From Haloferax sp. Q22 (GTDB lineage: Archaea > Halobacteriota > Halobacteria > Halobacteriales > Haloferacaceae): DNA of 64,000 nt. Position 1 is the first letter of the stretch. Each line of letters opens with the position of its first letter. Below are positions 1-64,000 of this stretch, one piece after another. A model generated the notes under the pieces. It did not search any database and was not told the origin of the DNA. It saw only the letters and a program-made list of their open reading frames with translations. Location: the NCBI RefSeq assembly GCF_001482285.1, contig NZ_LOEP01000032.1, forward strand, positions 162,141 to 226,140, read 5' to 3'. The position numbers were made by a program, and so were the translations under genes.

Positions 1-5
1 TAACA

Positions 6-2591
6 ATGACAGAAAACAAACAAGTTCGCGCGGTTCTGCTCGCTGCGCTGATGGTTTTCTCGGTCTTCGCCGGGTCCATCGCGTTTACGGGCACTGCCGC
101 CGCAGCGGCTACGTCTCCCAATGTCACTACGACATCGGTTGACAAGGGTCCTTCTGCGACCGTCGACGTTGATGTTACTGACAACACCAGCTCGGACGGT
201 CCTGGGCTTTACGCATGGATCGACGTAAACGGAGACGGTTATTACAACGCATCTGAACCGTCTGCGGACGACACTAGCTACACCAACGGAACGACCGTCA
301 GCATTACTGGCATTCCGGTATACTCCAACATCTCTGCTGGAACCTACAACGTTGCAGTCGTTGAGACCGGTTCCTTCGGCGTGGGCACTCAAGAGGAAGC
401 CCACGACACTGTTGACATCAACACCGCCAACCCTGCTGACTTCGGCTCCGCCATCCACTACGACGACGGTACGCCGAAGGTCGAAGTTGCCTTCGACGAA
501 GACGTCTCGGTCGTCGAGATGAACGTCACCGACGGCGAGACGAACCTCTCGCAGTCCGCGTCCGTCTCCGGCGGACAGGTCAACGTCACCCTCAGTCAGG
601 TCTACACCGAGGACCTCGAAGTCACGTACAACGTGACCGACTCCTCCGGTAACGCGGCCACCGGCACCGAGGACGTTACCTTCGCGCCCGTCTACGTCGC
701 GAACAACTCCAACAACACGGCCTACCAGGGCTCCACCGTCGCGGTCGTCGCGGGTGCGACGAACACCGACGTCGAAGTGGAGGGCACCGACGACGACAAC
801 AGCTACCAGTTCTCCGGTTCCACCGGCGAGAACAGTCAGGTCTTCCTCTTCGAAACCGAAGGTAAGACCCTCGACACCTACGAGTTCACCATCGGCGGTG
901 CGCAGCAGGCCCAGGTTGCCGTTCGCGACCTCGGCTTCGAGCTCACCGTTGACGACCTGAACATCACGACCGATGACGGCATCGAAGGCACCGTCTCGGC
1001 CAACGCGGGCGGCCGCACCGTCGACGTCGTCGCACTCGACGACAACGGTGACGAGGTCGACGGCACCGAGACGACCGTCACGCTCAACGGGCAGGGTGAA
1101 GCCGACTTCAACCTGAGCTCGGTCGAAACTGGCGAGTACACGGTCGAAGCGACCGACGCGTTCTCGGGCGTCACGCTTGAGTCCGACACGGTCACCGTCT
1201 CGAAGGCCAAGGACTCCTCGGGTGACTTCACGTCGTCCGTCATCAGCGAACAGGTCGGCGACGTTGCCGAAATCACCGTCATGCTCGACGGCACCGACGA
1301 CGCGGAGATTCAGATCGGTGCGAACGAGCTCGGTTACAGCGCCAACGTCTCTGTCACCGACGACAACAACGACGGCGAGGTCGTGCTCCTGTTCAACACC
1401 TACGCGCCGAGCAAGACCTCCTCGTTCGACGTTGACGACAGCGACGACGAGTACACGGTTCAGGATATCTCGACCGATATCTCCGGCAGCGACACCCTCG
1501 ACGCCGGCGACTACGACCTCGAAGTCTCCACCGGCGGCGACGCGGACAACGTCGCGACGCTCGTCCTCGAAGAGCGCAGCACCGAGAGTGTCTCCACCTG
1601 GACGGCACCCACGGGTGCTGACATCACCGAGACCGAAGATGTCTACGACGCAATTGAGAACGAGAACCTGACGCAGACGGACTCGCTGGCGAACGGCGAC
1701 GTCGTCGTCACGCAGGTCACCGCGACGGGCCTCGAAGGCGCGTTCGACGCGTCGAACTTCGACGCCCTCTCGGGCACGCAGTTCAACCTCACGGTCGAGC
1801 AGACGAACCCCGGTCCGAACCGCGACGCGAAGGTCCTTGGTATCAACAGCTCGAGCGCCACGATCATCGCTGACGGTGCCAACGACACGTACTTCATCGT
1901 CTACGACCTCGACGACATCTCTGCTTCGCGCACGGACTACTACGACAACACCTCGACGCTCTACGAAGTCGAGGACGACGACGCGTTCAACGCGACGTTC
2001 ACCGTCCTCGAAGACGGTGACCTCGCCGAAGACGACGAGTCGGCCTCCGACGAGTTCGAAGTCGTCGAACCCGAACTTGAACTCGACCAGGACGAGTTCG
2101 CAGTCTCCAACGCCGCCGAGCAGTCCATCTCGGGCACGGCCACTGTCGCCCCCGGAACGGAACTCACCATCCGCGTGAAGTCCGACGGCGACACCCAGCC
2201 GCGCTTCCTGAAGACGGCTTCGGTGTACGTACAGGCTGACGGTACGTTCTCCTCCGCGTTCGACTTCTCGGAGCAGAACGTCAACGACACGTTCGAAGTG
2301 ACGGTTTCGGTTGACTCCGGCACGGCCGCTGACGCGACCGCTGACGGCATCGTCGGCGAAGCCATGGAGACGACCACGGCCGCGGAGACGACCACGACCG
2401 AGGAATCCACGGAAACGACCACCACGGAAGCGTCGACCGAGGAGTCCACGGAAACGGCAACCGCGACCGAAGAGCCGACTGAGGAAGCCACCGAGGAGAC
2501 CACCGAGTCCAGCACGCCTGGCTTCGGCGTCGTTGTCGCCCTCGTCGCGCTCGTCGCCGCTGCGCTCCTCGCAGTCCGCCGCGACAACTAA
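6..2591 (+). CDS. csg: S-layer glycoprotein with PGF-CTERM anchor
   Basis: Main cell-surface lattice protein (861 aa). It begins with a Sec signal peptide of about 34 residues ending in an Ala-rich cleavage region. A long acidic, beta-rich ectodomain follows, with many N-glycosylation sequons (for example NVT, NTS, NAS, NGT and NIS in the first 120 residues). A Thr/Glu-rich spacer of about 60 residues, typical of O-glycosylated cell-wall-spanning stalks, precedes the PGF motif, one transmembrane helix and a short basic tail (RRDN). PGF-CTERM proteins are processed and lipid-anchored by archaeosortase A, whose gene is next downstream. The first ~420 nt use more A/T in third positions than the rest, suggesting a recombinant 5' part. 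The promoter lies outside the window. Family assignment is firm; exact lattice role is inferred. Confidence 0.93.
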   Translation: MTENKQVRAVLLAALMVFSVFAGSIAFTGTAAAAATSPNVTTTSVDKGPSATVDVDVTDNTSSDGPGLYAWIDVNGDGYYNASEPSADDTSYTNGTTVSITGIPVYSNISAGTYNVAVVETGSFGVGTQEEAHDTVDINTANPADFGSAIHYDDGTPKVEVAFDEDVSVVEMNVTDGETNLSQSASVSGGQVNVTLSQVYTEDLEVTYNVTDSSGNAATGTEDVTFAPVYVANNSNNTAYQGSTVAVVAGATNTDVEVEGTDDDNSYQFSGSTGENSQVFLFETEGKTLDTYEFTIGGAQQAQVAVRDLGFELTVDDLNITTDDGIEGTVSANAGGRTVDVVALDDNGDEVDGTETTVTLNGQGEADFNLSSVETGEYTVEATDAFSGVTLESDTVTVSKAKDSSGDFTSSVISEQVGDVAEITVMLDGTDDAEIQIGANELGYSANVSVTDDNNDGEVVLLFNTYAPSKTSSFDVDDSDDEYTVQDISTDISGSDTLDAGDYDLEVSTGGDADNVATLVLEERSTESVSTWTAPTGADITETEDVYDAIENENLTQTDSLANGDVVVTQVTATGLEGAFDASNFDALSGTQFNLTVEQTNPGPNRDAKVLGINSSSATIIADGANDTYFIVYDLDDISASRTDYYDNTSTLYEVEDDDAFNATFTVLEDGDLAEDDESASDEFEVVEPELELDQDEFAVSNAAEQSISGTATVAPGTELTIRVKSDGDTQPRFLKTASVYVQADGTFSSAFDFSEQNVNDTFEVTVSVDSGTAADATADGIVGEAMETTTAAETTTTEESTETTTTEASTEESTETATATEEPTEEATEETTESSTPGFGVVVALVALVAAALLAVRRDN

Positions 2592-2607
2592 CGACCGCTA
2601 ATCCACT

Positions 2608-2645
2608 ACCGGGGTTCTCCCGGTCCCCTCAACACTTCTTTATCG
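2608..2645 (+). terminator. Candidate terminator after csg
   Basis: Directly after the S-layer stop codon there is a 6-bp perfect stem (ACCGGG / CCCGGT, 2608-2613 and 2619-2624) with a 5-nt loop, followed by a pyrimidine-rich stretch with short T runs. It would suit transcript ending for a very highly expressed gene. Prediction only. Confidence 0.45.
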
Positions 2646-2752
2646 ACTGCCTACACAGCGGCGGCGCTGTGCGGTCGGCTCGTCCGGACGGTCGGACGGC
2701 CCCCGTGCCCGGAACGACAAGGGATTTATTCGCTCCACCGCATCAAACACGT

Positions 2753-3673
2753 ATGCCCGGTCTCCTCTCCGACATCCTCGCGTGGGTGGTTATCGGAACC
2801 TTCGTCGCCGGCGCGGTCGTCAACGGACGGAACCGCGACCTCGGGCGGCGGGTGATGTCCGCAGCGTGGGTGTTGTTTGCGGTCTTCTGGCTCCAACTCA
2901 TCCCGCATTTCACGCTCGTTCACAAGAGCTACATCGAGGGTCTGTTGACCATCGCCGCCGTCCCGGCGTCGCTTTACGCCGGGTGGCTCCTCTACAACGG
3001 CCGCGACACGCTGTTCGTCCTCTCGCGGGCCGTCGCCGCCATGGGTGTGGTCTACCTCCCCTTCGAGACGATTCCCGCGCTGACGCTGTTCGGGACGACG
3101 ATCCCTGCTCCCCGCGGCATTCTCATGGAGTCCGTCGCGGCGCAGACGCGCTTCCTCATCGAATCGCTCGGGTACACGCCGCAGATGATTCCCGGCGACG
3201 AGGGCTACCTGAACACGTTCCTGTGGATGCGGGGCTCTCACCGAATCGAAATCTCGGTCGTTCTCGCCTGTACCGGCCTCGGGAGCATCGCCATCTTCGC
3301 CGGCCTCATCGCCGCCGTCGACGCCCCGATGCGCCGGAAACTCCGCGGGCTCGCCATCGCCGTCCCCATCATCTACGCGCTGAACCTGCTTCGGACGACG
3401 TTCATCACCATCTCGGTCGGCAAGCAGTACTTCCAACTGTTCGTCGACGAAGTGCTGTTCCTCTTCGGCTCGTCGGACCCCTACATGGTGTCGTTCTTCA
3501 TCTCCGACCGCATCATCAGCCAGGCGCTCGCGGTCGTCGCGCTCGTCGGCATCACGTATCTCGTCGTACAGGAGGTGCCGGAACTCCTCACCGTCATCGA
3601 GGACGTGCTCTACATGGTGACCGGCGAGGAGTACGACCTCAGAAGCGAGTTAGGGCTCGACGGGCGAGCGTAG
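2753..3673 (+). CDS. artA: Archaeosortase A
   Basis: Membrane transpeptidase-like enzyme (306 aa) that cleaves the PGF-CTERM signal and links the protein to archaetidyl lipid. About seven or eight hydrophobic segments are visible. The ACTGLGS motif places the catalytic Cys at residue 173, the conserved Arg of NLLRTTF at 214 and the Arg of SDRIIS at 253; these are the residues and numbering I recall for Haloferax volcanii ArtA. The start at 2753 was preferred over an in-frame ATG at 2669 because the extra 28 residues look untranslated and a TATA-like element (gatttatt, about 2723) lies close upstream. It sits 160 bp from its likely main substrate gene. Confidence 0.95.
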   Translation: MPGLLSDILAWVVIGTFVAGAVVNGRNRDLGRRVMSAAWVLFAVFWLQLIPHFTLVHKSYIEGLLTIAAVPASLYAGWLLYNGRDTLFVLSRAVAAMGVVYLPFETIPALTLFGTTIPAPRGILMESVAAQTRFLIESLGYTPQMIPGDEGYLNTFLWMRGSHRIEISVVLACTGLGSIAIFAGLIAAVDAPMRRKLRGLAIAVPIIYALNLLRTTFITISVGKQYFQLFVDEVLFLFGSSDPYMVSFFISDRIISQALAVVALVGITYLVVQEVPELLTVIEDVLYMVTGEEYDLRSELGLDGRA

Positions 3674-3694
3674 TCGGTCCGTCCCGTTTTCTCT

Positions 3695-4504
3695 TCAGTT
3701 TTCGTCGTCGAACAGTTCCTCGGGCGCGCCGCCGAGCGCCGAGAGCGCGTCGGCCTCGACGTGGTGGACCTCGCCGGGGATGACGAGCATGTGCAGCGGT
3801 TCGCCGAAGTCGCGCTCGGCGAGCGCTGACAGTCGGTCCGCGGCGACGACGGGGTCCGGACTCCCGGCCCGGCAGACGGCCACGCCGAGGGCGTCGCCGT
3901 CCCAGTGTTCGGCGAAGAGTTCGGCGGCGTAGTCGGCGGTCATGTACTGGTCGCCGTCGACCTCGACGCCGCGGCGACCCTCCCAGTCGACCTTGATGTC
4001 GAGGTAGACGAGCGTATGCAAGCCGAGTTCGCGGTTCGCTTCGAGGGAGTCGACGACGCTCTTCGGCACCGGGTCGCCGCCGTGAACGTACGGGAACGGG
4101 AGCGTCACGGCTTTCCCGAAGCGGTAGTTCTGGAGTCCGGTCAGACCGCTGGCGGCGGACTGGGCGGTCACACCGTGGATGAGTCGCGTCTCAATACCGC
4201 GGTCTTCGGCGCGGAGACGCAGGTCGACGTGCGTGGTCGAAATCATCGTGTCGCCGGCGGTGAGGAACGCGACGTGGTCGTCCTCCGCGGCGTCGAGTAT
4301 CGGTTCTGGGTCCTGTTCGACGCCGGCGCGGTCGCGGACCTCGATGTCGATGTCGTGGTAGGATTCGAGTTCCTCGACGGTCGCGCCGACGAGGTGACTC
4401 GTGTAGAACTCAGCGAAAGCGCGGTCGGCGTCCGCGAGCGCCTCCCGCCCTTCGACGGTGATGGAGCGCTCGTCGTACAGACCGAGACCGATGAAGGTGA
4501 GCAT
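3695..4504 (-). CDS. dph5: Diphthine synthase
   Basis: SAM-dependent methyltransferase (269 aa) that methylates the modified histidine of elongation factor 2 during diphthamide synthesis. It starts MLTFIGLGLYDERSIT, the characteristic N-terminus of the tetrapyrrole-methylase fold in this family, and carries the conserved segments LTAGDTMISTTH and IHGVTAQSAASGLTGLQNYRFGK. The start at 4504 was chosen over an upstream in-frame ATG at 4567 because family similarity begins exactly there. It is transcribed toward artA (convergent) and divergent from the DoxX gene. Length is normal. Confidence 0.95.
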   Translation of the reverse strand: MLTFIGLGLYDERSITVEGREALADADRAFAEFYTSHLVGATVEELESYHDIDIEVRDRAGVEQDPEPILDAAEDDHVAFLTAGDTMISTTHVDLRLRAEDRGIETRLIHGVTAQSAASGLTGLQNYRFGKAVTLPFPYVHGGDPVPKSVVDSLEANRELGLHTLVYLDIKVDWEGRRGVEVDGDQYMTADYAAELFAEHWDGDALGVAVCRAGSPDPVVAADRLSALAERDFGEPLHMLVIPGEVHHVEADALSALGGAPEELFDDEN

Positions 4505-4585
4505 GTTCGTGTTCTGTCGCGGGCGATGATAAGCGGCGTGACCTCCGGTGAGTCGGCCGATACCCATTGTGTGAGATTACCCAAC

Positions 4586-4596
4586 ACACTTTATTG
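4586..4596 (+). promoter_or_regulatory. TATA-like box of the DoxX gene
   Basis: The A/T stretch cactttattgt ends about 26 nt before the ATG at 4622, a position fitting a leaderless or short-leader haloarchaeal transcript. Confidence 0.45.
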
Positions 4597-4621
4597 TAGT
4601 GGAGGAAAATATTACCTCCGT

Positions 4622-5197
4622 ATGTCAACCGATAGTCGTACACTAGAGACGGAGATGTTCGGACGCGCGGTGCGATTCGACTACTCGGAGCGGTGGGTAG
4701 GCTACTCGCTTTTCCTCCTCAGAGTAGTGATGGGGTGGACGCTGTTCCAAGGTGGCATCACGAAGCTCGTGACGTACCTCGATGCGGACCCCTCGAACAA
4801 CTGGACTGCGGCGGGCTACCTCGCCAACGCGATTCCCGAGGGGAACCCCCTAATGGGGCTGTGGAGTTCGATGGCGGGGAGTCCGCTCATCGACATGCTG
4901 AACATGTGGGGCTTGACACTCGCTGGATTAGCCCTCATCCTCGGCGCATTCGTCCGGTTCAGTGCCTTCTGGGGCGCGGTTATGATGCTGTTCTACTGGG
5001 CAGCAGCGCTCGAAGGCGGCATCCTCGCGGGGCTTCCGCTGGCCCACGGTTGGGTCGTCGACGACCACATCGTCTACGCGGTGTTGCTGTTCGGCCTCGG
5101 CGCGTTCGGCGCGGGCCGCATCCTCGGCGTCGACGCCTACCTCGAAAACATGGAGTTCGTGCGGCGTAACCGGTGGATGAGTCTCGTTATGGGCTGA
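4622..5197 (+). CDS. DoxX-family membrane protein
   Basis: Polytopic membrane protein (191 aa) of the DoxX/TQO family, with four hydrophobic helices, roughly residues 25-45, 85-110, 115-135 and 145-165. The segment LLRVVMGWTLFQGGITKL is the usual DoxX start of helix 1. Some family members are subunits of thiosulfate:quinone oxidoreductase, while others have no assigned role, so the substrate cannot be stated. The ATG at 4622 gives the conserved length and lies just after a TATA-like box. No partner gene (DoxA/DoxD) is adjacent. Confidence 0.8.
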   Translation: MSTDSRTLETEMFGRAVRFDYSERWVGYSLFLLRVVMGWTLFQGGITKLVTYLDADPSNNWTAAGYLANAIPEGNPLMGLWSSMAGSPLIDMLNMWGLTLAGLALILGAFVRFSAFWGAVMMLFYWAAALEGGILAGLPLAHGWVVDDHIVYAVLLFGLGAFGAGRILGVDAYLENMEFVRRNRWMSLVMG

Positions 5198-5283
5198 CTT
5201 CCACGCGGCGGCGACCACTTTTTTGAAGTCTCTCGCGGACGGACCCGACGGAACTTTCTCGACTGCTGCGTTTCGTTCGACTG

Positions 5284-5493
5284 ATGTCGATTCCTCGTGC
5301 GACAGTTTCCTGTCCGACGTGCGGCCTCGAAGAGCGCTTCTCGAAGCTCGCGGACGCGCGTCTCCGAATCGAAGAACACCGCGCGGAGACCGGACACGAC
5401 CCCACGTGGGAGTTGGGTCGGTTCGCACCCGGTGTGGAGAAGATGGGCGACGACGCGGGCGTGTGCGGCGTGAACCCCGACACGGACCGCTGA
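5284..5493 (+). CDS. Small zinc-finger-like protein
   Basis: 69 aa, cytoplasmic and acidic. Near the N-terminus is a CPTCG zinc knuckle (residues about 10-14), followed by an EEHRAETGH segment. A later lone Cys (VCGVNP) could complete a metal site. Haloarchaea encode many such CPxCG micro-proteins, a few of which affect biofilm or swarming in Haloferax; this one's role is unknown. The codon bias is that of the chromosome, supporting a real gene. Confidence 0.65.
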   Translation: MSIPRATVSCPTCGLEERFSKLADARLRIEEHRAETGHDPTWELGRFAPGVEKMGDDAGVCGVNPDTDR

Positions 5494-5595
5494 GTCGGTG
5501 GACCGCAGACTCGAATTCTGTCCCTCCCCCCGTCGAGCGTCGAGTCAGCGGATATGAGATTCATAACAATACGACATTCCCTCGAACGAGTGGGT

Positions 5596-5712
5596 ATGTG
5601 GTGCGAACGCTGCGGACGAGATACGACGGTCCGGAGACACGCGGTAGACGAGTTCACGGGATTCCTCTGTAGCGACTGTCGCGTGGTGTGGGACCGATTT
5701 ACGTCGGCGTAA
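5596..5712 (+). CDS. 38-aa double CxxC zinc-finger micro-protein
   Basis: Very short ORF that reads as a complete rubredoxin-like knuckle pair. It starts MWCERCGRDT and has a second pair at FLCSDCRVVWD, that is CxxC-(about 20 residues)-CxxC, able to bind one zinc. An A/T element (attcataacaatacg, 5560-5574) lies 22-36 nt before the start, as expected for a leaderless gene. The complete four-Cys motif in such a short frame argues against chance. No function is known. Confidence 0.6.
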   Translation: MWCERCGRDTTVRRHAVDEFTGFLCSDCRVVWDRFTSA

Positions 5713-5786
5713 TCGGTGGGCCGGACCCGAACTCCCCGGCGTCGTCGCCGATAGCTACTTTTCGACACGGTCGATAGCTGTGTCCG

Positions 5787-6230
5787 ATGGTCAACGGAAC
5801 ACGAGTCGCGGCTGTGGACGATGTCCCCGAAAACGGGTCGTACCTGTTCACCGCGGAGGACGCGTATTCGCGGACGAAAGAGCTCATCCTCGTCCGGTGC
5901 GACGACGGGCCGGGCATCGAAGCGTGGCCGAACACGTGCACTCACGAGAATCAGCGGTTCGACCGCGGGACCGGCGCGGCGATACGTGACGGCGAGATTA
6001 TCTGTCCGAAACACGGGTCGATGTTTGACGCCTGTTCCGGTGCATGCGAAAACGGCGAAGCGGCAGGTACCGCTCTCCCGGACGTGGACATCGCAGTCGC
6101 CGATGGCGACGTTTTCCTGACCGACGACGAGTACACCTATCTCTACGAGGGCGCGGCGGAAAACGGTGAAGACGAGGACGACGACGAAGACGACGATATC
6201 CCGAGTTCGACGTCACACATCGGGTTTTGA
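5787..6230 (+). CDS. Stand-alone Rieske [2Fe-2S] protein
   Basis: 147-aa soluble ferredoxin-like protein. The Rieske ligands are clear: C51-T-H53 and C73-P-K-H76, in the order CTHEN...CPKHGSMFD. There is no signal peptide or membrane helix, so it resembles the ferredoxin component of Rieske oxygenases or a NirD-like electron carrier rather than a bc1 subunit. The C-terminal 25 residues are almost all Asp/Glu, a typical haloarchaeal acidic tail. No oxygenase gene is adjacent, so its partner is unknown. Confidence 0.88.
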   Translation: MVNGTRVAAVDDVPENGSYLFTAEDAYSRTKELILVRCDDGPGIEAWPNTCTHENQRFDRGTGAAIRDGEIICPKHGSMFDACSGACENGEAAGTALPDVDIAVADGDVFLTDDEYTYLYEGAAENGEDEDDDEDDDIPSSTSHIGF

Positions 6231-6290
6231 GCCGTTCCCAGGACGGTTCGGTCGCTATTGCACCGTTCCGAACGGCGGTATACTGGTCAC
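6231..6290. other. Short intergenic stretch with a small direct repeat
   Basis: Between the Rieske gene and the truncated reading frame. The only structure I see is ctactggtca-like sequence twice in tandem near 6281-6300. Confidence 0.3.
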
Positions 6291-6550
6291 CTACTGGTCA
6301 GCGCCGTCCTCGTCGAGAACCCCGTGGTACGGGCAAACGAACTCGTCGCGGATGAGCTGTGCGTCGACGCGTGGTGAGACACGAGAGGGGTGGTGAGGAT
6401 GAAGAACGAGTTTCGGCGGAAGCGTGGTACTCCACACGTCAATGAGCATCCCGTCGAACACGCTGTAAAACCCGAACCGGAGACCTTCGTCTCCGGGGTT
6501 GAGTTGTGGGATGGTGAAGGAACCAGTAGAAGCCGGTGGAGGGGATTGTG
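6291..6550 (-). pseudogene. Truncated C-terminal reading frame next to the integration site
   Basis: On the minus strand an open frame of about 80 codons ends at a TAG (6291-6293). It reads ...TGSFTIPQLNPGDEGLRF and finishes DAQLIRDEFVCPYHGVLDED plus three residues. Codon choice is GC3-rich and chromosome-like. There is no start codon: the frame is closed by a TGA just inside the att-like sequence near 6550. It therefore looks like the 3' remnant of a gene whose front was lost when something integrated or excised here. I do not recognise the family, and a chance open frame is possible. Confidence 0.35.
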
Positions 6551-6600
6551 AACCTCACTTGCAACGCTCCGCGTTGCTCGCTGGCTCAAATCCCTCCACG
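6532..6600. repeat. att-like repeat forming a large inverted repeat with internal hairpin
   Basis: 6532-6556 resembles the tRNA-Thr 3' end (gccggtggagg, then a diverged T-arm). 6588-6599 (aaatccctccac) is the same tRNA segment in the opposite orientation, pairing with 6536-6547 with one bulge. Between them is a perfect 7-bp stem GCAACGC-TCC-GCGTTGC (6561-6577). This may be an old attachment-site scar or a cruciform-forming element. Confidence 0.45.
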
Positions 6601-6636
6601 CGAGGCTCTTCAATCGTACTGTGTTCGGTAGAAAGA

Positions 6637-6648
6637 GCCGGTGGAGGG
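6637..6648 (+). repeat. Left attachment repeat
   Basis: Twelve bases identical to the acceptor/T-arm end of tRNA-Thr (13127-13138). The integrase start codon follows 53 bp later. Confidence 0.6.
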
Positions 6649-6701
6649 CTTACAGAATAAGGGTTCAAAACCTATTAGGTGGTGGCGCGTGAGTGTGAAC
6701 T

Positions 6702-7922
6702 ATGCCGATCACCGACTTCGGGAGACAGTTGGCGAACACTGTGGAGAACATCGAGGAATCCGACGAGATTCTCGACCGGAACAAGGAGCTAATTCTCGAC
6801 TACAAACAGGATCAAGTGCTCAACGGACTGAGCGAAGCGACGCTCCTCCGGAACACCCAGCGGCTCAAGATCGTTGCTCAGGAGGTCGAGAAACCGTTTG
6901 ATGAAATGGACAAGTCAGACGTCAAAGCCGTGATTGTGTGGCTTCACAACCGCGATTACACGGACGAGACGGTCGACACCTACAAGACGGTCATCAAAAC
7001 CTTCTGGGGCTGGTTGAAAGACGCCGGAAAGGACGAAACGCCGGAAGAGGTCAAATGGATTCAATTGACCAACGGGAACGGGAACGGCGACACACTCCCG
7101 AAGGACCTCCTCACGAAAGACGAGATCGAAGCCCAAGTTGACGCCGCGAAGAATCCACGAGACAAGGCGCTTATCTATATGCTGTATGAGACGGGCGCAC
7201 GGATCGGCGAATTGATCGACCTCACCGTGGGCGACATCGAGGATCGAAAACACGGCAAGAAGGTAGTGATCGACGGCAAGACCGGGGCGCGACGGCTCCC
7301 CCTCGTCGAGTCGGTTCCGCATATCAACAACTGGCTCAACAAGCACCCGAACCCGGAGAAGGGCGCGCCGCTGTGGTGTAAGATCCAACAGGGAAGCGGC
7401 GACGACCAACTCGGCTACCGATACATCCGTGAGAAGATTCTGCAAAAGAATATGGAACGCGCTGGGATCGACAAGCCGTCGAACCCACACCACTACCGAC
7501 ACTCTCGGGCGTCACACCTCGCCACTGAGTTGAAAGAGGCTCAACTGTGTGAATGGTTCGGCTGGGTCCAAGGCTCGGACGTCCCGGCGCGCTACGTCCA
7601 CCTAAGCGGCCGTGACATCGACAACGCCTACGACCAAATGCACGGGTTGTATGAACCCGACGAGGACGAAGACACCCCATCAGTTGTCGAGTGCTGGCGC
7701 TGTGAGGAGTTGAACGAACCCAACGCCAGATACTGTGGTCGGTGTGGAGCACCGCTTGACGATGATGCACAGTCCTTCAACGAACAGGTTGAGGAGGATA
7801 TTACGGCTGATTACCGGGAGACTGATCCAGAGGACATCGATACGCTGGAGGCAATCGATACGATTAACGAACTGATCCAGCGGCCGGATGTCAAGGCGAT
7901 ACTTGATCGGGATGAGAGCTAA
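6702..7922 (+). CDS. Tyrosine recombinase (integrase) with C-terminal zinc ribbon
   Basis: 406 aa. An N-terminal SAM-like core-binding domain (about residues 20-125) is followed by the catalytic domain. The first catalytic Arg is in ETGARIGEL (residue 167), the H-x-x-R box in HHYRHSRASH (about 262-271), and the nucleophilic Tyr most likely in ARYVHLSGRD (about 297). After the catalytic domain there is a CxxC-x11-CxxC zinc ribbon (CWRCEEL...YCGRCGAP, about 330-348) and an acidic tail, an arrangement known from haloarchaeal SNJ2-type integrases. All catalytic positions look intact. The stop overlaps the convergent neighbour's stop by 3 nt. It should catalyse recombination between the tRNA-Thr repeats. 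Confidence 0.9.
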   Translation: MPITDFGRQLANTVENIEESDEILDRNKELILDYKQDQVLNGLSEATLLRNTQRLKIVAQEVEKPFDEMDKSDVKAVIVWLHNRDYTDETVDTYKTVIKTFWGWLKDAGKDETPEEVKWIQLTNGNGNGDTLPKDLLTKDEIEAQVDAAKNPRDKALIYMLYETGARIGELIDLTVGDIEDRKHGKKVVIDGKTGARRLPLVESVPHINNWLNKHPNPEKGAPLWCKIQQGSGDDQLGYRYIREKILQKNMERAGIDKPSNPHHYRHSRASHLATELKEAQLCEWFGWVQGSDVPARYVHLSGRDIDNAYDQMHGLYEPDEDEDTPSVVECWRCEELNEPNARYCGRCGAPLDDDAQSFNEQVEEDITADYRETDPEDIDTLEAIDTINELIQRPDVKAILDRDES

Positions 7923-8536
7923 TCATCGTCGGGTTCATACGATCCCCTGTCCCGTCCAAAAAGCGGTTCACGGTTCTCTTCTTCCCAGATAAGCTCGGCT
8001 ACGTCTACGTCACTCTCTGCAAGAGTCTGCAACACGGCTTGCATTTCAGGAATCCGCAAGCCATCCACGTCGTCGGGGGTAACTCTAGCGAGAGCACTAT
8101 CCACGATCACATTACCGTGCGCCGGCCGCTCCACATTGAACGTAACCCGAACGTGACGGTTATTCATATGCCGTTCAGCAAGCGTCACACCGTGCTCCAA
8201 ATATCGATCGAAAGGGGGCATATAGTCGTTGAACAGTCCCCGGTACAATACATAGAACATACCTCTTGCCCCGTCTCTCGTCCTGTGATGATCCATATTC
8301 TCTTCTGTGAAGAGTTTGTCTAGATTGAGTTCTTCCCAGTTGTCGGAGTGACGCCCGCCAAGTAGCGCAAAGTCGTAGATTGCCCATCGGAGTCGGTCGC
8401 GTATCCGAGAATACATTTGCCACCTCGCTTGATCTGACATCTTGAATTCTTCCTCCCCCGAGAGGTATTTCCGCTGTTTACTCGTTAGTACCGCGTTTGG
8501 TCCTTCTTGGCTCTCACTGTCCTCACCTGATTCCAT
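7919..8536 (-). CDS. Uncharacterised element protein
   Basis: 205 aa when started at the ATG at 8536. An in-frame ATG at 8611 lies beyond the divergent promoter and was rejected. A recognisable block, SKQRKYLSGEEEFK, precedes an aromatic and basic helix region ending RWAIYDFALL, like genes seen on haloarchaeal plasmids and proviruses near integrases. No catalytic motif, membrane segment or signal peptide is visible. It shares a short, symmetric promoter with the 51-aa gene on the other strand and is convergent with the integrase, a position often held by element regulators. I cannot assign a function. Confidence 0.75.
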   Translation of the reverse strand: MESGEDSESQEGPNAVLTSKQRKYLSGEEEFKMSDQARWQMYSRIRDRLRWAIYDFALLGGRHSDNWEELNLDKLFTEENMDHHRTRDGARGMFYVLYRGLFNDYMPPFDRYLEHGVTLAERHMNNRHVRVTFNVERPAHGNVIVDSALARVTPDDVDGLRIPEMQAVLQTLAESDVDVAELIWEEENREPLFGRDRGSYEPDDD

Positions 8537-8580
8537 AGCATCAGGATACTCTGAGCCTGATCTTATAATGTTTTTGAATG
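8526..8580. promoter_or_regulatory. Shared bidirectional TATA with phased CCTGA/TCAGG operators
   Basis: The near-palindrome cttataatg (8562-8570) reads as a TATA box in both directions, 33 nt before the rightward ATG (8599) and 30 nt before the leftward ATG (8536), so both transcripts would be almost leaderless. Next to it CCTGA (8526-8530), TCAGG (8541-8545) and CCTGA (8556-8560) recur every 15 bp in alternating orientation. This is a likely operator array for the adjacent ribbon-helix-helix-like protein; that link is inferred. Confidence 0.5.
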
Positions 8581-8598
8581 CCTGCGAATATACATAGA

Positions 8599-8754
8599 AT
8601 GTCAACGACAACCGATCGGACGACGGTGACGGTGCCCGTCGAACTGCATCGCCGTGTGTTCGGCGAGGACGGTATGAAACCGTATGACACGATGTCTAAT
8701 GCGGAGTTCATCGAAGAAATGGCAGACACCTACGAGAGGGTGCAAGGGTTATGA
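8599..8754 (+). CDS. Small ribbon-helix-helix-like DNA-binding protein
   Basis: 51 aa. The start MSTTTDRTTVTVPVELHRRV looks like a ribbon-helix-helix beta strand (alternating Thr/Val) followed by helix A. The rest (SNAEFIEEMADTYERV) could be helix B. Such proteins act as dimeric repressors and are common in haloarchaeal plasmids. Its stop overlaps the next start (TTATGATGG), implying co-translation. It probably controls the shared promoter directly upstream. Confidence 0.6.
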   Translation: MSTTTDRTTVTVPVELHRRVFGEDGMKPYDTMSNAEFIEEMADTYERVQGL

Positions 8755-8867
8755 TGGACGTTGTCGCCGAACACCGCGACGACCTCGAAGCTCTTGCGGA
8801 GCGTGAGGATCTTCGTTGCTCCAAATACGCTAAGGCGCTCCTCGAAGCGGCGGAGTCAGAGGACTGA
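8751..8867 (+). CDS. 38-aa micro-protein coupled to the RHH-like gene
   Basis: Begins within the stop of the preceding gene (ATGA overlap; a second in-frame ATG follows immediately) and reads MMDVVAEHRDDLEALAERED, ending with an acidic helix (ALLEAAESED). It looks like one or two amphipathic helices. Similar small proteins follow RHH-like genes in haloarchaeal elements. It may be a partner or toxin/antitoxin half, but nothing in the sequence proves that. Confidence 0.5.
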   Translation: MMDVVAEHRDDLEALAEREDLRCSKYAKALLEAAESED

Positions 8868-8974
8868 GCGCGGTGTACCGAAAGCAAACGGGCGCTGGGT
8901 ACGCTCGCGACGGCGGAGCCTGTCATAGTGGCGGCTCTCAGAATACTCCCGTCGGCGCGCCGTGGCGCGGGGCC

Positions 8975-10288
8975 GTGAGGGAGGACGACAAGACGCGGTT
9001 ATTCAAATACGTTCGTTCGACCCGCGAGGGCGTCCCTCTGGCGAAGATCGTTCGGGACGTGTTCGGGACCGACGCCGACGCGGGCGGGGCTGAGTACCAA
9101 CTGGCGCGGCGATTCTTCGACCGTCACCCTGAATTTTTCAATACCGACCGCAGAGGCGACCTCTTGTGGGTAGAGCCACGGATCGGGATATTCACGCGGC
9201 TTAACTTGAGACAGCAGTATGCGAATGGCAAAACCACTGGACGGGAGGGAGTCGAGACGACCGCCACCGAACCGACGGACGAATTCGAGGGGAGCGACGA
9301 CGGGGCCACCGGCAGACCTGAGCACACGGATGACGGGCCGATGTACGCAAAAGCCCGGACGCGGTCGTTCTTGAGTAATTATCTTCAGATTGGGGCTGAC
9401 TCCGTCCGGCGGTCCCTGTTCGCGCAACTCGTCAAGGACGTCGAAGGGACGGCGGGCAAGTGGCAGATATTCGAGCGCGTCCGTGGCAAGGGGGACGACT
9501 ACCTCTGCCTGCCGTATCGGACCCGTCACAACGACGGCAGGCGGGCACGGGACGTCCGCGGAGGGTTCGAGGACGCACTAGGGCTGGCGGCGGGGCGGCA
9601 CACAGAGGCGGTCGTCCTGACGGTCACAACGGACCCGAAAGAACACGACAGCCTCACGGACGCTCTGGCGTCTCTGTCGACGAACAAGGGGCGGCTAATG
9701 TCGTGGCTATCGACGGAATATCAGCTCGGGTATCGACCGGAGAACCTGTCGGTCCTACAGTTTACGGAGTCGGGCCTGCCGCACTATCACATCGTTCTGT
9801 TCGGCGTTTCGTGGGCCGTCTCACAGGAACAGTTAGCGGAGATGTGGCGGTCATACGGACAAGGGTACGTCGTCGACGCGCGGACGGCGCGGAATCCACA
9901 CGACGGGGACTCGTGGCTACTCCACGACGACGAGCAGGGGCGGGTGTCTCTGTCGTGGTATCTCGGAAAGGCGATACGGGAGCTGGTCGACGTGGCGGAG
10001 TCGACGCCGGCGGACCTCCGCGACCGGATCAGGGACGGGGACGTATCGGCGTGGCGGCAGACGTTGTACTGGGCGACAGAGCGGCAGTACTACACTTGTA
10101 GTCCGTCACTGAAGCGGTCCACGGCGGACGACGACCTGCCACACGTTCCGGTATGGGAGTTCGTCGGGACGGCGGAGTACGCGGACCTCCCGGCACACGT
10201 CCGTCGGCAGGCGACGTTTGCGGATCGACCGCCACCGGCGACGGCATCGACGTCCTCAATCACGACGGCAGGGGCGACAGCTGACTAG
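8975..10288 (+). CDS. HUH-type replication initiator (Rep)
   Basis: 437 aa from the GTG at 8975. An upstream in-frame GTG at 8873 would add 34 residues of low-complexity Gly-rich sequence and is less likely. A putative winged-helix segment (RLFKYVRSTREGVPLAKIVR) lies at the N-terminus. The HUH motif is at residues 270-272 in SGLPHYHIVLFG, and the candidate nucleophile is one of the two tyrosines at 372-373 in ERQYYTCSPSL. This combination is typical of rolling-circle Rep proteins of haloarchaeal plasmids and pleolipoviruses. It suggests the element can replicate after excision. No double-strand origin could be located by eye. Confidence 0.75.
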   Translation: MREDDKTRLFKYVRSTREGVPLAKIVRDVFGTDADAGGAEYQLARRFFDRHPEFFNTDRRGDLLWVEPRIGIFTRLNLRQQYANGKTTGREGVETTATEPTDEFEGSDDGATGRPEHTDDGPMYAKARTRSFLSNYLQIGADSVRRSLFAQLVKDVEGTAGKWQIFERVRGKGDDYLCLPYRTRHNDGRRARDVRGGFEDALGLAAGRHTEAVVLTVTTDPKEHDSLTDALASLSTNKGRLMSWLSTEYQLGYRPENLSVLQFTESGLPHYHIVLFGVSWAVSQEQLAEMWRSYGQGYVVDARTARNPHDGDSWLLHDDEQGRVSLSWYLGKAIRELVDVAESTPADLRDRIRDGDVSAWRQTLYWATERQYYTCSPSLKRSTADDDLPHVPVWEFVGTAEYADLPAHVRRQATFADRPPPATASTSSITTAGATAD

Positions 10289-10334
10289 CCGTGGCTACGC
10301 CGGACCTAAGACGGAGAATACTGAACGAATATCT

Positions 10335-10406
10335 ATGCAACACCGGACTAACGACGGCGGAAACGGGGAGTTCGACGGTTCGAACCCCGGGGGTATGGGC
10401 CGATGA
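10335..10406 (+). CDS. Possible 23-aa leader peptide
   Basis: Reads MQHRTNDGGNGEFDGSNPGG and ends in a TGA that overlaps the next ATG (ATGA). It is Gly/Asn-rich with no domain. The overlap matches the pattern of all the following genes, so it may be the first cistron of the overlapping run or simply a leader that loads ribosomes. Confidence 0.35.
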   Translation: MQHRTNDGGNGEFDGSNPGGMGR

Positions 10407-10690
10407 GTACTGACGCGAGCGCGGGCGCGGCGGACGACGCTGGCGACGGGAACGACCGGAGCGATTACGCGGAGATGATCGACGATCTCGACGCGGCGAT
10501 CTCCGAAGCGCGGAAGAAGGTAGAGTCGGGGCGGGTGTACGACGCGGAGAACGAGCGCGTCCGGCAGGGGTGGATTCGCGTCCTCGCCTACGCGACAAAT
10601 GTACGTCGGCAGGTGACGACCGACCGCGACCTTGAGGAGCTAGCAGAGCGGATCGACGAGCTCGAAGACGCACAGGAGGGCGACCGATGA
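10403..10690 (+). CDS. Small coiled-coil protein of the element
   Basis: 95 aa, strongly charged. A Ser/Ala/Asp-rich first 20 residues is followed by two predicted helices: YAEMIDDLDAAISEARKKVE and, after an aromatic turn (QGWIRVLAYATNVRRQ), a Leu/Glu heptad segment ending EELAERIDELEDAQ. It probably forms an oligomeric helical hairpin. It overlaps its neighbours on both sides by ATGA, so it belongs to the translationally coupled run. Function unknown. Confidence 0.65.
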   Translation: MSTDASAGAADDAGDGNDRSDYAEMIDDLDAAISEARKKVESGRVYDAENERVRQGWIRVLAYATNVRRQVTTDRDLEELAERIDELEDAQEGDR

Positions 10691-10908
10691 CCCGAAAGAG
10701 TAAACGCGAACTGGAGCGGGCGGTTGAGGCCCTCGGCGACGACAGCGACACCGAACCCTCAGCGATCGTAGCGTTTGAACTGGAGGACGGTACATACGTC
10801 GACGAGGACGGCGATCCGATCGACCGCCCGGGCGAGGTGGTATTCACCCTCCCGGATGACGTCTGGAGTCGGTGGACCGATCCGCCTGTCTCGGTCCAAA
10901 ATCTATGA
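10687..10908 (+). CDS. Array paralogue 1 (MTRKSKRE family)
   Basis: 73 aa. The N-terminus MTRKSKRELERAVEALGDD is the block shared by the five genes of this array: a basic patch (RKSKRE) entering an amphipathic helix. Its variable C-terminal part is acidic and beta-rich (AIVAFELEDGTYVDEDGDP). It starts inside the previous stop and ends inside the next start. The basic N-terminus suggests binding to nucleic acid or to a common partner, with the C-terminus providing specificity; this is inference. Confidence 0.65.
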   Translation: MTRKSKRELERAVEALGDDSDTEPSAIVAFELEDGTYVDEDGDPIDRPGEVVFTLPDDVWSRWTDPPVSVQNL

Positions 10909-11120
10909 CCCGAAAATCCAAACGTGAACTAGAGCGTGCGCTCGACCAACTCTACCCCGACGCCGCTGACGGACCAACGGAGATTGTGATACAAGACTAC
11001 GTGGTTCCGACGGACTGGGGCGACGATCCCGACGCCGAGAAGCGGCTTGAATCCCGGACGCGGCTCACTCGGGACGCCGTCGGCAAGTGGCATACCGAAC
11101 GGGAGGACGTCGACGAATGA
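10905..11120 (+). CDS. Array paralogue 2 (MTRKSKRE family)
   Basis: 71 aa. The first 12 residues (MTRKSKRELERA) are identical to paralogue 1; the rest differs (DQLYPDAADGPTEIVIQDYV, then a charged helix around RLTRDAVGKW). Near-identical coding for the shared block implies duplication of the whole cistron. ATGA overlaps exist at both ends. The start at 10905 was chosen over an upstream in-frame ATG at 10872 because the shared block begins exactly here. Confidence 0.65.
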   Translation: MTRKSKRELERALDQLYPDAADGPTEIVIQDYVVPTDWGDDPDAEKRLESRTRLTRDAVGKWHTEREDVDE

Positions 11121-11233
11121 CGCGACCCTCGAAGCGTGAAGTGGAGCGGGCGATTGAGGAGTTAGAGGACGAAGGGGCGGAAGCGACGGTGTCGCTCACC
11201 GACCTCCTCCTCGACGACAGAGGTGACAAATGA
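11117..11233 (+). CDS. Array paralogue 3, minimal form
   Basis: 38 aa, the shortest member. MTRPSKREVERAIEELEDEG is followed by a short Val/Leu/Asp tail (SLTDLLLDDRGDK). It consists almost only of the shared N-terminal helix, which suggests that this helix alone is a functional unit. It starts in the stop of paralogue 2 and ends in the start of paralogue 4. Confidence 0.6.
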   Translation: MTRPSKREVERAIEELEDEGAEATVSLTDLLLDDRGDK

Positions 11234-11382
11234 CCCGGCGCTCGAAGCGTGCGATTGAGCGCGCTATCGGCGACCTTGACGCGGACGATGGTCCCGACGC
11301 CGACCGGGTTATGATCCTCCGGCGGATCGTCGACGCCGAAGGGCGACCGATCGGAATACAAGAGAAGATGATCGACCTGTGA
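11230..11382 (+). CDS. Array paralogue 4
   Basis: 50 aa. MTRRSKRAIERAIGDLDADD, then ADRVMILRRIVDAEGRPIGI, a beta-hairpin-like end. Shared block and ATGA overlap as in its neighbours. Codon use is GC-rich here, unlike the AT-rich lipoprotein genes downstream. Confidence 0.6.
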   Translation: MTRRSKRAIERAIGDLDADDGPDADRVMILRRIVDAEGRPIGIQEKMIDL

Positions 11383-11579
11383 TCCGCCGAAGTCGCCGGG
11401 AGATCGCCCGCGTCGTCGAAAAGCTGGAATGGGATACACACACCGACGCCGACGGGTTCAACCCGGATCCACTCACAATTGAAGAAAAGCGGGCGCTTGC
11501 GGACGTATTCGACACGAATCCGTGGAACGGGACGGACACCGAGGCGGTGGATGTCCTCACTGCAATTCACAGGAGCTAA
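11379..11579 (+). CDS. Array paralogue 5, GTG start
   Basis: 66 aa. It starts with GTG inside the preceding TGA (GTGA): MIRRSRREIARVVEKLEWDT, followed by a longer C-terminal helix pair (LTIEEKRALADVFDTNPWNG). It is the most diverged copy of the shared block and the last gene of the run. An intergenic space of about 110 bp follows before the lipoprotein gene. Confidence 0.6.
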   Translation: MIRRSRREIARVVEKLEWDTHTDADGFNPDPLTIEEKRALADVFDTNPWNGTDTEAVDVLTAIHRS

Positions 11580-11693
11580 TGATTTTTGCGGGAGCTACGC
11601 GCGGGCGCACGAACCGATCCATCAAATACCCGCCTACTCAGCCGGGATAGTTTCACACCAAACATTTAGATGGTAGTTTTCTAACACCTGAGT

Positions 11694-12452
11694 ATGCGAC
11701 GAAGAGCATATACAGCAGCTACAATATCCTTACTTTTCGGGACGTCCGGCTGTCTAGCAACAGATGGGTCTAGACAAACAGGTGAACCGAATGCTACGGA
11801 AACAACATCGGCCGAAAATGAAAGTGGCACCGGTATGACTGAGGTCAAAACCACCGCTCAGACACCTCCTGAGCCAATTGAAACGGTCTTTCAGGGGAGT
11901 GGATCGGTATTAAAAGAGTTTCAAACCGAACGTGAGGGACCGGTGCTATTCGATATTGAGCTTGAGGACTCCTCGGGAGTCGAGATAGTTGTAATAAATG
12001 AGGAGGGTGAAAGAGAAACAACCCTACAACGACCAGGAGGCAGAAGGGACTGGACAAGTGCGGAGTTGCTCCGTGATATTGAACCCGGAAACTACGCTCT
12101 CGACGTTAGCTCAGACAGTGCTTGGAGCGTTGAGATGGATCAATATCCGGTTTTAGAACAATCTACTGTTGACCCGCCAGAATTACCATTAGAATTCGAT
12201 GGGGATTCTCCTGCTGTATTTGGCCCGTACTATCTCGAAGGATTCTACAGTGTGACGAGTCTCTCTGAGGAACTTATGGCCGTTCAATTTCATAACGCAA
12301 GCGGCGAACAGTTGGAAAGCCTCAGACATAGTAGCAGATTCACGGCTGAGGGGGAAGAGGTAGAGCACGATCCGATTAACATAGAAGGCGTTTGTTGGAT
12401 TAGTTGCGTAGGAATTGAAGATTATAGTGTGACTGTTGAGGGGGCTAACTAA
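11694..12452 (+). CDS. Lipoprotein with Tat-like signal, AT-rich
   Basis: 252 aa. The signal MRRRAYTAATISLLFGTSGC carries twin Arg and a lipobox with Cys20, so the protein should be exported and lipid-anchored. A Thr/Glu/Asn-rich linker (residues 21-55) precedes a beta-rich ectodomain starting around FQGSGSVLKEFQTERE, with sequence resembling haloarchaeal pre-peptidase-like or binding domains; no catalytic motif was seen. Its codons are clearly richer in A/T than the rest of the window, a sign of different origin. A TATA-like aacatttaga (11659-11668) lies upstream. It faces the other lipoprotein gene convergently. Confidence 0.75.
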   Translation: MRRRAYTAATISLLFGTSGCLATDGSRQTGEPNATETTSAENESGTGMTEVKTTAQTPPEPIETVFQGSGSVLKEFQTEREGPVLFDIELEDSSGVEIVVINEEGERETTLQRPGGRRDWTSAELLRDIEPGNYALDVSSDSAWSVEMDQYPVLEQSTVDPPELPLEFDGDSPAVFGPYYLEGFYSVTSLSEELMAVQFHNASGEQLESLRHSSRFTAEGEEVEHDPINIEGVCWISCVGIEDYSVTVEGAN

Positions 12453-12494
12453 CGTATAAATCGTGATTCAACGGACTCGAACAGTAGCGATTTA

Positions 12495-13028
12495 CTATGA
12501 TTCGTCCTCACCGCTCAATTCCGAAGTGATAGAAATGCTCCGGCGCACGGGGTCGCTTTCTTCTCCCTGAGGGCCAACGACGACCAATTCGACCGTATAT
12601 TCTCCGGCCTGCATATTGTGATCCCAGCGGTTGATGAACCACATAGAGGATTCAACGACGGTTTCCGTGTCTCGCTCTGGTTCAAGCGTCCGTTCGCGGT
12701 CACGGTCCATCACTTCAGCCCCGTCCGAATCGGTGATGTGCCACTGCTCGATCACGGTGAACGAATCTGTGGACGGATTGAGAACCTCGTACCGTCGACT
12801 GGCCATAAGCCATTCGTCGTCGGCCTGAAGGCGTAGGTCGTGAATGACGGGACGCTCGGTAGCGTCCACCTGTTCGGTAGTTGTGGTTTGGTCGGTCGAT
12901 GTGTTCCCGTCGTCGGCGGGTTCGGATTCGTCGACGAGTCCGGATTCGCCGGACGTTCCTAAATTGACTGAGATACACCCAGCAGTCCCCACAAGAGGCA
13001 CTGTCGCGAGGAAGGTCCGTCGACGCAT
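12495..13028 (-). CDS. Lipoprotein with Tat-like signal
   Basis: 177 aa. The signal MRRRTFLATVPLVGTAGC has an RRTFL twin-arginine motif and a lipobox Cys at 18. A Ser/Thr/Glu/Asp linker is followed by an immunoglobulin-like beta domain (VIHDLRLQADDEWLMASRRY, then a Glu-rich turn and YTVELVVVGPQGE). The fold resembles small haloarchaeal FxLYD/CARDB-type lipoproteins. It is read from the tRNA side into the element and ends 42 bp from the other lipoprotein gene. Whether it is element cargo or older local sequence is not certain. Confidence 0.75.
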   Translation of the reverse strand: MRRRTFLATVPLVGTAGCISVNLGTSGESGLVDESEPADDGNTSTDQTTTTEQVDATERPVIHDLRLQADDEWLMASRRYEVLNPSTDSFTVIEQWHITDSDGAEVMDRDRERTLEPERDTETVVESSMWFINRWDHNMQAGEYTVELVVVGPQGEESDPVRRSISITSELSGEDES

Positions 13029-13044
13029 ACTTTTGGCTTCGAGG

Positions 13045-13090
13045 GTTGTGGTTAAATAATCCCTGACAAGAAGGTCGTCGTTTATATACC
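13045..13090 (-). promoter_or_regulatory. Promoter region of the leftward lipoprotein gene
   Basis: On the minus strand ggtatataaa (13090-13081) and a second A/T box attatttaa (about 13055-13047) precede the ATG at 13028. Confidence 0.4.
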
Positions 13091-13096
13091 CGAATC

Positions 13097-13117
13097 GCCG
13101 GAAGGATTTGAACCCTT
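13097..13117. repeat. Partial tRNA-Thr 3'-end copy (att scar)
   Basis: gccggaaggatttgaaccctt repeats the acceptor/T-arm end of the adjacent tRNA with a short deletion. It lies 10 bp inside the element's right border and looks like a scar of an earlier integration. Confidence 0.45.
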
Positions 13118-13126
13118 TTTAGGCAA

Positions 13127-13198
13127 GCCGGTGGAGGGATTTGAACCCTCGGCCTATTCCTTACGAAGGAATCGCTCTGCCAGCTGAGCTACACCGGC
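13127..13198 (-). tRNA. tRNA-Thr (CGU)
   Basis: Full 72-nt cloverleaf on the minus strand: acceptor GCCGGTG / CACCGGC, D-arm GCTC...GAGC, anticodon stem ATTCC / GGAAT around loop TTCGTAA (anticodon CGT, positions 13163-13165), T-arm GAGGG-TTCAAAT-CCCTC. It reads the Thr codon ACG. No CCA is encoded and no intron is seen. A TATA-like taatta (about 13240) lies upstream. Its 3' end is the integration target of the element. Confidence 0.95.
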
Positions 13199-13290
13199 GC
13201 GGTGGGCTTTCGAACGCATTCTTCCGTACCCCGGTTACGTAATTAAGACTTGCGAATCAACCCGGTGTCTGCCGTTCGGCACCAGCCCTC

Positions 13291-14277
13291 TCACGCCCGC
13301 TTCGTCAGGCGAACGTCGAGACAGACGTTGTACTCGTGGGGGGCGTACGACCGGACGACGTGCTCGTTCACGACTTCGACCACGTAGGTCGGTTCGGCGG
13401 CGGCGCGGACGGCGGCGAGTCCCGGCCCGAACGGGTCGTCCTCGTGTTGGATGTCGTAGAGGTGAATCACGCACTCGTCGCTCGCGAGGCGGACCGCCGT
13501 ATCGAGGAAGTCGCCCGCGCTGTGCGGGAGGTTCATGATGAGTCGGTCGGCCCAGCCCTCGTAGTCGGCGGCGACCTCGCGCACGTCGCCGTGAATCGCG
13601 GTGAGTCGGTCGGTCACGTCGTTCCGCTCGGCGTTCTCGCGGAGGTACTCGACGGCCGCCTCGTTGAGGTCGCAGGCAACGACCTCCGCGCCGGCGGCGG
13701 CGGCCGGGACGGCGAAGGGGCCGACGCCGGCGAACATGTCGAACACGTGCTCGCCCTCGCGAATCGCCTCAACGACGCGGTGGCGCTCGGTCGCCAGTCG
13801 CGGCGAGAAGTAGACGGTATCGATGTCGAGACGGAACTCGTGACCGTACTCGCGGTGGACGGTCTCGGTCGAGTCGCCGACGAGCACGTCCCAGTCGCGG
13901 ACGCGGAGTTCGCCTTTGACCTTCGAGGCGCGGTTGACGACCGTCTCGGCCTTGAGGTCCGAGGCGACGATGGCGTCGGCGATGTCGCGGGCGCGGTCGG
14001 GGTCGTCCTCGTCGAGGATGACGATGTCGCCGAGTCGCTCGTAGGAGGGTTCGAAGCCGAGCAGATCGGCGGGCGTGGTCTGCGTCTCTCGGACGGGAGG
14101 TTCGAAGTCGACGACTGCTAGGTCGTCGGGGACGGCGTCGGCGTCGACGACGGGGATGTAGAGAGTCCCCTCGGCGACGGTAATCTCGTGGTCGTGGTCG
14201 AGCAGGCCGGCGTCGGCGAGGCGCCGGCGCGCCGCCTCGCCGGACTCGCGGGGCACGCGGACGCAGGGGACGTTCAT
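13291..14277 (-). CDS. trm5: tRNA (guanine-37-N1)-methyltransferase Trm5
   Basis: 328 aa, the usual length. It makes m1G37 in tRNAs (and may start wyosine synthesis), preventing frameshifts. The Rossmann SAM site is visible in HVFDMFAGVGPFAVPAAAAG, followed by EVVACDLNEAAVEYLRENAE and the catalytic-loop motif MNLPHSA near residue 250. The N-terminal third is the D1/D2 region that senses the tRNA elbow. The ATG at 14277 gives the family-typical MNVPCVRVPRE start. Confidence 0.93.
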   Translation of the reverse strand: MNVPCVRVPRESGEAARRRLADAGLLDHDHEITVAEGTLYIPVVDADAVPDDLAVVDFEPPVRETQTTPADLLGFEPSYERLGDIVILDEDDPDRARDIADAIVASDLKAETVVNRASKVKGELRVRDWDVLVGDSTETVHREYGHEFRLDIDTVYFSPRLATERHRVVEAIREGEHVFDMFAGVGPFAVPAAAAGAEVVACDLNEAAVEYLRENAERNDVTDRLTAIHGDVREVAADYEGWADRLIMNLPHSAGDFLDTAVRLASDECVIHLYDIQHEDDPFGPGLAAVRAAAEPTYVVEVVNEHVVRSYAPHEYNVCLDVRLTKRA

Positions 14278-14325
14278 ACCCCCACCACTACACGGCTCCG
14301 AGTAAGGGTGACGCTTCGCCGCGAA

Positions 14326-14352
14326 CGTATATACGACCCTGATGCATCAGGG
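14326..14352. promoter_or_regulatory. Two adjacent perfect palindromes over a TATA box
   Basis: cgtatatacg (14326-14335), itself a TATA-like box, is separated by one base from the 16-bp perfect palindrome CCCTGATGCATCAGGG (14337-14352). This looks like an operator placed at the transcription start of a rightward transcript, or just upstream of the leftward trm5 promoter. Confidence 0.5.
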
Positions 14353-14354
14353 AC

Positions 14355-14495
14355 CACGTATAGATGTCTGGCGAGGAAACGATGATTCGCCCACACTCTC
14401 GACGATAGCCGTCGTTCGAGTGGGGTGCCTCTGACACAGTTGGGCCTTGCCCGGGGCCCACTTTCGGACCCCAGTCCTGAGAGGAGTGACTCGGG
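14355..14495 (+). ncRNA. Candidate structured RNA
   Basis: No ORF fits the 341-bp gap 14278-14618. Downstream of the palindromic TATA region three hairpins follow in order: CACTC-CGACG / CGTCG-GAGTG with a small internal loop (14394-14422), TGGGCC / GGCCCA (14441-14460) and GGAC / GTCC (14466-14477). An ACA trinucleotide follows hairpin 1 (in ctgacacag). Layout and size could suit an H/ACA-type guide RNA or another sRNA, but no guide complementarity was tested. The remaining 14496-14618 shows nothing further. Confidence 0.3.
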
Positions 14496-14618
14496 CGTAT
14501 GCCGCCGAAATAGCGTCCGTCGGTGGCGACGTTTCTCGCGGAACTCACCGTTCGAAAATTGACCGTCTCGGCCGGATGGTGTTCTTTTTGCAGCCACGAG
14601 TCGGCGACTCGTCCCCGC

Positions 14619-15089
14619 TTACACCTCGACGTGGTCGCGGTCGATACCGAGGAACGACTCGGCGGTTTCGACCCAGTCGGCGAGCGTTCGAGTCCCATCG
14701 TCTCGCTCGTGCGGATAGACGGCCTCGATTTCGTCGTCGCGGAAGACGATGCCCAGCGTCGGCGGAAGGACGACCGCGTCGTGTTCGGGACCCATCCGCC
14801 CCGACCCGACCGTCGCGTGCTCGTCGAGCGTCGGGAGCGCGACCCCTTCCGTTCGCGCCCACAGCCGGCACTCGGCGAGTCGCTCGCGGACGATTGCGTC
14901 TCGTTTCGTCGGTGCGGTGTCGGACTCCACGTCAACCTCGCGACCCCACGTCCGGACGCACACGTCGTCGACGAGCCCCTCGTCCGCGAGTCGTTCGAGT
15001 CGAACGACTAGCGTCTGGTGTTCCTCCCCGAGGCCGTCCCGAATCGGGCGAATCCACAGTTCTACCCGCCGTTCACCGTCGGTCTGCAT
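14619..15089 (-). CDS. Conserved haloarchaeal protein, possibly winged-helix
   Basis: 156 aa starting MQTDGERRVELWIRPIRDGL. The first half (QTLVVRLERLADEGLVDDVC) looks like a helix-turn-helix segment followed by a beta strand (VRTWGREVDVE). The second half contains a conserved Cys-Arg-Leu (AECRLW) and a Pro-rich stretch (VVLPPTLGIVFRDDEIEAVY). Proteins of this shape are widespread in haloarchaea without a known role. The start at 15089 was preferred; the upstream open frame is non-coding in character. Confidence 0.7.
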   Translation of the reverse strand: MQTDGERRVELWIRPIRDGLGEEHQTLVVRLERLADEGLVDDVCVRTWGREVDVESDTAPTKRDAIVRERLAECRLWARTEGVALPTLDEHATVGSGRMGPEHDAVVLPPTLGIVFRDDEIEAVYPHERDDGTRTLADWVETAESFLGIDRDHVEV

Positions 15090-15267
15090 GCTCCTCACCA
15101 CCGGTAACAGATACGCTCGGGGGGAGAATAAGCCGGAGCCATCCTTCCCGCCGACCGGGAATCGGAAACGCGCGGGCGACGCGTGGTGCGGTTGAGTCCG
15201 AGAGCGTGAGAGTCCGGACGGCGCGACCGGGTTCGGTTTTATTCGCTCAGCGCGCGTCTGTGACGAC

Positions 15268-15696
15268 ATGTTCGACCACATTCTCGTCCCCACCGACGGT
15301 AGCGACCACGCGGTCCGCGCCGCCGACTACGCGGTCGACCTCGCGGCGACCTACGGGGCCGCGCTCCACGTCCTCTACGTCGTCGACGTCCGAACCGGTC
15401 ACGCTGACGCACCCGTCGATGACGACGATTCCCAGACGCGCGGAGAGGCGGCAGTCGGCATCGTCGCCGACCGCGCGGCCGACCGTGACGTACCCGTCGA
15501 GACGGAGATTCGGGTCGGCCTGCCGCACGAGGCCATCATCGACTACGGCGAGGAACGCGACATCGACCTCGTGGTGATGGGTACCCACGGGACGAGCGGA
15601 CTGGAGCGATACCTGCTCGGAAGCGTCGCTGAGCGAGTCGTCAGACTCTCGGACGTGCCGGTGCTGTGCGTGCCGCCGGCTGATGACGACGAGTGA
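15268..15696 (+). CDS. Universal stress protein (UspA family)
   Basis: 142 aa, single Usp domain. The ATP-binding signature G-2x-G-9x-G-S is present in GTHGTSGLERYLLGSVAERV; the family start MFDHILVPTDGSDHA is clear. Cytoplasmic dimer expected. An A/T element (tttattcgc, about 15238) lies upstream. First of four Usp-type proteins in this window; the next lies only 55 bp away on the opposite strand. Confidence 0.92.
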   Translation: MFDHILVPTDGSDHAVRAADYAVDLAATYGAALHVLYVVDVRTGHADAPVDDDDSQTRGEAAVGIVADRAADRDVPVETEIRVGLPHEAIIDYGEERDIDLVVMGTHGTSGLERYLLGSVAERVVRLSDVPVLCVPPADDDE

Positions 15697-15751
15697 GGTG
15701 CGTCGCTCGGGGCTGACAGACGGGCGGTGAGGCGGGCGTGAGCGGCGGCCC

Positions 15752-16195
15752 TCAGCGGACGACCATCACGCTCATCGGCGCACGTCCGGCGACCAACTCG
15801 GCGACGCTCCCGAACAGCAGGTCCGTCTCGCCGGTGCGGCCGTGACCGCCGAGGTAGACGGCGTCGACGCCCTCCCGGCGCGCGAATTCGACGATGGTCC
15901 GCGCGGGGTCTCCGCGGTGGGTCTCGGTTCGGAGTTCCACGCCGCTCCCGTCGGCCAGCGCCGCGAGTTCGTCGAAGATATCCTCTGCGAGTTCGTCGGC
16001 GCGTTCGTACCACTCCTCGGAGCCGTGGAGCGGTTCCGTGCTGATGTCCACGTCGAACGGGGCGCTGTAGCCGGGGTCGGCCGGGTTGATGACGTGCAGG
16101 GCGACGACCGTCGAGTCGGCGTGCGCGAGGGCCTGTTCGAACGCTCGCTTCGACAGCGGCGAGCCATCGACGGCGACGAGAATCGTATCTATCAT
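15752..16195 (-). CDS. Universal stress protein (UspA family)
   Basis: 147 aa starting MIDTILVAVDGSPLSKRAFE. The nucleotide-binding loop is GGHGRTGETDLLFGSVAELV, matching G-2x-G-9x-G-S. An in-frame ATG at 16222 was rejected because family similarity starts at 16195 and a TATA-like run overlaps the upstream part. It is convergent with the preceding usp gene and divergent from the TVP38 gene. Confidence 0.92.
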   Translation of the reverse strand: MIDTILVAVDGSPLSKRAFEQALAHADSTVVALHVINPADPGYSAPFDVDISTEPLHGSEEWYERADELAEDIFDELAALADGSGVELRTETHRGDPARTIVEFARREGVDAVYLGGHGRTGETDLLFGSVAELVAGRAPMSVMVVR

Positions 16196-16261
16196 GATTA
16201 TTAGTACGTCGTCTCGGCACAAAAACGCTCCCGCGCCGGGTTTTTCTCCGCGGCGTGCGAG

Positions 16262-16987
16262 GTGCCACCCGTGTTATCCGTCCCCGAACTGTTCGAGTCG
16301 CCGCGCGACCGGTGGCGGACGCTCGCGCTCGCCGTCGTCGTCGTCGCCGTCGTCGCGCTCGCCGGCACGACGCTCGTCGACCGCTTCCCGTTTCTCGCCA
16401 ATCCGACGGCGCTGCGGACGTGGCTCCTCGACTTTGGCGCGCTCGCACCCCTCGCGTTCGTCGGCGTGCAAATCGCGCAGGTCCTCGTCGCGCCCATCCC
16501 CGGACAGGCGCTCGGGTTCGCCAGCGGCTACCTGTTCGGCGCGCTCTGGGGAACGGTCTACAGCATGGTCGGCATCGTCCTCGGCACGGCGCTCGCCGTC
16601 GGAATCGCGCGGTCTCTCGGCCGCCCGTACGTCGAACGCGTCGTCACCGCCGACGCCCTCTCGGTGTTCGACGACGCGATGGAGACTCACGGTTTGGCCG
16701 TCCTCTTTCTCGTGTTTCTGGTTCCGGGACTCCCGGACGACGCCATCTGCTTCGCCGCCGGCCTCACCGACATCCCGGTCCGACGGGTCGTCCTCGTCGC
16801 GGCGGTGGGTCGGCTCCCCGGCTTCCTGCTCGTGAACCTTGCGGGCGCGGCCGCCGCCGACGGCAACGCCGAACTCACCGCGGTCTTCGTCGGCGCGTTG
16901 CTCGCGGCGTCGGTTCTCGGCTACCTCTACCGCGACCGACTCATGGGCGCGCTCGGGTCGCTCACGAGTCGAACAGCCGGTCGTTGA
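16262..16987 (+). CDS. TVP38/TMEM64 (DedA-like) membrane protein
   Basis: 241 aa with about six hydrophobic helices. The family core is visible: APIPGQALGFASGYLFGALW (residues about 77-96) followed by MVGIVLGTALAVGIARSLGR, and a second half-site FLVPGLPDDAICFAAGLT. DedA/TVP38 proteins are lipid scramblases or ion-coupled transporters in other organisms; the substrate here is unknown. The start is GTG (16262 or 16271). Its 3' end overlaps the convergent ATPase gene by 26 bp. Confidence 0.85.
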   Translation: MPPVLSVPELFESPRDRWRTLALAVVVVAVVALAGTTLVDRFPFLANPTALRTWLLDFGALAPLAFVGVQIAQVLVAPIPGQALGFASGYLFGALWGTVYSMVGIVLGTALAVGIARSLGRPYVERVVTADALSVFDDAMETHGLAVLFLVFLVPGLPDDAICFAAGLTDIPVRRVVLVAAVGRLPGFLLVNLAGAAAADGNAELTAVFVGALLAASVLGYLYRDRLMGALGSLTSRTAGR

Positions 16988-19781
16988 GCCACACCAGACA
17001 CAGGTTCGCGGCGAGGAACGGGACGAACGCACCCGCGACCCAGCCCCACTCCGTGAGTCCCAGCGGGACGACACCGAAGAGGTCCGCGACCGGCGTGTAG
17101 AGCAACACGAGGTGGAGCGCGAGCGACAGGCCGACCGCGCCGAGGAGCCACGGGTTCGAAAGCGGCGACAGCCGGTAGCGGAGCCGAACCGACTGCGTGC
17201 GGACCAACTCGGCGGTGACGAGGAAGGTAAACAGCACCGTCTGGGCGACGACGAGGTCGCTGGTGCGAGAGAGCGCGTAGAAGAACACGCCGAGTCCGGT
17301 CCCGGTGAGCGCGACGCCGATACCGAGAATCGAAGCGATGGTCCGGCGGTCGAGGACGCCCTCGTCGCGGGGTCGCGGCGGCCTGCGCATCACGTCGTCG
17401 GACTTGGGGTCCGCGCCGAGCGCGAGTGCGGGGAAGCCGTCGGTGACGAGGTTGAGCCACAGGAGCGCGACGGGCGTGATGACGAGCGCCGACTCGGACG
17501 CGAACACCGCGGGGAACAGCGCCGCGCCGAGGAGCGTCCCGAGGAAGACGACGAACACCTCGCCGGCGTTCGCCGACAGCAGGTAGTTGACGAACTTGCG
17601 GATGTTGTCGAAGATGCCGCGGCCCTCCGCGATGGCGTCGCGGATGGTGACGAAGTTGTCGTCGCGGAGCACCACGTCCGACGCGCCCTGTGCGACCTGC
17701 GTCCCGCGGTCTCCCATGGCGATGCCCACGTCGGCGTTACCGAGCGCCGGCGCGTCGTTGACGCCGTCGCCGGTCATCGCTACCGTGTAGCCCGCGTCCT
17801 GGAGCGCCCGGAGGATGCGGACCTTGTGTTCGGGTGCGACGCGGGCGAACACGTTGGTCTCCTCGACGACCCGGCCGAGTTCCTCGTCGTCCATTGCGGC
17901 CACCTCGGTGCCCGTGACGACCGAGTCGGCGTCGATGCCGACCTCGCGGGCGATGGCGCGGGCCGTCCGCGGGGTGTCGCCGGTCGCCATCGTCACCTGT
18001 ACGCCGGCGTCGCGGCAGTCGGCGACCGCCTCGGCGACGCCCTCGCGCGCCGGGTCGGTCATGCCCTGCAACCCGAGGAAGACCAGTCCCGATTCGAGCG
18101 TCTCGTCGTCGGCGTCGGGGTCCGACTCGGGGGCGTACGCGAACCCGAGCACGCGGAGCGCGTCGTCGGCGAAGGCGGTCACGGTCGCTTCGACGCGCCC
18201 GCGGCGCTCGTCGGTGAGAGACTCGATTTCCCCGTCGACGAGGACGCGGTCGCACCGCGCGACGATTTCCTCGGGCGCGCCCTTCACGAGCGCGACGGGG
18301 CCGTCGCCGGGGGCGTCGAACGCGTCCACGACGACCGACATGCGCTTTCGCTCGGAGGTAAAGGGAACCTCGCGGAGCCTGTCGTCGGGGTCGCGCGAGC
18401 CGTCGAGGCCCGCGTCGGCGGCGGCGTTCACGAGCGCGACTTCGGTGGGGTCTCCGCGGTGGGCCCCGTCGTCGAGTTCCTTGGTGTCGTTGCAGCGAGC
18501 CCCGCAGGACAGGAGCGCCGCGAGCGCCGGGTCTGGGTCGGGGTCCAGGCTCGGGACGGCCGCGGATGCCGAGTCTGCCGTAGCCGCCGCGTCGGTCGCG
18601 GCCGACGCGCCGCCGTCTTCGGCGGCCGTCCCCGACGACGCCGAACCACTGTCCAGTTCGACCGTCCGGTCGTCGGGGAGCCACGCGCGGGTGACGGTCA
18701 TGCGGTTTTCGGTCAGCGTCCCCGTCTTGTCGGTGACGATGTAGTCCACCGCGCCGAGGCTCTCGACGACCGCGAGGTTGCGGACGAGCGCGTTGCGCTC
18801 CATGAGCGTCCGCGACCCCAGCGCGAGGGTGAGCGTGACGACCGCCGGAAGCCCCTCGGGGACCGCCGCGACGGCGAGCGTGACGGCGACGAGGAGGACG
18901 ACAACCGGATCGGTCGCGGTGAGGAACAGCTGGACCGCCGCAATGAGCAGGATGAGCGCGACGATGCCGATGCCGATGCGGCGGCCGAGGCGGTCCACCT
19001 CGATTTCGAACGGCGTCTCGCGCTGGCGGGCCTGTCCGAGTTGGTCGGCGATGGCTCCGAGTTCGGTGTCCATCGCGGTGGCGACGACGACGGCCTCCGC
19101 ACGGCCCCTGACGACCGTGGTCCCGGCGTGAAGGACGCTTCTCCGGTCGGCCAGCGCCGCGTCGGCTTCGACGGAGTCGGCCGCCTTGTCCACCGGGGCG
19201 CTCTCGCCGGTCAGCGTCGACTCGTCGGCGCGGCAGTCGGCCGCCGTGAGAATACGGGCGTCTGCGGGGACGGCGTCGCCCGCTTCGAGGACGACCACGT
19301 CGCCCGGGACGACCTCGGTCGCGGGGACGGCCCGAATCGAGCCGCCGCGTCGGACCGTCGCGTCCGGCGTCGCCATCTCCCGGAGCGCCGCGAGCGCCTG
19401 CTCGGCGCGGTAGTTCTGCACGAAGCCGAACAGGCCGTTTCCGAGCAGGATGAGGAGGATGAGCGCGGCGTCGGTGTAGCCCGGGTCACGGCCGGGAAGG
19501 AGGCCGACGACGAGCGAGAGGCTGGCGGCGAAAAAAAGCAGGAGGATGAGCGGCCCGGTGAACTGCGAGACGAGGAGCGAAAGCGGCGAGACGCCCTCCT
19601 CGTCGGCGAGTTCGTTCGGTCCCTCATCGGCGAGTCGGCGGGCCGCGTCGTCGTCGTTGAGGCCGTCGCGGCTCGATTCGAGTCGCTCCAGCGCCGCCTC
19701 GCGTTCGAGCGCGTGCCACGGGACGTCCTCGCGTCCGCTCGCTTCCTCGGCCTCCCGATGCGCGGTTGCCTGCTCGTGCAC
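16962..19781 (-). CDS. P-type cation ATPase, calcium (type II) class
   Basis: About 939 aa. Hallmarks in order: TGES in the actuator domain, PEGLP in helix M4, the phosphorylation site DKTGTLTEN (Asp351 with this start), KGAPEE, and TGDGVNDAPAL in the hinge. An N-terminal cation-ATPase domain (HALEREAALERLESSRDGL) is present and the helix count fits ten membrane spans. PEGLP points to Ca2+ or Mn2+ rather than heavy metals. An acidic, Ala-rich insert lies in the nucleotide domain shortly after the phosphorylation site. I chose the GTG at 19781; a GTG at 19817 would add 12 residues. Divergent from the molybdoenzyme gene. Confidence 0.9.
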   Translation of the reverse strand: MHEQATAHREAEEASGREDVPWHALEREAALERLESSRDGLNDDDAARRLADEGPNELADEEGVSPLSLLVSQFTGPLILLLFFAASLSLVVGLLPGRDPGYTDAALILLILLGNGLFGFVQNYRAEQALAALREMATPDATVRRGGSIRAVPATEVVPGDVVVLEAGDAVPADARILTAADCRADESTLTGESAPVDKAADSVEADAALADRRSVLHAGTTVVRGRAEAVVVATAMDTELGAIADQLGQARQRETPFEIEVDRLGRRIGIGIVALILLIAAVQLFLTATDPVVVLLVAVTLAVAAVPEGLPAVVTLTLALGSRTLMERNALVRNLAVVESLGAVDYIVTDKTGTLTENRMTVTRAWLPDDRTVELDSGSASSGTAAEDGGASAATDAAATADSASAAVPSLDPDPDPALAALLSCGARCNDTKELDDGAHRGDPTEVALVNAAADAGLDGSRDPDDRLREVPFTSERKRMSVVVDAFDAPGDGPVALVKGAPEEIVARCDRVLVDGEIESLTDERRGRVEATVTAFADDALRVLGFAYAPESDPDADDETLESGLVFLGLQGMTDPAREGVAEAVADCRDAGVQVTMATGDTPRTARAIAREVGIDADSVVTGTEVAAMDDEELGRVVEETNVFARVAPEHKVRILRALQDAGYTVAMTGDGVNDAPALGNADVGIAMGDRGTQVAQGASDVVLRDDNFVTIRDAIAEGRGIFDNIRKFVNYLLSANAGEVFVVFLGTLLGAALFPAVFASESALVITPVALLWLNLVTDGFPALALGADPKSDDVMRRPPRPRDEGVLDRRTIASILGIGVALTGTGLGVFFYALSRTSDLVVAQTVLFTFLVTAELVRTQSVRLRYRLSPLSNPWLLGAVGLSLALHLVLLYTPVADLFGVVPLGLTEWGWVAGAFVPFLAANLCLVWLNDRLFDS

Positions 19782-19900
19782 GCTTCGACTGAACGACACG
19801 AGCGGACGTATGTCCACCGACGATTTTCATCCCGCCGCAGTCGGCGGTACGATGAATATCGTTCGGGTCGCACGTTCGACCATGTGTGTGGTGTGTCAGC

Positions 19901-21955
19901 GTGCCTGAGCGGGTGGCGGCATCGAGCGAGAGCGTCTGTCCGTACTGCGGCGTCGGCTGTGGCATCCGCTACGACGCCGACCGCGGGAGCGCTGTCGGGT
20001 GGCACGGCCCGGTCAACACGCGGGGCGAACTCTGTCCCAAGGGGGCCGCGGCGTGGGACGTGGTCGAACACGACGAGCGCCTGACCACCCCGCTGGTGCG
20101 AGTGAACGGCCGGCTCGTCGAGGCAACGTGGGACGAGGCGTTCGACCGCATCGAACGCGAGTTCTCGCGCGTCGTCGCCGACCACGGGCCGGACTCTGTG
20201 TTCTTCTTCTCGTCGTCGAACTGCACGAACGAGGAGAACTACCTGCTCCAGAAGACGGCGCGGGCGCTCGGGACGAACAACATCGACAACTGCGCGCGGC
20301 TCTGTCACGCCTCGACGGTGGCGGCGATGGGCGACCGCTTCGGCGCGGGCGCGATGACGAACTCGCTTTCGGACCTCGGGGAGGCCGACGTGTTCCTCGT
20401 GACCGGCGCGAACCCCGCCGAACAGCACCCGGTCATCTTCCGGTCGTACCTGCTTCCGGCGCTCAAGTCGGGGACGACCATGATTCACGTCGACCCGCGC
20501 GAGAACCAGACGACGAAGGCGGCGGACATCCACCTCCCGGTGAAGCCGGGGTTCGACATTCCGCTTCTCAACGCGATGGCCGCCGTCATCGTCGAGGAGG
20601 GACTGGTCGACGAGGCGTTCGTCGCCGAGCGAACCACGGGGTTCGCGGCGCTCCGCGAACACCTCTCGGTGGTCGATATCGACGCGGAAGCCGAGCGCGC
20701 CGGCGTCGACCCCGCCGACCTCCGCGCCGCGGCGAGAGCCTACGGCGAGGCTGGCCGCGCGGCTATCTTCACCGGCATGGGGATGAGCCAACACCACTAC
20801 GGCACCGACAACGTGCAGGCGCTCATCAACCTCCCGCTCCTGACCGGCAACGTCGGGAAGGCAGGGACCGGCGTCAACCCCCTCCGCGGGCAGAACAACG
20901 TGCAGGGCGCGGGCGACGTGGGCGCGCTCCCGAACGTCTTACCGGGGTATCGCCCCGTCACCGACGACGACGCCCGCGCCGCCGTTTCCGACGTGTGGGG
21001 GTTCGAACCGCCCGCTCTCCCGGGACTCACGGAGGTCGAAGCGACCCACCGCTTCGGCGACGAGGTGCGGGCGGCCTACGTCTTCGGCGAGAACCCCGCC
21101 GTGACAGAGCCGAACGCGAACCGCGTTCGCGAGGCGTTCGAGGCGCTCGACTTCTGCGTCGTCCACGACGTGTTCCCGACCGAGACGGCCGAATTCGCGG
21201 ACGTAGTGCTTCCCGGGAGCGTCTGGGCCGAGAAGTCGGGGACGGTGACGAACACCGACCGACAGGTCATCCGGATGAACCGGAACGTCGCGCCGCCGGG
21301 GGACGCCCGCGCCGACCTCGACATCCTCCGGGAGTTCGCCGCCCGCGTGGCCGGCCTCGACGCGCCCGCGACCCCCGAGGGCGTCTTCGACGAACTCCGG
21401 CGGGTGACGCCCATCTACGCCGGCATGTCGTACGACGGTATCGGAACGGGGAGCCAGCGCTGGCCGTTCCCGGTTGGCGCGACCGAGGGGACTGCCGTCC
21501 TCCACGCCGACGCGTTCGAATCGGGGTCGAAGACCGCACCGTTCCGGGTTGTCGAACACGTCGCCCCGGCCGACTCCGTCGCCGACGGCGAACTCGTCCT
21601 CGTGACAGGGCGCGTCCTCCAGCACTTCAACAGCGGCGCGCTCACCCGCCGCTCGGGCGTGCTGATGCGGATGCGCGGCGAGGACAGCCTGCAGATTCAC
21701 CCCGACGACGCCGCCGCCCGCGGCATCGAAGACGGGGCGACCGTCCGCGTCGAAAACGACCGCGGCGAAATCCGGGTCGCGGCCGAGGTGACGCCCGCGG
21801 TCCGCCGCGGGACCGTCTTCGCCACGTTCCACTACGCGGAGCCGCTCGTGAACCGGTTGACCGGCGACGCGCTGGACCCGACCGCGAAGATACCGGAGTA
21901 CAAACACAGCGCCGTCCGCGTGACGGCCGAGTCGGGGGTGGCGGTCGATGACTGA
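19901..21955 (+). CDS. Formate dehydrogenase-like molybdopterin oxidoreductase
   Basis: 684 aa. The N-terminal [4Fe-4S] site is CPYCGVGC plus the Cys of GELCPKG. A Cys in NCARLCHAS (residue 135) stands at the position of the catalytic Sec/Cys of formate dehydrogenases, with the His after it conserved. The C-terminal molybdopterin dinucleotide-binding domain begins near LVLVTGRVLQHFNSG. There is no Tat signal, so the enzyme is cytoplasmic; no electron-transfer subunit gene is adjacent. GTG start; another in-frame GTG lies at 19886. It overlaps the YqeC-like gene by 8 bp. Formate is the best guess, but related enzymes use other substrates. Confidence 0.85.
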   Translation: MPERVAASSESVCPYCGVGCGIRYDADRGSAVGWHGPVNTRGELCPKGAAAWDVVEHDERLTTPLVRVNGRLVEATWDEAFDRIEREFSRVVADHGPDSVFFFSSSNCTNEENYLLQKTARALGTNNIDNCARLCHASTVAAMGDRFGAGAMTNSLSDLGEADVFLVTGANPAEQHPVIFRSYLLPALKSGTTMIHVDPRENQTTKAADIHLPVKPGFDIPLLNAMAAVIVEEGLVDEAFVAERTTGFAALREHLSVVDIDAEAERAGVDPADLRAAARAYGEAGRAAIFTGMGMSQHHYGTDNVQALINLPLLTGNVGKAGTGVNPLRGQNNVQGAGDVGALPNVLPGYRPVTDDDARAAVSDVWGFEPPALPGLTEVEATHRFGDEVRAAYVFGENPAVTEPNANRVREAFEALDFCVVHDVFPTETAEFADVVLPGSVWAEKSGTVTNTDRQVIRMNRNVAPPGDARADLDILREFAARVAGLDAPATPEGVFDELRRVTPIYAGMSYDGIGTGSQRWPFPVGATEGTAVLHADAFESGSKTAPFRVVEHVAPADSVADGELVLVTGRVLQHFNSGALTRRSGVLMRMRGEDSLQIHPDDAAARGIEDGATVRVENDRGEIRVAAEVTPAVRRGTVFATFHYAEPLVNRLTGDALDPTAKIPEYKHSAVRVTAESGVAVDD

Positions 21956-22706
21956 CGACCCGTCCGCGCCCCCCGCGTCGCTCCCGACGCTGGCCGACGC
22001 CCTCGGCATCGGCCCGGACGACCTCGTCTGCGCCGTCGGCGCGGGCGGTAAGAAATCGCTGCTCTATCGGCTCGCCCGCGACCTCGACGGCGTGGTCACG
22101 AGCACCGTCCGCATCCCCATCTTCGACGACGAGGTGGCCGAGGTCGTCGTCACGGACGACCCCGAGACCGCCGTCGCCGAGACGCAGACCCGCCCGCTCG
22201 GCCTCGTCCCGGAGCGCGAACGGACCGACCGCTACCGCGGCTACGACCCGGCGACGGTCGACCGAATCGCGCGCGCCAGCGACGACGTGGTGCTCGTCAA
22301 GGCCGACGGGGCGCGGTCGCGCTGGCTGAAAGCGCCCGGCGAGGACGAACCGCAACTCCCCGACACGGCCGACCTCGTCTGCCCGGTCGCCAGCGTCCGG
22401 GTCGTCGGTGAGGCGCTTTCCGACGAGCGCGTCCACCGGCCGGAACTCGTCTCCGACGTGTCGGGCACGGCCGTCGGCGACCCGATATCCGAGTGGGACG
22501 TGGCCGCCGTGCTGTCGAACGACTGCGGCGGGATGAAAGACGTGCCCGAGACGGCGCGGGTCGTCCCGGTGCTCAACATGGTCGACGACGAGCGACTGGC
22601 CGAGACGGCCGAGGAAATCGCCAGATGGCTCCGCGAACACCCGCGCGTCGACCGGGTCGTGGCGACCTCCCTCGCCGCCGACGAGCCGATCGTCGGGCTC
22701 TACTGA
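21948..22706 (+). CDS. yqeC: YqeC-like molybdo-/seleno-enzyme accessory protein
   Basis: 252 aa. A P-loop-like GAGGKKSLLYRLARDL lies at residues about 31-46; VKADGARSRWLKAP and SNDCGGMKDVPE are conserved family blocks. YqeC proteins are tied to maturation of selenium-dependent molybdenum hydroxylases in bacteria. Here the partner is a Cys-containing formate dehydrogenase-like enzyme, suggesting a role in its cofactor rather than in selenium. Start codon lies 8 bp inside the upstream gene, so the two are co-translated. Confidence 0.8.
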   Translation: MTDDPSAPPASLPTLADALGIGPDDLVCAVGAGGKKSLLYRLARDLDGVVTSTVRIPIFDDEVAEVVVTDDPETAVAETQTRPLGLVPERERTDRYRGYDPATVDRIARASDDVVLVKADGARSRWLKAPGEDEPQLPDTADLVCPVASVRVVGEALSDERVHRPELVSDVSGTAVGDPISEWDVAAVLSNDCGGMKDVPETARVVPVLNMVDDERLAETAEEIARWLREHPRVDRVVATSLAADEPIVGLY

Positions 22707-22784
22707 CTCGGCTCCCGCTCAGGGAGTGTCCGTCCTCCCGCCGCGGCGACGACCCCTTCCGACGGGTCTCGGCCGCGAGGCGGT

Positions 22785-23225
22785 TCATCTGGCGGTTTCG
22801 CGCCCCGTCAACTCGTCGAGTTCGAGTTCGACGAGGTGGAACTCGAGGTCGTCGACCTCCTCGTCGAACACGCGGACGCCGCCGAACAGTTCGTTGATGG
22901 TCGTCGCATCCGGTCGCTCGTCGTCCGGGAGGACGCGAATCGGGCCGCGAGCCATGATACTCCACGAGTCTTTGCCCGCGTCCTCGTAGCAGACGAACGT
23001 CGCCTCCTCGGTCTCCTCGATGAACGCGAACTTCTCGCTTCGCCCGTCGTCGGTGAGGCGGAACAGGAGCCGACCCCCCTCGGCGTCGTAGGAGACGTGC
23101 GCGGGAATCGCGTAGGAGCGCCCGCCGTCGGCCAGCGACAGCACGCCCGACGAAGCGTTCGACAGCCGTTCGGAGACGGTCTCCGGGTCGGTCCCGACGG
23201 TGTAAACGTACCTGATATCTCGCAT
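22785..23225 (-). CDS. Pyridoxamine 5'-phosphate oxidase-like flavin-binding protein
   Basis: 146 aa split-barrel protein starting MRDIRYVYTVGTDPETVSER. The pattern GVLSLADGGRSYAIPAHVSY followed by LLFRLTDDGRSEKFAFIEET is typical of small FMN- or F420-binding proteins of the PNPOx-like superfamily in haloarchaea. No true PdxH signature is seen, so the vitamin B6 reaction is not implied. The start at 23225 was preferred to the ATG at 23249. Confidence 0.8.
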   Translation of the reverse strand: MRDIRYVYTVGTDPETVSERLSNASSGVLSLADGGRSYAIPAHVSYDAEGGRLLFRLTDDGRSEKFAFIEETEEATFVCYEDAGKDSWSIMARGPIRVLPDDERPDATTINELFGGVRVFDEEVDDLEFHLVELELDELTGRETAR

Positions 23226-23294
23226 ACCTGATGTTCGCGGCCGCGACACATGAAACGGTGGCTCGACGACGGCGTCCGCCGACCCCGAGCGGCG

Positions 23295-23771
23295 TCAGGG
23301 GAGATAGAAGTGGGACTTGGGGAACCGCCTGTGAATCTCCGGGGGCGCGTGGCGGACGATGTGCACGTCGTGGGCGTCGTCGCTGGCGACGTTCCCGCCG
23401 ACGCTGACGAGCGGGACGACGACGCGGCCCGCGTTCTCGCTCCCGACGAAGATGACGGTCGCGTCCGTCTCAGACGCGACTGTCCTGAGCTTCGAAACGA
23501 TGTTTCCCGGCGCAGGGTTCTTGCCGACTGAGACTGCCTGAAACGACGCCGACGGCGCGATGTCGACCGCGGTTTTGTGGAGTTCTCCGACGACGGTCTG
23601 TCGGTCGAAAACCTCCCGCGACGGGACCCACCCCGCCTCGACGGCGTACGCCGAGTCGTCGGGGACCACGGCGACGGCGAGCACGTCGTGACCGGTGGCC
23701 GACGCGAATTTCGCGGCGCTATCGAGCGCCGCGTTCGCCAGTCGAGAGCCGTCGTAAGCGACGAGGTACAT
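23295..23771 (-). CDS. Degenerate universal stress protein
   Basis: 158 aa. The start MYLVAYDGSRLANAALDSAA and the overall alternation fit the Usp fold, but the ATP loop is altered (GSENAGRVVVPLVSVGGNVA lacks the regular G-2x-G-9x-G-S/T spacing). It is probably a non-ATP-binding Usp variant. It lies between two other small leftward genes. Confidence 0.75.
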   Translation of the reverse strand: MYLVAYDGSRLANAALDSAAKFASATGHDVLAVAVVPDDSAYAVEAGWVPSREVFDRQTVVGELHKTAVDIAPSASFQAVSVGKNPAPGNIVSKLRTVASETDATVIFVGSENAGRVVVPLVSVGGNVASDDAHDVHIVRHAPPEIHRRFPKSHFYLP

Positions 23772-23801
23772 GCGTTCCGGTCGTTCTGCGGCCCTGATAA
23801 A

Positions 23802-24128
23802 TCAGTCGTCGGCTACCGACTCGACTCGCTTGCCGGACCCGGACGACGCGAGTCGGTCGAGGGCGTCCTGCGCGGCGTCGCTCACGGCGTTCGTGTCTCG
23901 GTAGGAGTCACCGAGTCCCACTTCCCGGCGGTGCCACTCGCCGTCGGCGAAGGCGAAGATATCGACCCACCAGTAGAGCGTCAGTCCCCGCGCGAACTCG
24001 GTGATGGTGACGCGTCGGTCCGAGTCGGGCGACTCGTAGACGGTCTTAGCGCTCGCCTCGTCGGTGTCCACGTCGGTCTCGACGGTCCACCCCTCCGGAA
24101 CGGCGAGCGAGAAGGGGTCGTCTGTCAT
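23802..24128 (-). CDS. Conserved haloarchaeal small protein
   Basis: 108 aa, soluble and acidic, starting MTDDPFSLAVPEGWTVETD. A Trp-rich middle (GLTLYWWVDIFAF) and a charged C-terminal helix are visible. I see no known domain. The Pro-Glu-Gly-Trp opening recalls photosystem- or lipoprotein-like beta modules, but there is no signal peptide. Confidence 0.65.
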   Translation of the reverse strand: MTDDPFSLAVPEGWTVETDVDTDEASAKTVYESPDSDRRVTITEFARGLTLYWWVDIFAFADGEWHRREVGLGDSYRDTNAVSDAAQDALDRLASSGSGKRVESVADD

Positions 24129-24194
24129 TATCGTTCCCGACGGGGCGGAGTGACTTGATTGGTCCGCTTTCGGCGACCGTCTCGGGAAGGCGAC

Positions 24195-26654
24195 TCAGTC
24201 GAGCGACCGCGCCGAGTTGGCGACGACGAGCAGGCTCGACGTGCCCATGGCGACGGCGGCGAAAAGCGGGTTGAGCACGCCGAGGGCGGCCAGTGGGATG
24301 GCGACCGCGTTGTAGCCGAACGCCCACGCGAGGTTGCCGCGGATGCGGCGGTTCACTCCGGTCGAAAGCGAGAACACCTCCGGAATCGCGTCGATGTCGC
24401 GGCCGACGAGCACCGCGTCGGCGGCGTCGCCCGCGATGTCCGTCCCCGTGCCGAGCGCGATGCCGATGTCGGCGGCGGCGAGCGCGGGCGCGTCGTTGCT
24501 CCCGTCGCCGACCATCGCCACGGTGCCCCGGGCGCGGAGGCGTTCGACCGTCTCGGCTTTCGCCTCCGGCGGGACGCCCGCGAACACGTCTGTCACGTCC
24601 GGGTGCTCGCGGAAGCGCCGCGCGGCGCGCTCGGAGTCACCGGTGAGCACCACGACCTCGCGGCGGCCGTTGTCGGCGACGGCGGCGACCACGTCGTCCC
24701 ACGCGGCCCGCGGTTCGTCGCCGACGACGAGCACCGCCCGAGAGCGCCCGGCCCACCCGACGACGACGGGAACCGCGCCCTCGTCGCGGGCGGCTTCGAC
24801 CGCGGCCTCGTGACCCGGTGCGAGCGTCACGCCCTCGTCGCGGAGGAGCGAGGGGTGGCCGACGACGACGCGCTCGCCGTCGACTCGGCCGGAGACGCCG
24901 CGGTCGTGGACGGTCACGTCGTCGGCCGAAACGTCGGGAATCGACGCGTTCGCGTCCGCCGCCTCGATTCGGTCTTCGGCCGTCTCCACGACGGCGGTCG
25001 CGAGCGGGTGCGCGGAGAAGCGTTCCAGCGCGGCGGCCGCGGCGAGGGCGGCGGTTCCGCTGTCGCCGACGACCCGGAGGACCGCCATGTCGCCGTCGGT
25101 GAGCGTCCCGGTCTTGTCGAAGACGACCACGTCCACGTCGGGGACGGCCTCGAAGACGGCCTCGGAGGCGATGACGATGCCCCGACTCGCGGCCTCCTTG
25201 ATGCCCGAGGCGACCGCCAGCGGCGTGGCGAGGCCGAGCGCACAGGGACACGAGACGATGAGGACCGTGAGGCCGATGAGGAGCGCGTCGGTCGGCGTGC
25301 CGCCGCGGACGAGCGTCAAGCCGAAGGCGACGGCGGCGAGGACGAGCACCGTCGGGACGAAGATGGTCGCCAGTTTGTCGGCGAGGCGCTGGACGCCCGA
25401 GCGGGCGCTCTGGATGTCCCAGAGCAGTTCGACCAGCCGGTCGAGCGTGCTCGTCGCGTCCTCGCCGACCGCGACGACGAGTGGGCGGTCGGTGACGACG
25501 GTCCCGCCAAGCACGTCGTCGCCGGGGCGCTTCGTCCGCGGCATCGACTCGCCGGTGACGAGCGCCTCGTCGACCGCGGCGGCCCCCTCGCGGACTGTCC
25601 CGTCGACGGGAATGCGCTCGCCCGGCCGGACCTCCACGAGGTCGCCCGGTTCGAGCGCGTCGAGCGCGACCATCTCGACGGCGGTGTCACCGGCACCCTC
25701 AGCGTCCCCCGCGACTCTGCGGCGGGCCTCGGAGACCCGCGAGGCCGCGAGGTCCGAGAGCATCCCGGCGGCCTTCCGCTTGATGCGGTCCTCGTAGTAG
25801 TTGCCGAGCGTGACGACGAGGATGATGGCGACGGTCACGTCGAAGTAGACGTGGGTCTCGCCGACGAGGACGGCCGCTGTCGAGTAGACGTAGGCGCTCG
25901 TCGCGGCCAGCGACACGAGCAGGTCCATGTTCGGCTGACCGGCGCGGAGGCTGACGAGCGCCCCGCGGAGGATGGGAAAGCCGGTGTAGAACAGGACGAT
26001 GGAGGTCATCACCCAGATGTTGCCGAGGATGTAGATGCCGTCGAACACCCCGAGTTCGACGACCGGTTGGAAGCCGACGTAGGTCGGGTACAGAAACAGG
26101 ACGTACCACAGCATCACCATCATGCCGAAGACGCCGCCGCCGATGACGAACCGCGCGACCTGATTGTCGGAGCGCTCGGCCGCCTCGCGCTCCTCGGGGT
26201 CGCGCGTGCCGTAGCCGTAGCGGGCCAGCGTCCCCGACAGTCCGTCCAAATCGGCGGTCTCCGGGTCGTAGGTGACGCGGACCATGTCGTTGGCGTAACT
26301 CGCCTCCGCGGCGTAGACGCCCTCGCAGGTCCGCGCAGTCCCGGAGACGAACGCCTCGCAGGTGGCGCAGTGCATCCCGTCGACGGCCATGTACGTCCGC
26401 TCGGCGTCGTCGGGCACCTCGTCGGTCTCGCCCGCGAGTTCGCGCTTGACCGTCTCGGGGTCGGCGCTCGCCGCGTCGCCGAGCGCGCGGGTGATTTCGA
26501 GACAGCCGCGACAGCAGAACTCGCCGTCCACCTCGTCGTCGGTGACGGGCGGCGTCGGCGTCGGCAGGCCACAGAGGTCACAGCCCTCGTCGTCAGTTCC
26601 GGCGTCGCTTCCGCCGCCGGCCGACCCGCGTGACCGCGTCGTCGTCGACATCAT
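24195..26654 (-). CDS. Copper P1B-type ATPase, CcoI/FixI-like
   Basis: 819 aa. The N-terminus has a zinc-finger-like block (CDLCGLPTP...FCCRGC) characteristic of CcoI/FixI ATPases, then a heavy-metal-associated domain with MHCATC. The core has TGES, the transport motif CPCALG, the phosphorylation site DKTGTLTDGD and GDGSNDAPAL. CcoI-type pumps deliver copper to haem-copper oxidases; the ba3 oxidase operon is transcribed divergently next door, supporting that role over simple copper tolerance. Its ATG overlaps the upstream SafE-like stop (TGATG). Confidence 0.93.
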   Translation of the reverse strand: MMSTTTRSRGSAGGGSDAGTDDEGCDLCGLPTPTPPVTDDEVDGEFCCRGCLEITRALGDAASADPETVKRELAGETDEVPDDAERTYMAVDGMHCATCEAFVSGTARTCEGVYAAEASYANDMVRVTYDPETADLDGLSGTLARYGYGTRDPEEREAAERSDNQVARFVIGGGVFGMMVMLWYVLFLYPTYVGFQPVVELGVFDGIYILGNIWVMTSIVLFYTGFPILRGALVSLRAGQPNMDLLVSLAATSAYVYSTAAVLVGETHVYFDVTVAIILVVTLGNYYEDRIKRKAAGMLSDLAASRVSEARRRVAGDAEGAGDTAVEMVALDALEPGDLVEVRPGERIPVDGTVREGAAAVDEALVTGESMPRTKRPGDDVLGGTVVTDRPLVVAVGEDATSTLDRLVELLWDIQSARSGVQRLADKLATIFVPTVLVLAAVAFGLTLVRGGTPTDALLIGLTVLIVSCPCALGLATPLAVASGIKEAASRGIVIASEAVFEAVPDVDVVVFDKTGTLTDGDMAVLRVVGDSGTAALAAAAALERFSAHPLATAVVETAEDRIEAADANASIPDVSADDVTVHDRGVSGRVDGERVVVGHPSLLRDEGVTLAPGHEAAVEAARDEGAVPVVVGWAGRSRAVLVVGDEPRAAWDDVVAAVADNGRREVVVLTGDSERAARRFREHPDVTDVFAGVPPEAKAETVERLRARGTVAMVGDGSNDAPALAAADIGIALGTGTDIAGDAADAVLVGRDIDAIPEVFSLSTGVNRRIRGNLAWAFGYNAVAIPLAALGVLNPLFAAVAMGTSSLLVVANSARSLD

Positions 26655-27448
26655 CACAACGGTTGGTAGAAGGGCACGTGAAGGTGCGGGACCGACACGC
26701 CCAGAAGCATCAGCCCGTGCGACAGCGGGATGTAGCCGAGGACGAGGAACGCCGCCCCGAGCGCTCGGTGGAGCGTCGCCCGCCGGCGCGCCGAGACGCG
26801 GCCCAGAAGCGTCCCGTAGAGGAACAGCGTCGGAATCGTCCCGAGGCCGAGCAGGCCGAGTAGGGCGGCGGCCCGGAGCGGTTCGCCCGTCGAGAAGGCG
26901 TAGAGGTACGCCGGGTAGATGATTGGACACGGGAGCAGGCCGTGAATCGCTCCGAGACCGAGGATTCGCGGCCCGCCGACGAGTCTGTCTACGCGGGCGG
27001 TCGCCCACCCGCTGACGCGGCCGAACAGGCGCGTGACCGCGGTCGGTGTGAATCGGTCGATAGCGGCCGACTGGCCGACGAGGTAGCCGACGCCGGTGAG
27101 AATGATGGCGGTCCCGACAAGCAGGCCGGTCGTCGCGCGGACGCCGCTCCCGACGGCGGCTACCGAGTCGAACGCGTCGAAAAACAGGCCGCCGACGAGG
27201 GCGAAGGTGGCACCGATGGCCGCGTAGCTCAGCGCCCGCCCGACGTTGAACAGGGCGTGTTGGCGGACCTGCCGGACGGTGAGCGACCGGCTATCGACGC
27301 CCTCGCGGTCGGCGAGGCGGTCGGCGTAGACGCTGACGAGCGGGCCGCACATCCCGAGGCAGTGTGCCCCACCGAAGAGGCCGACGAGGAGGAACGCGAC
27401 GGCCTCGGGCGTCGCGGCCGGCAGTCCGAGCGAGATGCCGCCGTCCAT
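26654..27448 (-). CDS. SafE/TauE-like membrane protein (oxidase assembly)
   Basis: 264 aa with about six helices. The motif GLFGGAHCLGMCGPLVSVYA near the N-terminus and HGLLPCPIIYPAYLYAFSTG near residue 170 carry paired Cys typical of the UreH/SafE-like family found in cytochrome cbb3 assembly clusters. These cysteines may bind or reduce copper. It lies between a small membrane protein gene (1-nt gap) and the copper ATPase gene (overlap), forming a three-gene operon. Confidence 0.85.
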   Translation of the reverse strand: MDGGISLGLPAATPEAVAFLLVGLFGGAHCLGMCGPLVSVYADRLADREGVDSRSLTVRQVRQHALFNVGRALSYAAIGATFALVGGLFFDAFDSVAAVGSGVRATTGLLVGTAIILTGVGYLVGQSAAIDRFTPTAVTRLFGRVSGWATARVDRLVGGPRILGLGAIHGLLPCPIIYPAYLYAFSTGEPLRAAALLGLLGLGTIPTLFLYGTLLGRVSARRRATLHRALGAAFLVLGYIPLSHGLMLLGVSVPHLHVPFYQPL

Positions 27449-27449
27449 C

Positions 27450-27668
27450 TCACGCGGCGTGTTCGCCGTCGGTCTCGGGGTCGGCGTCGCCGTCGTGGCC
27501 GTGTCCGCCCTCGGTCGGGCTCATGAGGAAGTAGATGACTGCGGAGATGAGAAGCACGTTGACGGCCGTGACGACGCCCGCGAGGGGGTTTTTCGTCACG
27601 CCGAAGATGACCGCTGGCAAGAGCGCGAGCAGTGCGACGGTTCCGGCGCGTCGTGGCGTGAGTTCCAT
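27450..27668 (-). CDS. Small membrane protein with His-rich tail
   Basis: 72 aa, two hydrophobic helices (VALLALLPAVIFGVTKNPL and AVNVLLISAVIYFLMSP) followed by a soluble tail (GGHGHDGDADPETDGEHAA) with three or more His that could bind copper. It is the first gene of the operon with the SafE-like protein and the CcoI-type ATPase. By position it resembles the CcoS/FixS- or FixH-type helper, though the sequence does not prove homology. Confidence 0.7.
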   Translation of the reverse strand: MELTPRRAGTVALLALLPAVIFGVTKNPLAGVVTAVNVLLISAVIYFLMSPTEGGHGHDGDADPETDGEHAA

Positions 27669-27767
27669 ACCGGTCCATTCGCGACCACGGTGTTTCTGAT
27701 TTCGCCTATTCCCACCGCGTTGGAATGGGGTGTTGCGTTAAAGTCCCGTTATTCCTCATGACCGGGT

Positions 27768-28061
27768 ATGGCCGTTGATTCGACAGCAGAGGGAGCCGCG
27801 TCCTCTGCCGCGCGCGTTTCCACCGACGGAGGCGTGCCAGCAAACGCGGATTCCCAAGGTGATTCCGGGCAGGCAGACCCCCCGGTCGACTCCATCGTCG
27901 GGACGGCCGACGACGGCATCGTTCGCGAACTCGGACACGACGATTTCGACCCGGTCGGGACGCTCGTGCTCGTCCTCATCTACATGGCGATTCTCATCGG
28001 CATGTGGGTGTTCATGTACTTCGTCGAGTTCCTCGGACGGGGTCTCACGGTGGTGGGATAG
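27768..28061 (+). CDS. Small ba3 oxidase operon protein with one helix
   Basis: 97 aa. An acidic 55-residue N-terminal region is followed by one transmembrane helix (TLVLVLIYMAILIGMWVFMY). It directly abuts the subunit II gene (TAG then ATG, no gap). Similar one-helix proteins precede ba3 subunits in haloarchaea. First cistron of the oxidase operon, divergent from the copper-delivery operon 99 bp away. Confidence 0.7.
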   Translation: MAVDSTAEGAASSAARVSTDGGVPANADSQGDSGQADPPVDSIVGTADDGIVRELGHDDFDPVGTLVLVLIYMAILIGMWVFMYFVEFLGRGLTVVG

Positions 28062-28601
28062 ATGGAGATACACGCCTACGAGAAACTCTGGTTGGCGCTG
28101 GCGCTCGTCCTCATCGTCGGGTTCATCGGGACGATTACCTACGGGGCCGCCGGCGCGGGTATCGACATGATAGACGACAAGGGCGGCACGGTCGACCCGG
28201 CGACGCTCGACCAGCACCCGAAGTTCGGCGACCCCGGCATCGAACGGAACGGTGAGAACAGCTACGACGTGTACGTCGTCGCTCGCCAGTTCGTCTTCGA
28301 ACCCGGCACGACCGAACCGCTCCGGGTTCCCGCCGGCAGCACGGTCACGTTCCACGTGACCGCCGCCGACGTCATCCACGGCTTCGAAGTCGTCGGCACG
28401 AACGCGAACACGATGGCCATCCCCGGGCAGGTCGCGGAGTTCACCGTCGAGTTCGGCGAACCGGGCGAGTACGGGATGCTGTGCAACGAGTACTGTGGCT
28501 CCGGCCACCACGTGATGGAAGGGAAGATTGTGGTTATGGAACAGGAAGCATTCGACAGTTGGTACGAACAACAGCAGGCGCAAGGGGAGGCTGAGAACTG
28601 A
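28062..28601 (+). CDS. cbaB: ba3-type cytochrome oxidase subunit II
   Basis: 179 aa. One N-terminal helix is followed by a cupredoxin domain with a complete CuA site: His in DVIHGFEV and the CNEYCGSGHHVM block (two Cys, a His and a Met; the Glu between the Cys is also conserved). It accepts electrons, probably from halocyanin, on the outer face of the membrane. It is shorter than aa3-type subunit II, as expected for ba3 enzymes. The stop overlaps the subunit I start by one base. Confidence 0.92.
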   Translation: MEIHAYEKLWLALALVLIVGFIGTITYGAAGAGIDMIDDKGGTVDPATLDQHPKFGDPGIERNGENSYDVYVVARQFVFEPGTTEPLRVPAGSTVTFHVTAADVIHGFEVVGTNANTMAIPGQVAEFTVEFGEPGEYGMLCNEYCGSGHHVMEGKIVVMEQEAFDSWYEQQQAQGEAEN

Positions 28602-30370
28602 TGGCGACCGAATCCGGCGGTAGCGAGTTCGTCGATACGTTCCCCGACGAGGCGGCGATTATCAAGGCGAGTTTCCTCATCGCGTTCGTCTCGCTCGGCA
28701 TCGGCGCCTTCTTCGGGCTCATTCAGGCGCTCCACCGGACGAACGTCCTCCGCGTCATCGACTCCGCGGACTACTACACGTTGCTGACTGGCCACGGCGT
28801 GCTGCTCGCCATCGTCTTCACCATCTTCTTCCTCTGTGGGGTGTTCCACTGGGCGGTCGCGAGGAGCCTCGACCGACCCGCCGAAAGCGCGCTGTTCTCG
28901 TGGGCGTGGGTCGGCCTGATGACGACGGGTACGGTTCTGGCCACCGTCGCCATCCTCGGCGGCCTCGTCCCGAACCTCGGCATGAGCGCGGACGTGCTGT
29001 TCACGTTCTACGCGCCGCTCCAAGCCCACCCGATATTCTACATCGGGCTCGCGATGTTCATCGTCGGCACGTGGCTCGCCGGCGCGGACTGGTTCCTCTC
29101 CTACCGCGCGTGGCGGCAGGACCACCCGGACGAGCGCATCCCGCTGCAGACGTTCATGGTCCTCACGACCATGATTATGTGGTACATCTCCACCCTTGGC
29201 GTCGCCGTCTCGGTGGTGTTCTTCCTCATCCCGTGGTCGCTTGGCCTCATCGAGAGTGTCAACCCGCTTCTGACGCGGACGCTCTTTTGGTACTTCGGCC
29301 ACCCAATCGTCTACTTCTGGCTGATGCCGGCGTACCTGCTTTGGTACACCGTGCTCCCCAAGCTCGCGGGCGGGCGGCTGTTCAGCGACCCGCTCGCACG
29401 CGTGGTGTTCCTGTTGTTCCTCCTGCTTTCGACCCCGGTCGGGATTCACCACCAGTACCTCGACCCGGGCATCGCGGAGGGCTTCAAGTTCATCGCCATG
29501 ACGAACACGATGTTCCTGCTCCTCCCGTCGCTCCTTACGGCCTTCACGGTCGTCGCCAGCGTCGAACACGGCGCGCGCCAGCGCGGCGGTGAGGGCTACC
29601 TCCGCTGGCTCGGCGCGCTCCCGTGGCGCGACCCCGCGTTCACCGGCATGGCGCTCGCCGGCGCGATGTTCGCCGCCGGCGGCTTCTCCGGCATGATCAA
29701 CGCCGGGATGAACATCAACTACCTCATCCACAACACGCTGTGGGTGCCGGGCCACTTCCACCTCACCGTCGGCACGGCCGTCGCGCTGACGATGATGGCC
29801 GGGTCGTACTGGCTCGTCCCGCAGGTCACGGGCACGAAGCTCTACAGTCGCCCCATCGGCCTCCTGCAGGTCATCATGTGGTTCGTCGGCATGGTGTTCA
29901 TGTCGAACGCGATGCACCGCGCCGGCCTCGCCGGCATCCCGCGGCGCACCGCCGAACCGCAGTACCAGAACTTCGAGTTCCTGACGCCCATCGGGAGCAT
30001 CTTCGAGCTTCGGGTGCAGATTGCCCTCGGCGGGACGCTCCTGTTCCTGTCGGTGGTGCTGTTCCTGTTCAACATCCTCCTGACCTCGCTCGGAGAGGAG
30101 TCCGACCGCCCGGTCGACTCCTACCTGCCCGAGCCGCTTTCGGGCCCCGAAGGGAGTCCGCGCATCCTCGACAACCTCGCGATGTGGACCGGTATCGCGG
30201 CGGTGCTCGTCGTGCTCGCGTACACGCTCCCGCTGGCCGGCATCATCCAGAACGGCGGCGGGCTGTTCGGCGGCGGGCTGCCCGTCCCGGCGACGGTCTC
30301 GGCCGGCTTCGATCTCGTGTTGACGACAGTCACGAGCGCGTTCAACACCCTCTGGGGGGTCGTCGCGTGA
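28601..30370 (+). CDS. cbaA: ba3-type cytochrome oxidase subunit I
   Basis: 589 aa, about 13 hydrophobic helices. Low-spin haem His appears in LLTGHGVLLAI; the CuB/active-site His-Tyr region is FGHPIVYFWLMPAYLLWY; the CuB His pair is in GIHHQYLDPG; the high-spin haem and second low-spin ligands are in VPGHFHLTVG. The sequence matches the B-type (ba3) class lacking the D-channel motif. Proton-pumping terminal reduction of O2. It is followed by an overlapping 64-aa gene. Confidence 0.94.
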   Translation: MATESGGSEFVDTFPDEAAIIKASFLIAFVSLGIGAFFGLIQALHRTNVLRVIDSADYYTLLTGHGVLLAIVFTIFFLCGVFHWAVARSLDRPAESALFSWAWVGLMTTGTVLATVAILGGLVPNLGMSADVLFTFYAPLQAHPIFYIGLAMFIVGTWLAGADWFLSYRAWRQDHPDERIPLQTFMVLTTMIMWYISTLGVAVSVVFFLIPWSLGLIESVNPLLTRTLFWYFGHPIVYFWLMPAYLLWYTVLPKLAGGRLFSDPLARVVFLLFLLLSTPVGIHHQYLDPGIAEGFKFIAMTNTMFLLLPSLLTAFTVVASVEHGARQRGGEGYLRWLGALPWRDPAFTGMALAGAMFAAGGFSGMINAGMNINYLIHNTLWVPGHFHLTVGTAVALTMMAGSYWLVPQVTGTKLYSRPIGLLQVIMWFVGMVFMSNAMHRAGLAGIPRRTAEPQYQNFEFLTPIGSIFELRVQIALGGTLLFLSVVLFLFNILLTSLGEESDRPVDSYLPEPLSGPEGSPRILDNLAMWTGIAAVLVVLAYTLPLAGIIQNGGGLFGGGLPVPATVSAGFDLVLTTVTSAFNTLWGVVA

Positions 30371-30561
30371 AGCTCACGAAGGCGCGGGCGCTCATCCTCA
30401 TCGCGTTCAGCGTCCCCGTCGCCATCGAACTGCGCACGGTGGCGGGCTTCTTCAACGTGGAGCTCCCGCTTATCGCCGTGGCTGTCATCGAGTTCCTCTT
30501 TCTCGCCCTGCTGTTCGTGCTGTACGGGCTCTACGGCGAGGGGTCGGAGTCGGCGGCGTAG
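30367..30561 (+). CDS. Small membrane subunit of the ba3 oxidase operon
   Basis: 64 aa from a GTG that overlaps the subunit I stop (GTGA). Two hydrophobic helices (ALILIAFSVPVAIELRTVAG and LIAVAVIEFLFLALLFVLYG) end in an acidic tail. It corresponds by place and size to the CbaC/CbaE-type extra subunits of haloarchaeal ba3 oxidases. The overlap makes co-translation with subunit I likely. Confidence 0.7.
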   Translation: MKLTKARALILIAFSVPVAIELRTVAGFFNVELPLIAVAVIEFLFLALLFVLYGLYGEGSESAA

Positions 30562-30651
30562 CCGTCGACCCGGACGCCGTTTCGCCGCCTGATTTTCTGT
30601 ATCGCCCCCGCGAAACCTGCCACGCGACGACCCGCGTATCGGCATAAAACC

Positions 30652-30699
30652 CCCACGATAGCGTGGGAGACGCTCGGATAGTTTCCCGGCCGCTGGGAA
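30652..30699. other. Two hairpins after the oxidase operon
   Basis: CCCACG-ATAG-CGTGGG (30652-30667) and TTCCC...GGGAA (30683-30699) lie in the 184-bp gap after the oxidase operon. They could end the operon transcript or be part of a small RNA. No T run follows. Confidence 0.3.
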
Positions 30700-30709
30700 G
30701 CAGTCTCCG

Positions 30710-30719
30710 TTTATATTCG
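30710..30719 (+). promoter_or_regulatory. TATA box of the 73-aa membrane protein gene
   Basis: tttatattc lies about 30 nt before the ATG at 30746, the classic archaeal distance for a short-leader transcript. Confidence 0.5.
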
Positions 30720-30745
30720 GTAGTCCCGCGTAAGTCCAAGCGACC

Positions 30746-30967
30746 ATGAGCAACCTCGACTTGATGAAGGCCGGCATCGGCCTCGCGGTTGTCATCGGCA
30801 TCGTCCTCACGGCGGTCGCCGGCTACGCGCTGTTCGCAACGTTCGGCGGTATCGACGGCCTGACCGTCGCGCCGGAACTCTTCGTGTCCGTCCTCTTCGG
30901 CGGCCTACTCGTCGCGGCCGCCGCGGGCGTCCGGCGGGTCGTTCCCCGGCCCCGAACCCGCGTCTGA
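30746..30967 (+). CDS. Small two-helix membrane protein
   Basis: 73 aa. Helices GIGLAVVIGIVLTAVAGYAL and LFVSVLFGGLLVAAAAGVRR, ending in a basic tail (RPRTRV) that should face the cytoplasm. It has its own TATA box, so it is separate from the oxidase operon. No recognisable family. Confidence 0.65.
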   Translation: MSNLDLMKAGIGLAVVIGIVLTAVAGYALFATFGGIDGLTVAPELFVSVLFGGLLVAAAAGVRRVVPRPRTRV

Positions 30968-31103
30968 GCGTTCGCACCGACCGGCTCGGACCGGCTCCGC
31001 TGACCTCCATTCTCCGCTTTCCGACCCGCTGAGCGACCGCGTCGGCTCGGCGGCCGCGCTACTGAGGCGAAAAGCGATACCTCCTGAACACCAATAGAGT
31101 GAC

Positions 31104-31535
31104 ATGTACGACACCGTTCTCGTCCCAACCGACGGCAGCGCCCGTTCCCTCGCGGCGGCCCGTCGTGCTATCGACCTCGCGAGTGCCTACGGGGCGTCGA
31201 TTCGAGTCCTCTCGGTCATCGACGTCGACGACCTCGGTCTGTGGACGGCCGCCGACGTGCCGGTCGAGCGAGTTCGCGCGAGCCTCCGCGACGCCGCCGA
31301 GATGGCGGTCGAGGAGGTCGCGTCGCTCGCCGCGGACGCGGGCGTCCCCTGTGAGACGACGGTCCGGATCGGCGTGCCCTACCGGGAGATTCTCGACGCG
31401 GTCGACGAGGGCGATACGGACCTCGTGGTGATGGCGACCCACGGGCGGACCGGGCTCGAACACGCGATTCTCGGGAGCACAACGGAACGGGTCGTCAGGC
31501 TCGCCGACGTGCCGGTGTTGACGGTTAGGGAGTGA
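31104..31535 (+). CDS. Universal stress protein (UspA family)
   Basis: 143 aa single-domain Usp. The ATP loop is ATHGRTGLEHAILGSTTERV (the first Gly is replaced by Ala, otherwise regular). It starts MYDTVLVPTDGSARS. Monocistronic by spacing; convergent with the next gene. Confidence 0.92.
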   Translation: MYDTVLVPTDGSARSLAAARRAIDLASAYGASIRVLSVIDVDDLGLWTAADVPVERVRASLRDAAEMAVEEVASLAADAGVPCETTVRIGVPYREILDAVDEGDTDLVVMATHGRTGLEHAILGSTTERVVRLADVPVLTVRE

Positions 31536-31559
31536 GTCGAACCCGGAGTCGAACCCGGC

Positions 31560-31988
31560 TCAGACCAACGCTCTGAGCCCGTCGCGGAGCGCCCGCCGAC
31601 CGTAGATCGCGAGGCCGACGGCCCCGGCCGCGCCCAAGAGGAGCGGAATCACGTCGAAGCCGTCGACCGCCAACCGGAGCGCACCCCAGACGAGGAACGC
31701 GGCGGCCTGCGCGACGTAGAACGCGAGCGTCTCGTTGAACGGGACGAACCCCCCGGCGAGGAAGACGACACAGAGGAGCGCGATGCCGATCACGTCGGCA
31801 CTCATCGGCGGGAGCCAGCCGAGCGCGACCGCGCCGACGGCGAACGCACAGAAGACGACGCCGACGGCGAGCCGTAGCGGCGCGATTTCGGCGAACAGCG
31901 ATTTGTCCGGCGGGACGACGTTCGAGCCGCCGTCGGCCGGCGTCGTAGATGTCGGAGGCACAGTCGTACGTTCGTCCGGAACTGTCAA
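31560..31988 (-). CDS. Membrane protein of unknown function
   Basis: 142 aa. A polar, Thr/Pro-rich N-terminal 30 residues is followed by four hydrophobic helices (beginning LRLAVGVVFCAFAVGAVALG and ending LLLGAAGAVGLAIYGRRAL). No conserved polar residues suggestive of a transporter are seen. The start could be as far in as residue 25 if transcription begins later. Confidence 0.65.
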   Translation of the reverse strand: MTVPDERTTVPPTSTTPADGGSNVVPPDKSLFAEIAPLRLAVGVVFCAFAVGAVALGWLPPMSADVIGIALLCVVFLAGGFVPFNETLAFYVAQAAAFLVWGALRLAVDGFDVIPLLLGAAGAVGLAIYGRRALRDGLRALV

Positions 31989-32019
31989 AATTCTATTCTC
32001 TCGTCCGGCTGCGGTCCGC

Positions 32020-33090
32020 TTACTCCACGGGGATGCGACTGCCGCCGTCCCCGCCAGTCCGGTCGTCGCGGTCGACGGCGGGGCGCTCGTCGAGTTCGAC
32101 GACGAGCGTCAGCGGGTCGCCCTCGCGGACGATGCCGACGGCGACTGGTTCGCCGGGGCGCGTTTCGGTGATGAGGTAGCGCATCAGTTCCTCGTGGGTG
32201 CGGACCGGGTTGCCCTCGATTGCGACGAGCACGTCGCCGCCGACGGGGACTTCCGTGCCGCGGTAGTCGGCAGTCCCGCGACAGCCGTGGAGGAATCCCT
32301 CGTCGCCGTCGGTACCGGCGGCGTCGACGACGAGGACGCCGTGGGGCGCGTCGAGGCCGTTCACCTCGGCGACGGTCGGCGTCACGTCGAGAGTGCGCGC
32401 CCGGAGGTACGAGTGGCGATAGCGGCCGTCGGCGACGAGCGCCGGAAGGATGCGGTTGGCGATGACGGGCGAGACGGCGAAGCCGATGTTGTCGCCCTGT
32501 TTAGCGCGGTTGACGCCGACGACCTCGTAGGCGAACTCGGCATCGTCGGCGGCGGCGTCGACGTCGTTGCCGTCGGGTTCCTCGGCGGCGAATCCAACGA
32601 GCGGCCCACCCGAGTTGCCGGGGTTGATGGGGGCGTCCGTCTGGACCACGTCCGGGATGGCGAAGCCGTTCGAGGTGGGGAGCGACCGATTCGACCCGGA
32701 GACGATACCCGCCGAGATAGAGCCGTCGAGGCCCAACGGGTTGCCGAGTGCGGCGACCGAGCGCCCCGGCGCGGGGTTCTCGGCCGCGAGCGGAAGCGCC
32801 ACGGCGTCTTCGGGCAGGTCGTCGACGGCGACGACGGCGAGGTCGGTGTAGGCGTCCGCGCCGACGACCTCGCCGACGCGCCACGACCCGTCGGCAAAGC
32901 GGAGTTCGACCCGGCCGGCGTCTGCGGCGTCGGCGAGCCGCGAGACGTGCTCGTTGGTGACGAGATGCCGGTCGTCGTAGACGAAGGCGCTCCCCGCCCC
33001 GCCGGGTCGGCGGCGGCCGCCGACGTAGACGGAGACGACCGAGGGGATGACGTCGCGGTACAGCGCTTCGAAATCGGGATACGTTGGCAT
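32020..33090 (-). CDS. HtrA/DegP-like trypsin-type serine protease, cytoplasmic
   Basis: 356 aa. The catalytic triad is visible: H48 (VTNEHVS), D83 (AYTDLAVV) and S160 (NPGNSGGPLVG). A C-terminal PDZ-like region begins near GLDAPHGVLVVDAAGTDGDE. Bacterial HtrA proteins are exported; this one has no signal peptide or membrane helix and is acidic, so it probably works inside the cell in protein quality control. The start at 33090 was preferred to the ATG at 33111. Confidence 0.88.
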   Translation of the reverse strand: MPTYPDFEALYRDVIPSVVSVYVGGRRRPGGAGSAFVYDDRHLVTNEHVSRLADAADAGRVELRFADGSWRVGEVVGADAYTDLAVVAVDDLPEDAVALPLAAENPAPGRSVAALGNPLGLDGSISAGIVSGSNRSLPTSNGFAIPDVVQTDAPINPGNSGGPLVGFAAEEPDGNDVDAAADDAEFAYEVVGVNRAKQGDNIGFAVSPVIANRILPALVADGRYRHSYLRARTLDVTPTVAEVNGLDAPHGVLVVDAAGTDGDEGFLHGCRGTADYRGTEVPVGGDVLVAIEGNPVRTHEELMRYLITETRPGEPVAVGIVREGDPLTLVVELDERPAVDRDDRTGGDGGSRIPVE

Positions 33091-33255
33091 GGTGGTGCGA
33101 CGGGGCGGCACATACCGCCGGGGCGTCGCTTACCTCGGGTTAGCGCCCAGCGAATTTGAGCGTGTCGCGTGGTGACAGCCAACACGACTGTCACGGGCGG
33201 CGACCCGGTCGGTGGCGGCGGCCGCGGGGTGCGAGCGAAACGATGCCGCGAGGCC

Positions 33256-33268
33256 CCCAATTTAATAC
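33256..33268 (+). promoter_or_regulatory. TATA box of kdgA
   Basis: ccaatttaatact lies about 30 nt upstream of the ATG at 33295; the sequence around it is otherwise GC-rich. Confidence 0.5.
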
Positions 33269-33294
33269 TATCTGTAGTAAACGTCGAGACAGCA

Positions 33295-33954
33295 ATGGTC
33301 GCACTCGACGTACACGAGGACATGCAACGACTCGCCGACAGCGGCGTCGTCGCGGTGATGCGCGGCGCGGACGCGGACACCATCATCGACGTGGCCGACG
33401 CGCTCCACGAGGGCGGCGTCACCGCCTACGAAATCACGGCCGACAATCCCGACGCGATGGACCTCATCCGCGAGGTGTCGGCGTCCTTTTCGGACCGCGA
33501 AGCCATCGTCGGCGCCGGGACCGTCCTCGACGCGCCGACCGCCAACGCGGCCATCCTGGCCGGCGCGGAGTTCGTCGTCGGGCCGAACTTCGACGAGGGC
33601 GTCGTCGAGACCTGCAACCGCTACGGGACGCTCGTCGCGCCGGGTATCATGACCCCGACCGAGGCGACCGACGCGTACTCGGCGGGCGCTGACCTCGTGA
33701 AGGTGTTCCCCGCCTCCTCGCTCGGCCCCGGCCACCTCAAGAGCATGAAGGGGCCGCTCCCGCAGATTCCGATGATGCCGACCGGCGGCGTCGGCCTCGA
33801 CAACGCCGCGGACTACATCGAGGCCGGCGCGGTCGTCGTCGGCGCGGGCGGCGCGCTCATGGACGGCGAAGCCATCGAAAACGGCGACTTCGAGGCCATC
33901 ACCGAGACGGCCCGCGAGTTCTCGACCGTCATCGACGACGCTCGGGACGACTAA
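33295..33954 (+). CDS. kdgA: 2-dehydro-3-deoxy-phosphogluconate aldolase
   Basis: 219 aa. Splits KDPG into pyruvate and glyceraldehyde 3-phosphate in the semiphosphorylative Entner-Doudoroff route used by haloarchaea for glucose. The Schiff-base Lys is K136 in DLVKVFPAS; the general acid is E46 in YEITADNP; the phosphate-binding GGVGLDN loop is present. The ATG at 33295 follows a good TATA box; upstream in-frame codons were rejected. Confidence 0.93.
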   Translation: MVALDVHEDMQRLADSGVVAVMRGADADTIIDVADALHEGGVTAYEITADNPDAMDLIREVSASFSDREAIVGAGTVLDAPTANAAILAGAEFVVGPNFDEGVVETCNRYGTLVAPGIMTPTEATDAYSAGADLVKVFPASSLGPGHLKSMKGPLPQIPMMPTGGVGLDNAADYIEAGAVVVGAGGALMDGEAIENGDFEAITETAREFSTVIDDARDD

Positions 33955-33994
33955 AGCCGAACCGAAGCCGAACCGAACCGCCCGCCAACCTCTT

Positions 33995-34690
33995 CTATCG
34001 AATCGACCGTACACGCTCTTCGAACCTCGTCGGAACCACGTCGGCGAGCGCCTCGGGGTCCGACTCGCCGTTGGCCGCGACGAGGTAGGCCGCGCCGTCG
34101 TCTTCGCCGTAGACGCGCTGGAAGTCGTAGACGAAGCCCCAGCAGTCGGTCGCCTCGGGCACCTCGTCGCTCTCGGTGAGGTACTCCACCTGCCGGACGA
34201 CCGCGTACTCGACGAGTCGGTTGACCGCCTCGCCGCCCGGCGTGTCCGCGTCGAACACGCCGAGTTCGCGGGCCTCCTCGGCGAGCGGGACGAGTCGGGA
34301 GACGGCGGCTTCGACCGCCGGGGGCAGGTCCCCAACGCTCCCGTCTGTGATGGTCTCGTAGGCGGCCGTCACCGCGCCACAGCCGGTGTGGCCGAGGACA
34401 ACCACGTCGGTCGTCCTGAGCGCCGAGACCGCGTAGCCGACGGCGTCGTTGACGACGAGTCGTCCGTCGGCCTCGGTCCACACCTGGTTGCCGACGTTGA
34501 CCGACGTGAACAGCTGACCGGCCCTGTCGGCGCTCCAGACCGCGTCGGCGGGGACGCGAGAGTCCGAACAGCTCACGGAGACGACCGCCGGCGACTGCGC
34601 CTCGCGGACGCCGTCGAAGTGGTCGACGCCGAGGCTCTCGACGTGCCGCGCGTTTCCGGCCAAGAGCGACTCCAGCGCTGTTCGCGTCAT
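33995..34690 (-). CDS. Beta-class carbonic anhydrase
   Basis: 231 aa. Zinc ligands C41, H101 and C104 (CSDSR and GHTGCG), with the D43-R45 dyad. It interconverts CO2 and bicarbonate in the cytoplasm. A Trp/Tyr-rich C-terminal extension (DCWGFVYDFQRVYG) is typical of the haloarchaeal members. The start at 34690 skips an upstream in-frame ATG that adds only five residues. Confidence 0.93.
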   Translation of the reverse strand: MTRTALESLLAGNARHVESLGVDHFDGVREAQSPAVVSVSCSDSRVPADAVWSADRAGQLFTSVNVGNQVWTEADGRLVVNDAVGYAVSALRTTDVVVLGHTGCGAVTAAYETITDGSVGDLPPAVEAAVSRLVPLAEEARELGVFDADTPGGEAVNRLVEYAVVRQVEYLTESDEVPEATDCWGFVYDFQRVYGEDDGAAYLVAANGESDPEALADVVPTRFEERVRSIR

Positions 34691-34775
34691 TGGGTTACGT
34701 TGCACCCGCGCGTCTATATAGCTCCCCGCTCGTCGCGATTTTCACCGCCGCCGGTAGGGTTCGGGTTCGCACCGG

Positions 34776-36593
34776 TCACCGACCGTCACCGGACGGTTCG
34801 TCGCCTGTTTCGTCGTCTGACTCGGTGGCGTCGTCGTCTCCGGACTCGACCGACCCACCCCAGATGAAGGGGTCGGCCGTCTCCTCCGCTTCCCCGTCGA
34901 ATTCGTCGGTGTCCTCAGCAACCTCGGCGTCCTCAGCATCCGCCGCGTCTTCGACGGACTCGGCGGCCGCGGGTTCGGCCTCCTCGACGAACTCGGGCGT
35001 CTCGCTCACGTCAGCCTCGGCGTCGGCGACTGCGGGTTCGCCCGATTCGTCGGCGTCGCGGTCCGGTTCCGCGGCGCGGATGCCGAGTGCAGCCTGTCGG
35101 GACTGCTGTCGGGCCTCGCGGCGCGCCGAAAGCGCCTCGCGGAGGCGGTCGTTCAGCGTCTCCCGAAGCGTCGCCGCGTCGGCGACTTCGATGTCCACGG
35201 CGGTCGCGTCGCCGCCGACGAGGGAGATGCTCCCGGCCGTGTCCGCCGTGACCGTCGAGACGCGCCAGCGGCGCTGGAAAATCGTCCGCCGCTCGATGAC
35301 CGTCTGTACCCGGTAGTAGGGGACAAAGCGCATCTCGCGCTTCCAGAAGCCGTTTCGAGTGACGAGGTGGTCCTCAGCGAGCGCGTAGCCGCGGTGCCGC
35401 CACTGGAGCGCGCCAGCGACGACGGCCACCGGGACGAGCGCCAGCGGCACGAACCACGGAATCTCCTGCGGGAGGAACCGGTTCGCCCCGTAGAGCGCGA
35501 GAGTTGCCACGCCGAGGACGAGTGAGTACCGGACGGCGTAGCGCCGGCGGATGCGCGTCGGCGGTCTCTCGAACGTCGGCTCCTCGACGCCTTCGAGGTC
35601 GGCGACGAGGCCGAGCACGCGGTCGCGGGTCGCAAGCGGGATGGCCGCCTCGGAGCCGCGACCGCCGCCACCCGACCCGTTCGACCCGTCGGAACTCGGG
35701 GCGTAGCCCGCCGTCTCCACGAGGAGCGTCGCGTAGCCGAACCGGCGCTTCAGCGGGTTGTCCTCGACGGTGAGCGTCTGGAGCTTGTCGATCGGAATCG
35801 ATCCGTTGTAGCGCTGGAGGAGGCCGCGCTCGTATTGGAGTTCGTCGCCGACGCGGGTCAGCCGGAAGCCGTAGTAGTTCACCACCGCGGAGGCGAAGCC
35901 GGCGGCCCACGAGACGAGCGCGACGAGGAGTCCCAGCGCGACGACGCCGACGCCCGCGGCCGCGACGCTCCCGGCGGGGACCGGCACGTCCACGTACGAG
36001 GCGACGATGGGGAAGGCGGTCGACCCGAACACGAAGACCAGCCCGGGCAGCCGCAGGTCGAACGACAGTGCGCCGACGATGGCCAACTCTCGGGGCGTCA
36101 GTTCGAACAGTAGTTCCTGTTCGGGCTCGGGCGCGTCGCCGTCGGTGTCGCCGCGTTTCAGGCGGGCGACCTCCGACTGGATGCGGCGGGCTTCCTCGTA
36201 GCTGACGAAGCGGAGACTGCCCTCGGTCTCGCCGCCACCGGCGGTTTCGAGGTTCACGGCGGCGATGCCGACCAGTCGCTGGGCGACGTTGCGGGAGATG
36301 TCGACGTTCTGGATGCGCCGGTAGGGAATCTCGCGGTTGCGCCGGGAGAATACGCCCGAGCGGATGTCCAGCGTGTCCGGCGTGAGTTCGTATTCGAACC
36401 GGCGGAAGTAGGCGAGTTCGTAGCCCGCGATGGCGATCACGGCGACGCCAACGAGCGCGACGGAGCCGAGGCCGCCGAGGAAACCGCCGAAGGCGGTTCC
36501 GCCGGTGAAGGCGAAGAAGGCGAGCGCGAAGACGATGCTGGCGCTGCGCTGGACCGCCCGGTAGAGAACCGAGAGCGGCGACAGCCGGGTCAT
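34776..36593 (-). CDS. YdbT-like membrane protein with bacterial PH domains
   Basis: 605 aa. Repeated units of two membrane helices followed by a bPH2 domain: the first PH domain is around FEYELTPDTLDIRSGVFSRR, with a second and third around LTRVGDELQYERGLLQRYNG and ALAEDHLVTRNGFWKREMRF. The last ~120 residues are an acidic, low-complexity tail. Its start overlaps the end of the YdbS-like gene by 4 bp. YdbS/YdbT pairs protect against some antimicrobials in bacteria; the archaeal role is unknown. Confidence 0.85.
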   Translation of the reverse strand: MTRLSPLSVLYRAVQRSASIVFALAFFAFTGGTAFGGFLGGLGSVALVGVAVIAIAGYELAYFRRFEYELTPDTLDIRSGVFSRRNREIPYRRIQNVDISRNVAQRLVGIAAVNLETAGGGETEGSLRFVSYEEARRIQSEVARLKRGDTDGDAPEPEQELLFELTPRELAIVGALSFDLRLPGLVFVFGSTAFPIVASYVDVPVPAGSVAAAGVGVVALGLLVALVSWAAGFASAVVNYYGFRLTRVGDELQYERGLLQRYNGSIPIDKLQTLTVEDNPLKRRFGYATLLVETAGYAPSSDGSNGSGGGGRGSEAAIPLATRDRVLGLVADLEGVEEPTFERPPTRIRRRYAVRYSLVLGVATLALYGANRFLPQEIPWFVPLALVPVAVVAGALQWRHRGYALAEDHLVTRNGFWKREMRFVPYYRVQTVIERRTIFQRRWRVSTVTADTAGSISLVGGDATAVDIEVADAATLRETLNDRLREALSARREARQQSRQAALGIRAAEPDRDADESGEPAVADAEADVSETPEFVEEAEPAAAESVEDAADAEDAEVAEDTDEFDGEAEETADPFIWGGSVESGDDDATESDDETGDEPSGDGR

Positions 36594-37054
36594 ACCGCGT
36601 CGTCGCCCTCGGACGCGATTGCGAGGCGCTTCAGTCGGTCTTGGAGGTCTTCCGCGCCCTCCGGCGTCAGTCCGGGAATCGACACGTCAGCGCCGCGGGA
36701 GCCGGCGGTGTAGACGACGGTCGACGCGAGGCCGACGAGCCGTTCGAGCGGGCCGCGGGTCGAATCGACGTGCTGGACCCGGACAAACGGGACGACGGTG
36801 TTGACCTTGGTGAGGACGCCGCGCTGGAGATACAGCGAGTCGTCGCGGACCTCGTAACCCCAGGCCCGATACCGGAGCAGGGCCAAGGCGACGCCGACGA
36901 CGAGGAAGACGACGCCGACCGCGACGGGGACGTACGAAGGTATCGAGACGGGCGCGAACAACGTCGCCGCGGCCGCCACGCCGCCGACGACGAGCGCGAA
37001 CACGACCGCTCGGGCGACCCAGAGAAGACGGATACGGGGGTGGAGGCGATTCAC
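36590..37054 (-). CDS. YdbS-like membrane protein with one PH domain
   Basis: 154 aa. Two N-terminal helices (LLWVARAVVFALVVGGVAAA and SYVPVAVGVVFLVVGVALAL) are followed by one bPH2 domain (GYEVRDDSLYLQRGVLTKVN), ending in a basic/acidic tail. First gene of the two-gene PH-domain operon, overlapping the next by ATGA. Confidence 0.85.
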   Translation of the reverse strand: MNRLHPRIRLLWVARAVVFALVVGGVAAAATLFAPVSIPSYVPVAVGVVFLVVGVALALLRYRAWGYEVRDDSLYLQRGVLTKVNTVVPFVRVQHVDSTRGPLERLVGLASTVVYTAGSRGADVSIPGLTPEGAEDLQDRLKRLAIASEGDDAV

Positions 37055-37135
37055 GGGAATCCCTCCGAGCGCGTGAACATCGTATACTCCGGCGTCTCTT
37101 CGAACGGGTAAATAACTGTGGCCGTGAGAATCGGC

Positions 37136-37912
37136 CTACGGTGTGGCGGCGAGGCGGCGTTCGACCCGGCGGGTCGCGGTGTCGAACGTCGCGCCGACCT
37201 CCGCAAGCGTCGCGAGCACCGGGTACCGGACCGACAGGTCGGCGTAGAGGAACTCCGTCACGTCCGGCACCAGCCCGGAGAGCGCCCGCCGGTGGTGGCA
37301 AATCGTCTCCTGTCGCGCCGCGACGAGGTCCGAGAGCCGCTCGCGGAGCGACGAGAGGTCCTCGTAGAGCGCCAACAGCGCGTCGAAGCCGCGTTCGGAA
37401 AGCGGCGTTCGGTCGAGGTCGTCGAGTCGCCCGAGGAGGGCTTCGACCTCGCCGCGCATCGACGCCACCGACTTGGCTTCCTCGTCGACGACCTCGATGA
37501 ACTGCTCGCGCTCGTCCAGCGACGACGCGGCCGCCGCTGCGACTGTGCGCCGGAGCGGCGGCGAGAGGACGTTCGCCGACCGGAACGCGGTCGCAACGTC
37601 CGGGCCGAACTCGGCGGCGAGGCTCTCCTCGAAGGAGTCGCCGTACTCCTCGTCGTAGTGCGGGACCGACATCACGGTCCGCTCGTAGCTCCGGCGCAGG
37701 CCGGAGAGTGCGGCGTCGGTTCCGCCCCGCCCGCTCCGCTGGCCGACGAGCGTCGCGGCCGCTGGGGCTTGATTCGGAGTCGATGCCGTCGCCTGCGACG
37801 CGGCGACCTCACGGCGAAACGCCCGGAACGCCTCGCGTTCGTCCACGCAACGGCGGCGCTCGGCTCGGAGGGCGCTGCGGGCGTCGGCGAGGCGGTCGAG
37901 GCTCACCGCCAT
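37136..37912 (-). CDS. Coiled-coil protein of unknown function
   Basis: 258 aa, mostly helical. A basic helical start (ARSALRAERRRCVDEREAFR) is followed by an Ala/Gln linker and several charged helices rich in Leu heptads (EVEALLGRLDDLDRTPLSER, SSLRERLSDLVAARQETICH). No membrane helix or known domain; members of this type are restricted to haloarchaea as far as I know. The start lies 10 bp inside the metallophosphoesterase gene, implying coupling. Confidence 0.7.
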   Translation of the reverse strand: MAVSLDRLADARSALRAERRRCVDEREAFRAFRREVAASQATASTPNQAPAAATLVGQRSGRGGTDAALSGLRRSYERTVMSVPHYDEEYGDSFEESLAAEFGPDVATAFRSANVLSPPLRRTVAAAAASSLDEREQFIEVVDEEAKSVASMRGEVEALLGRLDDLDRTPLSERGFDALLALYEDLSSLRERLSDLVAARQETICHHRRALSGLVPDVTEFLYADLSVRYPVLATLAEVGATFDTATRRVERRLAATP

Positions 37913-38940
37913 CGAACCGCCCCCGGAACGTCCGAGCCGACGACCCGCCTCGGCGGCGTCCGCTCATCGACGAGCGGGAGCGCCGACAGCTGTCCGCGGT
38001 CGGCGTGCGCGGCGATGCCCTGTCCGTGGGCGGCCCCGCTGGCGGCGAGCGTGTAGGCCTCGGCCATGCCCTTCGGCCCCGCGAGCGGGACGAGTCGGAC
38101 GGTCGTCCCGCGGCGGTCGATGTCGACCACGACGAACGACTGCGGGAACGAGCAGGTCGCCGGAGCGATGAGTTCGCGGACGCCGGCTCTCACGGCCGTC
38201 GCGGGCCAGTGGATGTGCCCGGAGAGCACGAGCGGCACGTCGTGGCGCGCGAGGACCGCGGCGAGTTCGTCGGCGTTGCGGAGTTGGTAGAAGTCGGCGT
38301 CGGGGAACTGGCCGGTGTGGCGGCGGGGGTGGAAGACGTTGTGGTGGAGGACGACGACCGGGGTCGTCGCGTCAGCGAGGACGGTGTCGAGCCAGCGGAG
38401 TTGGGAGTCGGGGACGGCCCCCTCGTGGGTGTCGGTGAGGGCGAGGTCCGGGCCGCCGCTGGCGGAGTCGAGGCCAATGATATCGACGCCGCCAACCCGG
38501 CGGACGAACGGGAGGGCGTCGTCGGCGTAGCGCGCCGCGAACTCGGCCGGCGTCGGGGCGTCGTAGTCGTCCCAGCGCTTCGGCACGTCGTGGTTGCCGG
38601 GCACCGCGACCCGCGGCCCCGGCAGGTCGCGGAGGATTTCGTCGACCACGTCGTACTCCTCGGGGCGGCCGTCGCGGGTCAGGTCGCCGAGGAGGACCGT
38701 CGCGTCGACGTCGAGGTCGGCGATGGTCGAGACGGCGGTCCGAAGCCGCGTCTCGCTCCGGTGGTAGACTTTCCACGTGCCGGACCCCGTCGGGGTGACG
38801 TGCGGGTCGGCGACGACCGCGAGCCGGGTCGGCGTCTCCGAGACCGGCCGGCCGAGGCGCGCGAGCACCGGGCCGGGACCTTGCTCGGCCGACTTCCCGA
38901 CCGGCGTCTCCCCGATGGTCGGCGGGGCGTCTGGGCTCAT
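37903..38940 (-). CDS. Calcineurin-type metallophosphoesterase
   Basis: 345 aa. The five motif blocks are present: D and H in VVADPHVTP, GD in LLGDLTRDG, GNHD in VPGNHDVPK, H in VVLHHNVFHP and GHIHW near residue 240. These bind two metal ions for phosphoester hydrolysis; the substrate is not apparent. It overlaps the 41-aa gene upstream (ATGA) and the coiled-coil gene downstream (10 bp). Confidence 0.88.
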   Translation of the reverse strand: MSPDAPPTIGETPVGKSAEQGPGPVLARLGRPVSETPTRLAVVADPHVTPTGSGTWKVYHRSETRLRTAVSTIADLDVDATVLLGDLTRDGRPEEYDVVDEILRDLPGPRVAVPGNHDVPKRWDDYDAPTPAEFAARYADDALPFVRRVGGVDIIGLDSASGGPDLALTDTHEGAVPDSQLRWLDTVLADATTPVVVLHHNVFHPRRHTGQFPDADFYQLRNADELAAVLARHDVPLVLSGHIHWPATAVRAGVRELIAPATCSFPQSFVVVDIDRRGTTVRLVPLAGPKGMAEAYTLAASGAAHGQGIAAHADRGQLSALPLVDERTPPRRVVGSDVPGAVRWR

Positions 38941-39062
38941 CGGTCGATGGTCCGCGTGAACGTCCCCAGCGCAGTCTCCCGGTGGACGCGTATCCGCCCG
39001 GTGTCGGGACACAACTCGATTCGAAGCGGCGACTCGGTGGCGCGCGTCTCGTCCCCATGCAT
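38937..39062 (-). CDS. 41-aa micro-protein heading the phosphoesterase operon
   Basis: Reads MHGDETRATESPLRIELCPD and ends TFTRTIDR; the TGA overlaps the metallophosphoesterase ATG (ATGA). The alternating hydrophobic pattern (LRIELCP...RIRVHRE) suggests a small beta structure. The overlap with both an upstream A/T promoter and a real downstream gene argues that it is translated. Confidence 0.55.
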   Translation of the reverse strand: MHGDETRATESPLRIELCPDTGRIRVHRETALGTFTRTIDR

Positions 39063-39083
39063 ACACGTGGACTCACCCGGACC

Positions 39084-39140
39084 GAGATGATAAACATGTC
39101 GTACAAAATATATATTTTAGAATGTAGATATAGATACTCT
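39084..39140 (-). promoter_or_regulatory. AT-rich promoter with 14-bp palindrome
   Basis: A 57-bp A/T island in GC-rich sequence. It contains the perfect palindrome AAAATATATATTTT (39105-39118) and an imperfect one centred near 39131. It lies 43 nt before the 41-aa start at 39062 and probably drives that operon; the palindrome could also be a regulator site. Confidence 0.45.
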
Positions 39141-39168
39141 ACGGAGCCCTCGGGAGTCGGGGACGGCG

Positions 39169-39615
39169 TCAGTTGAGGAGCAGGCCGGCGTCGACGAGGA
39201 GGAGAACGGCGACGAGCGCGGCACCGAGGTAGAACGGTGCGGCCTTCTCGGCGGGCGTTCGGACCTTCTTCTCTGCGAGGCCGTCTTTCGCGCGGGACCG
39301 GCCGACTTCGACGAGGCCGGTCAGGACGAACCAGAGCGCGAGCATCCCGAGGACGAGGTGGCCGCGGCCGGTGCCGAACAGGCTCTCGGCGGTGTAGCGC
39401 GTGCCGGCGAGGTGGCCGCCGGTCGCGAACATCACGAGCGAGGCCCCGCGGGACCACATCGTCAGGCGCGAGACGACCGATTCGAACGCGGCGGCGCGGA
39501 TGTTCCCGGCGCGGGCGGTCGGCAGCACGGCGAGCGCGAAAAAGAGGACGCTCCCCGTCCAGAGACCGCCGACGACGAGATGGAGCGTTGCCATCACGGT
39601 GTCGATGAGTGCCAT
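39169..39615 (-). CDS. CopD-like membrane protein
   Basis: 148 aa, four hydrophobic helices. The first carries TLHLVVGGLWTGSVLFFALA, with a His as in CopD/DUF-type haem- or copper-associated membrane proteins, and a second His in LFGTGRGHLVLGMLALW. The two His on neighbouring helices could bind haem or copper. The name is given by resemblance only. Confidence 0.65.
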   Translation of the reverse strand: MALIDTVMATLHLVVGGLWTGSVLFFALAVLPTARAGNIRAAAFESVVSRLTMWSRGASLVMFATGGHLAGTRYTAESLFGTGRGHLVLGMLALWFVLTGLVEVGRSRAKDGLAEKKVRTPAEKAAPFYLGAALVAVLLLVDAGLLLN

Positions 39616-39745
39616 GTCCGTCGGGTTAGTTCAGCGATGCTTGAAGGTTTCACCTTCGCTCGGTCGGGACCGGTAGACTGGACGCACGCGGCCACCGGGT
39701 TCGCCGACACAAATCTATTTGTCACTCGGCCGAACGTTTCGAGCC

Positions 39746-41920
39746 ATGTCAGGAGAACTCCCTCCCGAAGCGTTCAGCGACCTCTCGGTCACCGGCGAGG
39801 TCGCCGTCTCGCCGGACGGGTCGACGGTCGCCTTCACCGCGACCGAGTGCGACCCCGACGAGGACGAACGCGTCGCCTCCCTGTTCGTGGTCCCCGCCGA
39901 CGGCTCCCGCAAGCCACACCGACTCACCCGCCACCCCGGCGCGTCGTCTCCATCGTGGTCGCCCGACGGAAGTCGGCTCGCGTTCGTCGCCGCCCGCGAC
40001 GAGGACCTCTCTCGGCGGGTCGGTCGCGCGGACGACGAAGGAGAAAGTGAAGGTGACGCTGATGACGCTGGCGGCGTTGACGATACGAGCGACGACGACG
40101 CCGATAGCGACGATTCGGATGACTCCGACGACGAACTGCCAGCAGGCGGCGAAGACGGCCCCAAGCCGCAGGTCTGGTGTTTCGACCTCGAACTCGGCGG
40201 CGACGCGACCCAACTCACCGACCTCGACGAGGGCGTCTCGGAGTTCGACTGGTCGCCGGACGGCGACCGCCTCGTCGTCTCCGCGCGCGACCCGACCGAC
40301 GAGGAGCGCGAGTACCTCGACGAGCGGAAGGACGGCGGGCCGGTCGTGACCGAGCGACTCCAGCACAAAATCAACGGCGTCGGCTGGACCGACACGGTGA
40401 CGACCTACCTGTTCGTCGTGGACCTCAACACGGGCGAGACGGAGCGCCTCGACGACGCGACCGCCGCGGGCGCGTTCGCCGACGCCGGTGGCCTCCAGCC
40501 CGCGTGGGGTCCCGACGACCGAATCGCCTACGTCTCCTGCGACGCCGACCGCCCGGACGACACGCTCGAACAGGACCTGTTCGTCATCGACGCCGACGGC
40601 TCGAACGACCGGAAGCTGACGAGCGGCGGCTACGCGACCGGGACGCCGCGCTGGTGCCCCGACGGCTCCCGAATCGCGTTTCAGGCGGGCGACTACGAGA
40701 ACTGGTACGTCCCACGCGAAATCCGCGTCGCCGACCTCGATTCCGGCGAGGTCCGGTCCGTCTCCGCGTCGCTCGACCGGACGCTCGCGTTGGGAACCTC
40801 GCCGTCGTGGGCCGGCGACGACGAACTCTACGCGCTCGTCGCCGACGAGGGGAAGTCTCGAATCGCGCGGCTCGACCCCGACGCCGACGACCCGGAACGC
40901 GTGTTCGACGCGCAGGGCGAGTACAGGGCGATACAGGGACTCCACGTCGCCGGCGACACAGCCGGTCTGCTCGTCTCCGACCCGGCCGACGGCTGGGACG
41001 CCTACGCCGTCTCGCTGGCCGACATCGACGCCGTTGACGCGGCCCACGCCGAGTCGTTCACCCGACTGTCGGCGCTCAACGAGGCCGTCACCGACGAGTA
41101 CGAGATGCCGCAGGTCCGACGGGTCAACTTCGAGAGCGACGGTTGGGAGGTCGAGGGCGTCGTCTACGCGCCCGCGGACTTCGACTTCGACAACCCCGAC
41201 CCGCACCCGACGGTCGTCGCCATCCACGGCGGTCCCATCGCCTACGACGAACCGGCGTTCCGGTTCGACCACCCGATGTTCACCTCTCGCGGCTATCTCG
41301 TCGTGCGGGTGAACTACCGCGGGAGCACCTCTTACGGGCGCGACTTCGCGGAGCAGCTCCGAGGGCAGTGGGGCTCGGTCGAGGTGGACGACATCGTCGC
41401 GGGCGTCGAGGACCTCGTCGACCGCGGCTGGACCGACCCGGAGCGCGTCTTCGGCTACGGCATCTCCTACGGCGGCATCGCGCAGGGCTACCTCGTGACC
41501 CAGACCGACCTCCTGACGGCGGCCGCCCCCGAACACGGTATCTACGACCTCCGGTCGTCGTACGGCACCGACGACAACCACCTGTGGACGAGATACGAGT
41601 TCGGCCTCCCGTGGGAGAACCCGGAGGCGCTCGACGCCTCGTCGGCCATCACCGACGCCGGGAACATCGACACGCCGCTTCTGGTGATGGCGGGCGGCCA
41701 AGACTGGCGGTGTCCGCCGAGTCAGTCAGAACAGCTCTACGTCTCCGCGAAGGCACAGGGCGTCGACGCTAAACTCGTCGTCTACCCGGAGGAACAGCAC
41801 TCGATTTCGACGCCCGAACGGGCGACTCACCGACTGGAACAGATTCTCGACTGGTACGAGCGACACGACCCGGCGGTCGAGACAGGCGACACGGCGGAGG
41901 ATACGGACGGCGGCGAATAA
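39746..41920 (+). CDS. S9-family serine peptidase (acylaminoacyl/prolyl oligopeptidase type)
   Basis: 724 aa. N-terminal beta-propeller repeats (SPDGSTVAFT, SPDGSRLAFVA, SPDGDRLVVS, CPDGSRIAFQ) are followed by an alpha/beta-hydrolase with Ser574 (GYGISYGG), Asp653 (GGQDWRCP) and His685 (EEQHSIS). It should cleave short peptides. An insert of about 45 mostly Asp/Glu/Ser residues (about residues 95-140) sits in the propeller, likely a halophilic surface loop. No signal peptide; cytoplasmic. Confidence 0.9.
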   Translation: MSGELPPEAFSDLSVTGEVAVSPDGSTVAFTATECDPDEDERVASLFVVPADGSRKPHRLTRHPGASSPSWSPDGSRLAFVAARDEDLSRRVGRADDEGESEGDADDAGGVDDTSDDDADSDDSDDSDDELPAGGEDGPKPQVWCFDLELGGDATQLTDLDEGVSEFDWSPDGDRLVVSARDPTDEEREYLDERKDGGPVVTERLQHKINGVGWTDTVTTYLFVVDLNTGETERLDDATAAGAFADAGGLQPAWGPDDRIAYVSCDADRPDDTLEQDLFVIDADGSNDRKLTSGGYATGTPRWCPDGSRIAFQAGDYENWYVPREIRVADLDSGEVRSVSASLDRTLALGTSPSWAGDDELYALVADEGKSRIARLDPDADDPERVFDAQGEYRAIQGLHVAGDTAGLLVSDPADGWDAYAVSLADIDAVDAAHAESFTRLSALNEAVTDEYEMPQVRRVNFESDGWEVEGVVYAPADFDFDNPDPHPTVVAIHGGPIAYDEPAFRFDHPMFTSRGYLVVRVNYRGSTSYGRDFAEQLRGQWGSVEVDDIVAGVEDLVDRGWTDPERVFGYGISYGGIAQGYLVTQTDLLTAAAPEHGIYDLRSSYGTDDNHLWTRYEFGLPWENPEALDASSAITDAGNIDTPLLVMAGGQDWRCPPSQSEQLYVSAKAQGVDAKLVVYPEEQHSISTPERATHRLEQILDWYERHDPAVETGDTAEDTDGGE

Positions 41921-41956
41921 GACGACGGCCAATAAGCGGCGCGAGCGTTCGCGGCG

Positions 41957-42643
41957 TCAGCGAAGCACCGCGGGCGGCTTCGCCGTCACGTCGAGGTCGG
42001 CCGCGTAGTGGAGTATCGGGTCGCCGCCGGGGTGGTCGAAGCCGCAGGCCTCGAACATCGTGTTCGCGCGAATCTCCGCCTCGACGTCCTGTATCGGCCA
42101 CGGGTCGTGGTCGATGTCGCCGATGACGACGGGCCAGTCGTCCGTGTAGAAGCGGTAGTTCTCGACGAGGAACGCGTCGAGCGACCCGGGGTCGAGGGTT
42201 CGGACCTCACCGGTCGGCCGGTAGGTCGCCTCGAACCGCGCTTCCGGCGTCTCGGCCGTCGCGGGCCGGTAGCTCTCGTAGTCGACCGCGCCCTCTCGCT
42301 CCTCGACCGAGATGTTCGCGTAGTGGTACGGGAGCCGGTAGCCCAGTCGGGCCATCGTCACGCCGAGGCGGTCCGCGGCGTCGAGGGTGAAGAAGTAGAC
42401 GCCGCGGGGGCCGCCGTCGGCGGGTTCGACGTAGGTCCGGAGGTTCACCTCGGGGAACCCCAGTCCGATGGGCGACCCGCGCGGGCGGATGTCCGTCATG
42501 TCGAACGAGACGACGCCGAGCCACGCCCGCCCGTCGTAGGTGGCCACCGAGAGCCGGTCGGGGAGTCGGGGTTCCACGAGTTCGGGGTCGACCGGCCAGT
42601 GGGCGAACAGCGTGTGCCGCCAGCGCATCGACAGGAGGTTCAT
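41957..42643 (-). CDS. YqjF-like (DUF2071) protein
   Basis: 228 aa. It opens with MRWRHTLFAHWPVDPELVEP, the family signature, followed by LPDRLSVATYDGRAWLGVVS and NLRTYVEP. DUF2071 proteins have an acetoacetate-decarboxylase-like fold without a proven reaction. No neighbour suggests a pathway. Confidence 0.85.
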   Translation of the reverse strand: MNLLSMRWRHTLFAHWPVDPELVEPRLPDRLSVATYDGRAWLGVVSFDMTDIRPRGSPIGLGFPEVNLRTYVEPADGGPRGVYFFTLDAADRLGVTMARLGYRLPYHYANISVEEREGAVDYESYRPATAETPEARFEATYRPTGEVRTLDPGSLDAFLVENYRFYTDDWPVVIGDIDHDPWPIQDVEAEIRANTMFEACGFDHPGGDPILHYAADLDVTAKPPAVLR

Positions 42644-42762
42644 AGCGGCCGTTCGTACCGACGACGGGTGTGGGTTTCGGCGGTTGCGGGGGCGGCGCGC
42701 TCGCTGCCGTCACCCGCCCACCCCGCCGAAACGAACACCTGTCTGGCGACCAATCTCCGCCC

Positions 42763-43608
42763 ATGGGACTCGAAAACGGCAGCGGCACGTTCGACATCGG
42801 CGGCGGCCTCACGGTTCACCGACTCGGCTTCGGCGCGATGCGCATCACCGGCGACGACATCATCGGCAAGCCCGACGACGTGGAGAACGCGCGAAAGGTC
42901 CTCCACGAGACGCTCGTCCACGGTATCGACCTCATCGACACGGCGGACTCCTACGGACCCGCCGTCTCCGAGCGCCTCATCGGCGAGACGCTCGCGCCCT
43001 ATCCGGACGACCTCGTGGTCGCCACGAAGGGCGGTCTGCACCGGAACGCCGACGGCGACTGGAAGCCCAACGGCGACCCTGACTACCTGCGAAATGCCGT
43101 CCTCGGGAGCCTCGACCGCCTCCGGGTGGACACCATCGACCTCTATCAGTTCCACCGCCCCGACCCGCACGTCGCCTTCGAGGACTCGGTCCACGCACTC
43201 GCCGAGATGAAAGACGAGGGACTGATTCGACACGTCGGCCTCTCGAACGTCTCGGTCGAACAGCTCGACGAGGCGCGCGACATCGTCGATATCGCCACGG
43301 TCCAGAACCGCTTCAACGTCGGCGACCGCGAGTTTGAGGCCAGCCTCGATGCCTGCGAGAAGTACGGCGTCGGCTTCATTCCGTGGTACCCGCTCGGCGC
43401 GGGCGACCTCGGCGACCGGGCCGACGCCGTCTCCGCGGTCGCGACGAAACACGACGCGACGCCGCAGCAAATCGCCCTCGCGTGGCTCTTACACCGTTCT
43501 GACGTGATGCTTCCCATCCCCGGTACGTCGAGCGTTTCGCACCTCCGCGACAACGTGGCGGCCTCGCACATCGACCTCGACGACGAGGACATGGACCGAC
43601 TCGCCTGA
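42763..43608 (+). CDS. Aldo/keto reductase
   Basis: 281 aa TIM barrel. Catalytic tetrad residues are visible: D and Y in LIDTADSYGP, K in VVATKGG and H in LYQFHRPDP. NADPH-binding loop IPGTSSVSHLRDN near the end. The substrate is unknown. The macro-domain gene starts one base after its stop, so the two are an operon. Confidence 0.9.
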   Translation: MGLENGSGTFDIGGGLTVHRLGFGAMRITGDDIIGKPDDVENARKVLHETLVHGIDLIDTADSYGPAVSERLIGETLAPYPDDLVVATKGGLHRNADGDWKPNGDPDYLRNAVLGSLDRLRVDTIDLYQFHRPDPHVAFEDSVHALAEMKDEGLIRHVGLSNVSVEQLDEARDIVDIATVQNRFNVGDREFEASLDACEKYGVGFIPWYPLGAGDLGDRADAVSAVATKHDATPQQIALAWLLHRSDVMLPIPGTSSVSHLRDNVAASHIDLDDEDMDRLA

Positions 43609-43609
43609 C

Positions 43610-44128
43610 ATGGACTTCACCGTCGTACAGGGCGACATCGCCGCTCAGTCGGCTGACGCGCTGGTGAACGCCGCGGGGACGAGCCTCCGGATGGGGTCGG
43701 GTGTCGCGGGCGCGCTCCGTCGCGGCGGCGGCCCCGAACTGAACGAGACCGCGATGGCGAAGGGGCCGATAGACCTCGGCGCGGTCGCCGTCACCGACGC
43801 CTTCGACCTCGACGCCGAGGTCGTGATTCACGCCGCGGCGATGCCCCACTACGGGGACGGACAGGCGACCGCCGAGAGCATCCGCGACGCCACGCGAAAC
43901 GCCCTGCGAGCCGCGGACGACCGCGGCTGCGAATCGCTCGTGATTCCGGCGCTCGGCTGCGGCGTCGCCGGGTTCGACCTCGCCGACGGCGCGCGACTCA
44001 TCTGCGAGGAACTCCGGTCGTTCGAGCCGACCGCGCTCCGCGACGTTCGGTTCATCGCCTACGCGGACGACGAGTTCGAGACGATTTCGCGGGTCGCCGA
44101 CGCGGTCGGGACGGAGCCGGAGGAATAG
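43610..44128 (+). CDS. Macro-domain (ADP-ribose-binding) protein
   Basis: 172 aa. It has VVQGDIAAQSADALVNAAGT at the start, the diphosphate loop GSGVAGALRRGGG and the second loop PALGCGVAGFDLADGARL, as in O-acetyl-ADP-ribose deacetylases. It may hydrolyse ADP-ribose esters or Appr-1''-p. One nt after the aldo/keto reductase and 2 nt before the next gene. Confidence 0.9.
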   Translation: MDFTVVQGDIAAQSADALVNAAGTSLRMGSGVAGALRRGGGPELNETAMAKGPIDLGAVAVTDAFDLDAEVVIHAAAMPHYGDGQATAESIRDATRNALRAADDRGCESLVIPALGCGVAGFDLADGARLICEELRSFEPTALRDVRFIAYADDEFETISRVADAVGTEPEE

Positions 44129-44130
44129 TA

Positions 44131-44415
44131 GTGAGCGACGCGGCCGACCCGGTGCTGTCGGCGGGAGAAATCGACGCCGACGAAGACGCAGGCAAAGACG
44201 CCGACGGAGTCACCAACGGAGACGCCGACCCGGAACTGTGTCCGGTCTGTCTGACCCCTTACGACTCCGTCTCGCTCCACGACCGCGGCCTGCTCGTCAA
44301 CCTCCTCGACAACGAGCGGTACCGCCGCGTCTGCTTCGAGCCGGTCGAACGCGACGGGCGGCCGCACGTCCGATTTTTCCACCACACTCACGAGCAGGTC
44401 GGCGCGGACGACTGA
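44131..44415 (+). CDS. Small zinc-finger-like protein
   Basis: 94 aa from a GTG. An acidic N-terminal 35 residues is followed by ELCPVCLTPYDSVSLHDRGL and a later Cys (RRVCFEPV) plus His (FFHHTHEQ), enough for one zinc. It is the third gene of the operon with the reductase and the macro protein. Function unknown. Confidence 0.7.
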   Translation: MSDAADPVLSAGEIDADEDAGKDADGVTNGDADPELCPVCLTPYDSVSLHDRGLLVNLLDNERYRRVCFEPVERDGRPHVRFFHHTHEQVGADD

Positions 44416-44464
44416 CCGAGCGGGGCGGAGGCGACACGAGCGCGTCTGGTTCGCCTCGGCTCGC

Positions 44465-45493
44465 CTAACTCCACGGGCGTTCCGTGAACTCGCCGGCCTC
44501 GATTTCGCGCTCAATCTCGCGGAGCGTCGCGTCGTCGACGCTGACGAGGTGGCAAAGCGGGTGACCGGGCGCGGCGACCGGGTTCTGGAGGACGCCGGCG
44601 ACGAGGCCGGTGAAGGGGGCCGAGACGCGCTTTTCTCTCGTCTTGAAGTGGTCCGAGATGGTGCAGATGGTGTCGCCCTCGTGGACCAGCGGCACGTCGC
44701 CGTACTGCATCTCGACGAGGCCGCCCACGTCGGCGCGGAGCCACGTCTTGTCTGTCGCCGAGTCGATGACGCGCGTCCAGCCCGGCCAGCTGACCGGCTT
44801 CTTCGGGAGGACGCCGTACTCGGCGAGGACGCTCTCGACGCCTTCGAGGGCGCGGTCGACCATCGCCGGCTGGAAGCGGTGGGCGCGGCCCATCTCGACG
44901 GTGATGGTCGGAATCCCGTCGTTGGTGGCGACGGTGCGGAGCGAACTCGCCTCGGCCTCGCCCGAGAGGATGAGGTTCGCGCCGAACGACCGCGCGAGGC
45001 GGGCGACCTCGGGGCGGTTCATATCGGCGCGGACGTGGTACATCGTCGTCCGGTTGCGCGTCGAGGTGTGGAAGTCGATACCGAGGTCGCAGGGCTCGAC
45101 GAACCGGCGGTAGATCTGGTTCGCCATGCGCTCGGCCGTGTTCGCGCCGTCGCGACCGGGGAACGACCGGTTCAGGTCGAGGTCGTAGATGGGGATGTAG
45201 CGCTGTTGGGCGAGGTAGCCGGGGACGTTCGCCACGTGGATGCAGACGATGGTGCCGTGGATGTCGGCTGGGTTGTACCGGCTCGCGACCTCCTGCATCA
45301 CCTTCACGCCGTTGAGTTCGTCGCCGTGGAGCGCCGCGGTCATGAAGACCGACGGCCCACCCTGCTCGCCGTTGATGACGGTGACGGGTATCTCGACGGG
45401 GTCGCCGAGGTACGTTTCGCTGATTTCGTACCTGAGATGTCGCACCTCGCCCGGTGGCACCTCCGAGTCGTACCTGAACGGTTCGGGGTCCAT
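44465..45493 (-). CDS. Succinylglutamate desuccinylase/aspartoacylase-family protein
   Basis: 342 aa zinc carboxypeptidase-like fold. Zinc site H-x-x-E in ALHGDELNGVK and H in GIDFHTSTRN; catalytic Glu in ITVEMGRAHRF. The C-terminal third is a barrel-sandwich-like beta domain ending in a Glu-rich helix. The precise amide substrate is unknown. The start at 45493 follows the family; upstream in-frame codons are non-coding. Confidence 0.85.
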   Translation of the reverse strand: MDPEPFRYDSEVPPGEVRHLRYEISETYLGDPVEIPVTVINGEQGGPSVFMTAALHGDELNGVKVMQEVASRYNPADIHGTIVCIHVANVPGYLAQQRYIPIYDLDLNRSFPGRDGANTAERMANQIYRRFVEPCDLGIDFHTSTRNRTTMYHVRADMNRPEVARLARSFGANLILSGEAEASSLRTVATNDGIPTITVEMGRAHRFQPAMVDRALEGVESVLAEYGVLPKKPVSWPGWTRVIDSATDKTWLRADVGGLVEMQYGDVPLVHEGDTICTISDHFKTREKRVSAPFTGLVAGVLQNPVAAPGHPLCHLVSVDDATLREIEREIEAGEFTERPWS

Positions 45494-45616
45494 GGGACGT
45501 TCATCGGAGCCGACGGGTAAGAAGGTTGACCGGGACCGCACCGTCCGGACAGACGCGGGACAATACGGCTATCTCCGCTGCGGGCGTCTGTCTCCCTGAG
45601 AGATGTGTATTCACAG

Positions 45617-45769
45617 ATGACGGCGAATCGTCCGGTCTGCAAGCGGTGTGGCTCCCCCGCGGGTCTCGGTGACGTGGTCGTCAGACACGCCGGGTCGGAC
45701 CCCCTGCAGGTGACGGAGTGCGGGCGCTGCGGCGCGATTATCGACATCGGCGGCGGGACTCGTTGGTGA
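45617..45769 (+). CDS. 50-aa double CxxC zinc-finger micro-protein
   Basis: Reads MTANRPVCKRCGSPAGLGDV with a second knuckle VTECGRCGAIIDIGGGT: two CxxCG motifs about 27 residues apart, able to bind one zinc. Divergent from the desuccinylase gene. Family-like micro-proteins occur throughout Haloferax; role unknown. Confidence 0.6.
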   Translation: MTANRPVCKRCGSPAGLGDVVVRHAGSDPLQVTECGRCGAIIDIGGGTRW

Positions 45770-45828
45770 ACTGACCCGGCGGCCGACCGCCGCGTCGATT
45801 TACGTCGCTCGCGCGCCATGTCGTCCGT

Positions 45829-47175
45829 ATGGCGACCCCTCGGCTCGACGACCCGCTCGACATCGGCGGACTCACGCTCCGAAACCGGCTCTACCGCGCG
45901 CCGGTGCTCGAATGTGCCGGCACCGGGTCCGACGCGCCCGAGCGCCTCGCGGCCGAGCTCGAACCCGCGGCGCGGGCCGGCGCGGGCCTCATCTGTCAGG
46001 GTGCGACTATCGTCCGCGAGACGGGCGGCTGTGCCGCGCCGGGGATGACGCGAATCGCCGACTCCGAGTTCGCGGCGTCGCTGTCGGCGGTGACGGAGCG
46101 AATCCACGACCACGGCGCGGCCGTCGCGGTTCAGTTGGAGTACGGCGGTCTACGGAGCATGGAGACGTGGCACGCTGAGTACCGACGCGACCATCCGGAT
46201 TTGCAACAGCTTTCCGTCTCCCGGCCGCCGCGACTCCTCAGACTCCTCGACGGCCTCGGCTTTCTCGACTACGACGCCCACGTCATGACGACCGACGAGG
46301 TGTACGACCTCGCGGCCGACTTCGGTCGCTCCGCGGCGATGGCCGTCGACGCCGGCTACGACGTGGTCCACGTCGCCGGCGCGAACATGGGCATCGTCCA
46401 CCAGTTCCTCTCGCCGTTCTACAACCGCCGGGACGACGAGTTCGGCGACGGCGTCCGATTTCTGGAGGTCGTCGCCGACGAGGTTCGCTCGCGGGCGGGC
46501 GACGTGCCGCTCATGACGAAAGTCCCGGCGGAGACGGCCGCGCCGCCCGGCATCCGCCGACATCTGACCGAGGACGACGCGGTCGAACTCTGCCGCCGCC
46601 TCGACGAGGCGGGCTACGACGCGCTCGTCCCCGTCTCGGGATCGGTGTTCTGGGACGCGAGCATCGTCCGCGGGTCGTTCCCGGCCCGCGCGTGGCGCGA
46701 CGACCGCTACCGCGACGGCTACGCCGCGACCTTCGGCGGCCCGCTCCGGGCGCGACTCGTCGAACTCGGCAACCGAATCGAGGCCGCGTGGTACGACTTC
46801 GACCCGGCGTGGAACGCCGACCTGTGTCGCCGCGTCCGCGACGCCGTCTCGGTGCCCGTGCTCTGCGAGGGCGGCATCCGCGAGCGCGGCGAAATCGACC
46901 GGCTGCTCGGCGACGCCTGCGACGCTGTCGGGATGGCGCGGCCGTTCTACGCCGAACCGGAACTCCCGGCGCGACTGCTCGGCCGCGAGGCCTCGGCCGA
47001 TACGCGGGTCGTCTGCGAGAACTGCAACAACTGCGCGGTGCCGCAGGCGACGGGCGCGCCGGGCGTCTGTCGAACACCCGAGGTGTTGGCCCGCGTGGGA
47101 ACCCTCAGAATGGAGGGTGCGTACGATACAGCCTCCGAGACGGCGGACGACGACGAGCCCGACCCGGTGGGTTAA
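45829..47175 (+). CDS. Old-yellow-enzyme-family flavin oxidoreductase with Fe-S site
   Basis: 448 aa. FMN TIM barrel: LTLRNRLYRAPVLEC at the start, HVAGANMGIVHQFLSPFYNR and CEGGIRERGEIDRLLGD with the phosphate loop. Near the end, CENCNNCAVPQATGAPGVC supplies four Cys for a [4Fe-4S] cluster as in 2,4-dienoyl-CoA reductases. Those enzymes are about 650 aa and have a second FAD/NAD domain, which is absent here. Electrons must come from a partner. Usual active-site HGYL is replaced by GANM. Confidence 0.82.
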   Translation: MATPRLDDPLDIGGLTLRNRLYRAPVLECAGTGSDAPERLAAELEPAARAGAGLICQGATIVRETGGCAAPGMTRIADSEFAASLSAVTERIHDHGAAVAVQLEYGGLRSMETWHAEYRRDHPDLQQLSVSRPPRLLRLLDGLGFLDYDAHVMTTDEVYDLAADFGRSAAMAVDAGYDVVHVAGANMGIVHQFLSPFYNRRDDEFGDGVRFLEVVADEVRSRAGDVPLMTKVPAETAAPPGIRRHLTEDDAVELCRRLDEAGYDALVPVSGSVFWDASIVRGSFPARAWRDDRYRDGYAATFGGPLRARLVELGNRIEAAWYDFDPAWNADLCRRVRDAVSVPVLCEGGIRERGEIDRLLGDACDAVGMARPFYAEPELPARLLGREASADTRVVCENCNNCAVPQATGAPGVCRTPEVLARVGTLRMEGAYDTASETADDDEPDPVG

Positions 47176-47202
47176 TAAGGCTCTCGTCGGTGAGTCTGGG
47201 TA

Positions 47203-47577
47203 ATGGCGCGCGACCGGTCCGCGATGGAGTCGGCCGAACTGACGGCGGTGCTCGACGCGCTCGACGACGCGGACGCACGAGCCATCATCAGAGGACTCGA
47301 AGAACCCATGACGGCAAGTGAAATTTCAGACACCTGTGACATCCCGCTTTCGACGACGTACAGGAAGCTGGACCTGCTCACCGACGCGGCGCTCCTCGCC
47401 GAGGGGACCCAGATTCGCGCGGACGGTCACCACGCGACGACCTACGAGGTCGCCTTCGACGAGGTTCGAATCGCCCTCAACGAGGACCGCGACTTCGACG
47501 TCGCGGTCGGCCGCCCGGAGCAGACGCCCGACGAACGCCTCGCGGACATCTGGTCGCGGGTCCGGAGGGAGACCTGA
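47203..47577 (+). CDS. Winged-helix transcriptional regulator
   Basis: 124 aa ArsR-like wHTH: ADARAIIRGLEEPMTASEIS, then DTCDIPLSTTYRKLDLLTDA as the recognition helix. The end is acidic. Stop overlaps the start of the next membrane protein gene (TGATG). This regulator/membrane pair is common in haloarchaea, and the two probably form a signalling unit. Confidence 0.85.
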   Translation: MARDRSAMESAELTAVLDALDDADARAIIRGLEEPMTASEISDTCDIPLSTTYRKLDLLTDAALLAEGTQIRADGHHATTYEVAFDEVRIALNEDRDFDVAVGRPEQTPDERLADIWSRVRRET

Positions 47578-47870
47578 TGGGGCACCTCAGCGCCTCGCCG
47601 ACGATTACGACGATGATTATCGTCGTCAAGACGGGCATTCTGGTCCTCGGCGGGCTCATCACCTACTTCAGCTACAAGGCTTACCGGAACACGGGGGCCG
47701 CGTCGCTCCGCGCGCTCGCGCTCGGGTTCGGCGTCGTCACCCTCGGCGCGATGCTCGGCGGCGCGCTCGACGTGATTCTCAACGTCGACCTCGCCACCGG
47801 ACTGCTCTTCGACTCGGTGCTGACGCTCATCGGCTTTGCGGTCATCACCTACTCGCTGTACGTCGACTGA
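47577..47870 (+). CDS. Small membrane protein paired with a regulator
   Basis: 97 aa, three helices (TMIIVVKTGILVLGGLITYF, ALALGFGVVTLGAMLGGALD, DSVLTLIGFAVITYSLYVD). It belongs to the haloarchaeal family that follows wHTH regulators. Translationally coupled to the upstream gene. It may sense the membrane state and act on the regulator. Confidence 0.8.
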   Translation: MGHLSASPTITTMIIVVKTGILVLGGLITYFSYKAYRNTGAASLRALALGFGVVTLGAMLGGALDVILNVDLATGLLFDSVLTLIGFAVITYSLYVD

Positions 47871-48084
47871 GCCGGATCGGAAGACCGCCTTCGACCCCGC
47901 CGAATCGCCCTCGAACCAACCCGTAACTCGCGGTCGCATCGCCGCCATTTCTATCTCGTCTTTCGGTCACGAACCGGTGTGGCATCGCCGATGCGTGTCG
48001 TCCGATACCACGGCCCACTATCTCCAGACATTATTGCTCGTATTGTGCAAAACCGTTATTAGGTCTCGGCCGGTATCGGTAGGT
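47871..48084. promoter_or_regulatory. Intergenic region with thioredoxin promoter
   Basis: The A/T-rich segment attattgctcgtattgtg and accgttattagg (48030-48063) lies 20-55 nt before the thioredoxin start and contains its likely TATA box. No further structure seen. Confidence 0.35.
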
Positions 48085-48510
48085 ATGTCCGACGACGAAC
48101 TGAACGACATCCGGAAGCAGAAACACGAACAACTCGAATCCGAACTCCGTGGTGACGGCGGAAGTACGGCGAAGGAAACCACGCCTTCCCCATCGGATCC
48201 CATCCACGTCGACGGCGCGGACGAACTCGAAGACGCCGTCTCCTCGAACGACGTGGTGCTCGTCGACTTCTACGCGGACTGGTGTGGACCGTGCAAGATG
48301 CTCGAACCCACCGTGAAGAAGCTCGCGCAGAACACCGACGCCGCGGTCGCCAAGGTCGACGTGGACGCGAACCAGGAGCTCGCCGCCCAGTACCAGGTCC
48401 GGGGCGTCCCGACGATGGTGCTGTTCGCCGACGGCGAGGCGGTCGAACAGCTCGTCGGCGTCCGCGGCTACGACGACCTGAAGAACCTCGTCGAAGCCCA
48501 CCTCGCGTAA
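48085..48510 (+). CDS. Thioredoxin
   Basis: 141 aa. A charged N-terminal extension of about 40 residues precedes a standard thioredoxin fold with the active site WCGPC (C67, C70), the cis-Pro in RGVPTMVLF and the conserved FYADW. Cytoplasmic disulfide reductant. The extension (NDIRKQKHEQLESELRGDGG) looks helical. Confidence 0.93.
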   Translation: MSDDELNDIRKQKHEQLESELRGDGGSTAKETTPSPSDPIHVDGADELEDAVSSNDVVLVDFYADWCGPCKMLEPTVKKLAQNTDAAVAKVDVDANQELAAQYQVRGVPTMVLFADGEAVEQLVGVRGYDDLKNLVEAHLA

Positions 48511-48570
48511 GCGTTCTCTCTCCCCGAGACTCGGGGTCGCTTTATTGACACTCTCGTCCGACCTGTGGGT

Positions 48571-50049
48571 ATGCAACTCGTCGCCGAACCCATCGACATC
48601 GGCACCCGGTCGCCGACGGTCCTCCTGAACGAGAGCGATGCGGCCGAACTCGGGGTCCACGCGCTCGAACGCGTCCAACTGCGGCGGGACGGGCGGACGA
48701 CCATCGGCATCGTGGAACTGACCGACGAACTCGTCTCCGAGGGGACGCTCGGGGTGACGCGCCGGCTCGGTCACATCGAGGGCGACGTGGAGGTGTCGGT
48801 CGCGCCGCAACCCGACTCGGTGTACTACATCCGCAAGAAGCTCGACGACATCGAACTCGACGCGGACGAACTGTCCCAACTCGTCCGCGACATCTACGAG
48901 GAGCGCCTCGCCGACGTGGAACTCGGGGCGTACGTCTCCGCGACCTACACGAACGGGCTGTCGATGGAAGAGACGATGCACCTCACGGAGTCGATGGCGG
49001 ACATCGGCGAATCTATCACGTGGGAGGAGCCGGTCATCGCCGACAAGCACTCCATCGGGGGCGTCGCGGGCAACCGCGTCACGCCGATTCTCGTCCCCAT
49101 CGTCGCCGCGGCGGGGCTGAAGATTCCGAAGACTTCCTCCAGAGCCGTCACCTCCGCGGCGGGCACCGCCGACACGATGGAGGTCCTCTGCGACGTGGAG
49201 TTCTCCGTCGCGGAGATACGCGACATCGTCGGGGAGACCGGCGGCTGTCTCGTCTGGGGCGGCGCGGTGAACCTCTCGCCGGTCGACGACCGCATCATCC
49301 GCGCCGAGACGCCGCTTTCCATCGACCCGAAGGGCCAACTCATCGCTTCGGTCCTCTCGAAAAAGAAGAGCGCCGGCTCGACCAACGTCGTCGTGGACAT
49401 CCCCTACGGCGAGGGCGCGAAAGTCGAGAGTCTCGCCGAGGCGCGCGAACTCGCGGAGGACTTCAACCGCGTCGGCGACCACCTCGGGATGGCCATCGAG
49501 TGCGCCATCACGAACGGGGCCGCGCCGGTCGGCCGCGGCGTCGGTCCCGTGCTCGAAGCCCGCGAGGTCCTCGCCACGCTCGCCGGCGGGGGTCCGAACG
49601 ACCTGCGGATGAAGGCGATTCGCCTCGCCGAGTTGCTGTTCGAGTCCACCGGCATCGACGCCGACGCCGCCGATATCCTCGACTCCGGGCAGGCCGAGGA
49701 GACCTTCCGCGAGATACTCGCCGCGCAGAACGGCGACCCCGACGTGGAGGCCGCCGACCTCTCGCCCGGTCGGCACACCGTCGCGGTCCGCGCCGACCGC
49801 GACGGCGTGGTCACGCACGTCAACAACCGCCTCGTCAACGAGGTCGCCCGCCGGGCCGGCGCGCCGAGAGACCCCGGTGCGGGCCTCGAACTCCACCGGC
49901 GCGTCGGCGAGATGGCCGCCAGCGGCGAGACGCTGTTCACGGTCCACGCCGAATCCGAAGACAAGCTCGCCGACGCGAAGGCGCTCACCGAGCGCGTCGA
50001 GACCGTCCGGGTGCGACACCCCGACGAGGCGCTCGTCGACCGGGTGTGA
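48571..50049 (+). CDS. deoA: AMP phosphorylase
   Basis: 492 aa. Converts AMP (CMP, UMP) and phosphate to ribose-1,5-bisphosphate and base, the first step of the archaeal AMP pathway. N-terminal archaeal extension (VAEPIDIGTRSPTVLLNESD) before the phosphorylase core with IADKHSIGGVAGNRVTPILV and TSSRAVTSAAGTADTMEVL. The ATG at 48571 was preferred to the in-frame GTG at 48565. The isomerase of the same pathway follows 84 bp downstream. Confidence 0.93.
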   Translation: MQLVAEPIDIGTRSPTVLLNESDAAELGVHALERVQLRRDGRTTIGIVELTDELVSEGTLGVTRRLGHIEGDVEVSVAPQPDSVYYIRKKLDDIELDADELSQLVRDIYEERLADVELGAYVSATYTNGLSMEETMHLTESMADIGESITWEEPVIADKHSIGGVAGNRVTPILVPIVAAAGLKIPKTSSRAVTSAAGTADTMEVLCDVEFSVAEIRDIVGETGGCLVWGGAVNLSPVDDRIIRAETPLSIDPKGQLIASVLSKKKSAGSTNVVVDIPYGEGAKVESLAEARELAEDFNRVGDHLGMAIECAITNGAAPVGRGVGPVLEAREVLATLAGGGPNDLRMKAIRLAELLFESTGIDADAADILDSGQAEETFREILAAQNGDPDVEAADLSPGRHTVAVRADRDGVVTHVNNRLVNEVARRAGAPRDPGAGLELHRRVGEMAASGETLFTVHAESEDKLADAKALTERVETVRVRHPDEALVDRV

Positions 50050-50133
50050 GTCGCCCATCGTTGCCCGCGGTCACGCCGCGACCCCGCCGCCGCCCGCGGC
50101 GACCTTTTTGCGTCCGACGCCCGTAGTTCCCGC

Positions 50134-51105
50134 ATGGACGACCGCGTACATCCCGAGGTCCGGCGCACCGCGACGGAAATCGACACGATGGAGATTCGCG
50201 GCGCGGCGACCATCGCCGACGCGGCCGCGCGGGCGCTCCGGACGCAGGCGACGGAGAGCGACGCCGCCGACGCCGAGGCGTTCCGGGCCGACCTCCGCGC
50301 GGCCGCGCGGGCGCTTCACGAGACGCGGCCGACGGCCGTGAGCCTCCCCAACGCCCTCCGGTACGTCCTCCGCGGCATGTCGAGTACGACCGTCGAGGGA
50401 CTCCGACAGAACGTCGTCGACTCGGCCGACGAGTTCTGCGCCCGGCTCGAACGGGCCCAGGCCGACCTCGGCGAGGTCGGTGCGAACCGCCTCCGCGACG
50501 GCGACACCATCATGACCCACTGCCACTCGACGGACGCGCTGGCGTGCGTCGAGGCCGCGGTCGAGCAAGGAAAGCACATTGAGGCCGTCGTCAAGGAGAC
50601 GCGACCCAGAAATCAGGGACACATCACCGCGAAGCGACTCGACGAACTGGGCGTGCCCGTCACGCTCATCGTCGACTCGGCGGCCCGCCGCTACCTCAAC
50701 GACGTGGACCACGTGCTCGTCGGCGCGGACGCCGTCGCGGCCGACGGGAGTGTCATCAACAAAATCGGGACGAGCGGTCTCGCGGTCAACGCCCGCGACC
50801 GGGGGACGCCCATCATGGTCGCCGCCCAGACGCTCAAGCTCCACCCGGGGACGATGACCGGCCACACCGTCGATATCGAGATGCGCGACACCAGCGAGGT
50901 CATCGACGACGAGACGCTCGCGGAGCTCGGCAACCCGACCGTGAAGAACCCCGCGTTCGACGTGACGCCGCCGCGTTACGTGGACGCCATCGTCACCGAG
51001 CGCGGGCAGTTCCCGCCGGAGAGCATCGTCATCCTGATGCGGGAGCTGTTCGGCGAGGGCACCAGCGAACCGTGGGCGGAGCCGTCGTCGCGGGCCGAAC
51101 CGTAG
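50134..51105 (+). CDS. Ribose-1,5-bisphosphate isomerase
   Basis: 323 aa, eIF2B-alpha/MtnA-like. Catalytic Cys130 (MTHCHST) and Asp199 (LVGADAV) match C133/D202 known from Thermococcus. Produces ribulose-1,5-bisphosphate for RuBisCO. Annotation as translation factor eIF2B subunit would be wrong. Follows the phosphorylase in the same direction. A 30-bp repeat unit straddles its stop. Confidence 0.92.
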   Translation: MDDRVHPEVRRTATEIDTMEIRGAATIADAAARALRTQATESDAADAEAFRADLRAAARALHETRPTAVSLPNALRYVLRGMSSTTVEGLRQNVVDSADEFCARLERAQADLGEVGANRLRDGDTIMTHCHSTDALACVEAAVEQGKHIEAVVKETRPRNQGHITAKRLDELGVPVTLIVDSAARRYLNDVDHVLVGADAVAADGSVINKIGTSGLAVNARDRGTPIMVAAQTLKLHPGTMTGHTVDIEMRDTSEVIDDETLAELGNPTVKNPAFDVTPPRYVDAIVTERGQFPPESIVILMRELFGEGTSEPWAEPSSRAEP

Positions 51106-51160
51106 CCGGGTCTGTCGCTGCGGGCCGAGTCGTAGGCGGAGCCGCCGTCGCGAACTGACC
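51076..51160 (+). repeat. 30-bp imperfect tandem repeat over a stop codon
   Basis: Units at 51076-51105, 51106-51135 and 51136-51160 share the pattern (g)cgg-gccg-tcgtcgcgggccga-cgtag. The first unit encodes the last ten codons including the stop of the isomerase; later copies lie outside. It suggests a recent slippage duplication. Confidence 0.5.
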
Positions 51161-51165
51161 CGCGG

Positions 51166-51828
51166 TCACGCCCCGCCGACGAGGTCGGCCATGACCTTCA
51201 TCTCCGCTTTTCGCAGGTGCTCCGCCGCGGTGCTCGTCGAGCAGTCGAGCCGCGCGGCCACGTCGGCGACCGAACCAGTCCGCGGCTCGCGGTAGTAGCC
51301 GCAGTCGACGGCGACCTCGACGGCCTCGCGCTGGCGGGGCGACAGCGACCCGGCCGAGACGCTCCCCGGCCCCGTGTACTCCCGCACTCGAACGATTTCG
51401 AGGCCGCGGCCCTCGGGGAGCTGTTCGACCGCCGACTGGAGCGCGTCGTCGGTGCCGACGAGCGTCATCGAGACCGTCCCGTCGCCATCGAAGACGACCG
51501 GTGGGACGACGATGAGCCCGCCCCGCGTGACGGCGGCCGTCTGCTTCGTCCCCGCCGCGTCGAGCCGCTCGTCGACCACGATGAAAAAGGAGTCGCCGGG
51601 GAGCTGCGAGAGTTCGTACGACAGGATACGCTCCGTCTCCGCGAGCGCCGCCTCGTAGGCCTCGACGTCGGTCCCGAAGACCTCGAAGACGATGGTGTTC
51701 CTGTCGGTCACCGTCGGGTTCCAGTGGTGGAGTTCGGTCCGCTCGAACGCCTCGTGTTCGACGACGAACTCGTGCATCGGATGCAGCTGTTCGTCGTCGG
51801 GCGTGAAGCGAAGCCTGACCGATTTCAT
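51166..51828 (-). CDS. Bacterio-opsin activator-type HTH regulator
   Basis: 220 aa. A sensory-like N-terminal part (MKSVRLRFTPDDEQLHPMHE) and a C-terminal HTH_10 domain (LSPRQREAVEVAVDCGYYRE, then SVADVAARLDCSTSTAAEHL). Transcriptional regulator of a haloarchaeal family. The start at 51828 was chosen because a TATA-like ttttta lies about 25-30 nt upstream; ATG 51855 would add nine residues. Divergent from the NuoCD-like gene. Confidence 0.88.
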   Translation of the reverse strand: MKSVRLRFTPDDEQLHPMHEFVVEHEAFERTELHHWNPTVTDRNTIVFEVFGTDVEAYEAALAETERILSYELSQLPGDSFFIVVDERLDAAGTKQTAAVTRGGLIVVPPVVFDGDGTVSMTLVGTDDALQSAVEQLPEGRGLEIVRVREYTGPGSVSAGSLSPRQREAVEVAVDCGYYREPRTGSVADVAARLDCSTSTAAEHLRKAEMKVMADLVGGA

Positions 51829-51925
51829 GCCAGCGGATTGATTCGACTGCGACATAAAAACCAGCCGCACTCGTGAGGCAGAACGACGAACCGGCGACCG
51901 GACGAACGAACGGGTGTCAGCCGCC

Positions 51926-53620
51926 ATGTCACTCGAACGCCCACAGCAGCCCACCGAGTCCGACGCCGACCCCGCCGCGATCGCCGACGACGCCGCCGGT
52001 CCCCTCGACGCCGACGCGCTCCGGCGGGCGCTGGGCGACGCCGTCCTCGCCACCGAGGAGCACGTCCACGCACCCGCGGTCCAGATTCGCCCCGACGCGG
52101 TGCAGTCGTCGCTCTCGACGCTCCGCGACGACCTCGGCCTCGACCACCTCTCGTGTGTGACCGCCCAAGAGTACGAGGACCGCTACGAGTCCATCTATCA
52201 CCTGAAGTCGTACGACGACCCGACCCGAGAGGCGAGCGTCGTCGTCCCCACGCCCCGCTCGAACCCGGTGAGCGAGTCTGCCGCGCCGGTGTTTCGGACG
52301 GCCGAGTGGCACGAGCGGGAGGCGTACGACCTCGTCGGCATCGAATACGAGGGACACCCGGACTTACGCCGCATCCTCTTGCCGGAGACGTGGCAGGGCC
52401 ATCCACTCGGGCTGGACTACGACCAGACGCGCCCGCAGGTCGTCCGGTACGACGAGAACGCGAACCCGCTTGCTGAGGACGGCCGCGCCGACTCGAACAC
52501 GATGCTTCTCAACATCGGGCCGCACCACCCGGCGACCCACGGCGTGATGCACCTGCAGGTCACGCTGGACGGCGAGCAGGTCGCCGACGTGGAGCCGGAC
52601 ATCGGCTACATCCACCGCTGCGAGGAGCAGATGTGCCAGCGGGGCACCTACCGGCACCAGATTATGCCGTACCCCGACCGCTGGGACTGGGGCGGCGGCG
52701 GCCTCCTGAACGAGTGGGCCTACGCCCGCACCGCCGAGGCGCTGGCGGACATCGACGTGCCCGAGTACGCGCAGGTGCTCCGGACGCTGGCGGCCGAACT
52801 GAGCCGCATCCTCTCGCACATGCTCGCGGTCGGCGCGTACGCCCTCGACGTCGTCGGCGACTTCACCGCGACGTTCATGTACGCCATGCGGGACCGCGAA
52901 CTCGTCCAGAACATCCTCGAAGACCTCACGGGCCAGCGGCTGATGTTCAACTACTTCCGGCTCGGCGGGGTCGTCTGGGACCTCCCCGAACCCCGCGAGG
53001 AGTTCTTCGAGAAGATTCGGACGTTCGTCGACGGCCTCCCCGAGAAGCTGCGGGAGTATCACGACCTCCTGACGGCGAACGAGATTCTGCAAGCCCGCAC
53101 GCTCGAGACCGGTATCCTCCCGCCCGAGGTGGCGAAGGACTACGGCGTGACCGGGCCGGTCGCCCGCGGCTCCGGCATCGACTACGACCTCCGCCGCGAC
53201 GACCCCTACGGCTACTACGACGAACTCGACTGGGCGGTCGCCGTCGAGGACGACTGCGACAACTTCGCACGCCTGCTCGTCCGCCTCCGTGAGGTCGAGG
53301 AGTCGGCCAAGATTATCCAGCAGTGTGTCGACCTGCTCGAAGACTGGCCGGACGACGAGCGGACCATCCAGTCGAACGTCCCGCGCACCATCAGACCGGA
53401 CGACGACACCGAGGTCTATCGCGCGGTCGAAGCCGCGAAGGGGGAACTCGGTATCTACATCCGCGCCGACGGCACCGACACCCCGGCGCGGTTCAAGATT
53501 CGCGGCGGGTCGTTTTCGAACCTCCAGGCGCTCCCCGAGATGGCCGAAGACGAGTACATCCCGGACCTCATCGCGGCGCTCGGGAGCCTCGACACGATAA
53601 TGGGAGAAGTAGACCGGTAG
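51926..53620 (+). CDS. Fused NuoCD-like protein
   Basis: 564 aa. NuoC part: YESIYHLKSYDDPTREASVV and EREAYDLVGIEYEGHPDLRR; NuoD part from LLNIGPHHPATHGVMHLQVT with the quinone-cavity residues, through HRCEEQMCQRGTYRHQIMPY and the family end FKIRGGSFSNLQALPEMAED. In complex I the CD subunits form the quinone site. No other nuo gene lies nearby, so this is an orphan copy or the product of a split cluster. The ATG at 51926 follows the family better than the GTG at 51914. Confidence 0.9.
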   Translation: MSLERPQQPTESDADPAAIADDAAGPLDADALRRALGDAVLATEEHVHAPAVQIRPDAVQSSLSTLRDDLGLDHLSCVTAQEYEDRYESIYHLKSYDDPTREASVVVPTPRSNPVSESAAPVFRTAEWHEREAYDLVGIEYEGHPDLRRILLPETWQGHPLGLDYDQTRPQVVRYDENANPLAEDGRADSNTMLLNIGPHHPATHGVMHLQVTLDGEQVADVEPDIGYIHRCEEQMCQRGTYRHQIMPYPDRWDWGGGGLLNEWAYARTAEALADIDVPEYAQVLRTLAAELSRILSHMLAVGAYALDVVGDFTATFMYAMRDRELVQNILEDLTGQRLMFNYFRLGGVVWDLPEPREEFFEKIRTFVDGLPEKLREYHDLLTANEILQARTLETGILPPEVAKDYGVTGPVARGSGIDYDLRRDDPYGYYDELDWAVAVEDDCDNFARLLVRLREVEESAKIIQQCVDLLEDWPDDERTIQSNVPRTIRPDDDTEVYRAVEAAKGELGIYIRADGTDTPARFKIRGGSFSNLQALPEMAEDEYIPDLIAALGSLDTIMGEVDR

Positions 53621-53666
53621 TCGTCGGCGGGACGGCCGGCGTCGCGCGGCGTCGCGCGTCGGCGAC

Positions 53667-56597
53667 TCAGTCGTCCGACGGCGAGGGACCGGTCCCCTCA
53701 CCCGACCCGTCGGCGACAGCCTCCGGTCCCGACTGCGACTGCGCGGCGGGAGTCGCCTCGGTCGGCGCACCGCCGCCGCGTCCGCCCTGACCGACGTCGA
53801 ACCGACCGACGAGGTCGTTGAGCGACTCGGCGGACTCCGACACCTGCTGGATGTTCCGCGTGACCTCGTTTATCGCGGCGGTCTGTTCTTCGGTCGCCGC
53901 AGAGACAGTCGCCGTCTCCGAGGTCGTCTCCTCGCTCACGCTCGACACGTCGTCGACCATCGAGACGACTTCCTCGGTCGAGACGGCCTGGTTCTCGGTC
54001 GCCTGCGAAATCTCCTCGACGCCGTGTTCGGCCTCGCGAATCGCCCCGGAGATGTGGTCGAACATCTCGATGGCGTCGCCGATGGTCTCGGAGCCGCTCT
54101 CGACGCTCTCCTGCATGGACTGCATGTCGTCGACCGTGTCGTCGGCGCGGTCGCGCACCTCGTCGATTTGGGCTTCCACCTCGTCGGTGGCCTGACTGGC
54201 CTCTTTTGCGAGCGCCTTGATCTCGTTGGCGACGACAGCGAAACCCTCGCCCGCCTCGCCCGCGCGGGCCGCTTCAATGGATGCGTTGAGCGCGAGCAGG
54301 TCCGTCTGCTCCGCGATGTCGTTGATGAGTTGGACAATTTCGTTGATTTCGCCCACCTGCTCGCCGAGGGCTTCGACCCGCTCGACGGCCTCGTCGGCCT
54401 CGGTCTCGATAGTCGATATCTCGTCGGTCGCCTCCGCGGCGTGCTCGCGCCCCTCGTCGGCGAGCGACACGGCCTGATTCGCCGACTGGACGACGCCGTC
54501 GGCGGAGGCCGCGACTTCCTCGATGGTCGCCGAGAGGTCGTTCATCTCATTTGCGACCGTCTGGAGCCGTTCGGTCTGCTGTTCCGCGCCGTGGGCGATT
54601 TCCTCGACCGACCGCGCGGTCTCTTGGCTGGCGGATTCGATTTCCTTCGCGCTCGACACCGTCTCGTTGCTCACCGCCGCGAACTCGTCGGCGACGGACT
54701 GCACCTCGACGAAGCCGTCTTGGAGCTTCTGAATCCCGGTGTCGAGGTCGGTCATGATAGCGCCGAACTCGCCGGGGAGGTCGGTCCGGAGGTTCTGGTC
54801 GAGGTTGCCGTCCCCGAGTTCCGTTCCGGCGGTCCGAAGCGCCGAGACCTGCTGTTCGAGGTTCGCCTGCATGTCGTCGAACGCCTCGACGAGTTCGCCG
54901 AGTTCGTCGTCGTTGGCGTCGATGTCCTCGTCGTTGTCGAACCGCCCGCGGGCGAGCGACTGTGCGCGGTCCCGAAGCGTCTCTATCGGCTCCGAGAAGT
55001 ACCGCGCGGCGACGTAGCCGACGCCGACGACGACCACGATGATGCCGACGATCAACAGGAGCATGATGTTCCGGGCCATGTCCGCCCGGTTGTTCATCGC
55101 CTGACTGAGCTGTTCGACCGGTCCCGTCACGTCGGACTCGGGGACGGTGGCGACGAGTTCGTACTGTCCGTTCCCGAAGTGGAGCGGCGCGTACCCGACG
55201 AAGTAGCGAGCCGATTCGCCGCCGTCGCCGACCGACTCGTGAGTGGTCAGTCCGCTCTGGCCGACAATCGCCGTCACGTTCTCCGCGATTTCGGACTCGG
55301 CGGTGCCGAGCGACTCCTTCGAGTCGGTCAGGAGGTCACCATCTTCGCTCACGATGGTCAGATGGCCGGTTTCACCGACTTCGATGTCGTCGATGAGCGT
55401 GTCGAGGAGTTCGAAGTTGAACTGGAGCGTGATGGTCCCGGCGAGCTCTCCCTCGCGGTACACCGGCGCGGTGACGTAGATTGCGGCCTCGCCGTCGACG
55501 GTCGTCACCTCGCTGACCTGAATCTCGCCTTCCTGAAGCTCGGTCGCGGCCTCGAACCACGGCTCGTCCGCGAACGAGGTGCCGGACACCGACTCGGTGG
55601 TGATGCCGTCGTCCGTGCGCATCGCTTGGACGATGCCCTGGCCGTTCTCGTCGGTGAACAGAATCTCGTCGTAAGTGGGTCGCTCCTCGCCGTCGATAGT
55701 CACGGCACGGGTTCTGAGGTAACTCCGGAACGAGTCGTTAATCTCGTCGCGGGCGTCGGTGACGGCGGCCGTCTGCAGTTCGTAGTAGTAGACGCTCGGC
55801 GCGAGCACCCAGTCGAAGTCCTCGTGGTAGGCGTACGCGACGAACTTCTCCTCGACGGGGTTGCCCTCCTGCGTGGTGTCTTCCCACTCGTACTCGACGA
55901 TGCCCCAGTCCTCGCCGTTGCGGACGGCGGCGTTGGACTCGATTTCGGCGGGCACCTGATTGAACGCCGGTATCCCGGCGTCGTCGACGGCGTTGACCCC
56001 GTCTTCGAGGCCGTGGTGGACGACGAAGTTGACGTCGCTGTCGAGGATGAACGCGTAGCCGGTAGAGCCGACGTAGCCGGGGTGGAACGACTCGGAGAGC
56101 GTTCCGCCCTGTTGGACGCCGTTTCCAGCCGTCCCGGCGATTCGAGCCTCGACTTGGTCTTTCACCTGTTGTTGCTCCGTCGGTGTGAGTTCGTCCCAGT
56201 CCTGCCCCCCGTACTGGTTCGCGAGGACGGTCTGTTTCGTGGTCTCGACGGTGGCGCGCATCTGGAGCGCCATGTAGCCCAACTGCGCTTGGCTCTGTTC
56301 CTGGACGAGTTCCATCTCCCCGGCCCGGGCGGCCTCGTAGTTATGGACAGGTGCCGAGTCCGCCAGCGCGAGAGCGTCGATTCGACGGGCGTCGAGGAGG
56401 TTCTGTATCTCCTCTTGCCGGGCGGAGACGGTGTGGTTCAGGTCGGCGGTAATCTGCCCTTCCAGCGTGGCCTCGCTTTGGTCTTGGGCGTAATCTCCAA
56501 TGCTACTCATTCCTTGGACGCCCGCGACGCCAACGACTGCCACGGGAACCAGCGAGATGGCGAGACAGAGCGCGATAAGTTTCGTTCGTATCTTCAT
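53667..56597 (-). CDS. Methyl-accepting chemotaxis receptor with two sensor domains
   Basis: 976 aa. TM1 (residues 7-28), an extracellular region of about 480 residues with two Cache-like units (around GSTGYAFILDSDVNFVVHHG and around VYREGELAGTITLQFNFELL), TM2 (about 507-530), HAMP (about 530-582) and a signalling domain with the hairpin EQTDLLALNASIEAARAGEA. The tail is Pro/Ser/Gly-rich. The ligand is unknown. A TATA-like box (ccgtataaaac) lies near 56696-56706. Confidence 0.93.
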   Translation of the reverse strand: MKIRTKLIALCLAISLVPVAVVGVAGVQGMSSIGDYAQDQSEATLEGQITADLNHTVSARQEEIQNLLDARRIDALALADSAPVHNYEAARAGEMELVQEQSQAQLGYMALQMRATVETTKQTVLANQYGGQDWDELTPTEQQQVKDQVEARIAGTAGNGVQQGGTLSESFHPGYVGSTGYAFILDSDVNFVVHHGLEDGVNAVDDAGIPAFNQVPAEIESNAAVRNGEDWGIVEYEWEDTTQEGNPVEEKFVAYAYHEDFDWVLAPSVYYYELQTAAVTDARDEINDSFRSYLRTRAVTIDGEERPTYDEILFTDENGQGIVQAMRTDDGITTESVSGTSFADEPWFEAATELQEGEIQVSEVTTVDGEAAIYVTAPVYREGELAGTITLQFNFELLDTLIDDIEVGETGHLTIVSEDGDLLTDSKESLGTAESEIAENVTAIVGQSGLTTHESVGDGGESARYFVGYAPLHFGNGQYELVATVPESDVTGPVEQLSQAMNNRADMARNIMLLLIVGIIVVVVGVGYVAARYFSEPIETLRDRAQSLARGRFDNDEDIDANDDELGELVEAFDDMQANLEQQVSALRTAGTELGDGNLDQNLRTDLPGEFGAIMTDLDTGIQKLQDGFVEVQSVADEFAAVSNETVSSAKEIESASQETARSVEEIAHGAEQQTERLQTVANEMNDLSATIEEVAASADGVVQSANQAVSLADEGREHAAEATDEISTIETEADEAVERVEALGEQVGEINEIVQLINDIAEQTDLLALNASIEAARAGEAGEGFAVVANEIKALAKEASQATDEVEAQIDEVRDRADDTVDDMQSMQESVESGSETIGDAIEMFDHISGAIREAEHGVEEISQATENQAVSTEEVVSMVDDVSSVSEETTSETATVSAATEEQTAAINEVTRNIQQVSESAESLNDLVGRFDVGQGGRGGGAPTEATPAAQSQSGPEAVADGSGEGTGPSPSDD

Positions 56598-56878
56598 GGT
56601 TTGGTTGATATCGGCGAGTCCCGGCGTCCCCCAATACGCGCCGAACAGCCGGTACGTGACCGAATAGCTCTGAGTCTAGCTCTGCCAGAACAACCGTATA
56701 AAACTCCCCCGCCAATTATTATCGGCGATATTCGAACGCAGAACCACTTCGAATCCCCGTCAAATAGCGGGTCAATTTCTCACTCGGTATTGCAGCAATC
56801 GCTCAACACGTTTCGAACCATTGTCACGAAACAGCAACAATTGCGGCCGAGAAGGCGGTCGCACCGCCTCGTCAGCAC
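56598..56878. other. Intergenic region between chemoreceptor and RuBisCO
   Basis: 281 bp, AT-rich for this genome. It holds the receptor promoter (TATA-like box at 56696-56706 on the minus strand) with a leader of about 75 nt. I see no ORF. Confidence 0.4.
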
Positions 56879-58123
56879 TTACCGCGGCGTCTCCGTCCCC
56901 CACTTGTCGAGGGCGACGGCGAGTTCGGGCGTCTCCTCGGCGGCCTCGGTGATTGACCTCCCCTCGGCGTAGGCGTCGATGGCCGACCGGAGCGCGACCG
57001 CGCCCGCGCGGGTGCCGTCGGGGTGGCCGTGGATACCGCCGCCGAGTTGGACGCAGACGTTCGTTCCCGTGGCGTCGAGCAGGTCGGGGAGGAGGCCGGG
57101 GTGGAGTCCGCCCGAGGCGACCGGCAGCACGTCGGTCGTCCCGTAGAGGTCGCCCGCGAGCCAGTCGTTGATGCCGACGGTGTCCTCGTTGGCGAGCTTG
57201 CCGAGGCCGGCGGTGCCGGTGTGGAGCTGGTCGACGCCGCAGAGACGGCTTATCTGTGCGAGCACCCGCATCGAGACGCCGTGGGCCGGGAGCCGGTCGA
57301 AGGCGGCGTGCATGGCGCGGTGGGCGTGAATCGCCAGCCCGTGTTTCTCGGTGCGCTCGCGGACGGTCTGGAGGCCCGCCCAGCCCGCGGTGATGATGTC
57401 CACCATGACGTACTCGCCGCCCTGCGCGGCCACCTCGTCGACTCGGTCGAGCATCGTCTGGGTGTCTGCGGTGACGTTGATGAGGTACGATTTCTTCTCG
57501 CCCGTCTCGTCCTCGGCGTCGTCGCGGAGCGACAGCGACTCAGTCAGGCGGTCTGAGAAGGGGTTGAACGCCTGGTCGGTCAGGTTCTCGTCGTCCTTCA
57601 GGAGGTCGACGCCACCGACCCACGCGTCGTAGCCGACCTGCGCGTGCGCCACCGTCGAGAGGCCGACTTTTGGCTTGGGGACCGTCGCCGTGATGGGGCG
57701 GTCGGTGACGCCGAATATCTCCTCACGGACCGACGACCCGTACAGCGGGCCAGGGTACGTCGAGACGACGGACTCGGGCCACTCGCAGTCGAGGAGGCGA
57801 ATCGTGTCGACCGCCTTCATGCCCATGATGTTGCCGGCGATGCACGACAGCACCTGCGGCATGTTTCCGGGTTCGAACAGCCCGGCGGGGTAGGCGACCT
57901 TGATGCGGTCGCCGTCGATGTCGAACGTCGTCGCGCCCATGTCGGTGAAGTCAGCGCCGGTCTGGAGGGCCGCCCACGTGCCGTTGGAGGACTCCGAGGC
58001 CACGCGACTCGCCGCCGCCTCTGTCGACATCCCCGTCGCGGGGTCGATGCGGAAGGTGCAGACGAGGTCCTCGTCGGTCGGTTCGTAGTCGAGGTCGAGG
58101 AAGTCTTCGTACGTGATACCCAT
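56879..58123 (-). CDS. rbcL: Type III ribulose-1,5-bisphosphate carboxylase
   Basis: 414 aa. Catalytic residues: K150-P-K152, the carbamylated Lys176 with D178 and E179 in GGVDLLKDDEN, and His in HAHRAMHAAF. Type III enzymes turn ribulose bisphosphate from nucleotide breakdown plus CO2 into two 3-phosphoglycerates; with the phosphorylase and isomerase at 48.6-51.1 kb the AMP pathway is complete. A TATA-like ttttaag lies at 58146-58152 on the minus strand. Confidence 0.94.
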   Translation of the reverse strand: MGITYEDFLDLDYEPTDEDLVCTFRIDPATGMSTEAAASRVASESSNGTWAALQTGADFTDMGATTFDIDGDRIKVAYPAGLFEPGNMPQVLSCIAGNIMGMKAVDTIRLLDCEWPESVVSTYPGPLYGSSVREEIFGVTDRPITATVPKPKVGLSTVAHAQVGYDAWVGGVDLLKDDENLTDQAFNPFSDRLTESLSLRDDAEDETGEKKSYLINVTADTQTMLDRVDEVAAQGGEYVMVDIITAGWAGLQTVRERTEKHGLAIHAHRAMHAAFDRLPAHGVSMRVLAQISRLCGVDQLHTGTAGLGKLANEDTVGINDWLAGDLYGTTDVLPVASGGLHPGLLPDLLDATGTNVCVQLGGGIHGHPDGTRAGAVALRSAIDAYAEGRSITEAAEETPELAVALDKWGTETPR

Positions 58124-58251
58124 AGCTTCGCCTACGCCCCCGCGAAGCTTAAAACGGCATCCCGAAGCGACTTTGACCCCTCGACGCGAAGGAGAACGGT
58201 TCGGCGCGATACGGGGTCATGAGGGGGTCGTCACGTGGTCGGTCATCCGCG

Positions 58252-60171
58252 TCAGGGCGACAGCAGCGCCCGGACCTCTCGGAACTCGGGAACGTCGGTG
58301 TCGAGGGCGGCACAGAGCGCGTCGGCCGCGCCCAGCAGCCACTCTGCGCGCTCCACGCGGGACTCCACGTCGCCCGGCCCGATTCGGTAGCGCTCGACGA
58401 GTTCCTCGATGTCCGAGCCCTCGGTCCACTCGTGGAGGATGCGGGCGGTCTTGACCGCCGTCAGCCACTCCTCGAAGGGGTCGGCGTCGTGCATCGCGGT
58501 GGTGAACTCCGCGGCGTGGCTCCGGGCGTACTGGTACATCAGTGCCCGCTCGCGGTTGCCGAGGTAGGTGTCGTGCATGTCCGGCGTGTCGCAGACGACT
58601 TCGAGGGCGGTCCGGGCGGTGACGTGCTCGTCGGCCATCGTCTCGATGGTCCGGATGCCCGAGACGATGCGCGCCCCGGTCGTCGGCGAGACGTACTGTC
58701 TGGAGGTCTGTGCGCCCAGCGTCGTCGCCGACAGCGTCCCGTCCGTCGCGTCGAGGAGCTCCATCGCTTCGAGTTCGGAGACCACGTCGGCGACGAGTTC
58801 CGCGAGGTCAACGCTCGGGTTCTGGTGGGCGTAGTAGGTCGCCGAGAACACGTCGGCGACGCCGTCGAGGCTGTCGGCGAACCCGGAGGCGACGACCGAG
58901 AGGACGTGCGTCCGGAGCGCCTCGGGGTCGTCGAACTGCGAGTCCACGGCCTCCGCGTCGGCGGTGACGTAGCGGTCGAACAGCTCGGCTTTCGTGTCCG
59001 CGTCGCCGACGAGGACCGCCTCGCCGAACGGGTCGAGGTGCGGGCGACCGGCGCGGCCGCACATCTGGTGCACGTCGAGGACGGGAATCCATTCCATCGC
59101 GTCGCCGGTGTAGCGCTTCTGGTCGCGGATGACGACCCGTCGGGCAGGGACGTTCACCCCGGCGGCGAGCGTCGGCGTCGCGCAGATGACCGCGAGCCGG
59201 CGGTCCCGAAACGCGTTCTCGACGGCGACCCGGTGGGCGCTCCGCAGGCCGGCGTGGTGGAAGCCGACGCCGGTCCGGGCGCACTCCGAGAGCTGGCGGC
59301 CGGTCGCGGTGCCGCCGAGTTCGTCGAGTTCGTCGCCGAGGGCGGGCGCGGGCGAGAAGTCCTCGTCGGCGAGGCGGTCGGCGAGCGCCTCGGCCTCGCG
59401 GCGCGACCGGACGAACGCGAGACACTGCCCGCCGGTCTCGACCGCGTCTTCGACGAGCGCGACGGTCGCTTCGGTGGCCTCGTCGTCGTTCGGGCCGGTC
59501 GGGGGGACGACCACGTCGAGGTCGGTGCCGTCGTCGAACGCGACGGTCTCGTCAGCGTAGACGCCGGTGCGGAGCGAGACGGGTCTCCACGTGCTCTCGA
59601 CTAACGCCGCGTCGAGCCAGTCGGCGATGACCTCGGGGTTGTCGACGGTCGCCGAGAGGGCGACGAGCTGGAGGTCCGGGACGCGGCGCTGGAGCGTGGC
59701 CAGCGTGACTTCGAGCGTCGGTCCGCGACCCGGCGCGCCGAGGAGATGGACTTCGTCGACGACGACGCAGGCGAGGCGTTCGACCCACGGCGCACCGTTT
59801 CGAATCGCCGAGTCGACCTTCTCGCTCGTGGCGACGACGATGTCGTGGTCGCCGAGTTCCGCCTCGTCCGCGTCGAAGTCACCCGTGGAGATGCCGACGC
59901 TCACGCCGGGCAGTCGGTCGAACGTCTCGTATTTCTCGCGGGCGAGCGCGCGGAGCGGGACGATGTAGAGCGCCGGCCCGTCGGCGGTGAGCATGGCGAG
60001 TTCCGCGATGAACGTCTTGCCGCTGGCGGTCGGAATGGCGGCGACGACGCGGCCGCCCTCCGCGACGCCGGCCTCGACCGCGGCGGCCTGCGGCGGGTAG
60101 AGTTCCTCGATACCGTCCGACTCGTAGTGGGAGACGAGGGCCGCCGACAGCGGGAGGTCACGCACGCGCAT
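58252..60171 (-). CDS. Hel308-like Ski2-family helicase
   Basis: 639 aa. Motif Q YPPQAAAVEAG, Walker A PTASGKT, DEVH, SAT, and motif VI CGRAGRP. The C-terminal winged-helix and ratchet region is present, but the usual Hel308 helix-hairpin-helix end is not evident and the protein is shorter than Hel308 (about 700 aa or more). It may act at stalled forks. Start codon at 60171 fits the conserved MRVRDLPLS. Confidence 0.85.
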   Translation of the reverse strand: MRVRDLPLSAALVSHYESDGIEELYPPQAAAVEAGVAEGGRVVAAIPTASGKTFIAELAMLTADGPALYIVPLRALAREKYETFDRLPGVSVGISTGDFDADEAELGDHDIVVATSEKVDSAIRNGAPWVERLACVVVDEVHLLGAPGRGPTLEVTLATLQRRVPDLQLVALSATVDNPEVIADWLDAALVESTWRPVSLRTGVYADETVAFDDGTDLDVVVPPTGPNDDEATEATVALVEDAVETGGQCLAFVRSRREAEALADRLADEDFSPAPALGDELDELGGTATGRQLSECARTGVGFHHAGLRSAHRVAVENAFRDRRLAVICATPTLAAGVNVPARRVVIRDQKRYTGDAMEWIPVLDVHQMCGRAGRPHLDPFGEAVLVGDADTKAELFDRYVTADAEAVDSQFDDPEALRTHVLSVVASGFADSLDGVADVFSATYYAHQNPSVDLAELVADVVSELEAMELLDATDGTLSATTLGAQTSRQYVSPTTGARIVSGIRTIETMADEHVTARTALEVVCDTPDMHDTYLGNRERALMYQYARSHAAEFTTAMHDADPFEEWLTAVKTARILHEWTEGSDIEELVERYRIGPGDVESRVERAEWLLGAADALCAALDTDVPEFREVRALLSP

Positions 60172-60305
60172 CTGTCACAGTTCTGGTGGCGGACTCACAT
60201 AAGTATCTTCGCCGGGCGGGAGGTCGCCGACCGACGGCCCCCGAACCGGGCCGAGACGTTCGGCCTCGTGCGACCGTCAGCCACGGCAGGTATTTCCGTC
60301 GGCTT

Positions 60306-60316
60306 CTCGATATATG
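60306..60316 (+). promoter_or_regulatory. TATA box of the surface-protein/ABC operon
   Basis: tcgatatatgg lies about 15-22 nt before the ATG at 60328. Confidence 0.4.
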
Positions 60317-60327
60317 GATTGATAAAC

Positions 60328-61773
60328 ATGAGCAGGCGTGCCCTCTCGGTCGCCCTTCTCGTCGTCGTCGTGCTCGCCGGGCTCCCGGCACCGACGCTCG
60401 GCGCGGAGGCAACCGCTTACATCGACGACGTCTCCGTCTCGCCCGCACAGCCGACGCCGGGCGAGCGGTTCATCCTCTCGACTATCGTACAGAACGCACA
60501 GAACAGCCCGTCGAACCTCCAAGTGACGGACGTGTACGTCCGCACGGCTGGCGGGTCGAACGACCTCGCTCGGGCCGAAGACCTCGGGACGATTCCACCC
60601 GGGAGCGACCTCGACATCCCGCTTTCGGTCCGGCTCGCCGACGCGGGGACCTACGATCTCCGCGTGACTGTCGTCGGCCGGAGCGACGGCAGCATCCAGC
60701 GGCTCCAGTACCCCGTCGTCGTCCGCGTCCGCGAGGGTGGTCCGCAGGTGACCGTCGAGGTCGGCGACGCGGTCATCGGCACGGAGACGCCCGTTCAGGT
60801 CACCGTCTCAAACGGCGAGGAGGAGGTGGCGCGCAACCTTCGGCTGTCGGTCGCCGCCGAGGACGCGACCGTGCGGAACGACACCCGCGTCGTCCCGCGC
60901 CTCGACTCCGGGCAGGCCCAGACGTTCCAGTTCGACGTGACGCCCGGCGCGACCGACTCCGAGGTGACGGCGACGCTGCGCTACACCACCGCCGACGGTA
61001 ACGCCCGGACGACGACCACCACCGCGCCGCTCGCCGCCGATGAACTCCGAGAGAACGTCCGCCTCGACGCGACCCTCGGCGACGGCGCTCGCCCCGCGGT
61101 CGTCGTTGACGTGACGAACCTCGGCAACGCACCGCTCGACGACCTCGTCCTCTCGTTGCGGGACAGCGGTTCGACCGTCGTCGGAACGCCGGTCGGCACC
61201 GTCGCGGCCGAGTCCACCCGGACCGTCCGACTGAACGTCTCGTCGGTCGACCGAGCGACGCTCGACGTAGTCGCCGACTACGAGACCGGCGGCCGCGACG
61301 GCTCCGCGGCGACGACCATCGACTACGTCGCCGCTCCCGGCCAGATTTCGCTCACCGGCGTCGACGTGGAGCGCGAAGACGGGAAGATACACATCTCAGG
61401 CAGCGCGAGCAACGTCGGTCTCAGCGACGCCCAGAGCGTCGTCGTCCGGGTCGTCCCGACCGACGGCGTCACCCCCGAGCGCCCCTACAAGGAGTACTTC
61501 GTCGGCTCGGTTCCCGCGAGTGACTTCGCCTCGTTCGACCTCTACGCCACCGTCGACGACGGCGTGGCCGCCGTCCCGGTCGAGGTGAGCTACCTCGCCG
61601 ACGGCCGCGAGCGGACCGTCGAAACGACGGTGGACGTGAGCGACCTCTCGCAACCCGTCGACTCGAACGACGGCGGCGGCGGGGGCCTCGGCACCACGCT
61701 CCTCCTCGTCGGCGGCCTCGTCGCCCTCCTCGTCGTGGTCGGCGTCGGAATCTACGCCTACAGACGACGCTGA
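60328..61773 (+). CDS. Secreted surface protein with CARDB-like repeats and a membrane anchor
   Basis: 481 aa. Signal peptide (to about residue 26), four or five beta-sandwich domains of the CARDB/NPCBM-associated kind (VTVSNGEEEVARNLRLSVAA; VVDVTNLGNAPLDDLVLSLR; ISGSASNVGLSDAQSVVVRV), a Gly-rich hinge and one C-terminal helix. First gene of an operon with a MacB-like ABC exporter (6-nt gap), so it may be the extracellular adaptor. Confidence 0.82.
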   Translation: MSRRALSVALLVVVVLAGLPAPTLGAEATAYIDDVSVSPAQPTPGERFILSTIVQNAQNSPSNLQVTDVYVRTAGGSNDLARAEDLGTIPPGSDLDIPLSVRLADAGTYDLRVTVVGRSDGSIQRLQYPVVVRVREGGPQVTVEVGDAVIGTETPVQVTVSNGEEEVARNLRLSVAAEDATVRNDTRVVPRLDSGQAQTFQFDVTPGATDSEVTATLRYTTADGNARTTTTTAPLAADELRENVRLDATLGDGARPAVVVDVTNLGNAPLDDLVLSLRDSGSTVVGTPVGTVAAESTRTVRLNVSSVDRATLDVVADYETGGRDGSAATTIDYVAAPGQISLTGVDVEREDGKIHISGSASNVGLSDAQSVVVRVVPTDGVTPERPYKEYFVGSVPASDFASFDLYATVDDGVAAVPVEVSYLADGRERTVETTVDVSDLSQPVDSNDGGGGGLGTTLLLVGGLVALLVVVGVGIYAYRRR

Positions 61774-61779
61774 TTCGAG

Positions 61780-62445
61780 ATGAACCACATCATCGAACTC
61801 CAACGCGTCTGGAAACGCTACGACACCGGCGGCGAGGTCGTCGAGGCGCTCAAGGACGTGGACTTCCACGCCGACCCCGGCGAGTTCGTCGCCGTCATGG
61901 GGCCCTCGGGGAGCGGGAAGTCCACGATGCTGAACGTCCTCGGCCTCCTCGACACACCCACTGAAGGGACCGTCTACCTCGACGGACAGGACGTGACCGA
62001 CCTCTCCGACCGGGAGATGACGGTCCACAGAAAGCGCTTTATCGGCTTCATCTTCCAGAGTTTCCACCTGATTCCGACGCTGTCGGCGCTGGAAAACGTG
62101 GAGATGCCGACGCTGTTCGGCGACGACCCGACCGCCCGCGACCGGGCGACGCACCTGCTCGAACGCGTCGGCCTCGGCGAGCGACTCGACCACCGTCCCG
62201 ACCAGCTCTCGGGCGGGCAGAAACAGCGCGTCGCCATCGCGCGGGCGCTCATCAACGAGCCGCGCATCCTCCTCGCCGACGAGCCGACGGGGAACCTCGA
62301 CCGGAAGACCGGCCGGAGCGTCCTCGACCTGTTCGACGAGATTCGCCGCGAGGACGACGTGGCGGTCATCGCCGTCACTCACGACCCCCAACTCGGCGAC
62401 TACGCGGACCGAACGGTCGAACTCATCGACGGGAGGATACAGTGA
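61780..62445 (+). CDS. ABC transporter ATPase, LolD/MacB type
   Basis: 221 aa. Walker [10 protein letters not shown], signature LSGGQKQR, Walker [13 protein letters not shown], and switch His (AVTHDPQLG). It powers the following FtsX-like permease. The stop overlaps the permease GTG by 4 bp. Confidence 0.94.
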
Positions 62446-63587
62446 GCGTCCTCGACGACCTCTTCCGGCGCGTTCCCGCGCTGTTGATGGCGCGTCGGAA
62501 CCTCTCGCGCAACCGCATCCGCTCGGGGCTCGCCGTCCTCGGCATCATCATCGGCGTCCTCGCCATCGCGTCGCTCGGCATGTTCGGCACGACGCTCCGC
62601 ACCGGCGCGAGCCAGCAACTCGGCGACATCGGCAACGAGATCAGCGTCTCGCCCAACTTCCAAGAGGGAATCGAGGAACTCACCGAGCGCGACGTCGACG
62701 AGATTCGTCGCGCGGTCACCGACGGCGCGGTCGTCCCCGTCCGCTCAGAATCGAGACTCGTCTCGCGGGGTGATCGACAGACCGTCACCACGGTCTACGG
62801 CATGGAGAATCCCGGCGCGCTCTACGAGGCCGAACAGGGCCGCATTCCCGACCGACTCAGACAGGGCGCGCTCGTCGGCTCCGGCACCGCCGGCTTGCTC
62901 GACGTCGAGCCCGGAAACACCATCTCCGTGGACGGTCGGACCTACCGCGTCGCGGCCGTGCTCGCCGAACAGGGAGGCATCTCGCTCGTCAGCCCGAACA
63001 ACGCCGTCATCGTCCCCGTCGAGGACGTAAACGGCACGGGCTACTCGCAGGTCGTCGTCAGCGCCGACTCCGGACAGGCCGCGAACGAATCCGCGGTCGC
63101 CATCCGCGAGGCCCTCAACGAGCGCGAACAGCGCGTCTCGGTGTTCGAACTCCAGTCCATCACGGCGGGCATCAACGAGTTCTTCGGCATCCTCAACGCC
63201 TTCCTCATCGGCATCGGCTCCATCTCGCTGGTCGTCGCCGGCGTGAGCATCCTGAACGTCATGCTCATGAGCACCATCGAGCGACGCCAGGAAATCGGCG
63301 TCCTCCGCGCCGTCGGCGTCCAGCGCGGCGACGTGATTCGCATGATTCTCGCCGAGGCCGGCCTGCTCGGCGTCGCCGGGGGCGTCATCGGCGCGATACT
63401 CGCGGTCGGCGCGGGCGTCGCGCTCAACGCGTTCGTCCTGAACGACCCGCTTGCGACCTTCCAGGCGGCGAACCTCCTCTACATCGTCCTCGCGGTCGGG
63501 TTCGGCGTCGGTACCAGCGTCCTCTCGGGGCTGTACCCGGCGTGGAAGGCGGCCAACGAGCGACCGGTGGAGGCGCTCAGGAAGTAG
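62442..63587 (+). CDS. ABC transporter permease, MacB/FtsX type
   Basis: 381 aa from GTG. One N-terminal helix, a large extracellular MacB-like domain (about residues 45-230), then three helices with the FtsX core (TIERRQEIGVLRAVGVQRGD). This mechanotransmission class does not move substrates through the membrane but drives extracellular factors; its partner is probably the surface protein upstream. Confidence 0.92.
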   Translation: MSVLDDLFRRVPALLMARRNLSRNRIRSGLAVLGIIIGVLAIASLGMFGTTLRTGASQQLGDIGNEISVSPNFQEGIEELTERDVDEIRRAVTDGAVVPVRSESRLVSRGDRQTVTTVYGMENPGALYEAEQGRIPDRLRQGALVGSGTAGLLDVEPGNTISVDGRTYRVAAVLAEQGGISLVSPNNAVIVPVEDVNGTGYSQVVVSADSGQAANESAVAIREALNEREQRVSVFELQSITAGINEFFGILNAFLIGIGSISLVVAGVSILNVMLMSTIERRQEIGVLRAVGVQRGDVIRMILAEAGLLGVAGGVIGAILAVGAGVALNAFVLNDPLATFQAANLLYIVLAVGFGVGTSVLSGLYPAWKAANERPVEALRK

Positions 63588-63675
63588 TTGGGACTCTGGA
63601 AGCGGAGTTTTGATGAAAAATGGGGCGTCGTCGGCCACGCGTTGGCCGGTTACCGCGAAACCTTTTGCAGGGTCG

Positions 63676-64000
63676 TTACGCGTCGGGGCCGGTCCACTTC
63701 TGGAGAGTCGCGGAACTCGAACCTGACTCGTCGGTCCAGACGATGCGGACGGTCTGGTTGTGAAGAACATCTGTTGGCCCGTTGCTCGGCTTAATTGTTA
63801 CTGAGTTCCCGGCAGAGACAGCAGCACCTGTGTCATCTTGGAGTGCGTCCCAAGTGAGGCTCTGTGAAGCTTCAGTACTCGTTACTGTATCCGCTTTGTC
63901 GACAATCTTGACACCAGTAGTCACATTGAGACGTGCTGCGCTGATCTCACCGCCACTTTCGTGCGTGATGGTCAGATTGCCAGCATCGCTTCCATCAAAG
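63676..64000 (-). CDS. Type IV pilin (3' part; continues beyond the window)
   Basis: At least 108 codons; the 5' end with the class III signal lies past 64000. The visible piece reads DGSDAGNLTITHESGGEISA and ends LQKWTGPDA: the C-terminal beta domain of haloarchaeal type IV pilins (the LTITHESGGE segment is characteristic). In Haloferax, pilins mediate adhesion. Codon use is less GC-rich than its neighbours, common in variable pilins. Confidence 0.8.
   Translation of the reverse strand, partial: FDGSDAGNLTITHESGGEISAARLNVTTGVKIVDKADTVTSTEASQSLTWDALQDDTGAAVSAGNSVTIKPSNGPTDVLHNQTVRIVWTDESGSSSATLQKWTGPDA

Follow-up and report, generated by a model that had tools for sequence, protein, structure and literature searches.

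The genome of Haloferax sp. Q22 carries, inside a small integrated element, five short tandem genes whose products begin with one kind of basic helix and continue in different ways. The question raised by this locus is what such a set of proteins, sharing a head and differing in the rest, might do. We analysed the whole stretch of 64,000 nucleotides around it (the window), and all coordinates are counted from its first letter. The genes, here called A to E, form an operon with a preceding gene for a 95-residue protein, p95, as follows.

10403-10690, forward strand: p95, 95 aa, proposed small-terminase (TerS)-like core on which the array proteins would dock; family found in 41 of 392 sampled genomes of the order, with docking-helix ORFs or the terminase large subunit (TerL) behind it; predicted helical hairpin.
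10687-10908, forward strand: array gene A, 73 aa; docking helix (about residues 1-18) and a C-terminal part in common with gene 1 of locus L037.
10905-11120, forward strand: array gene B, 71 aa; docking helix and a TerS-tail-like segment.
11117-11233, forward strand: array gene C, 38 aa; docking helix and a 20-aa tail.
11230-11382, forward strand: array gene D, 50 aa; docking helix and the tail RVMILRRIVDAEGRPIG, weakly like the second TerS-tail class, not significant by profile.
11379-11579, forward strand: array gene E, 66 aa, GTG start; most divergent docking helix.

The N-termini read MTRKSKRELER in both A and B, MTRPSKREVER in C, MTRRSKRAIER in D and MIRRSRREIAR in E. They are paralogous and invariant at M1, R3, S5, R7, R11 and L16. 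At the DNA level, the stretches of 43 nt that encode the N-termini of A to D are 67-77% identical and make up a repeat family, and 4-nt overlaps (four ATGA, one GTGA) were found at all five junctions, including that of p95 with A. These observations bear out the description in the earlier note of five tandem, overlapping paralogues with a common N-terminal helix, including coordinates, starts and all five overlaps. The likeness of the N-termini that it described is close among A to D, with E as the most divergent copy. Its statement that the C-terminal parts differ completely holds within the window, but several of these parts recur in the arrays of other elements, that of A in gene 1 of L037 and that of B in gene 1 of L135. 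GC content by codon position in the p95 and array genes was ∼0.70/0.43/0.71, a contrast missing from the reverse-strand ORFs. This is the genuine codon use of haloarchaeal coding DNA and not that of random frames. No matches to A to E were obtained in Pfam or PHROGs.

The array lies inside an integrated element of ∼6.5 kb at a tRNA-Thr gene, extending from attL at 6636-6651 to attR at 13126-13141. Its other features are listed below.

6636-6651, no strand assigned: attL, copy of the tRNA-Thr 3' end (AGCCGGTGGAGGGCTT), 15/16 identity with 13126-13141.
6702-7922, forward strand: tyrosine integrase with a C-terminal zinc ribbon (Pfam Phage_integrase 8e-17; phrog_1 6e-27).
8873-10288, forward strand: HUH-type rolling-circle Rep, kin to ORF1 of Halorubrum pleomorphic virus 1 (tblastn 3e-24, 26% identity over 88%).
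11694-12452, forward strand: lipoprotein-like cargo ORF in the element, GC3 0.40, without a Pfam match.
13126-13198, reverse strand: tRNA-Thr(CGT), the integration target, with attR at 13126-13141; empty sites in L274 and L275.

In the congener L275, window positions 6471-6651 are joined straight to 13126 onward, as expected of an empty site, and the congener L274 is also without the element at this tRNA-Thr gene. The site is an insertion hot spot of the genus, empty in two genomes, whereas in others ∼4 to 45 kb separates the shared flanking genes (G001, G003, G006 and G014 were compared). The element contains the integrase, Rep, p95, A to E and lipoprotein-like ORFs. An ORF of 230 aa (7919-8611, reverse strand), convergent with the integrase, gave a weak match to a PHROG family without a function (8e-4). 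In the proteins scanned with Pfam and PHROG, no virion gene was recognised for the element and no capsid or portal for the window. A pleolipovirus spike, small membrane protein and NTPase likewise had no family match in the scanned element proteins; searches of phage records used Rep and p95.

We then sought relatives of the array in other genomes, on which the reading of the locus in the earlier note had been made to depend. The module, a p95 homologue followed by one to six array genes, was found in plasmids as well as in integrated elements across Halobacteria, with six array genes in L131, four in L132 and three in L037, and also on plasmids of Halalkalicoccus jeotgali and Natronococcus occultus. 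Array N-termini gave matches in 40 of the 392 sampled genomes, the weakest of these matches being due to chance. Under a strict automatic rule, a docking-helix ORF followed 18 of 35 p95 genes, compared with 8 of 2520 random stop codons; of 45 junctions, 30 were exactly -4. The array is therefore more than a product of chance, since unrelated genomes hold homologous operons that keep the -4 overlaps and the frequencies behind p95 genes and behind random stop codons are so different. At divergent p95 loci inspected by eye, many of the following ORFs also start with a short [KR]-rich amphipathic helix, and an IMG/VR contig holds an element with a related Rep, an integrase, p95 and a docking protein. 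Relatives of p95 followed by a docking-type ORF were also seen in a Methanonatronarchaeales MAG and, more distant, in a short contig that was assigned to Spirochaetaceae by binning but may be misbinned archaeal DNA (L121, L123). Array matches inside several ORFs of 590-600 aa (G371, G296) belonged to a thioredoxin-domain-like protein and were discarded as chance.

The p95 gene often lies after a gene for Rep, a primase or Orc1/Cdc6, and the Rep of the window is 41% identical to the Rep adjoining p95 in L124. These replication proteins are mutually unrelated (HUH Rep, primase-like, Orc1/Cdc6), and the module is therefore independent of the replicon. Our first guess, that it travels with a Rep of the window type, was ruled out, since the closest relatives of this Rep in other genomes are without the array.

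Analysis of the genes next to p95 showed a connection with DNA packaging. Ten distinct p95 loci had a TerL, recognised by Pfam Terminase_6N and the PHROG terminase large subunit; it lies directly 3' of p95 in most of them, and the array was absent there; none of the array loci fetched contained TerL. The first 20 residues of the TerL beside p95 are the array helix (MTNPTKREIERLLEEL, MSKPTRRELERQLAEL, MTDPTKREIERELEAL and others), and at eight of the TerL loci the helix is carried by TerL alone among the genes. Exchange between TerL and the array required ∼4 changes on the p95 tree, which is weakly resolved. A profile built only from array N-termini placed eight TerLs, seven of them adjoining p95, above all 546 background ORFs, and its top 30 matches included none of six canonical haloviral TerLs. 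According to a review (PMC9611059), TerL of phage P22 contacts TerS through its first 23 residues. The simplest reading of these sequences is that the helix would be a TerL-type plug for p95. Directly after the stand-alone terminase cassette of L125 (Orc1/Cdc6, p95, TerL) we observed an ORF of 363 aa (2507-3598, reverse strand) that by eye is like CRISPR-type RAMP proteins and had no convincing Pfam or PHROG match.

The p95 protein itself was examined for likeness to TerS. The predicted structure is a hairpin of two helices, H18-42 and H48-94 (pLDDT 81), with residues 1-17 unstructured and of low pLDDT. The hairpin resembles many unrelated hairpins in PDB and BFVD, indicating a generic fold only. 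There was no convincing match of p95 to known TerS in Pfam or PHROG, a profile comparison with one TerS group gave no signal (probability 0.4%), and the two predicted helices leave p95 with no N-terminal helix-turn-helix or other recognised DNA-binding domain. Searches with tblastn found five plasmid records and no phage record. Filing p95 as a TerS was rejected, because homology to TerS is not detectable and the usual DNA-binding domain is missing; our claim is that p95 may work like a TerS core. It was found as the gene next to TerL in sister loci only, the ten p95 loci with TerL. A Cys/His motif of the type found at the N-terminus of haloviral TerS is fused to p95 in L068, and is a separate small protein beside p95 in L158 (9200-9382, reverse strand) and L124 (3076-3261).

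We next asked how the C-terminal parts of the array proteins relate to TerS, using as a sample the TerS genes upstream of TerL from 56 IMG/VR loci, genomes and named viruses. The bodies of haloviral TerS are very unlike one another, but their last 20-30 residues can be sorted into a small number of classes, one example being GGGPVEVEFHEEVVETPWNPDEDTE. Across 48 viral pairs, the similarity of TerL was correlated with that of the tail with a Spearman rho of 0.62 and with that of the body with a rho of 0.36 (Mantel null 0 +/- 0.05). Tails also remained alike (0.62 against 0.22) in 44 pairs whose TerLs were similar but whose TerS bodies were not. The tail is therefore taken to be the TerL-pairing part of TerS, because TerL similarity tracks it in preference to the body, even after the body has been swapped. 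TerL is bound by the C-termini of TerS in lambda and P22. Three loci, L146, L195 and L196, have identical TerS tails and near-identical TerL, with a body in L195 that differs from that of L146 and L196, and represent natural domain swaps.

A profile of 24 viral tails of the first class was then searched against 620 proteins, namely 74 array proteins and 546 viral ORFs. Three true TerS ranked first, followed by six array proteins with E values of 1.6e-4 to 0.7, and the next viral ORF had an E value of 2.1. None of 300 shuffles that preserved composition reached the scores of the array proteins. The idea arose from reading the sequences, and the tail classes were sorted by eye and pattern before profiles were made; the shuffles and background ORFs are therefore a safeguard and not a blind test. 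The segment matched in the window is the following.

10971-11027, forward strand: TerS-tail-like segment of B, residues 23-41, GPTEIVIQDYVVPTDWGDD; E 0.019 with the HMM of 24 viral TerS tails, 52% identity over 21 residues with the C-terminus of the viral TerS of L181.

In B, 30 more residues come after this segment; in array proteins of L072 and L073 the tail is at the very end. When array C-termini were compared by BLAST with six halovirus genomes, the top match was that of an array protein with the last 15 residues of BJ1 TerS (73% identical), and three array proteins, including B, aligned with this C-terminus. A reverse profile made from one class of six array C-termini had TerS as all of its best six matches, a result driven by its two tail-bearing members. 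A second class of TerS tails (..HHRV..) scored marginally above shuffles from the virus side; it was set aside as evidence, since it was not reproduced by the profile from the array side. Profile searches gave no convincing viral counterpart for the other recurrent classes of array C-termini, and concatenated array C-termini found nothing in phages by tblastn, a method that is insensitive to short tails. Within the window, a predicted TerL-pairing C-terminal tail is firmly assigned to B alone, where the match is convincing; the likeness in D is weak, and the C-terminal parts of A, C and E were assigned to no tail class.

Taken together, the sequence evidence covers the operon and how widely it occurs, the exchange of TerL and array beside p95, the presence of the helix in TerL, and a TerS tail in B and in other arrays. 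From these comparisons, we think it probable, on balance, that the element is satellite-like, makes no capsid and is packaged by helper tailed viruses, with p95 acting as a TerS-like core and A to E as adaptors to the TerLs of helpers. Here p95 would stand in for the core of the small terminase, oligomerising and marking the element's own DNA. The common N-terminal helix of A to E would mimic the N-terminus of TerL and dock on p95, and the C-terminal parts would mimic the viral TerS tails that call TerL, such that the p95 complex could recruit the TerL of a helper. An adaptor would thus be seen by p95 as TerL and by the helper's TerL as TerS, and adaptors in tandem may serve several helpers, or touch one motor at several points. 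Rolling-circle replication by Rep could yield concatemers, as reported for the similarly sized PICMI satellites. TerL is absent from the window, and a TerL of the sampled family was not found in the window's own genome, hence no helper was identified there. The suggestion that several proteins dock on one partner is supported as regards the common helix and the exchangeable C-terminal parts, but the likely partner is p95 and not Rep or a DNA site. More tentatively, a TerS may have been split into a constant core and an array of interchangeable adaptors, each a TerL-like plug with a different TerS-like key, in a form of packaging piracy widespread in archaea.

The mimicry of a tail suits a decoy as well as it suits a recruiter. 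An element that is not packaged could use p95 and the adaptors for defence or superinfection exclusion, with TerS-tail peptides occupying an incoming TerL and blocking packaging, and many different tails would cover many viruses. The role in defence or counter-defence considered in the earlier note survives only in this form, which we regard as unlikely. It leaves unexplained why a helix-bearing TerL takes the place of the array beside p95, and why sister elements carry tape-measure genes and Rep, and a free tail peptide would not require a docking helix. The evidence otherwise points to packaging, and packaging of the element, not blockage, would be the outcome.

Tape-measure genes were found in sister elements with arrays (L131, L134, L144) and with TerL (L158, L249), with best PHROG E values of 7e-8 to 4e-55; no capsid or portal was recognised among selected larger ORFs of stretches of 6-20 kb. 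Together with TerL at some p95 loci, these genes would suit decayed or minimal proviruses, with p95 and the array proteins as normal structural or accessory components of a lineage of tailed viruses that has its capsid genes at another place or has lost them, and the stretch inspected per locus was just 6-20 kb. We nevertheless consider this quite improbable. Several array operons were located on small plasmids, complete at 7-18 kb, whose annotation lists no virion genes, and decay is argued against because open frames and exact overlaps are kept in many species. Copy control of the element, considered in the earlier note, or maintenance of the replicon would require p95 and the small helix proteins to work together with the initiator of replication. 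This would suit the frequent position of p95 3' of genes for Rep, primase or Orc1/Cdc6 but is highly improbable, since these initiators are unrelated, the closest Rep relatives elsewhere have no arrays, and the constant features, a helix that is the TerL N-terminus in sister loci and tails of which some are those of TerS, point to the packaging of virus DNA.

The satellite-like reading can be compared with known systems. As in PICI-like satellites, an integrase, att sites and a replication gene occur together in a small element. SaPI TerS with Ppi, and the Rpp of Gram-negative PICIs, are alike in that proteins of a small integrated element act at TerS/TerL for its own packaging; Rpp binds the helper TerS and alters its DNA specificity (PMC6739421). 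SaPIs and PICIs rely on a single protein, either a whole TerS or a TerS-binding protein, whereas a separate core and tandem adaptors, TerL-like at the head and TerS-like at the tail, are predicted here (Rpp and SaPI TerS were compared by family scans only). PICMI satellites of Vibrionaceae are also elements of ∼6 kb with an integrase and a replication gene and without capsid remodelling, and are packaged as concatemers (PMC10803314); they differ in being bacterial and in that no terS or other packaging-redirecting homologue was reported in PICMI115. Haloviral TerS (BJ1 ORF48, HRTV-28 gp02, Humcor1 HrrHm1_005) resemble the array proteins through the extreme C-terminal tails of BJ1 type, and several have a Cys/His N-terminus similar to that of the p95 relative in L068. 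They combine a DNA-binding domain, core and tail in one protein, unlike p95, which has no recognised DNA-binding domain and no tail. Halorubrum pleomorphic virus 1 (Alphapleolipovirus) has a related rolling-circle Rep, but no spike, NTPase or other virion gene of a pleolipovirus was recognised in the element, and p95 is unmatched in phage records. Virus satellites of haloarchaea are reportedly, going by its title, the subject of a paper by Zhou et al. (2025) in Nat Microbiol; with the text of that paper outside the comparison, no description of the p95-array module was found in the literature.

Bacterial satellites are known to pirate terminase, and the cases that we are aware of all use one fixed protein. 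If the present reading is true, several unrelated tailed viruses could each package one small element, whose range of helpers would be altered by the gain or loss of one short gene. The co-variation of TerS tail and TerL makes the specificity of TerS-TerL pairing in archaeal viruses directly testable. A modular key ring of this kind would explain the spread of small archaeal plasmids without transfer genes, would give a function to many hypothetical small proteins in about a tenth of the order's sampled genomes, and would provide a readable code that leads from a plasmid to its possible helper viruses.
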